Positions 1 to 21,519 of a stretch of DNA of 21,519 bases are shown in pieces (positions within the stretch are counted from its first letter, which is position 1; each line of letters starts with the position of its first letter). Where the stretch lies: NCBI GenBank assembly GCA_937897265.1, contig CALCPT010000048.1:1-21519 (forward strand). The letters run 5' to 3'. A program made the position numbers and the translations under genes. The notes under the pieces were generated by a model. That model did no database searches. It worked only from the letters and a program-made list of their open reading frames with translations, and was not told the origin of the DNA. Source of the DNA: an uncultured Alcaligenaceae bacterium. GTDB lineage: Bacteria > Pseudomonadota > Gammaproteobacteria > Burkholderiales > Burkholderiaceae_B.

Positions 1-837
1 TCAATGGTCGATCGGATTGTCCCTAAAACGACAGAGGGCGATCGTTTGGCGATTGCGAAGCGTCTTGGAGTGCAGGACGCCTGGCCGGTAGTCGCTGAGA
101 CCTTTTGCCAATGGGTCATCGAAGATCGGTTTGCGTCAGAACATCCGGCTTGGGATTTAGGTGGCGCAAGATTTATTGAATCAGCCGCCGCTTTTGAAAC
201 GTTAAAGCTGCGGATGGTTAACGGTACGCATTCAGCAATCGCGTACTTGGGCGCACTGGCCGGTTGGCAAACGGTCGATCAAGCCATGCAACAGTCCGCG
301 CTCGTGAACTTTCTTGAGACGCTAATGCGCGAAGAGATTCAGCCCACTCTTCCCGCGTTACCGGGCCTCGACCTCAACGCTTATCGCAACAGTCTTCTGG
401 CTCGTTTTACCAATACAGCGTTAGCGCATCGCACACAACAAATTGCGATGGACGGCTCACAGAAAATCCCCCAACGCTGGCTCAAAACGATCAAAGAGCT
501 TCAGACAAAGAAAAAATCTTATGCCAGACTGGCTTTGGGTTTAGCAGCGTGGATCCAGTATTTAGGTGGCATTGACGAGTTGGGCATTGCCTACCGGATT
601 CAAGACCCATTAAGCGAGTTACTGCAAAAGACCCTTGTCACTGTCGCCCGCCAAGCCTCCGCCCTTCTGTCACCCTACGAGTTGGCCTTACAGCAGACGC
701 AAGCGATCTTTGGCTTGAAAGAGATTTTTGACGAGATGGGTCAAAACGCTAGCTTTAGCGTTACCGTAGCTCAACAGCTAGTCAATATACGCAATGGAGG
801 CATTGCCCAGGCGCTAAGTTTAAACACCGCGACGTGA
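1..837 (+). CDS. Mannitol dehydrogenase-family oxidoreductase (fructuronate reductase / polyol dehydrogenase type), C-terminal part
   Basis: This is the C-terminal substrate-binding half of a long-chain polyol/uronate dehydrogenase, which interconverts a sugar alcohol or aldonate with its keto form using NAD(H). The frame is open at base 1, so the gene starts upstream of the window and the N-terminal Rossmann domain is not visible. The visible part opens with SMVDRIVPKT, matching the family block usually written NSMVDRI(T/V)P. The K-x4-N-x2-H catalytic signature is present in KLRMVNGTH, with Lys68, Asn73 and His76 counted from the first visible Met. The remainder is a helical C-terminal domain. 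Fructuronate reductase (UxuB) and mannitol 2-dehydrogenase cannot be told apart from this fragment, so no symbol is given. It converges on accD, and its last codons lie inside the hairpin that probably terminates the accD transcript. Confidence 0.85.
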   Translation, partial: SMVDRIVPKTTEGDRLAIAKRLGVQDAWPVVAETFCQWVIEDRFASEHPAWDLGGARFIESAAAFETLKLRMVNGTHSAIAYLGALAGWQTVDQAMQQSALVNFLETLMREEIQPTLPALPGLDLNAYRNSLLARFTNTALAHRTQQIAMDGSQKIPQRWLKTIKELQTKKKSYARLALGLAAWIQYLGGIDELGIAYRIQDPLSELLQKTLVTVARQASALLSPYELALQQTQAIFGLKEIFDEMGQNASFSVTVAQQLVNIRNGGIAQALSLNTAT

Positions 838-844
838 CGCGGTG
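816..844 (-). terminator. Rho-independent terminator of the trpB-trpA-accD unit
   Basis: On the minus strand, about 25 nt after the accD stop, CACCGCG and CGCGGTG form a perfect 7-bp stem (bases 838-844 and 825-831) around a 6-nt loop. A T-rich tail, TTTAAACTT, follows. On the plus strand the same hairpin has no T tract after it, so it should work mainly for accD. It spans the stop codon of the convergent dehydrogenase gene. Confidence 0.6.
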
Positions 845-869
845 GGTGCATGCGCCTGAGGCAAGCGCG

Positions 870-1754
870 TTAAGCAGTGACGGCGTCGACCGGCTGATTC
901 GTCAAGATCGCCATTAGGCGGGCAAGCTCTGCACGCAATTGTCTGCGATCCAACACCATGTCGATCGCACCTTTTTGCTGCAAAAATTCTGAGCGCTGAA
1001 AACCCTCAGGCAGTTTTTCACGAACGGTTTGCTCGATCACACGCGGGCCAGCAAAACCAATTAAAGCTTTGGGCTCGCCAATCACAACGTCACCCATAAA
1101 CGCAAAGCTAGCTGACACACCGCCCATTGTAGGATCTGTGAGCACGCTGATAAAAGGCAACTTTGCCTCTGACAAACGCGTCAGCATGGCATTGGTTTTA
1201 GCCATTTGCATCAATGAAAACAAACTTTCTTGCATGCGCGCGCCACCCGAGGCAGCCACGCAAATGAAAGGTACCTTCTGTGCAATGGCCGCTTGTACAC
1301 CTTGCACAAATCGCTCACCAACGACCGAGCCCATCGAGCCACCCATGAACTCAAATTCAAAGCACGCCAACACGCAGGCCACACTATGAATACTGCCGCT
1401 AGTCACAATCAGCGCGTCACTTTCACCAGTTTGACGTGCCGCCTCTTGGATTCGCTCGGGATACTTACGCGAATCCTTGAATTTGAGTGGATCCATTGAG
1501 CGCGTGTTAGACCCAATCTCAACACGACCCTCAAGGTCGAGCAGCGACTCAATGCGGGCACGCGCGCCTAGGCGCATGTGATGATCGCACTTAGGACAAA
1601 CATGCAGATTGGCGGCCAAATCTTCGTTGTAGAGCACAGCCTCGCACGACGGACACTTGAGCCAAACGCCCTCAGGCACTCGCTTCGTTTGCGCAGCAGT
1701 CGTATTAATCGTTTTGTTAATACGCGGGGGCAATAACTTGCCTAGCCAACTCAT
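870..1754 (-). CDS. accD: Acetyl-CoA carboxylase carboxyltransferase subunit beta
   Basis: AccD pairs with AccA to form the carboxyltransferase that moves CO2 from carboxybiotin-BCCP to acetyl-CoA, giving malonyl-CoA for fatty acid synthesis in the cytoplasm. The 294-residue protein has the expected N-terminal zinc ribbon, C-x2-C-x15-C-x2-C at Cys34, Cys37, Cys53 and Cys56, then the crotonase-like carboxyltransferase domain with the SGGARMQES block. The frame extends upstream, but the start was placed at 1754 because [10 protein letters not shown] is the usual AccD N-terminus and the extension merely overlaps trpA. With this start the ATG overlaps the trpA stop as ATGA, suggesting translational coupling. 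The trpA-accD neighbourhood is common in betaproteobacteria. It is the last gene of its unit and a hairpin follows it. Confidence 0.97.
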
Positions 1755-2626
1755 GCTTGCTTTCCGGTTACCTGAGCCCCTGCTGGTTGCCTGGCTACAT
1801 CGAGCGCCTGACGAATCCCAGCCAACCAAGTCGCACCCGCGTCAATCGCAGCCTGAGACTGTTGGTCAAGTGGCAACCCTGCACAAGCTTTGGTCATGGT
1901 GTCGATAAGCTTGCTACCGATCACCACCGCGTCGGCCACGAGGCTGATTTTTTGTGCACTTTGTGCGTCACTAATTCCAAAACCCACACCAACGGGCAAA
2001 GAAACATGTTTGCGAATGCCTTGCAAACGGGTCGCGACATCTGTCGTATCCAGGTTGCCCGCGCCAGTCACACCGTTCAGCGAGACGTAGTAGACATAGC
2101 CACGCGCAATCTGGCCCACTGCACGAATGCGCTCTTCAGTTGAAGTGGGCGCCAACAAAAAGATCGGAGCAATATGGTGTTGCTCGAGCATCTGAACAAA
2201 TTCGCCGATTTCTTCAGGCGGATAATCCACCGTTAACAAACCATCAACACCCACACGCTGCGCTTGCTCGGCAAACTGCTTTTGCCCCATGCTTTCGATG
2301 GGGTTAGCGTAGCCCATCAAAACGATAGGCGTTTGCTGATCGGTTGTTCTAAATTCAGCCACCATCGCTAATACATGCTTCAAGCCAATGCCTTGCGAAA
2401 TCGCATGCTCGGCTGCGCGCTGAATGACCGGACCGTCAGCCATTGGGTCTGAAAACGGAATCCCAAGTTCGATCACATCGGCACCTGCTTTGACCAAAGC
2501 ATGCATCAAAGGCACCGTCGTGGCAGGCACCGGGTTACCGGCTGCAATATAAGGAACAAGCGCAGCACGCTTTTGCTCGGTCGCTCGGGCAAAAGCGGCT
2601 GCGATGCGATCTGGGTATTGAGTCAT
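1751..2626 (-). CDS. trpA: Tryptophan synthase alpha subunit
   Basis: TrpA cleaves indole-3-glycerol phosphate to indole and glyceraldehyde 3-phosphate and channels the indole to TrpB. It is a 291-residue TIM barrel. The catalytic acids are visible as Glu53 in [11 protein letters not shown] and Asp64 in MADGP, equivalent to E. coli Glu49 and Asp60, and the phosphate-binding loop is GVGFGIS. The frame is open for 22 more codons upstream, but those overlap trpB. The start at 2626 ([12 protein letters not shown]) follows an AAAGG ribosome site and leaves 13 nt after the trpB stop. The gene shares ATGA with accD downstream. It is the normal partner of the adjacent trpB. Confidence 0.97.
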
Positions 2627-2639
2627 GAATGTAAAACCT

Positions 2640-3839
2640 TTAAAGCACCATGCCAGCGCGTTGCGCCACAGTGTTGATATCTTTATCGCCACGACCTGAC
2701 AAATTAATCAGAATCACCTTGTCTTTAGACAGCGTAGGCGCCAACTTGGCCGCATACGCCAACGCATGAGATGTCTCGAGCGCAGGGATGATGCCCTCGA
2801 TGCGGCAGCAATGATGAAAATACTTGAGCGCTTCGTCGTCAGTGACACTGACATACGAGGCACGACCGCTATCTTTGAGCCAGGCATGCTCGGGGCCTAC
2901 ACCTGGATAATCAAGGCCTGCAGACACCGAATGCGTTTCAGCAACCTGACCATTTTCATCTTGCAACACATACGTGCGGTTGCCGTGCAACACGCCAACC
3001 TTACCGGCAGTGAGCGTGGCAGAGTGCTTACCACTGTCAACGCCTTCGCCGGCAGCTTCGACCCCAATCAACTTGGTCTGTTCGTAGGGGATATAGGGGT
3101 GAAAAATGCCCATGGCGTTTGAACCGCCACCCACGCAAGCCAGCACGTAATCGGGCTGTTTGCCTGCGTACAACGGCATTTGCTCAATCGACTCTTTGCC
3201 GATCACCGAATGAAAGTTTCGCACCATCATCGGATAAGGATGAGGGCCAGCAACCGTGCCGATGATATAGAACGTATTGTCAACGTTCGTGACCCAATCG
3301 CGCATGGCTTCGTTCAACGCGTCTTTCAATGTGCGTGAACCTGAGGTAACAGGCACCACAGTCGCCCCAAGCAGCTTCATGCGATACACGTTAGGCGACT
3401 GACGCTTGACGTCTTCGATGCCCATGTAAACCACGCATTCCATGCCGTAGCGCGCACACACTGTGGCAGTGGCCACACCGTGCTGGCCGGCACCGGTTTC
3501 AGCAATGATCCGTTTTTTGCCCATTCGGCGCGCCAACAAGGCCTGACCCAGACTATTGTTGATTTTATGGGCGCCTGTATGGTTAAGGTCTTCGCGCTTA
3601 AACCAGATTTGCGCACCGCCAAGCTCTTCAGACCAACGACGCGCGTGATACACCGGCGTGGGGCGACCGACAAAGTGCTTGAGCTCGTACTCAAACTCGG
3701 CCACAAAGTCAGGGTCGTTGCGGTACTTTTCGTACGATACGCGCAACTCTTCAATTGCCTGCATCAGCGTTTCAGCTGCAAACACACCGCCGTAAGGGCC
3801 AAAATGACCTTTTGCGTCAGGAAAATCGTAAGGTTTCAA
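2640..3839 (-). CDS. trpB: Tryptophan synthase beta subunit
   Basis: TrpB is the PLP-dependent half of tryptophan synthase and condenses indole with serine to give tryptophan. The protein is 399 residues, a normal length. The Schiff-base lysine is Lys92 in HTGAHKINN, the conserved Glu114 sits in AETGAGQHG, and the PLP phosphate loop is GGGSNA (237-242). A GGAG ribosome site precedes the ATG. The gene begins the trpB-trpA-accD unit, 172 nt downstream of relA on the same strand. The trpF gene that often precedes trpB in betaproteobacteria is absent here. A short open frame (3842-3916, minus strand) ends 2 nt before this start codon; see findings. Confidence 0.98.
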
Positions 3840-4011
3840 GATCAGATCTCCGGATCAAACCAAGCTTCGCGGGCAACCATATGCCCAACGCGTTTTGCGC
3901 TACCACAGATGCCCAATTAGACCCTTGGATACATTTAGCGCGAAAGACATCAGTTTAGCAGTCTGGGACGTAAAAAAACGCAGTAAACCTCACGCTTAAA
4001 CGCATTTTTGG

Positions 4012-6240
4012 CTAGCGACGGCGCGCCAAAAACACCCCAGAGACCTCACTTAAGGCGCTCAAGGCGTACTGCAGATCCGCGCCATCACGGATTTCTGCAG
4101 TAAAGGCCATATAAGCGATCGAGGCCTTGGTTTGGGTATTGACGGCAATCACGTTCAAACGCAGGCGCGTAAACACCTCTGATAGGTCTCTTAACAACCC
4201 TGGGCGATCTTGAGCCTGAATAATGACCTCAACGGGATAGAGTGCCCCGGGAGTCGCCGCGGACCATGCCACCTCGATAACGCGTTCGGGCTGATGGCGG
4301 CTTAAATCCGCGAACGTGGAGCAAGACGCCCGGTGAATCGAAACGCCACGCCCCCGCGTCACGAAACCTTGAATCGTATCGGGTGGTGCCGGACGACAAC
4401 AACGCGCCAATTGCGTCAGCAAAGAGCCCACGCCAACCACCAAGACGTTGCCCTTACCCGAGTCACCTTTGCTTTCTGGCCGTACCGTTTGTGCCATCAG
4501 GTCTGCAGCGCTTAACTCGGGCGCGGCCGTGGCAGGTTGCAGCACTGCATCGATCTGGCGCAAACTAAATTCTTCTTTTGCGGCGGCCACATATAAATCA
4601 TCCGCTCGCGCAAACCCCAACTGTTGAGCCAATTGCTCTAAGTTAACCGCCGTTTTACCCAGTCGCTGCAGCTCTTTCTCGATGAGTGCCTGGCCCTGCG
4701 TCGTGCGCTGAGCCAGTTCAATCGCATTGAACCAGGCGCGCACTTTGGCGCGCGCACGCGGACTTGCCAAAAAACCCAACTGCGGGTTGAGCCAGTCGCG
4801 CGACGGACCACCCGACTTTGTAGTCACAATCTCGATCGTTTGACCGGTTTGAAGCGGTGTACTCAACGGCACCATTTGCCCGTCCACCCGCGCGCCACGG
4901 CAGCGATGACCAAGGTCTGTGTGCAGGTGATAAGCAAAATCCACTGACGTCGCGCCAATGGGTAACTCGATCACACGAGCCTGCGGTGACAAAACATAAA
5001 TACGGTCTTGTGTCACTCGACGCGGCTTGCTGGGTTGCGGCTCTTCGGGCTGAGCACCGGCCTCGGTGTTCCAGGCCAACAGCTGTCGCATCCAGGCTAA
5101 TTGTCGGTCGTATTCGGCCGCGGCGGGCGTCTGCCCAGAGGCAGGCTGCCCAGCGCGCGGACCCGCTTCTTTGTAGCGCCAATGGGCAGCCATGCCAAAC
5201 TCTGCAAACTCGTGCATCGCCCGAGTGCGAATTTGCACCTCAAAAGGGCGACCCGCCTCGTCAGTCACAACGGTGTGCAAGGACTTGTAGCCATTAGGTT
5301 TGGGACGCGAAATATAGTCGTCAAACTCGTCAGACACCGGCTCCCATTGCTCGTGCACGAACCCGAGCGCGGCATAACACTCGCGCTCGTCTTGAACAAT
5401 GACTCGTAAAGCGCGCACGTCATACAACTCACTAAACGCAAGTTGTTTAGTTCGCATTTTGTTATGGATACTGTAAATGTGCTTGGGCCGACCCGACACC
5501 TCAGAGACAACCCCTCTTGCGGCGAGCCCCTGTGCGAGTTGTTCGATCGTCTGAGCAATAAAGCCCTCGCGCTCAATGCGTTTCTCTTCGAGCAGTTTTG
5601 CAATCTCTTTGTAACGCTGAGGATCCGTGAAACGAAAGGCAAGGTCCTCCATCTCCCACTTGATCTGCCAGATCCCTAAACGGTTAGCTAGCGGCGTATA
5701 CAAATCCAGCGTCTCGCGCGCGAGTATCGGATCGCAGGGGCGTTTTTCTGCTGCCAGCCAGCGCAACGTTTGTAAACGCGAAGCCAGACGAATCAACACA
5801 ATACGCAAATCGGCCGCCATTGCAAGCAGCATTTTGCGCAGCATTTCTTTTTGATCAATCGAATCCAGCGCGCCAGAGGTCGCACCACTTGCCAACGACC
5901 CTAAGCGCGACAGCGCACGCGTGCCCTGCACTAACTGAGCAACCTCAGGGCCAAACTGCTCGGCGACCGGGTCAGCAACGCGGGCCTTTGCCGTCAGAGT
6001 CTCGGCGGCATCAGCGCTAAACATTAGCAAAGCCGCAACACGGGTGGCTGCATCGGCTTGCATGGCCGCCAAGATTTTGGCCGAACCAAGCGCATGCGCC
6101 AATAAGGTCTCGCCCCCTCCCGTCAGTTGCTCAGACAGTAGAGGCGCAACCCAATCAAGCGCACGCTGCAACAAAGACTCATCAGCAGGCACTAAGCCGC
6201 TGACTAATGCTTGAAGATCTGCTGTAGAGACCTTAGACAA
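4012..6240 (-). CDS. relA: GTP pyrophosphokinase, RelA-type (p)ppGpp synthetase
   Basis: RelA makes (p)ppGpp from ATP and GTP/GDP on ribosomes stalled with uncharged tRNA (stringent response). The 742-residue protein has the full long-RSH layout: a pseudo-hydrolase domain (about 45-200), synthetase (about 245-355, with KHIYSIHNKM and PKPNGYKSLHT), TGS (about 411-475), a Cys-containing zinc-finger region (Cys614, Cys615, Cys640) and a C-terminal ACT domain (about 667-742). The hydrolase His-Asp pair is lost: the equivalent position reads LLMFSADAAE. The acidic EFDDY motif (305-309) is typical of synthetase-only RelA, so SpoT-like hydrolysis is not expected. The start is a TTG, since an in-frame TGA lies just upstream and the next Met is near residue 60. 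It follows ridA by 24 nt. Confidence 0.96.
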   Translation of the reverse strand: MSKVSTADLQALVSGLVPADESLLQRALDWVAPLLSEQLTGGGETLLAHALGSAKILAAMQADAATRVAALLMFSADAAETLTAKARVADPVAEQFGPEVAQLVQGTRALSRLGSLASGATSGALDSIDQKEMLRKMLLAMAADLRIVLIRLASRLQTLRWLAAEKRPCDPILARETLDLYTPLANRLGIWQIKWEMEDLAFRFTDPQRYKEIAKLLEEKRIEREGFIAQTIEQLAQGLAARGVVSEVSGRPKHIYSIHNKMRTKQLAFSELYDVRALRVIVQDERECYAALGFVHEQWEPVSDEFDDYISRPKPNGYKSLHTVVTDEAGRPFEVQIRTRAMHEFAEFGMAAHWRYKEAGPRAGQPASGQTPAAAEYDRQLAWMRQLLAWNTEAGAQPEEPQPSKPRRVTQDRIYVLSPQARVIELPIGATSVDFAYHLHTDLGHRCRGARVDGQMVPLSTPLQTGQTIEIVTTKSGGPSRDWLNPQLGFLASPRARAKVRAWFNAIELAQRTTQGQALIEKELQRLGKTAVNLEQLAQQLGFARADDLYVAAAKEEFSLRQIDAVLQPATAAPELSAADLMAQTVRPESKGDSGKGNVLVVGVGSLLTQLARCCRPAPPDTIQGFVTRGRGVSIHRASCSTFADLSRHQPERVIEVAWSAATPGALYPVEVIIQAQDRPGLLRDLSEVFTRLRLNVIAVNTQTKASIAYMAFTAEIRDGADLQYALSALSEVSGVFLARRR

Positions 6241-6264
6241 CGTAAACCATTCAGTGATTCACCC

Positions 6265-6615
6265 TCACACTGCGGCGGTGACGACAATTTCGACTTTGTA
6301 GTCAGCACTCGCCAAACGCGCTTCGATCGTTGCACGTGGTGGGGCGTTACCTTCGGCAACCCAGGCATCCCAAGCTTTGTTCATACCGTCAAACTCTTTC
6401 ATGTTGGCGACAAAAATCTGTGCCATGAGGATACGCGTTTTATCGGTGCCTGCCGTGGCCAGCAATTTATCGATCACAGCCAAAATTTGCCCAGTTTGAC
6501 CGGTGATATCTTGCGTGGTGTCATCGGCGACTTGACCTGCCAGATAGGCAACACCATTATGCACGGCCATGTCAGACAGGCGCTTACCAACGTTTACTCG
6601 ATTAATGTTACTCAT
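6265..6615 (-). CDS. ridA: RidA family protein (YjgF/UK114), enamine/imine deaminase
   Basis: RidA-type trimers hydrolyse reactive enamine/imine intermediates such as 2-aminoacrylate released by PLP enzymes, protecting other PLP enzymes. At 116 residues this is slightly shorter than E. coli RidA (128). The key pair is present: an Arg in PPRATIE and a Glu in YKVEIVV, 15 residues apart as are Arg105 and Glu120 of RidA. A good AAGGA site lies 7 nt before the ATG. It sits 17 nt after pncB and 24 nt before relA, so all three are probably cotranscribed. Closeness to the PLP enzyme gene trpB is suggestive only. Membership of a diverged RidA subfamily cannot be excluded. Confidence 0.88.
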   Translation of the reverse strand: MSNINRVNVGKRLSDMAVHNGVAYLAGQVADDTTQDITGQTGQILAVIDKLLATAGTDKTRILMAQIFVANMKEFDGMNKAWDAWVAEGNAPPRATIEARLASADYKVEIVVTAAV

Positions 6616-6632
6616 AACAATCCTTAAATCAA

Positions 6633-7808
6633 TTAGGCCGCAGGAAGTTCAAACACTTGACGCAGATACGCCAAGTACGCTTTATCGTCGCACATCGTTT
6701 TTTCGGGTGCATCTGAGACCTTAGCCACAGGTTGCCCGTTACAGCGAATCATTTTCATGACAATCTGCAATGGCTCGTGTCCCAAATCATTGGTCAGATT
6801 CGTGCCAATTCCGAAGGCGGTGCGGCAACGCCCCGCAAAACGACGCGTCAACTCAATCGCGCGTGGAAATGTTAACGCATCCGAAAAAATCAAGGTCTTG
6901 GTGCGTGCATCAACTCGATTCGCCGCGTAGTGCGCGATCATGCGCTCGCCCCAGTCAAACGGGTCACCCGAGTCGTGACGCGCCCCATCAAACAGCTTGC
7001 AAAAGTACATATCAAAATCGCGCAAAAAGGCCTCTAGCCCATACACGTCTGACAGAGCAATCCCCAAATCGCCTCGGTACTCTTTCGCCCAAGTTTCGAG
7101 GGCGAAAACCTGCGAGTCGCGTAATCGTGGTCCCAGTGCCTGGCAGGCTTGCAGGTACTCGTGCGCCATGGTGCCCAACGGCAACACGCCATGTTTCATC
7201 GCAAACCAAACGTTACTGGTACCCGCAAAGTGCTCACCCATCTGCGCTTTCATTGTTGTGACGACTTCTTCGTGCCAGACATGCGAAAAACGTCTGCGCG
7301 TGCCATACTCGGCCACGCGAAATTCAGCCAGATCCGTGGCATCCAGCACCAATTTCATCTTAGTTTGCAGGCGTTTTCGACCTTCAGACCAGTCGGGGTC
7401 TTTGCACACATTGCGAAAATACACCTCGTTAACAATCGCCAACACAGGGATTTCAAACAGGATCGTATGCAGCCAAGAGCCCTTCACTGAAATTGCGATT
7501 TCGCCAGGCAACTCACCCTCTGAGACCTCGATACACTTTTCGGGTAGGTGAAATAGACCTAAAAAATCTATGAAATCACTTTTGATGAAACGCAAGCTTT
7601 TCAGGTAATCGAGTTCGCTTGGCTCAAAACGCAATTGGCACAGTGCATGGATTTCTTGACGAATTTCTTCAAGATAAGGACGCAGGTTGACCCCTTGCGT
7701 GCGGCACTTATAGCGATATTCGACCTGCGCAGCCGGAAAATGATGCAAAACTACCTGCATCATGGTGAATTTATAAAGATCCGTGTCTAGCAGCGATTTG
7801 ATAACCAT
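6633..7808 (-). CDS. pncB: Nicotinate phosphoribosyltransferase
   Basis: PncB joins nicotinate to PRPP, with ATP hydrolysis, to give nicotinate mononucleotide, the entry step of the Preiss-Handler NAD salvage route. The protein is 391 residues (E. coli PncB is 400). The N-terminal [14 protein letters not shown] block is diagnostic. A His in [10 protein letters not shown] fits the region of the family's phosphorylated histidine, and DSGDP and FSDALTF match the PRPP/phosphate-binding part. The frame allows a GTG start four codons earlier (7820), but the ATG at 7808 is preferred because AAAGGTGG lies just upstream. It is the first gene of a pncB-ridA-relA unit and is divergent from fdxA. Confidence 0.95.
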
Positions 7809-7843
7809 GAGTGTTCCCACCTTTATAAAACCTTAGCACACCC

Positions 7844-7873
7844 AGTATCGACAAAACAGGTATCCCGACACAA
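7844..7873 (-). promoter_or_regulatory. Possible sigma-70 promoter for pncB-ridA-relA
   Basis: On the minus strand TTGTGT (7868-7873) and GATACT (7844-7849) are 18 bp apart, giving partial matches to -35 and -10. The predicted transcript would start some 30 nt before the pncB ATG. The -35 overlaps the elements proposed for fdxA on the other strand. It was found by eye and is weak. Confidence 0.3.
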
Positions 7874-7894
7874 GAGGGACGGTTTAGGTAAAAT
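7865..7894 (+). promoter_or_regulatory. Possible sigma-70 promoter for fdxA
   Basis: CCGACA (7865-7870) and TAAAAT (7889-7894) are separated by 18 bp, giving 4/6 and 5/6 matches to consensus. Transcription would start near base 7901, about 27 nt before the fdxA ATG. The -10 lies within the nested inverted repeat at 7871-7918. Confidence 0.35.
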
Positions 7895-7918
7895 AGTTTT
7901 TTATCTAAACGCCTCTTG
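7871..7918. repeat. Nested inverted repeat in the pncB-fdxA intergenic region
   Basis: The outer arms CAAGAGG (7871-7877) and CCTCTTG (7912-7918) are perfect complements. Inside them GTTTAGGTA (7882-7890) and TATCTAAAC (7902-7910) pair at 8 of 9 positions around an 11-nt AT-rich centre. The spacers between inner and outer arms are unequal, 4 nt and 1 nt. It ends 9 nt before the fdxA start codon and contains the putative fdxA -10 element. It could be an operator dyad, or a hairpin forming partly in the 5' leader. Confidence 0.55.
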
Positions 7919-7927
7919 GTAAACGAC

Positions 7928-8251
7928 ATGACGCACGTAGTGACTGAAAACTGTATCAAGTGCAAATTTACTGACTGTGTTGACGTCTGCCCGGTCGATT
8001 GTTTTCGTGAAGGTCCCAACTTTTTGGTGATCGACCCCGACGAATGTATTGATTGCGCCGTTTGTATCCCCGAATGCCCAGCGAATGCCATTTTTGCTGA
8101 AGAAGACGTCCCCCAGGATCAAATCAAATTTATCGCGCTCAACGCCGAGTTATCGCCACTGTTTGAAAGCATCAGTCGCAGTAAAGGCGGCCTACCAGAC
8201 GCCGATGATTGGCTTGACGTACCCGATAAACTCAAGCACCTTGAGCGGTAA
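7928..8251 (+). CDS. fdxA: 7Fe ferredoxin ([3Fe-4S][4Fe-4S]), FdxA / Azotobacter FdI type
   Basis: This is a small cytoplasmic low-potential electron carrier of 107 residues. It closely follows the Azotobacter ferredoxin I pattern. By analogy with FdI, Cys9, Cys17 and Cys50 would hold the 3Fe cluster and Cys21, Cys40, Cys43 and Cys46 the 4Fe cluster, with Cys12 and Cys25 as the extra cysteines also seen in FdI. The long C-terminal tail ending in KLKHLER is also typical. The ATG at 7928 was chosen over a TTG four codons earlier because MTHVVTENC is the normal N-terminus. A ferredoxin-NADP reductase gene follows 35 nt downstream, and in Azotobacter FdI and the Fpr-type reductase are known partners. 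Confidence 0.95.
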
Positions 8252-8286
8252 TTGACTCTCGCTTGGTCTGTCGCACGCGCGTCGCA

Positions 8287-9105
8287 ATGACTCAATCACC
8301 AGCCGTCGCCGCCCCTCGCTACACCAAACAGACCGTGACCCGACAGACGGTATGGGCACCTGAAAAACTGTTTTCGCTCACGGTGACTCGCCCACCCGGT
8401 TTTAAGTTTGTACCGGGCCAGTTTGCCAGGCTTGGGCTAGCCTTAGACCCAACGGTACCCGACACGCCTAACGAATGGCGCGCCTACTCCATGGTGTCAG
8501 CTCCCAACGAGAACGAATTAGAGTTTTATTCTGTCGTCGTGCCTGACGGTAAATTCAGCCCGCCGTTGGCCAGGTTGCGCGTGGGCGATGCACTTTGGAT
8601 TAACAACTCGGTGTTCGGCTTTCTGACCCTTGACTCGTTCGTCGATGGTGAGGATTTATGGCTACTTGCGACTGGCACTGGGCTCTCTGCCTACCTATCC
8701 ATGCTTCGCGACCCGGCCACGTTTGCACGCTTCAAACGCATTATTTTGGTGCACGGCGTACGCCATGCCTTCGAACTCGCCTATCGCGACGAGCTTTTAT
8801 CCTTGATGCAACAGCACCCGGGGCAGCTCACGTATTTACCCATCACAACGCGAGAACCACTCACACAACCGTTATCACCTTCGCTGAGCCCAACCAACCT
8901 CACACCCGGCCGCCTCACCACCCTGCTGCGCTCAGGCGAGCTTGAAGAGCGCGCTGGCCGACCGCTTGATCCAAGTCAAGCCAGAGTGATGCTGTGCGGC
9001 AACCCAGAGATGGTCACTGAAATGCGTGGCCTGCTCAGTGATCGCGGCTTTGCGGCAGGTAGACGCGGTGTGCCCGGTAATTTAGCGGTCGAAAACTACT
9101 GGTAA
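8287..9105 (+). CDS. fpr: Ferredoxin-NADP(+) reductase
   Basis: This FAD enzyme moves electrons between NADPH and ferredoxin or flavodoxin, and its likely partner is the FdxA encoded just upstream. It is 272 residues from the ATG at 8287. The FAD-binding R-x-Y-S motif is RAYS (65-68), the NADP nucleotide loop GTG begins at residue 130 (ATGTGLSAYLSML), and CGNPEM (238-242) is the C-terminal NADP-site block. It ends in VENYW, an aromatic C-terminus. A Ser/Pro/Leu-rich stretch at about 191-207 looks like an insertion compared with the roughly 250-260-residue family members. A TTG at 8263 is an alternative start; neither has a clear ribosome site. Spacing to fdxA suggests one transcript. Confidence 0.92.
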   Translation: MTQSPAVAAPRYTKQTVTRQTVWAPEKLFSLTVTRPPGFKFVPGQFARLGLALDPTVPDTPNEWRAYSMVSAPNENELEFYSVVVPDGKFSPPLARLRVGDALWINNSVFGFLTLDSFVDGEDLWLLATGTGLSAYLSMLRDPATFARFKRIILVHGVRHAFELAYRDELLSLMQQHPGQLTYLPITTREPLTQPLSPSLSPTNLTPGRLTTLLRSGELEERAGRPLDPSQARVMLCGNPEMVTEMRGLLSDRGFAAGRRGVPGNLAVENYW

Positions 9106-9146
9106 CAGCTACGAAACCACCAGACGCGTGGCACTGATACGACATT

Positions 9147-9160
9147 TTGCTGCATTGCAA
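9147..9160. promoter_or_regulatory. Candidate PhaR-type operator upstream of phaZ
   Basis: TTGCTGCATTGCAA is a dyad with TTGC/GCAA arms. Within it CTGC-ATT-GCAA matches 7 of the 8 fixed bases of the CTGC-N3-GCAG type site described for the PHB-sensing repressor PhaR. It lies 80 bp upstream of the depolymerase start, where such a regulator would make sense. The assignment is inferred from motif likeness and context. Confidence 0.35.
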
Positions 9161-9179
9161 TAAAAAACTCGCCAAATCA

Positions 9180-9208
9180 GTGATGGCTATCCCAGATTGG
9201 GTGATAAT
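9180..9208 (+). promoter_or_regulatory. Possible phaZ promoter
   Basis: GATAAT (9203-9208) is a 5/6 match to the -10 consensus, with a poor -35 candidate GTGATG (9180-9185) 17 bp upstream. It sits 32 bp before the phaZ ATG, downstream of the candidate PhaR dyad. The weak -35 would suit an activator- or repressor-controlled promoter. Confidence 0.25.
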
Positions 9209-9240
9209 CAGGGTCTCACGCTTAAAACTGGATTCGCTCA

Positions 9241-10467
9241 ATGCTTTATCAAATGCATGAAATGCAGCGCGCCCTCATGGCACCGCTCACCCACTTCAGT
9301 GAAGTCAGCGCCAAGTTATTTACGCATGCAGCAAGCCCGTTTGCCTATACGCCATTAGCCAGGCAGGTTGCCGCCAGTTACGAACTCATTTACCGCTTAG
9401 GCAAATCTTACGAAAAGCCCTCTTGGGGGATTCCGACCACAGAAATCGATGGCAAATCGGTTGCAGTGGATCAAGAAGTCGCCTTGGCGCTGCCATTCTG
9501 TAATTTGCTGCACTTTACGCGCGATCTGCCCGCTAAAGCGCGCAAAGCCGACCCAACGATCTTACTCGTCGCGCCAATGTCCGGGCATCACGCAACGCTG
9601 CTGCGAGATACCGTTCGCGCCCTGCTACCTAATCACGAGATCTACCTCACTGACTGGATCGATGCGCGCATGGTGCCCGTATCAAAAGGTGCTTTTAGCC
9701 TAAACGATTATGTCCGGTATCTACAAGAATTTATACGCCACTTGGGCCCAGACGTACACCTGATGTCGGTGTGCCAGCCCACGGTGCCAGCCTTGGCTGC
9801 CGTGTCGCTGATGGCGACCAATAAAGACCCCTGTCTGCCCCGAACGATGACGATGATGGGTGGCCCGATCGACCCACGCTGCTCACCGACGCAAGTCAAT
9901 CGCCTGGCAACCACCAAACCCTTTGAGTGGTTCGAACAAAAACTGATTCATACCGTGCCTGCTCAGTATCCTGGTGCTGGTCGTCGCGTCTATCCCGGCT
10001 TTCTGCAACACGCCGGCTTTATGTCGATGAACCCTGACCGTCACATGAAATCTCACTACGATTTCTATCTTGACCTACTTCGCGGTGACGATGAAGACGC
10101 CGAGGCACATCGTAAGTTTTATAACGAATACAACGCTGTGCTCGATATGTCAGAAGAGTTTTATCTGGATACGATACGCACGGTGTTTCAAGAGTTTGCC
10201 TTGCCCAATGGCACCTGGGAAGTCGATGGCCAACTGGTCACTCCCAGTGACATTAAAACCGTTGCTTTGTTCACAATTGAAGGTGAGCTTGACGACATTT
10301 CAGGCGAGGGCCAAACACGCGCTGCGCAAGATTTGTGCTCGGGGATTCCGGCTAAGCGCAAACAACATTACACCGCGCCTGAATGCGGACATTATGGGAT
10401 TTTTGCCGGACGCCGCTGGCGCACGACCATCTGCCCTCAAATCGCCGAGTTCGTTCGCAAATACTAA
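9241..10467 (+). CDS. phaZ: Intracellular poly(3-hydroxybutyrate) depolymerase
   Basis: PhaZ hydrolyses stored PHB granules inside the cell, releasing 3-hydroxybutyrate for carbon and energy. The 408-residue protein has no signal peptide and resembles Ralstonia eutropha PhaZ1 from end to end. The family's unusual cysteine nucleophile is visible as Cys178 in SVCQPTVPA, in place of the lipase-box serine of extracellular depolymerases. The rest of the triad fits Asp351 or Asp352 in EGELDDISG and His384 in ECGHYGIF. A 135-bp upstream region carries a possible promoter and a PhaR-like dyad. A strong hairpin follows the gene. This indicates that the organism makes PHB. Confidence 0.95.
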   Translation: MLYQMHEMQRALMAPLTHFSEVSAKLFTHAASPFAYTPLARQVAASYELIYRLGKSYEKPSWGIPTTEIDGKSVAVDQEVALALPFCNLLHFTRDLPAKARKADPTILLVAPMSGHHATLLRDTVRALLPNHEIYLTDWIDARMVPVSKGAFSLNDYVRYLQEFIRHLGPDVHLMSVCQPTVPALAAVSLMATNKDPCLPRTMTMMGGPIDPRCSPTQVNRLATTKPFEWFEQKLIHTVPAQYPGAGRRVYPGFLQHAGFMSMNPDRHMKSHYDFYLDLLRGDDEDAEAHRKFYNEYNAVLDMSEEFYLDTIRTVFQEFALPNGTWEVDGQLVTPSDIKTVALFTIEGELDDISGEGQTRAAQDLCSGIPAKRKQHYTAPECGHYGIFAGRRWRTTICPQIAEFVRKY

Positions 10468-10494
10468 ACGAGGTCTTCGCTAGAAGGCACACCT

Positions 10495-10521
10495 ATCAGG
10501 CAACCCACCAGGTTGCCTGAT
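10495..10521 (+). terminator. Hairpin terminator after phaZ
   Basis: A perfect 11-bp stem joins ATCAGGCAACC (10495-10505) to GGTTGCCTGAT (10511-10521) around the 5-nt loop CACCA. A short TTTCACTT tail follows, including T-rich bases. It ends only 18 nt before the next start codon, so it could also act as an attenuator for the rnfB-like gene. Confidence 0.7.
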
Positions 10522-10539
10522 TTCACTTGCAGAATAACT

Positions 10540-11187
10540 ATGCTTTCTCAACGCATCAATGCCCTGTTGCCGCAGACGCAATGCACCAAGTGCGGCTATC
10601 AAGGCTGCGAACCTTACGCTCAGGCCATTGCTTCAGAGGGGGCTGCGATTAACCGCTGCCCGCCGGGTGGTCACGAAGGTATCGTCGCATTGGCGAACTT
10701 ACTGAAGCGACCCGTTGTCGCTTTAGATACGGATTGCGGCACGCATCAACCACTTCAGGTTGCGGTCATTGATGAGCAGTTTTGTATCGGTTGCACCCTC
10801 TGTATCCAAGCCTGCCCGGTTGATGCCATTATTGGTGCCTCAAAACTGATGCACACCGTATTGCCTGAGCAATGCACTGGCTGCGACCTCTGTGTCGCCC
10901 CCTGCCCAGTGGATTGCATCGCGATGGTGCCAGTGAAACCAGCACGAACCTGGACACCGCAAGACGCCACGCGTGCTCGCGCACACTTTGAGGCGCGAGC
11001 ACGACGTCTGGCTCAACGGCCTGAGTCGCTCAGGCAGTCGCCAGATAATGGCACCCCTAACGCGAGTGCCTCATCAGCCATTGCCACGCAAGACCTGATC
11101 GCAGCCGACCACACAGAAAAGCAAGCGGCCATTGCCCAGGCACTCGCGCGTGCCCGCGCACGTCGTGCTGCTCGGCCAGCCCTTTAA
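10540..11187 (+). CDS. Soluble RnfB-like iron-sulfur electron-transfer protein
   Basis: This 215-residue protein matches the soluble part of RnfB/RsxB. It begins directly in the 4Fe-4S domain with C-x2-C-x4-C-x16-C (Cys15, 18, 23, 40), then has two ferredoxin-type clusters at Cys82, 85, 88, 92 and Cys112, 115, 118, 122, each followed by Pro. The N-terminal membrane helix of true RnfB is missing, and no open frame upstream would supply it. The last 75 residues are rich in Ala and Arg and of low complexity. In E. coli rsxABCDGE sits beside nth, and here only the B-like gene does. It probably passes electrons among ferredoxin-type partners in the cytoplasm; the actual partner is unknown. The ATG at 10540 was preferred over a TTG inside the upstream hairpin. 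Confidence 0.85.
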
Positions 11188-11266
11188 TTGCTTGATTGCA
11201 ATTGTCCTTAAGCGCCTTTAGACAACTTCGTCCAACTAGCAATTTAATGACGCACAAGCAGAGTCT

Positions 11267-11902
11267 ATGAACCCCGAAAAACGACGCGAGATTTTTAGCC
11301 GCATGCAGGCTGCCAACCCGCAGCCCACCACCGAGCTCGAATATAAAAGCGATTTTCAATTGCTGATTGCTGTTTTACTTTCGGCTCAAACAACCGATAA
11401 AGCGGTCAACCTAGCGACTCGAAAGTTCTTTGCTAAACACGGTACGCCCAAAGGCCTGCTCGATCTTGGTGAGGCCAAACTCGCCGACTACATCAAAACG
11501 ATCGGCCTGTACAAAACCAAGGCAAAAAACGTGCTCGCAACTTGTCAGATTTTGCTTGAGCAGCACAAAGGCAAGGTGCCCCAAACGCGTGAAGCCCTCG
11601 AGGCCTTGCCCGGGGTTGGTCGTAAGACCGCCAACGTGGTGTTAAACACAGCCTTTGGCCAACCCACTATCGCTGTCGACACTCACATTTTCAGGGTCTC
11701 AAACCGAACAAAAATTGCCCCAGGCAAAGACGTTGTCGCGGTTGAAAAAGGCCTCGAAAAATTTGTACCCGAGGAGTTCAAGCTCAACATCCACCATTGG
11801 TTGATTTTGCATGGGCGCTATATCTGCGTGGCCCGCACCCCAAAATGCCCTCAGTGTGGCATTGCCGATTTATGTGAATACCGGCCTAAAACCAAAGCCT
11901 AG
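11267..11902 (+). CDS. nth: Endonuclease III (DNA glycosylase / AP lyase)
   Basis: Nth removes oxidised pyrimidines from DNA and nicks the abasic site in base excision repair. At 211 residues it matches E. coli Nth almost position for position. The helix-hairpin-helix is LPGVGRKTA with catalytic Lys120, the catalytic Asp138 lies in VDTHIFRV, and the structural 4Fe-4S cluster uses Cys187, Cys194, Cys197 and Cys203 (C-x6-C-x2-C-x5-C). It follows the RnfB-like gene by 79 nt, an arrangement that echoes the rsx-nth operon of E. coli. The 189 bases after it, up to livG, hold no gene that I can support. Confidence 0.98.
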   Translation: MNPEKRREIFSRMQAANPQPTTELEYKSDFQLLIAVLLSAQTTDKAVNLATRKFFAKHGTPKGLLDLGEAKLADYIKTIGLYKTKAKNVLATCQILLEQHKGKVPQTREALEALPGVGRKTANVVLNTAFGQPTIAVDTHIFRVSNRTKIAPGKDVVAVEKGLEKFVPEEFKLNIHHWLILHGRYICVARTPKCPQCGIADLCEYRPKTKA

Positions 11903-12021
11903 AGCTGGGGTCCAGAGTTGCCAGCCCAACGCCCCCCTGCTGTGCCAAGCCCTACTAAGAGGCACTCAGACGGCGAGCAAGGGTAACTACTAAGAGTAAC
12001 CGCACCTATGACAAACCCCCA

Positions 12022-12050
12022 TTCAGCTTTTGCTGCACATGCGTCATAAT
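12022..12050 (+). promoter_or_regulatory. Possible promoter of the liv-type operon
   Basis: CATAAT (12045-12050) is 5/6 to the -10 consensus, with a poor TTCAGC (12022-12027) 17 bp upstream. Transcription would begin about 35 nt before the livG ATG. It is the best candidate by eye in the nth-livG gap. Confidence 0.25.
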
Positions 12051-12091
12051 GCGCCCTCGCCTCCAAAAATTCTCTATTCGCAAAGATACGC

Positions 12092-12865
12092 ATGAAAGAC
12101 ATCATCCTTGAGACAACCCATCTCACCAAGGAGTTCAAAGGCTTTGTGGCGGTCAACGACGTTTCGCTCAGTGTGCAGCGAGGTCAAATTCACGCCTTGA
12201 TCGGCCCCAATGGCGCTGGCAAGACCACCTGTTTTAATTTATTAACTAAATTTTTGCCCCCAACGCGCGGCAAGATTCTCTTTAATGGCATCGACATCAC
12301 CGGTGACCGACCTGCACAGATTGCACGCCGCGGCATCATTCGCTCGTTTCAAATTTCAGCAGTGTTTCCACACCTCACAGTGCTTGAAAATGTGCGTATT
12401 GGCTTGCAACGCCAAACCGGCATGTCGTTTCATTTCTGGAAAAATGAAAACCGCTTGAATGAACTGAACGAGCGTGCTCAGGCGTTGCTTGAACAGGTCG
12501 ACTTAGGAAGCTTTACAAACGAAATCACTGCCAGTCTGCCCTATGGGCGCAAGCGCGCGCTCGAGATCGCTACGACCCTGGCCATGGAACCCGAACTCAT
12601 GTTGCTTGACGAACCCACGCAAGGCATGGGCCACGAAGACGTTGATCGGGTAACTCAATTGATCAAGCGCGTCAGTGTTGGGCGCACCATCCTGATGGTT
12701 GAGCACAACATGAATGTTGTCTCTTCGATTGCAGACACCATCACTGTGTTAGCACGCGGTGCAGTGTTAGCCGAAGGCAACTACGCCCATGTTTCAAAAG
12801 ACCCCTTAGTCATGGAAGCCTATATGGGCACCACCGAGGGCGAACTTGCCGGAGCACACGCATGA
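12092..12865 (+). CDS. livG: HAAT-family ABC importer ATP-binding protein, LivG type
   Basis: LivG is one of the two different ATPases that power a branched-chain-amino-acid-type importer at the inner membrane. In its 257 residues the Walker A is GPNGAGKTT (Lys44), the Walker B is LMLLDEP with Glu174, and the switch His205 is in MVEHN, so its own nucleotide half-site is intact. The ABC signature is degenerate, LPYGRKR (149-155) in place of LSGGQ, as is usual in LivG (LAYGxQR). Residues after Walker B read TQGMG rather than the common MAGMG. The gene overlaps livF by ATGA. It is the first gene of a unit reading livG-livF-binding protein-livH-livM-hydrolase, so the ATPases come before the binding protein, the reverse of E. 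coli. Confidence 0.94.
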   Translation: MKDIILETTHLTKEFKGFVAVNDVSLSVQRGQIHALIGPNGAGKTTCFNLLTKFLPPTRGKILFNGIDITGDRPAQIARRGIIRSFQISAVFPHLTVLENVRIGLQRQTGMSFHFWKNENRLNELNERAQALLEQVDLGSFTNEITASLPYGRKRALEIATTLAMEPELMLLDEPTQGMGHEDVDRVTQLIKRVSVGRTILMVEHNMNVVSSIADTITVLARGAVLAEGNYAHVSKDPLVMEAYMGTTEGELAGAHA

Positions 12866-13572
12866 GCGCCGTTGCACTTGAAATTAAAGGCCTAAACGCT
12901 TGGTATGGCGAATCACATATTTTGCATGGTATTGATCTCACCGTGCATAAAGGCGAAGTCGTCACCCTGCTCGGGCGCAATGGTGCAGGACGCACCACGA
13001 CCTTGCGGGCAATTCTCGGCCTAACAGGCGCACGGACTGGCTCGGTACGTATCGGCGGTGTTGAAGCAATCGATATGCCAACCTTCAAAATCGCCAAGCT
13101 TGGCGTGGGCTATTGCCCCGAAGAGCGCGGCATCTTTGCAAGCTTGTCTTGCGAAGAAAATCTGCTGCTACCCCCACCGGTAGGGGCATTGGGTGGCGGT
13201 ATGTCACTGGCCGAAATTTACGAAATGTTTCCCAACTTGCTTGAGCGTCGCAATTCACCCGGCACGCGCTTATCGGGTGGCGAGCAACAGATGCTGGCGG
13301 TAGCTCGAATCTTGCGCACCGGCGCCAATCTGTTGTTGCTCGACGAGATTTCTGAAGGTCTTGCGCCAGTGATTGTGCAGGCCTTGGGTCGCATGATCAA
13401 GATGCTGAAATCTAAGGGCTATACCATTGTGATGGTCGAGCAGAACTTCCGTTTTGCCGCCCCCTTGGCAGACCGTTTTTATGTTGTCGAGCATGGTCAG
13501 ATCGTCGAGCATTTCGATGCCGCCGAGTTGCCCTCTAAGCAAGCCGTTTTGACAGAGTTGTTAGGCGTTTAG
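12862..13572 (+). CDS. livF: HAAT-family ABC importer ATP-binding protein, LivF type, with Walker A Lys-to-Arg
   Basis: LivF is the second ATPase of the importer and should form a heterodimer with LivG. The 236-residue protein has a canonical signature, LSGGEQQ (137-143), and Walker B LLLLDE (Glu162). The Walker A reads GRNGAGRTT, with Arg44 (codon CGC at 12991-12993) where ATPases normally have the phosphate-binding lysine. The switch position is Gln194 (MVEQN), a feature common in LivF. Its own ATP half-site is therefore weakened, while it still offers a good signature to LivG. The ATG overlaps the livG stop. Substrate specificity cannot be read from this subunit. Confidence 0.93.
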   Translation: MSAVALEIKGLNAWYGESHILHGIDLTVHKGEVVTLLGRNGAGRTTTLRAILGLTGARTGSVRIGGVEAIDMPTFKIAKLGVGYCPEERGIFASLSCEENLLLPPPVGALGGGMSLAEIYEMFPNLLERRNSPGTRLSGGEQQMLAVARILRTGANLLLLDEISEGLAPVIVQALGRMIKMLKSKGYTIVMVEQNFRFAAPLADRFYVVEHGQIVEHFDAAELPSKQAVLTELLGV

Positions 13573-13657
13573 TCGCTATTTGACTTGTATGATGGCGTCT
13601 TTGCAGTCAGGCGTCTAATTTTTTATCGTTGCGTGTCGCAATATTTCGGAGAACCAA

Positions 13658-14869
13658 ATGAAACTTCGCACCCTAAGTGCCTCACTGATGTTGGCCGGTT
13701 TCGGCCTCGTTTCACAATCTGCCTTAGCCAACATTTCTGATGATGTGATTCGGATCGGTTTTATTACCGACATGGCTAGCGTTTACTCTGATATTGACGG
13801 CCCTGGCGGTATCGAAGCGGCTCGCATGGCAATCGCCGACGCTGGCGGTGCAATCAACGGTAAAAAAATTGAACTGATCTTCGCTGATCATCAAAACAAA
13901 GCCGACGTTGCTGCAGCAAAAGCGCGTGAATGGTTTGATCAACAAAAAATTGACATGCTGATTGGTGGTACCAACTCAGGTGTCAACTTGGCGTTAGCCG
14001 GTATCGCCGCCGAAAAGAAAAAAGTGTTTATGGCGATTGGTGCAGCAGCGTCTGACCTGACCGGCTCACAATGCACACCTTATACCGTTCATTGGGCCTA
14101 TGACACCGTTGCGCTTGCCCGCGGCACGGGTTCGGCAGTTGTGAAGGCTGGCGGAAAATCATGGTACTTCTTGACTGCTGACTACGCTTTTGGCCATGCG
14201 CTCGAGCGTGACACTGCAAACGTGGTGAAAGCGGCTGGTGGCGAAATCAAAGGCCAAGTGCGCGCCCCCTTGAACTCATCAGATTTCTCATCATTTTTGT
14301 TGCAAGCGCAAAGTTCAAAAGCTCAAATCTTAGGCCTGGCTAACGCTGGTGGCGACACGATCAATTCGATCAAAGCGGCAAATGAATTCGGCATCGGCAA
14401 AACCATGAAGCTCGCTGGTCTGCTGATTTTCATTAACGATATTCACTCGTTGGGTTTGAATGTCACCCAAGGCATGCAATTCACTGACGGCTGGTACTGG
14501 GATCAGAACGATGAAACCCGCGCTTGGTCAGCCAAGTTTGAAGCGAAGGTTAAGCGTAAGCCTTCGATGATTCAGGCGGGCGACTACTCTGCCGTTTCGT
14601 TTTATTTGAATGCGGTAAAGGCAACCGGTAGCGACGACGGTGACACTGTCATGAAATGGATGAAGTCCAACAAAGTCAACGACATGTTTGCCAAAAATGG
14701 CTATGTGCGCGAAGACGGTCGTATGATTCACGATATGTTCTTGATGGAAGTCAAAAAACCTTCTGAATCAAAAGGCCCTTGGGATTACTACAAGCAACTC
14801 GCGGTATTGCCTGGTGAGTCTGTGTTCACCACGCTTGCTGAATCTACCTGCAAACTTATCAAGAAGTAA
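13658..14869 (+). CDS. Periplasmic substrate-binding protein of a HAAT-type ABC importer
   Basis: This is a type I periplasmic binding protein of the Leu/Ile/Val-amide family, 403 residues long. The signal peptide is clear: a basic MKLR start, a hydrophobic core and a cleavage site after ALA at residue 24, giving a mature start at NISDD. The mature N-terminus IRIGFITDMASVYSDIDGPGG is the usual first strand and ligand loop. C-terminal blocks such as GRMIHDMFLMEVKKP are typical of the family. A CGGAGA ribosome site lies 7 nt before the ATG. It sits between the ATPase and permease genes and is followed by a strong hairpin. The ligand is unknown; family members take amino acids, urea, amides, aromatic acids or short acids, so the symbol livK is withheld. 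Confidence 0.92.
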   Translation: MKLRTLSASLMLAGFGLVSQSALANISDDVIRIGFITDMASVYSDIDGPGGIEAARMAIADAGGAINGKKIELIFADHQNKADVAAAKAREWFDQQKIDMLIGGTNSGVNLALAGIAAEKKKVFMAIGAAASDLTGSQCTPYTVHWAYDTVALARGTGSAVVKAGGKSWYFLTADYAFGHALERDTANVVKAAGGEIKGQVRAPLNSSDFSSFLLQAQSSKAQILGLANAGGDTINSIKAANEFGIGKTMKLAGLLIFINDIHSLGLNVTQGMQFTDGWYWDQNDETRAWSAKFEAKVKRKPSMIQAGDYSAVSFYLNAVKATGSDDGDTVMKWMKSNKVNDMFAKNGYVREDGRMIHDMFLMEVKKPSESKGPWDYYKQLAVLPGESVFTTLAESTCKLIKK

Positions 14870-14877
14870 GCACAATC

Positions 14878-14911
14878 AAACCTTCGGTACGCTCAGGTGT
14901 ACCGAAGGTTT
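14878..14911 (+). terminator. Strong hairpin between the binding-protein gene and livH
   Basis: A perfect 13-bp stem joins AAACCTTCGGTAC (14878-14890) to its complement (14899-14911) around an 8-nt loop, followed by TATTTTGTTG. It begins 8 nt after the binding-protein stop and sits inside the operon. It would partly terminate or protect the 3' end of upstream mRNA, allowing more binding protein than permease. Confidence 0.75.
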
Positions 14912-14949
14912 ATTTTGTTGACTCTGCACCCTTGGCGTTCTGATTCACA

Positions 14950-15837
14950 ATGATCACAATTTTCGGCATACCTCTTCAAGCGTTTCTGGGCCAGCTCTTG
15001 CTGGGCTTGGTGAACGGTTCTTTTTACGCCATTTTGTCTCTTGGTCTGGCGGTGATTTTCGGCTTGCTGAACGTCATTAACTTCGCGCACGGCGCGTTGT
15101 ACATGTTTGGCGCCTTTCTAGCCTGGATGGGCATGTCTTATTTTGGCCTGAATTATTGGGTCATGCTGGCACTTGCGCCCGTCATCGTTGGCCTGTTTGG
15201 CATCCTGATTGAAAAGTTTTTGCTCAAGCATCTTTACAAGCTTGATCATTTGTACGGACTACTCCTCACCTTTGGCATCACTCTGTTGATGGAAGGTCTG
15301 TTCCGCAGCTTCTATGGTGTCTCTGGGCAGCCTTACTCAACACCCGAGGCTTTGCGTGGCGCAACCAATCTAGGCTTTATGGTGCTGCCAAACTATCGCG
15401 CCTGGGTAGTAGTTGCCTCGGTGGTGGTGTGTTTGCTGACCTGGTTCGTGATTGAGCGTACGCGTTTGGGGGCCCTCTTGCGCGCTGGCACTGAAAACCC
15501 AAAGCTGGTTGAAGCCTTTGGCGTGAACGTCCCCTTGATGATCACGCTCACTTACGCCTTTGGCGTGGCGCTGGCTGGCTTTGCCGGCGTACTCGCGGCG
15601 CCCATTTTGCAGATTTCGCCACTGATGGGCTCGAACCTGATCGTGGTGGTGTTTGCGGTGGTGGTGATCGGTGGGATGGGTTCGATCTTAGGTGCAATCG
15701 TCACGGGTCTTGGCCTTGGCGTGATTGAAGGATTGACTAAAGTATTTTGGCCTGAGGCCTCAAGCACGGTGGTTTTCATCATCATGGCGATCGTGTTATT
15801 GCTGCGTCCAGCAGGTCTGTTTGGAAAAGAAAAATGA
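14950..15837 (+). CDS. livH: HAAT-family ABC importer permease, LivH type
   Basis: LivH is one of the two inner-membrane channel subunits. It is 295 residues and mostly hydrophobic, with about eight predicted membrane segments. Family blocks include LVNGSFYAILSLGLAVIFG and NVINFAHGALYM near the N-terminus, ERTRLGALLRAGTENPKLVEAFG before the ATPase-contact loop, and VVIGGMGSILGA near the C-terminus. The stop overlaps the livM start as ATGA, so the two permeases are probably made in step. No strong ribosome site is visible before the ATG at 14950. It is separated from the binding-protein gene by a hairpin, so expression may depend on read-through or on an internal promoter. Confidence 0.95.
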   Translation: MITIFGIPLQAFLGQLLLGLVNGSFYAILSLGLAVIFGLLNVINFAHGALYMFGAFLAWMGMSYFGLNYWVMLALAPVIVGLFGILIEKFLLKHLYKLDHLYGLLLTFGITLLMEGLFRSFYGVSGQPYSTPEALRGATNLGFMVLPNYRAWVVVASVVVCLLTWFVIERTRLGALLRAGTENPKLVEAFGVNVPLMITLTYAFGVALAGFAGVLAAPILQISPLMGSNLIVVVFAVVVIGGMGSILGAIVTGLGLGVIEGLTKVFWPEASSTVVFIIMAIVLLLRPAGLFGKEK

Positions 15838-16823
15838 ATCGTCAAGCGCTTGGTTATGTTTTGTTTGCTGTGTTTCTGGCAGCGATCCCGATGCTCGGGA
15901 TCTATCCAATCTTTGCCATGAAAATCATGTGCTACGCACTCTTTGCCTGCGCCTTCAATTTGCTGCTGGGCTTTACTGGCTTGCTCTCGTTTGGCCACGC
16001 AGCCTTTTTAGGAAGCGCAGCCTACGCCTCAGGGCACGCGATCAAAGTCTGGGGGTTCTCACCAGAACTGGGCATTTTGTATGGTGTGGCAATCGCCGGC
16101 GTACTCGGTGTCGTCATGGGTGCCCTGGCGATTCGCAGAAGCGGTATCTATTTTGCGATGATTACAATGGCGCTCTCGCAGATGGTGTATTTCTTTTTTC
16201 TGCAAGCTAAATTCACCGGCGGCGAAGATGGCCTTCAAGGCGTGCCGCGCGGCCTGTTGTTTGGCTTAATTGATCTTAAAAACGACATCAATTTGTACTA
16301 CCTCGTGATGGCAATTTTTGTGCTGGGATATTTCATTATCTGGCGCACTGTGCACTCGCCTTTTGGTCAGGTCCTCAAAGCGATTCGTGAAAACGAACCT
16401 CGTGCGATTTCACTTGGCTACGATGTCGAACGCTTTAAGTTACTGGCTTTTGTGCTGTCGGCTTTGCTAGCGGGCTTAGCTGGTTCAACCAAAATGCTGA
16501 TTTTTGTATCTGCAACCTTATCAGATGCCACATGGCAGATGTCAGGCCTGGTGATCTTAATGACACTGATCGGCGGTTTGGGCACATTAGTTGGTCCGGT
16601 TTTAGGCGCCTTTATTGTTGTGTTGCTTGAAAATAAAGTTGGTGATTTTGGTGCTGCGGTGGCCAAACTTACTGGCGTTGAATGGTTTCAACGCTTAGGC
16701 GAGTCTGTCACCATTGTGATTGGTTTGATTTTTGTGATTTGCGTACTTGCCTTCAGGCGTGGCGTAGTGGGCGAAGTCAATGCCTGGCTTGAGAAACGTA
16801 AAGCTGTTTCGACCCAAGCCTAA
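15834..16823 (+). CDS. livM: HAAT-family ABC importer permease, LivM type
   Basis: LivM is the second channel subunit, 329 residues, polytopic. Recognisable blocks are FNLLLGFTGLLSFGHAAFLG, the TGGEDGLQGVPRG loop, and the ATPase-coupling segment AIRENEPRAISLGYDVERFK, followed by TLIGGLGTLVGPVLGA. The start codon lies inside the last codons of livH (ATGA overlap). The C-terminus ends in a short charged tail. The exported hydrolase gene follows after 72 nt with no terminator seen between them, so it is probably on the same transcript. Confidence 0.95.
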   Translation: MNRQALGYVLFAVFLAAIPMLGIYPIFAMKIMCYALFACAFNLLLGFTGLLSFGHAAFLGSAAYASGHAIKVWGFSPELGILYGVAIAGVLGVVMGALAIRRSGIYFAMITMALSQMVYFFFLQAKFTGGEDGLQGVPRGLLFGLIDLKNDINLYYLVMAIFVLGYFIIWRTVHSPFGQVLKAIRENEPRAISLGYDVERFKLLAFVLSALLAGLAGSTKMLIFVSATLSDATWQMSGLVILMTLIGGLGTLVGPVLGAFIVVLLENKVGDFGAAVAKLTGVEWFQRLGESVTIVIGLIFVICVLAFRRGVVGEVNAWLEKRKAVSTQA

Positions 16824-16895
16824 AACAAACTACCTGACCCTTTGTCGCTGTACTTGTAATGCATGCGTTGACCTCCAACTTGAAGAGAGACTGAC

Positions 16896-17765
16896 ATGAA
16901 GATTAGACAATTCTTAAAAGCACCTTGTGCCGTCGCGTTGACGGTTGCATCACTGTTAGTCGGTTCGCTTGCTATGGCGCAAACGCCTGCGCCGGCTGCT
17001 ACAACTGCTGCTGCAGGTACTAAGGTTGAGATGCAATGGCTGGGGCAAGCTGGCTTTCGTATCGTTACTCCAGGTGGCAAACTGCTTGTGGTTGACCCTT
17101 GGATCAAAGGGGGCCCTAAAGCGCCGGCTAACTACAAGGCTGATCTAGCTGCGTTGGGCAAAATTGATATCTTGCTGGTCACGCATGCACACGTTGATCA
17201 TTTGGGTGACGCACCTGCGCTGGCTATTTTGAACAAGACCAAACTGTATGGTCCTGCTGACATGGTGACGCCACTCATCACGCTTGGCATGATCCCTGCA
17301 GAGCTGGGGCATCGTTTTAATAAAACAGGTAACGTTAAACCGGCACCTGGCATCAAGGTGACTGCGGTAAAGGCCGAGCATTCGTCTTTAATTGTCTGGA
17401 ACAATCCACTCACGAACAAAAACGAATCGCACCCAGCCGGTGAAGCGATGGGTTACATCATCGAGCTCGAAAACGGCTTCAAGATCTGGCACATGGGTGA
17501 CACTGGCTTGTTTGGTGATATGCAATTCATCGGTGAACACTACAAGCCTGATTTGGTATTAATTCCAATCGGTGGCAACTTTACGATGGATCCTGAAGAC
17601 GCTGCATTTGCGTTGAACACGTGGATCAAGCCCAAGATGGTGATCCCGATGCATTACAACTCAAACCCTTTAACACCCGGCACGTTGGCTGAGTTTCAAG
17701 CGGCGATGAAGGGCAGTTCGATCAAGGTATTCCCGATGACTGAAGGGCAGACGCTGACTTTCTAG
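16896..17765 (+). CDS. Exported metallo-beta-lactamase-fold metal-dependent hydrolase (UPF0173-like)
   Basis: This 289-residue protein has an N-terminal signal peptide with cleavage probable after AMA (residue 28), then an Ala/Thr/Pro-rich linker and one metallo-beta-lactamase domain. The metal ligands are visible: H-x-H-x-D-H at His97, His99, Asp101 and His102 (VTHAHVDHLGD), His162 (AEHSS), Asp202 in HMGDTG and His253 in PMHYN. The spacing and GDTG block resemble the UPF0173/UlaG-like group, whose substrates are mostly unknown; most of those proteins are cytoplasmic, whereas this one should act in the periplasm. It sits 72 nt after livM, so it may hydrolyse a lactone, amide or ester before or after binding by the importer. 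A ribosome site GAGAGA precedes the ATG. Substrate not assigned. Confidence 0.88.
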   Translation: MKIRQFLKAPCAVALTVASLLVGSLAMAQTPAPAATTAAAGTKVEMQWLGQAGFRIVTPGGKLLVVDPWIKGGPKAPANYKADLAALGKIDILLVTHAHVDHLGDAPALAILNKTKLYGPADMVTPLITLGMIPAELGHRFNKTGNVKPAPGIKVTAVKAEHSSLIVWNNPLTNKNESHPAGEAMGYIIELENGFKIWHMGDTGLFGDMQFIGEHYKPDLVLIPIGGNFTMDPEDAAFALNTWIKPKMVIPMHYNSNPLTPGTLAEFQAAMKGSSIKVFPMTEGQTLTF

Positions 17766-18111
17766 GCGTTTTTTTGCAGGTTGCGGTCTTCGAAGGTTAC
17801 GGGTCAGGGGTGCAGAGCGCCAGGGGGGACAGATTGTCTTGGTCCGCTTTGCGGACTGCCCTCAAGTTGCTTGTCTGAACGGCGGCGACCCAAACTCGCT
17901 TCGCTCAAACAAGGGCCGCCTTCATCCGTCCAGCCTGCTCAACTCTCGGCAAGACAAGACAGCCCACCCTGGCGCTCTGCACCCCTGACCCGTAACGAGC
18001 GAGCCAAACTATCCAGCTGGGTGCTTTACACGACTGCAATCTACAGCACGAACATCAGTGCCTATCCGATTATTTTGCGCAACTGCAGTGTCATAAATAA
18101 GGCGATTTAAC
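17766..18111. other. Gene-free convergent intergenic region
   Basis: This 346-base gap lies between two convergent genes. A T7 run follows the hydrolase stop directly (17769-17775), with only a weak ACGC/GCGT stem before it. Next comes the 201-bp palindromic element (17796-17996). The last 115 bases, up to the phosphodiesterase stop, show no supported gene, promoter or terminator. A plus-strand open frame crosses the region but has the composition of a chance frame through a palindrome. Confidence 0.7.
17796..17996. repeat. 201-bp palindromic element with perfect 30-bp terminal inverted repeats
   Basis: Bases 17796-17825 and 17967-17996 are exact reverse complements over all 30 positions. 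The outer ends read GTTACGGGTC and GACCCGTAAC. The pairing goes on inward: GGG (17826-17828) with CCC (17963-17965), then TTGTCTTG (17834-17841) with CAAGACAA (17950-17957) after a 5-by-5 mismatch. The central 108 nt hold smaller hairpins: GTCCGC-TTT-GCGGAC (17842-17856), CAAG-TTG-CTTG (17863-17873) and GGCGGC/GCCGCC arms (17881-17886, 17915-17920). No target-site duplication is visible and no transposase is encoded. It may be an interspersed repeat (REP- or MITE-like) that also works as a two-way terminator. No second copy was seen in this window. Confidence 0.85.
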
Positions 18112-18936
18112 TCAATCAATCAGCTTGCCGCCGTCATGAAACGGATAAGGTCCCTCGAAGGTGCCACAAGGCATTTGGTGAGAGACTAAGCCACGATCAG
18201 TGTCCCATGCATGTACTTTAAAGCCCCCTGGCTCAAGGATCCATTGCGAGGCGGCATCAGGAGCAAGATCTAGGGCGACCTGATGTGCTGGTGCCGGTGA
18301 GGTTGACGCAATCGTTGAACCAAACCGCACATCAATCGAGCGATGCAAATGACCGCAAATGACGCGTTCAATGTTTGAATACTTTGCGACAAGCGCTTCA
18401 AGTTCTGCCGCACCCTGCAATAAACCAATCTTATCCATATGACCGATTAAGGTCTTGAAAGGCGGATGATGCATCGCAATGACGACCGGCATATCTTTGG
18501 CGTTATTCAATGCATCTTCAAGCCACGCCAACCGTTGAGCGCAAAGAGCCCCGTGGCTTTGTTCAGCAACGGTGGTGTCCAGTGTGACCAAGCGCACTGG
18601 CCCCAGTTGCACTGTGTATTGCACAAAACCTGAAGCGCCCAAGTATGTATGCTCAGGAAACGCCGCGCGCATTTGTGTCGCGTCATCATGGTTGCCCGAT
18701 AGCAAGTAATACGGCACGGTTAAAGGAGCCAGACACTCACGCAAGTGCGCGTACTCTGCGGGCCGACCGAAATCGGTCAGGTCACCGGTCAGAACAACGG
18801 CGTGAGGTTTTTGACGAAGCTGTTCAATGGTCTGCACAGCTCGATGCAAATAGGGTGCAGTGTCAAGGCGACCATAGGCTAAGCGGCCAGGCTCTCGAAT
18901 ATGCAGATCAGTCAACTGTACAAAGAGTGTACTCAT
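18112..18936 (-). CDS. Class III phosphodiesterase of the calcineurin-like metallophosphatase superfamily (GpdQ/Icc-like)
   Basis: This is a two-metal phosphodiesterase of 274 residues, the same size as GpdQ (glycerophosphodiesterase). All expected metal ligands are present: Asp10 and His12 (TDLH), Asp52 (TGDLTD), Asn82 and His83 (SGNHDD), His156 (MHHPP), and His196 and His198 (GHLHRS). There is no signal peptide, so it acts in the cytoplasm. The ATG at 18936 overlaps the stop of the upstream ABC ATPase gene (ATGA), and an alternative TTG five codons earlier is less likely. The coupling suggests the enzyme works on what the transporter brings in, perhaps a glycerophosphodiester or another phosphodiester. 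CpdA-type cAMP phosphodiesterase activity is the main alternative, and sequence alone cannot decide. Confidence 0.85.
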   Translation of the reverse strand: MSTLFVQLTDLHIREPGRLAYGRLDTAPYLHRAVQTIEQLRQKPHAVVLTGDLTDFGRPAEYAHLRECLAPLTVPYYLLSGNHDDATQMRAAFPEHTYLGASGFVQYTVQLGPVRLVTLDTTVAEQSHGALCAQRLAWLEDALNNAKDMPVVIAMHHPPFKTLIGHMDKIGLLQGAAELEALVAKYSNIERVICGHLHRSIDVRFGSTIASTSPAPAHQVALDLAPDAASQWILEPGGFKVHAWDTDRGLVSHQMPCGTFEGPYPFHDGGKLID

Positions 18937-19985
18937 TGGTCGCTCTCGCAAGGCATAAAGTGTTCGGTGGCGATGGTAAATGAGACGCGCTCGCCGACTC
19001 GGAAAGGGCTATCGCGGTGTGCTTCGGCCGCCAGTGTGGCCTGGCCCGCCACCTCTAAGCGATAATGAATGCGGTCGCCTAAAAAACTTCGCTGTGTAAT
19101 CAGTCCTTCGGGTTGACTAGGCGTTAACGGTTTTAAGTGAATATCTTCTGGTCGTACAAACAGTTCAGGCCACGGACCATGAGGACAAGACAGAGCGACT
19201 TGTGCAAGCGTTATGGTGTCGCTTGCAATGTCTTTGCGGGTGCGCTGCAAGCGATTAATCCGTCCCAAAAATTCAGCGACAAACATGTGCTTAGGATTTC
19301 GATAGAGCTCCTCGCCCTGGCCCACTTGTATGATTTTTCCGCTGCGCATGACCGCTAGGCGATCAGCAATGGCCAGCGCCTCTTGCTGATCATGCGTCAC
19401 ATGAATCGTTGTCACACCCAGACGGCGTAACAAGTCTGCTAACTCATCGCGCAGAGTGATTTTGAGCTTGGCATCTAACGCCGTAAGTGGTTCGTCAAGC
19501 AATAATACTTTTGGTCTTACCGCCACGGCACGAGCGAGCGCAACACGTTGGCGCTGGCCACCAGACAGTTCTGCGGGTCGCTTATGTTCTAGGCCCTTGA
19601 GTTGCACCAAGTCAATCAGTTCGCCAACAGTCTGCTTGAGTTGCTGTGAGCTAGTACCTCTGAGCCGCAATCCATAACCAATATTGGCCTGAACTGTCAT
19701 TTGTGGAAAAAGTGCGTAATGCTGAAAGACCATCCCGATCTGACGTTTCTCAACGGGCACATGCGTTACCTCTTGCGCACCAAACCGTATCACGCCCCCT
19801 TGATCAACCCGTTCAAGGCCAGCGACAAGTCTTAACAGCGTCGTTTTACCGCAACCGGAAGGGCCGAGCAACGCCAACACTTCGCCGGGATACACCTCAA
19901 GCGAGGACGACAACAAGCCCTGTGTGCCGTCAGGATATGTCTTGGCGCACTGACTAATCTGCACTGAAGTGCGTTCAAGTTCCAT
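18933..19985 (-). CDS. ABC importer ATP-binding protein (PhnT/PotA/FbpC-like)
   Basis: This is the ATPase subunit of an importer for a small solute, 350 residues long. It carries Walker A GPSGCGKTT, Q-loop VFQHYALFP, signature LSGGQRQR, Walker B VLLLDEPLTALD and switch VTHDQQEAL. A C-terminal TOBE-type regulatory region follows (about 240-350, with ELFVRPEDI). The frame is open for 43 codons upstream, but that stretch overlaps the permease gene and is not ABC-like, so the ATG at 19985 (MELERTSVQ) was chosen; a GAGG lies some 10 nt before it. It overlaps the upstream permease by 11 bp and the downstream phosphodiesterase by 4 bp. Homologues are often labelled 2-aminoethylphosphonate, iron(III) or spermidine transporters; the substrate is not settled here. 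Confidence 0.9.
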   Translation of the reverse strand: MELERTSVQISQCAKTYPDGTQGLLSSSLEVYPGEVLALLGPSGCGKTTLLRLVAGLERVDQGGVIRFGAQEVTHVPVEKRQIGMVFQHYALFPQMTVQANIGYGLRLRGTSSQQLKQTVGELIDLVQLKGLEHKRPAELSGGQRQRVALARAVAVRPKVLLLDEPLTALDAKLKITLRDELADLLRRLGVTTIHVTHDQQEALAIADRLAVMRSGKIIQVGQGEELYRNPKHMFVAEFLGRINRLQRTRKDIASDTITLAQVALSCPHGPWPELFVRPEDIHLKPLTPSQPEGLITQRSFLGDRIHYRLEVAGQATLAAEAHRDSPFRVGERVSFTIATEHFMPCESDQ

Positions 19986-20784
19986 AGCGCTTTTGCACCT
20001 CGTTGGCGATCGCTTGTAAGCCCCACAAGAGCGGCAGCACCACAATAAAAAAAATAAGGGTGTAGGCAGAGCCGACCTCGATACGCATTGAGGCATAGCT
20101 GTCTGCCAAGCCAACCGGCAAGGTGCGCGTTAAGGGGGTATGCAACATCCAGGTCAAATTGAACTCGCCCACAGATAACGTAAAAACCATCAACGCGCTG
20201 GCGATGATGGCGGGCATCACTGCGGGGATCAACACGCCCAACAAGCGGCGCGAAAATCCAGCGCCCAACGTGCGCGCCGCCTCTTCAATCGCGACAAGTT
20301 CTCGATTTGCAAAAGCTGACGATACCGTGCGTACGACAAATGGCAACGTGAACACGACATGGCCCACTAGAATAAATAAAAAACTTTGCCGAAAACTGCG
20401 AAACTGACCGTACACCAAAATCAGAGCTAAGCCGGTAGCCAGGCCCGGCACCGCCACAGGCAAAATCAACAGCTCTTCCAACAAACGTGCCCACCGCGAC
20501 CGGGTTCTGGCCAAAGCGTAAGCGCACGGTACCCCCACGACGGTAGTGAGCAACGCACACGAACTCGCGATCGCTAGCGACCACAACACCGTGTCGCCAT
20601 AGCCTTCCCAGACCTGCTCAAGCCAGCGCGTTGTCAACCCACTGGCTAGGCCTCGAGAATAATTATTCACCAGGCCAGCCGTGACGGATAAAACCATTGG
20701 GGTCAACATGAACAGCGTCACAAGCGCCGTAAGCAGCGCCAAGGTAAAAGGAAATCGATGAGGCGAGGGCGTGGGCGATATCAC
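19975..20784 (-). CDS. ABC importer permease (PhnV-like, binding-protein-dependent)
   Basis: This is an inner-membrane channel subunit of 269 residues with about six membrane segments. The EAA loop that contacts the ATPase is visible as AIEEAARTLGAGFSRRLLGV. The start is a GTG directly abutting the TAA of the upstream permease (TAAGTG), with GGTGG inside that gene as the likely ribosome site, so the two permeases are probably translationally coupled. Its 3' end overlaps the ATPase start by 11 bp. The arrangement of two separate permeases with one PotA-like ATPase fits the PhnU/PhnV/PhnT and Pot-type importers. Specific substrate unknown. Confidence 0.88.
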   Translation of the reverse strand: MISPTPSPHRFPFTLALLTALVTLFMLTPMVLSVTAGLVNNYSRGLASGLTTRWLEQVWEGYGDTVLWSLAIASSCALLTTVVGVPCAYALARTRSRWARLLEELLILPVAVPGLATGLALILVYGQFRSFRQSFLFILVGHVVFTLPFVVRTVSSAFANRELVAIEEAARTLGAGFSRRLLGVLIPAVMPAIIASALMVFTLSVGEFNLTWMLHTPLTRTLPVGLADSYASMRIEVGSAYTLIFFIVVLPLLWGLQAIANEVQKRYGT

Positions 20785-21519
20785 TTAAACTACCACCGTC
20801 GAAGAGTCTGAATAACGCCTTGCCACAAACATCACCAACCAGGTCACCAATCCTAGTACGATCGAAAGCGAGGCGGCTAACGCAAAGTTGGCGTAATTTG
20901 TAAACTCAGAATAGATCGTAATCGGCAGCACTTCAAACTTGGTTGCCAGAGTAAAGGCCGTACCAAAAGCCCCCATCGAAGTCGCAAAAACAATTGCAGC
21001 GCAAGCCAGCGTTGTCGGTGCTAATTCAGGAAGCCAAACATCACGCACGATGGCATATCGTGTGGCCCCTAACGTTCGGGCGGCCTCTTCTAGTGCCAGA
21101 TCCATCTTCTCGGCGGCGGCAGTATAGGTCGCAATTGCACGCGGTAATGAAAAATATAGATACGCCAGAAAGAGGCCAAGAAAACCATAGGCAAGGGTCA
21201 AGCGCCCCGCCCCAAGGGCTTCAGACAAATCAGCGATCAACCCTTGACGCCCGCCTAACAGGATCATAAAAAAACCAATAATCACTCCGGGAAAGGACAA
21301 GGGTAAGGTCAAAAGTGAAAGTAATATGCCGTGCCCCACAAATTTGTGGCGCGCTAGAAATATACCGACTGCGCTACCAAGTATTAAAGTCAAGACCGTC
21401 ACTAACAACGATAGCCCAACTGTATTCAACAGACTTAGCCAATAACGAGGATGAGTAAAAATTGCAAGGTATGTCGCCCAACCTTTTTGTGCGGGCAGAG
21501 CAATCAGCCATACCATTGG
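20785..21519 (-). CDS. ABC importer permease (PhnU-like), N-terminus outside the window
   Basis: This is the partner permease, with its frame still open at the window edge, so the true start lies beyond base 21519. About 244 residues are visible, with five or six membrane segments. The EAA loop is ALEEAARTLGATRYAIVRDV. The C-terminus ends in ARRYSDSSTVVV. It abuts the next permease without a gap. By analogy with related operons a periplasmic binding-protein gene probably lies further upstream (to the right of this window); this is inferred. Confidence 0.87.
   Translation of the reverse strand, partial: PMVWLIALPAQKGWATYLAIFTHPRYWLSLLNTVGLSLLVTVLTLILGSAVGIFLARHKFVGHGILLSLLTLPLSFPGVIIGFFMILLGGRQGLIADLSEALGAGRLTLAYGFLGLFLAYLYFSLPRAIATYTAAAEKMDLALEEAARTLGATRYAIVRDVWLPELAPTTLACAAIVFATSMGAFGTAFTLATKFEVLPITIYSEFTNYANFALAASLSIVLGLVTWLVMFVARRYSDSSTVVV

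Follow-up and report, generated by a model that had tools for sequence, protein, structure and literature searches.

The palindrome of the window (the whole 21,519-nt stretch of DNA analyzed here) is not isolated but belongs to a large, alignable family of folding DNA repeats that occurs in many bacteria, reaches dozens of copies in some genomes, lacks an Rfam name, and is apparently undescribed. Its core is a covarying three-way junction. With moderate confidence, we favor the reading that the element is a non-autonomous, REPIN-like chromosomal mobile palindrome whose folded single-stranded DNA form would be the substrate of an enzyme acting in trans.

The whole element, delimited by its arms and folds, spans 17796..17996 and is modeled on the − strand, which is the sense of covariance model R1 and the strand with an excess of G.U/T over A.C pairs. 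The 201-bp palindrome with perfect 30-bp ends described in the original prediction was borne out: outer arm 1 (17796..17825, 30 nt), which is unlike most relatives' arms in sequence, and outer arm 2 (17967..17996) are perfectly complementary across 30 bases (extension by three positions gives 32 of 33), and folding of 17790-18002 yielded −123 kcal/mol on the + strand (z −10.2) and −138 kcal/mol on the − strand (z −11.7), with none of 200 shuffles as good for either strand. Placement between convergent genes was likewise correct. The left neighbor (16896..17765, + strand), a metallo-β-lactamase-fold hydrolase (PF12706), ends at 17765, and the right neighbor (18112..18951, − strand), a calcineurin-like phosphoesterase (PF00149) that we take to be cpdA-like, ends at 18112. 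A 109-codon frame also runs through the palindrome (window 17781-18110) and is probably spurious. The conserved core (17825..17967, − strand) matched over its full length both R1 (142 bits, the window being one of the 18 training sequences of that model) and model R2 (127 bits). On the − strand, the lower stem of the junction pairs 17955..17961 (5′ side) with 17835..17841 (3′ side), a helix present in the folds and among the covarying helices. The 6-bp side hairpin P4 (17842..17856, − strand) carries a triloop that reads AAA in the window and GNA in most relatives. The long arm P3 (17857..17954, − strand), delineated by consensus folds and covariation, has an internal A-rich bulge and bears the apical motif YTGTYTGAGCGNAGCGAGTTYG (17891..17912, − strand), which was identified by sequence, includes GCGAAGC (17898-17904, − strand) at the tip of the element, and also appears in records of other phyla. 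The three small central hairpins noted originally thus are not independent units but parts of a single conserved three-way-junction core.

Read on the − strand, cores of the family (17 sequences, then 18) folded to a common consensus consisting of the lower stem, the long arm with its A-rich bulge and conserved tip, and the 6-bp side hairpin. Covariation in the 18-sequence alignment was 0.396, as compared to 0.191 in shuffled controls, and slid partners did not exceed 0.113 (slid controls overall 0.07-0.11); two-sided changes were seen at 24 of 41 pairs. The covariance model of the core, R1, was then used to gather further copies. Its 96 matches (84 distinct rows) exhibited compensatory changes in 41/41 pairs with 93.5% of cells paired, and covariation rose to 0.725 (shuffles, 0.162) in the 84-row alignment and to 0.771 (shuffles, 0.172) in a wider alignment of 94 rows; because both alignments were fitted to the model, the slid and shuffled controls weigh more than the raw percentages.

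Since R1 ends a few pairs inside the outer stem, 70 bases on each side beyond the model were compared; 12 of the 96 model-match rows had been dropped before this and the early neighbor analyses (8 duplicate places, 2 truncated, and the 2 weakest). The 76 elements with full flanks had a median local pairing score of 24.25 (5th percentile 16.75), as compared to a median of 6.5 (95th percentile 9.5, 99th 22.9) when left and right flanks of different loci, including related copies within one genome, were paired as a control. In the 77 of 84 rows with flanks of at least 60 nt, aligned arms ranged from 17 to 48 in length (median 26), 28/77 were perfect, and 2058 of 2146 aligned positions were Watson-Crick. 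Arm sequences mostly differ among copies, even within one genome (G016, G156), and blast matches in relatives often cover the middle of the element only (query 62-171, i.e., 17841-17950) while their different outer arms pair again. For a mobile element, it is unusual that the core is conserved and the arms are private. Sampled copies in G259 and G233 have nearly identical arms, so private arms are no rule for recent copies. Contig C5 of G233 has three copies (L100, L101, and L102) that are near-identical and point the same way, 5.6 and 6.3 kb apart. Compensatory change in the arms, a check named in the original prediction, was evident at the window's own site, where the 29-base arms of the G019 copy (L052) and of the window differ at 6 positions, all 6 of them compensated in the opposite arm. 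Among cross-phylum copies (45 strong picks, not all, from 99 matches; 44 with flanks), 11/44 had arms above the 99th percentile of the control, Lachnospiraceae, Blautia, and Peptococcaceae among them, so many of these copies are without long arms beyond the model. Loci from Variovorax, Polaromonas, and Acidovorax (L160 6800-7180, L176, L201, and L231) form a short-armed class that has the core and tip motif in common and in which a similar 3′ tail (GGGTCGCCTTTTCTTT...) opens a second hairpin; at the position of that tail, a Parabacteroides copy (L171) and a Flavobacteriales MAG copy (L153) have a GGTTACTTTT hairpin.

Among non-Watson-Crick pairs, G.U (G.T) is expected on the strand that folds and A.C on its complement. 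The arms beyond the model, read in the window's − strand sense, contained 42 G.U versus 11 A.C pairs (p 2e-5), and the model helices 122 versus 43 in an alignment that itself favors G.U; related copies are not independent in either statistic. The arm data bear on the view that the element is inert palindromic debris, its arms kept perfect by mutational processes such as template switching or hairpin-mediated correction and its structure free of selection. Correction at the DNA level would produce the high Watson-Crick fraction of the arms, and the arm-only hairpins at the window's site in two relatives (described below) resemble deletion products. However, the core motifs and junction are kept across many families, the arm mismatches are skewed 42 to 11 toward G.U/T, and divergent gaps are under-used, and we consider inert debris improbable. 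The G.U excess fits RNA equally well as DNA, and the same sign could result if an exposed strand suffered C-to-T damage. Structured RNAs usually carry tetraloops. When P4 loops were tallied (91 of 94 segments scored, 7 of these short or empty without a closed stem), 73/91 were triloops (GAA 30, GCA 16, GTA 6, AAA 15, others 6) and 4 were tetraloops, the GNA class comprising 52 of the 91. GNA loops with G-C closure are extra-stable DNA mini-hairpins, GCGAAGC being a type case (PMC4686876), and the occurrence of such loops here favors single-stranded DNA over RNA. Together, the G.U/T wobbles and the GNA loops single out one strand.

The position of the element relative to genes was scored in seven many-copy genomes, using 20-kb windows and simple, crude ORF picks as gene calls, with thresholds that varied slightly between counting rounds. 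From 70 of 92 matches (omitting second members of pairs, G733, and G565) plus 43 of 54, and leaving outside the count 8 elements with one neighbor not called, 105 elements were placed: 51 between convergent genes, 47 between codirectional genes, and 7 between divergent ones. Background gaps of at least 60 nt in the same windows were 22% convergent, 55% codirectional, and 23% divergent (p 4e-11), corresponding to approximately 23 convergent and 24 divergent gaps expected; G710 was exceptional in having 3/8 divergent. The under-use of divergent gaps indicates selection on position at least. Within codirectional gaps, 22 elements were sense and 25 antisense, and element orientation is thus neutral to transcription. 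At the fhs site, named for a gene that we presume from its C-terminal residues to encode formate-tetrahydrofolate ligase, the core has one orientation in L009, L011, L022, and L027 and the opposite one in L007, L008, L014, and L016, as judged from visible gene ends. Two inverted elements surround a gene that is presumably an enoyl-CoA hydratase in L110 and L111 (G022 and G021, C33), the second lying in a divergent promoter region.

These positional data bear on two further explanations. The main rival of a mobile palindrome is a structured RNA made by transcription, which could be an ncRNA in its own right or could protect or end the mRNAs of the neighboring genes at their 3′ ends, with the arms as an RNA stem. 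Such an RNA would account for the covariation, the − strand excess of G.U over A.C, and the preference for gene 3′ ends (convergent in 51/105 versus about 23 expected). It is harder to reconcile with an orientation that is neutral with respect to neighbors (22 versus 25), with P4 triloops in place of tetraloops, with a site that is empty in genomes of the same genus, and with a copy number that runs up to 92 in one genome while no copy was detected in 225/268 family genomes; moreover, a simple consensus scan for σ70-like promoters found 0 sites in 17600-18250. We regard a structured RNA as rather unlikely on this evidence. A bidirectional terminator specific to convergent gene pairs, the other explanation and one raised originally, is suggested by the convergent setting of the window's site and of all 14/14 close relatives' copies with both neighbors called (window included; L033-L044, L052, and L060). 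This idea was weakened by several observations: the same gene pair lies without an element in G024 and G007, separated by a 1-nt spacer; 54/105 sites in other genomes are not convergent, being codirectional (47/105) or divergent (7/105); and no T run follows either arm on either strand, where an intrinsic terminator has a GC-rich hairpin plus a T tract. A terminator scan of 17600-18250 found 0 sites, but it allows loops of 3-8 only and is therefore blind to a long hairpin such as this one. Taken together, a dedicated terminator appears highly improbable.

Evidence favoring the mobile palindrome comes from the state of the window's site in relatives. Empty sites, which the original prediction had suggested seeking, were found in G024 and G007 of the same genus, where a single base separates the stop codon of the phosphoesterase from that of the hydrolase and the element is absent; in G009 the stop codons are 10 nt apart. 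The element occupies the site in G000 and G019, and in G017 and G018 a short hairpin of arm ends is present, the next gene in G018 reading livM, not hydrolase. These arm-only hairpins look like deletion products. In a gene tree of 11 sequences, G024 and G007 group with G017, and G009 groups with the outgroups; judged from these sequences, a single gain with losses and two gains would both fit. The empty site of G024 reads TAA-C-TTA and the occupied site has about 115 nt beside the element, so that the element ends cannot be fixed there, and no target duplication was identified at the window's site. In G019 (L291, C81), a degenerate second arm-like stretch lies ahead of the full element, just past the phosphoesterase stop, and could be the trace of an older, deleted copy. 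At the fhs site on the end of G017 contig C20 (L010/L039), two poorly matching arm types are present and the gene end reappears inverted behind the element, an arrangement that is either a genuine recombinant or a fold-back introduced by assembly.

Paired copies also point to movement. In G259, a 530-730-bp unit composed of two inverted elements is about 86-96% alike at 10/10 windows compared (11 fetched), a similarity that suggests recent spread. Four of these units have the left end TTCTTGCG and an AAGAAC-like right end with variants, the right end mostly being followed by a variable count of ∼19-nt tandem repeats. Inverted pairs also occur in G764, G022, G175, G553, and G309, and the window copy is single. 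Outside the window's genus, an AAGA[AC] tag occurs no more than 18 nt beyond the 3′ arm in 27/43 copies, further downstream in 13/43 (tandem repeats), and on the 5′ side in 1/43; within the genus the tag is weak (3′ side 7/33, 5′ side 3/33, further downstream 0/33). The window has a possible degenerate 3′ tag, CTTCGAAGACC (17783..17795, − strand), comparable to the TTAAGAACC-like family tag, and the G017 remnant reads CTTAAGAAACC at this position. In G259 and a small number of others, CGTC comes after the arm, but this is not general.

The distribution of the family is broad and patchy. The window genome (3.75 Mb in 728 contigs, 89% complete) contains one copy, R2 likewise finding one, and a blast search with the element matched 17/61 genomes of the relatives' set, its own counted. 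R1 matched 19/32 genomes of the genus, 43/268 genomes and 14/43 genera of the family, and 56/399 genomes and 35/159 genera of the order; R2 matched 60/369 genomes and 48/272 genera of the class and 16/349 genomes of a phylum sample. The window genome is counted in every one of these figures, and since model E-values are rough after short calibration, chance may account for a few of the lowest-scoring genomes. Because the large searches scored 8-12 candidates per genome, copy numbers from them are lower bounds. When 150 candidates were scored in 21 chosen carriers, copies ranged from 1 to 92 per genome, the highest numbers being in G259 (92), G555 (54), G764 (37), G725 and G950 (33 each), G262 (32), and G565 (30). 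The original suggestion of an interspersed REP/MITE-like family is therefore supported by the copies in other genomes, the host genome itself having one copy. The 22-nt tip motif matched at least 118 stretches in a named collection, where we estimate approximately one chance match. Records listed include Variovorax, Polaromonas, Ralstonia, Acidovorax, Pseudoxanthomonas, Haemophilus, Parabacteroides, Flavobacterium, Sphingobacterium, Lachnospiraceae, Peptococcaceae, Gastranaerophilales, Desulfobulbaceae, and Nitrospirales; the phyla among these records, partly MAGs, are Bacteroidota, Bacillota, Melainabacteria, Desulfobacterota, Nitrospirota, and Pseudomonadota. R1 scores of cross-phylum loci are inflated, since these loci were picked by the tip motif. 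Relatives' contigs L005, L006, L021, and L028 end within the element, as repeats cause in short-read assemblies, and the element marks draft-assembly breakpoints as well as genes parted by insertions. Against the 4227 families of Rfam 15, the window element had no match at E up to 1. With E up to 5 allowed, 17 relatives produced 8 matches; every one was to a miRNA, snoRNA, or SECIS model and fell short of the gathering score. The best paired L069 with a plant miRNA model (41.7 bits versus a cut-off of 73, E 1.9e-6) and was taken as a chance match of a long hairpin. A published description of the family was not found in the open-access literature searched.

Replication strand was scored by local GC skew, with one element per window. 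The model strand lay on the C-rich strand in 18/20 cases in G555, 7/9 in G710, 4/5 in G366, 3/4 in G733, 11/18 in G156, 8/19 in G725, 7/15 in G262, and 0/2 in G565, whereas the main copies of G259 lay on the G-rich strand in 11/11; outside G259, 58/92 model strands were on the C-rich strand (p 0.016). Some lineages thus show a strong bias, one has the opposite sign, and others have none; a general rule was rejected because the bias was not seen in G725, G262, and G156. By the logic of IS608, the sign in G555 would be the unexpected one if the − strand were active. Among the G555 matches listed (L362-L381), each contig has a single element orientation, which tracks GC skew in 18/20 windows.

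The search for a mover centered on Y1 transposases. Y1_Tnp was present in 8/20 carrier genomes and absent from 12/20, so in many carriers the mover must be something other than a resident Y1 transposase. Within the genus, Y1_Tnp was found in 9/32 genomes, the window's draft genome not among them. When 26 Y1 loci were inspected (1.5 kb per side where available), a single locus had an element, located on one flank next to a partial IS200-like gene. A RAYT/Y1 link was rejected on these counts, and a lost or unsampled transposase is possible. Among ORF clusters of 189 loci, the 30 largest of which were inspected by eye, no recurrent partner or transposase gene appeared; these clusters held genes for housekeeping functions or transport, along with reading frames of the repeat. 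A phage or plasmid vehicle looks minor for the few copies tried. One Parabacteroides and one Variovorax copy had no phage matches, the motif was present in 3 viral contigs, the window element had no plasmid match, the Variovorax copy matched 3 plasmid records of 0.37-2.5 Mb, and a Haemophilus copy had no match in E. coli.

For the mobile palindrome, we infer the following sequence of events. The conserved core, with its three-way junction and apical motif, would be the part recognized in trans, and the outer arms would need pairing alone, such that their sequence may drift while complementarity is kept. What is recognized would be the − strand of the window in its folded state, most likely when replication exposes it as single-stranded DNA. 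Copies, frequently arranged as inverted pairs that bear an AAGAAC-like tag at their outer foot, may be excised and then pasted or copied into intergenic space, with insertion predicted to fall mostly downstream of genes, where it would do little harm. More tentatively, the family could represent a bacteria-wide selfish non-coding class that moves as folded single-stranded DNA without a dedicated transposase, its d(GNA)-tipped junction core being read by common host machinery and its self-complementary arms drifting freely; we see this broader proposal as possible and lean against it. In either form, the family makes testable the question of what copies palindromic repeats where a transposase is missing.

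Comparison with known systems places the element closest to REPs/REPINs and to the self-complementary TIR families of TIRtrons. MITEs of DDE insertion sequences are short, non-coding, and interspersed, with inverted ends. The element resembles them in all these respects but differs in that its ends usually vary among copies, and so are hardly recognition sites of one transposase; a target duplication was not identified, and no recurrent transposase gene appeared in the 30 largest ORF clusters of the 189 loci. With Rfam bacterial ncRNA motifs it has in common a covarying conserved secondary structure, the mark of a structured ncRNA, but it has no Rfam match. The self-complementary TIR families of TIRtrons and TIRYTs (PMC3733652, PMC6006769) are likewise longer than REPs, in some cases self-complementary, and occur in pairs or clusters away from the transposase gene. 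The element may be distinct from these families, whose published TIR motif is GGGGWSAS, in that 0/26 Y1 loci are flanked by it on both sides. Similarities to REPs, REPINs, and BIMEs are more extensive: the element is intergenic, downstream of genes, palindromic, and multi-copy, it often has a tag at one foot, inverted pairs are frequent and spread together (10/10 windows in G259), and pairing is kept while sequence changes. REPs themselves carry an unpaired GTAG or CGTC tag, are linked to RAYT/TnpA-REP, and measure 20-40 bp (PMC3733652), whereas the element is 201 bp in the window, with a branched three-way-junction core of about 125-175 bp in the family, a 17-48-bp outer arm that is mostly copy-specific, an AAGAAC-like tag, 12/20 carriers without a Y1 transposase, and, among the 26 Y1 loci, no Y1 (HUH) transposase flanked by the repeat on both sides. 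Size and transposase link thus exclude it from the REPs proper, and the element works like a giant REPIN.
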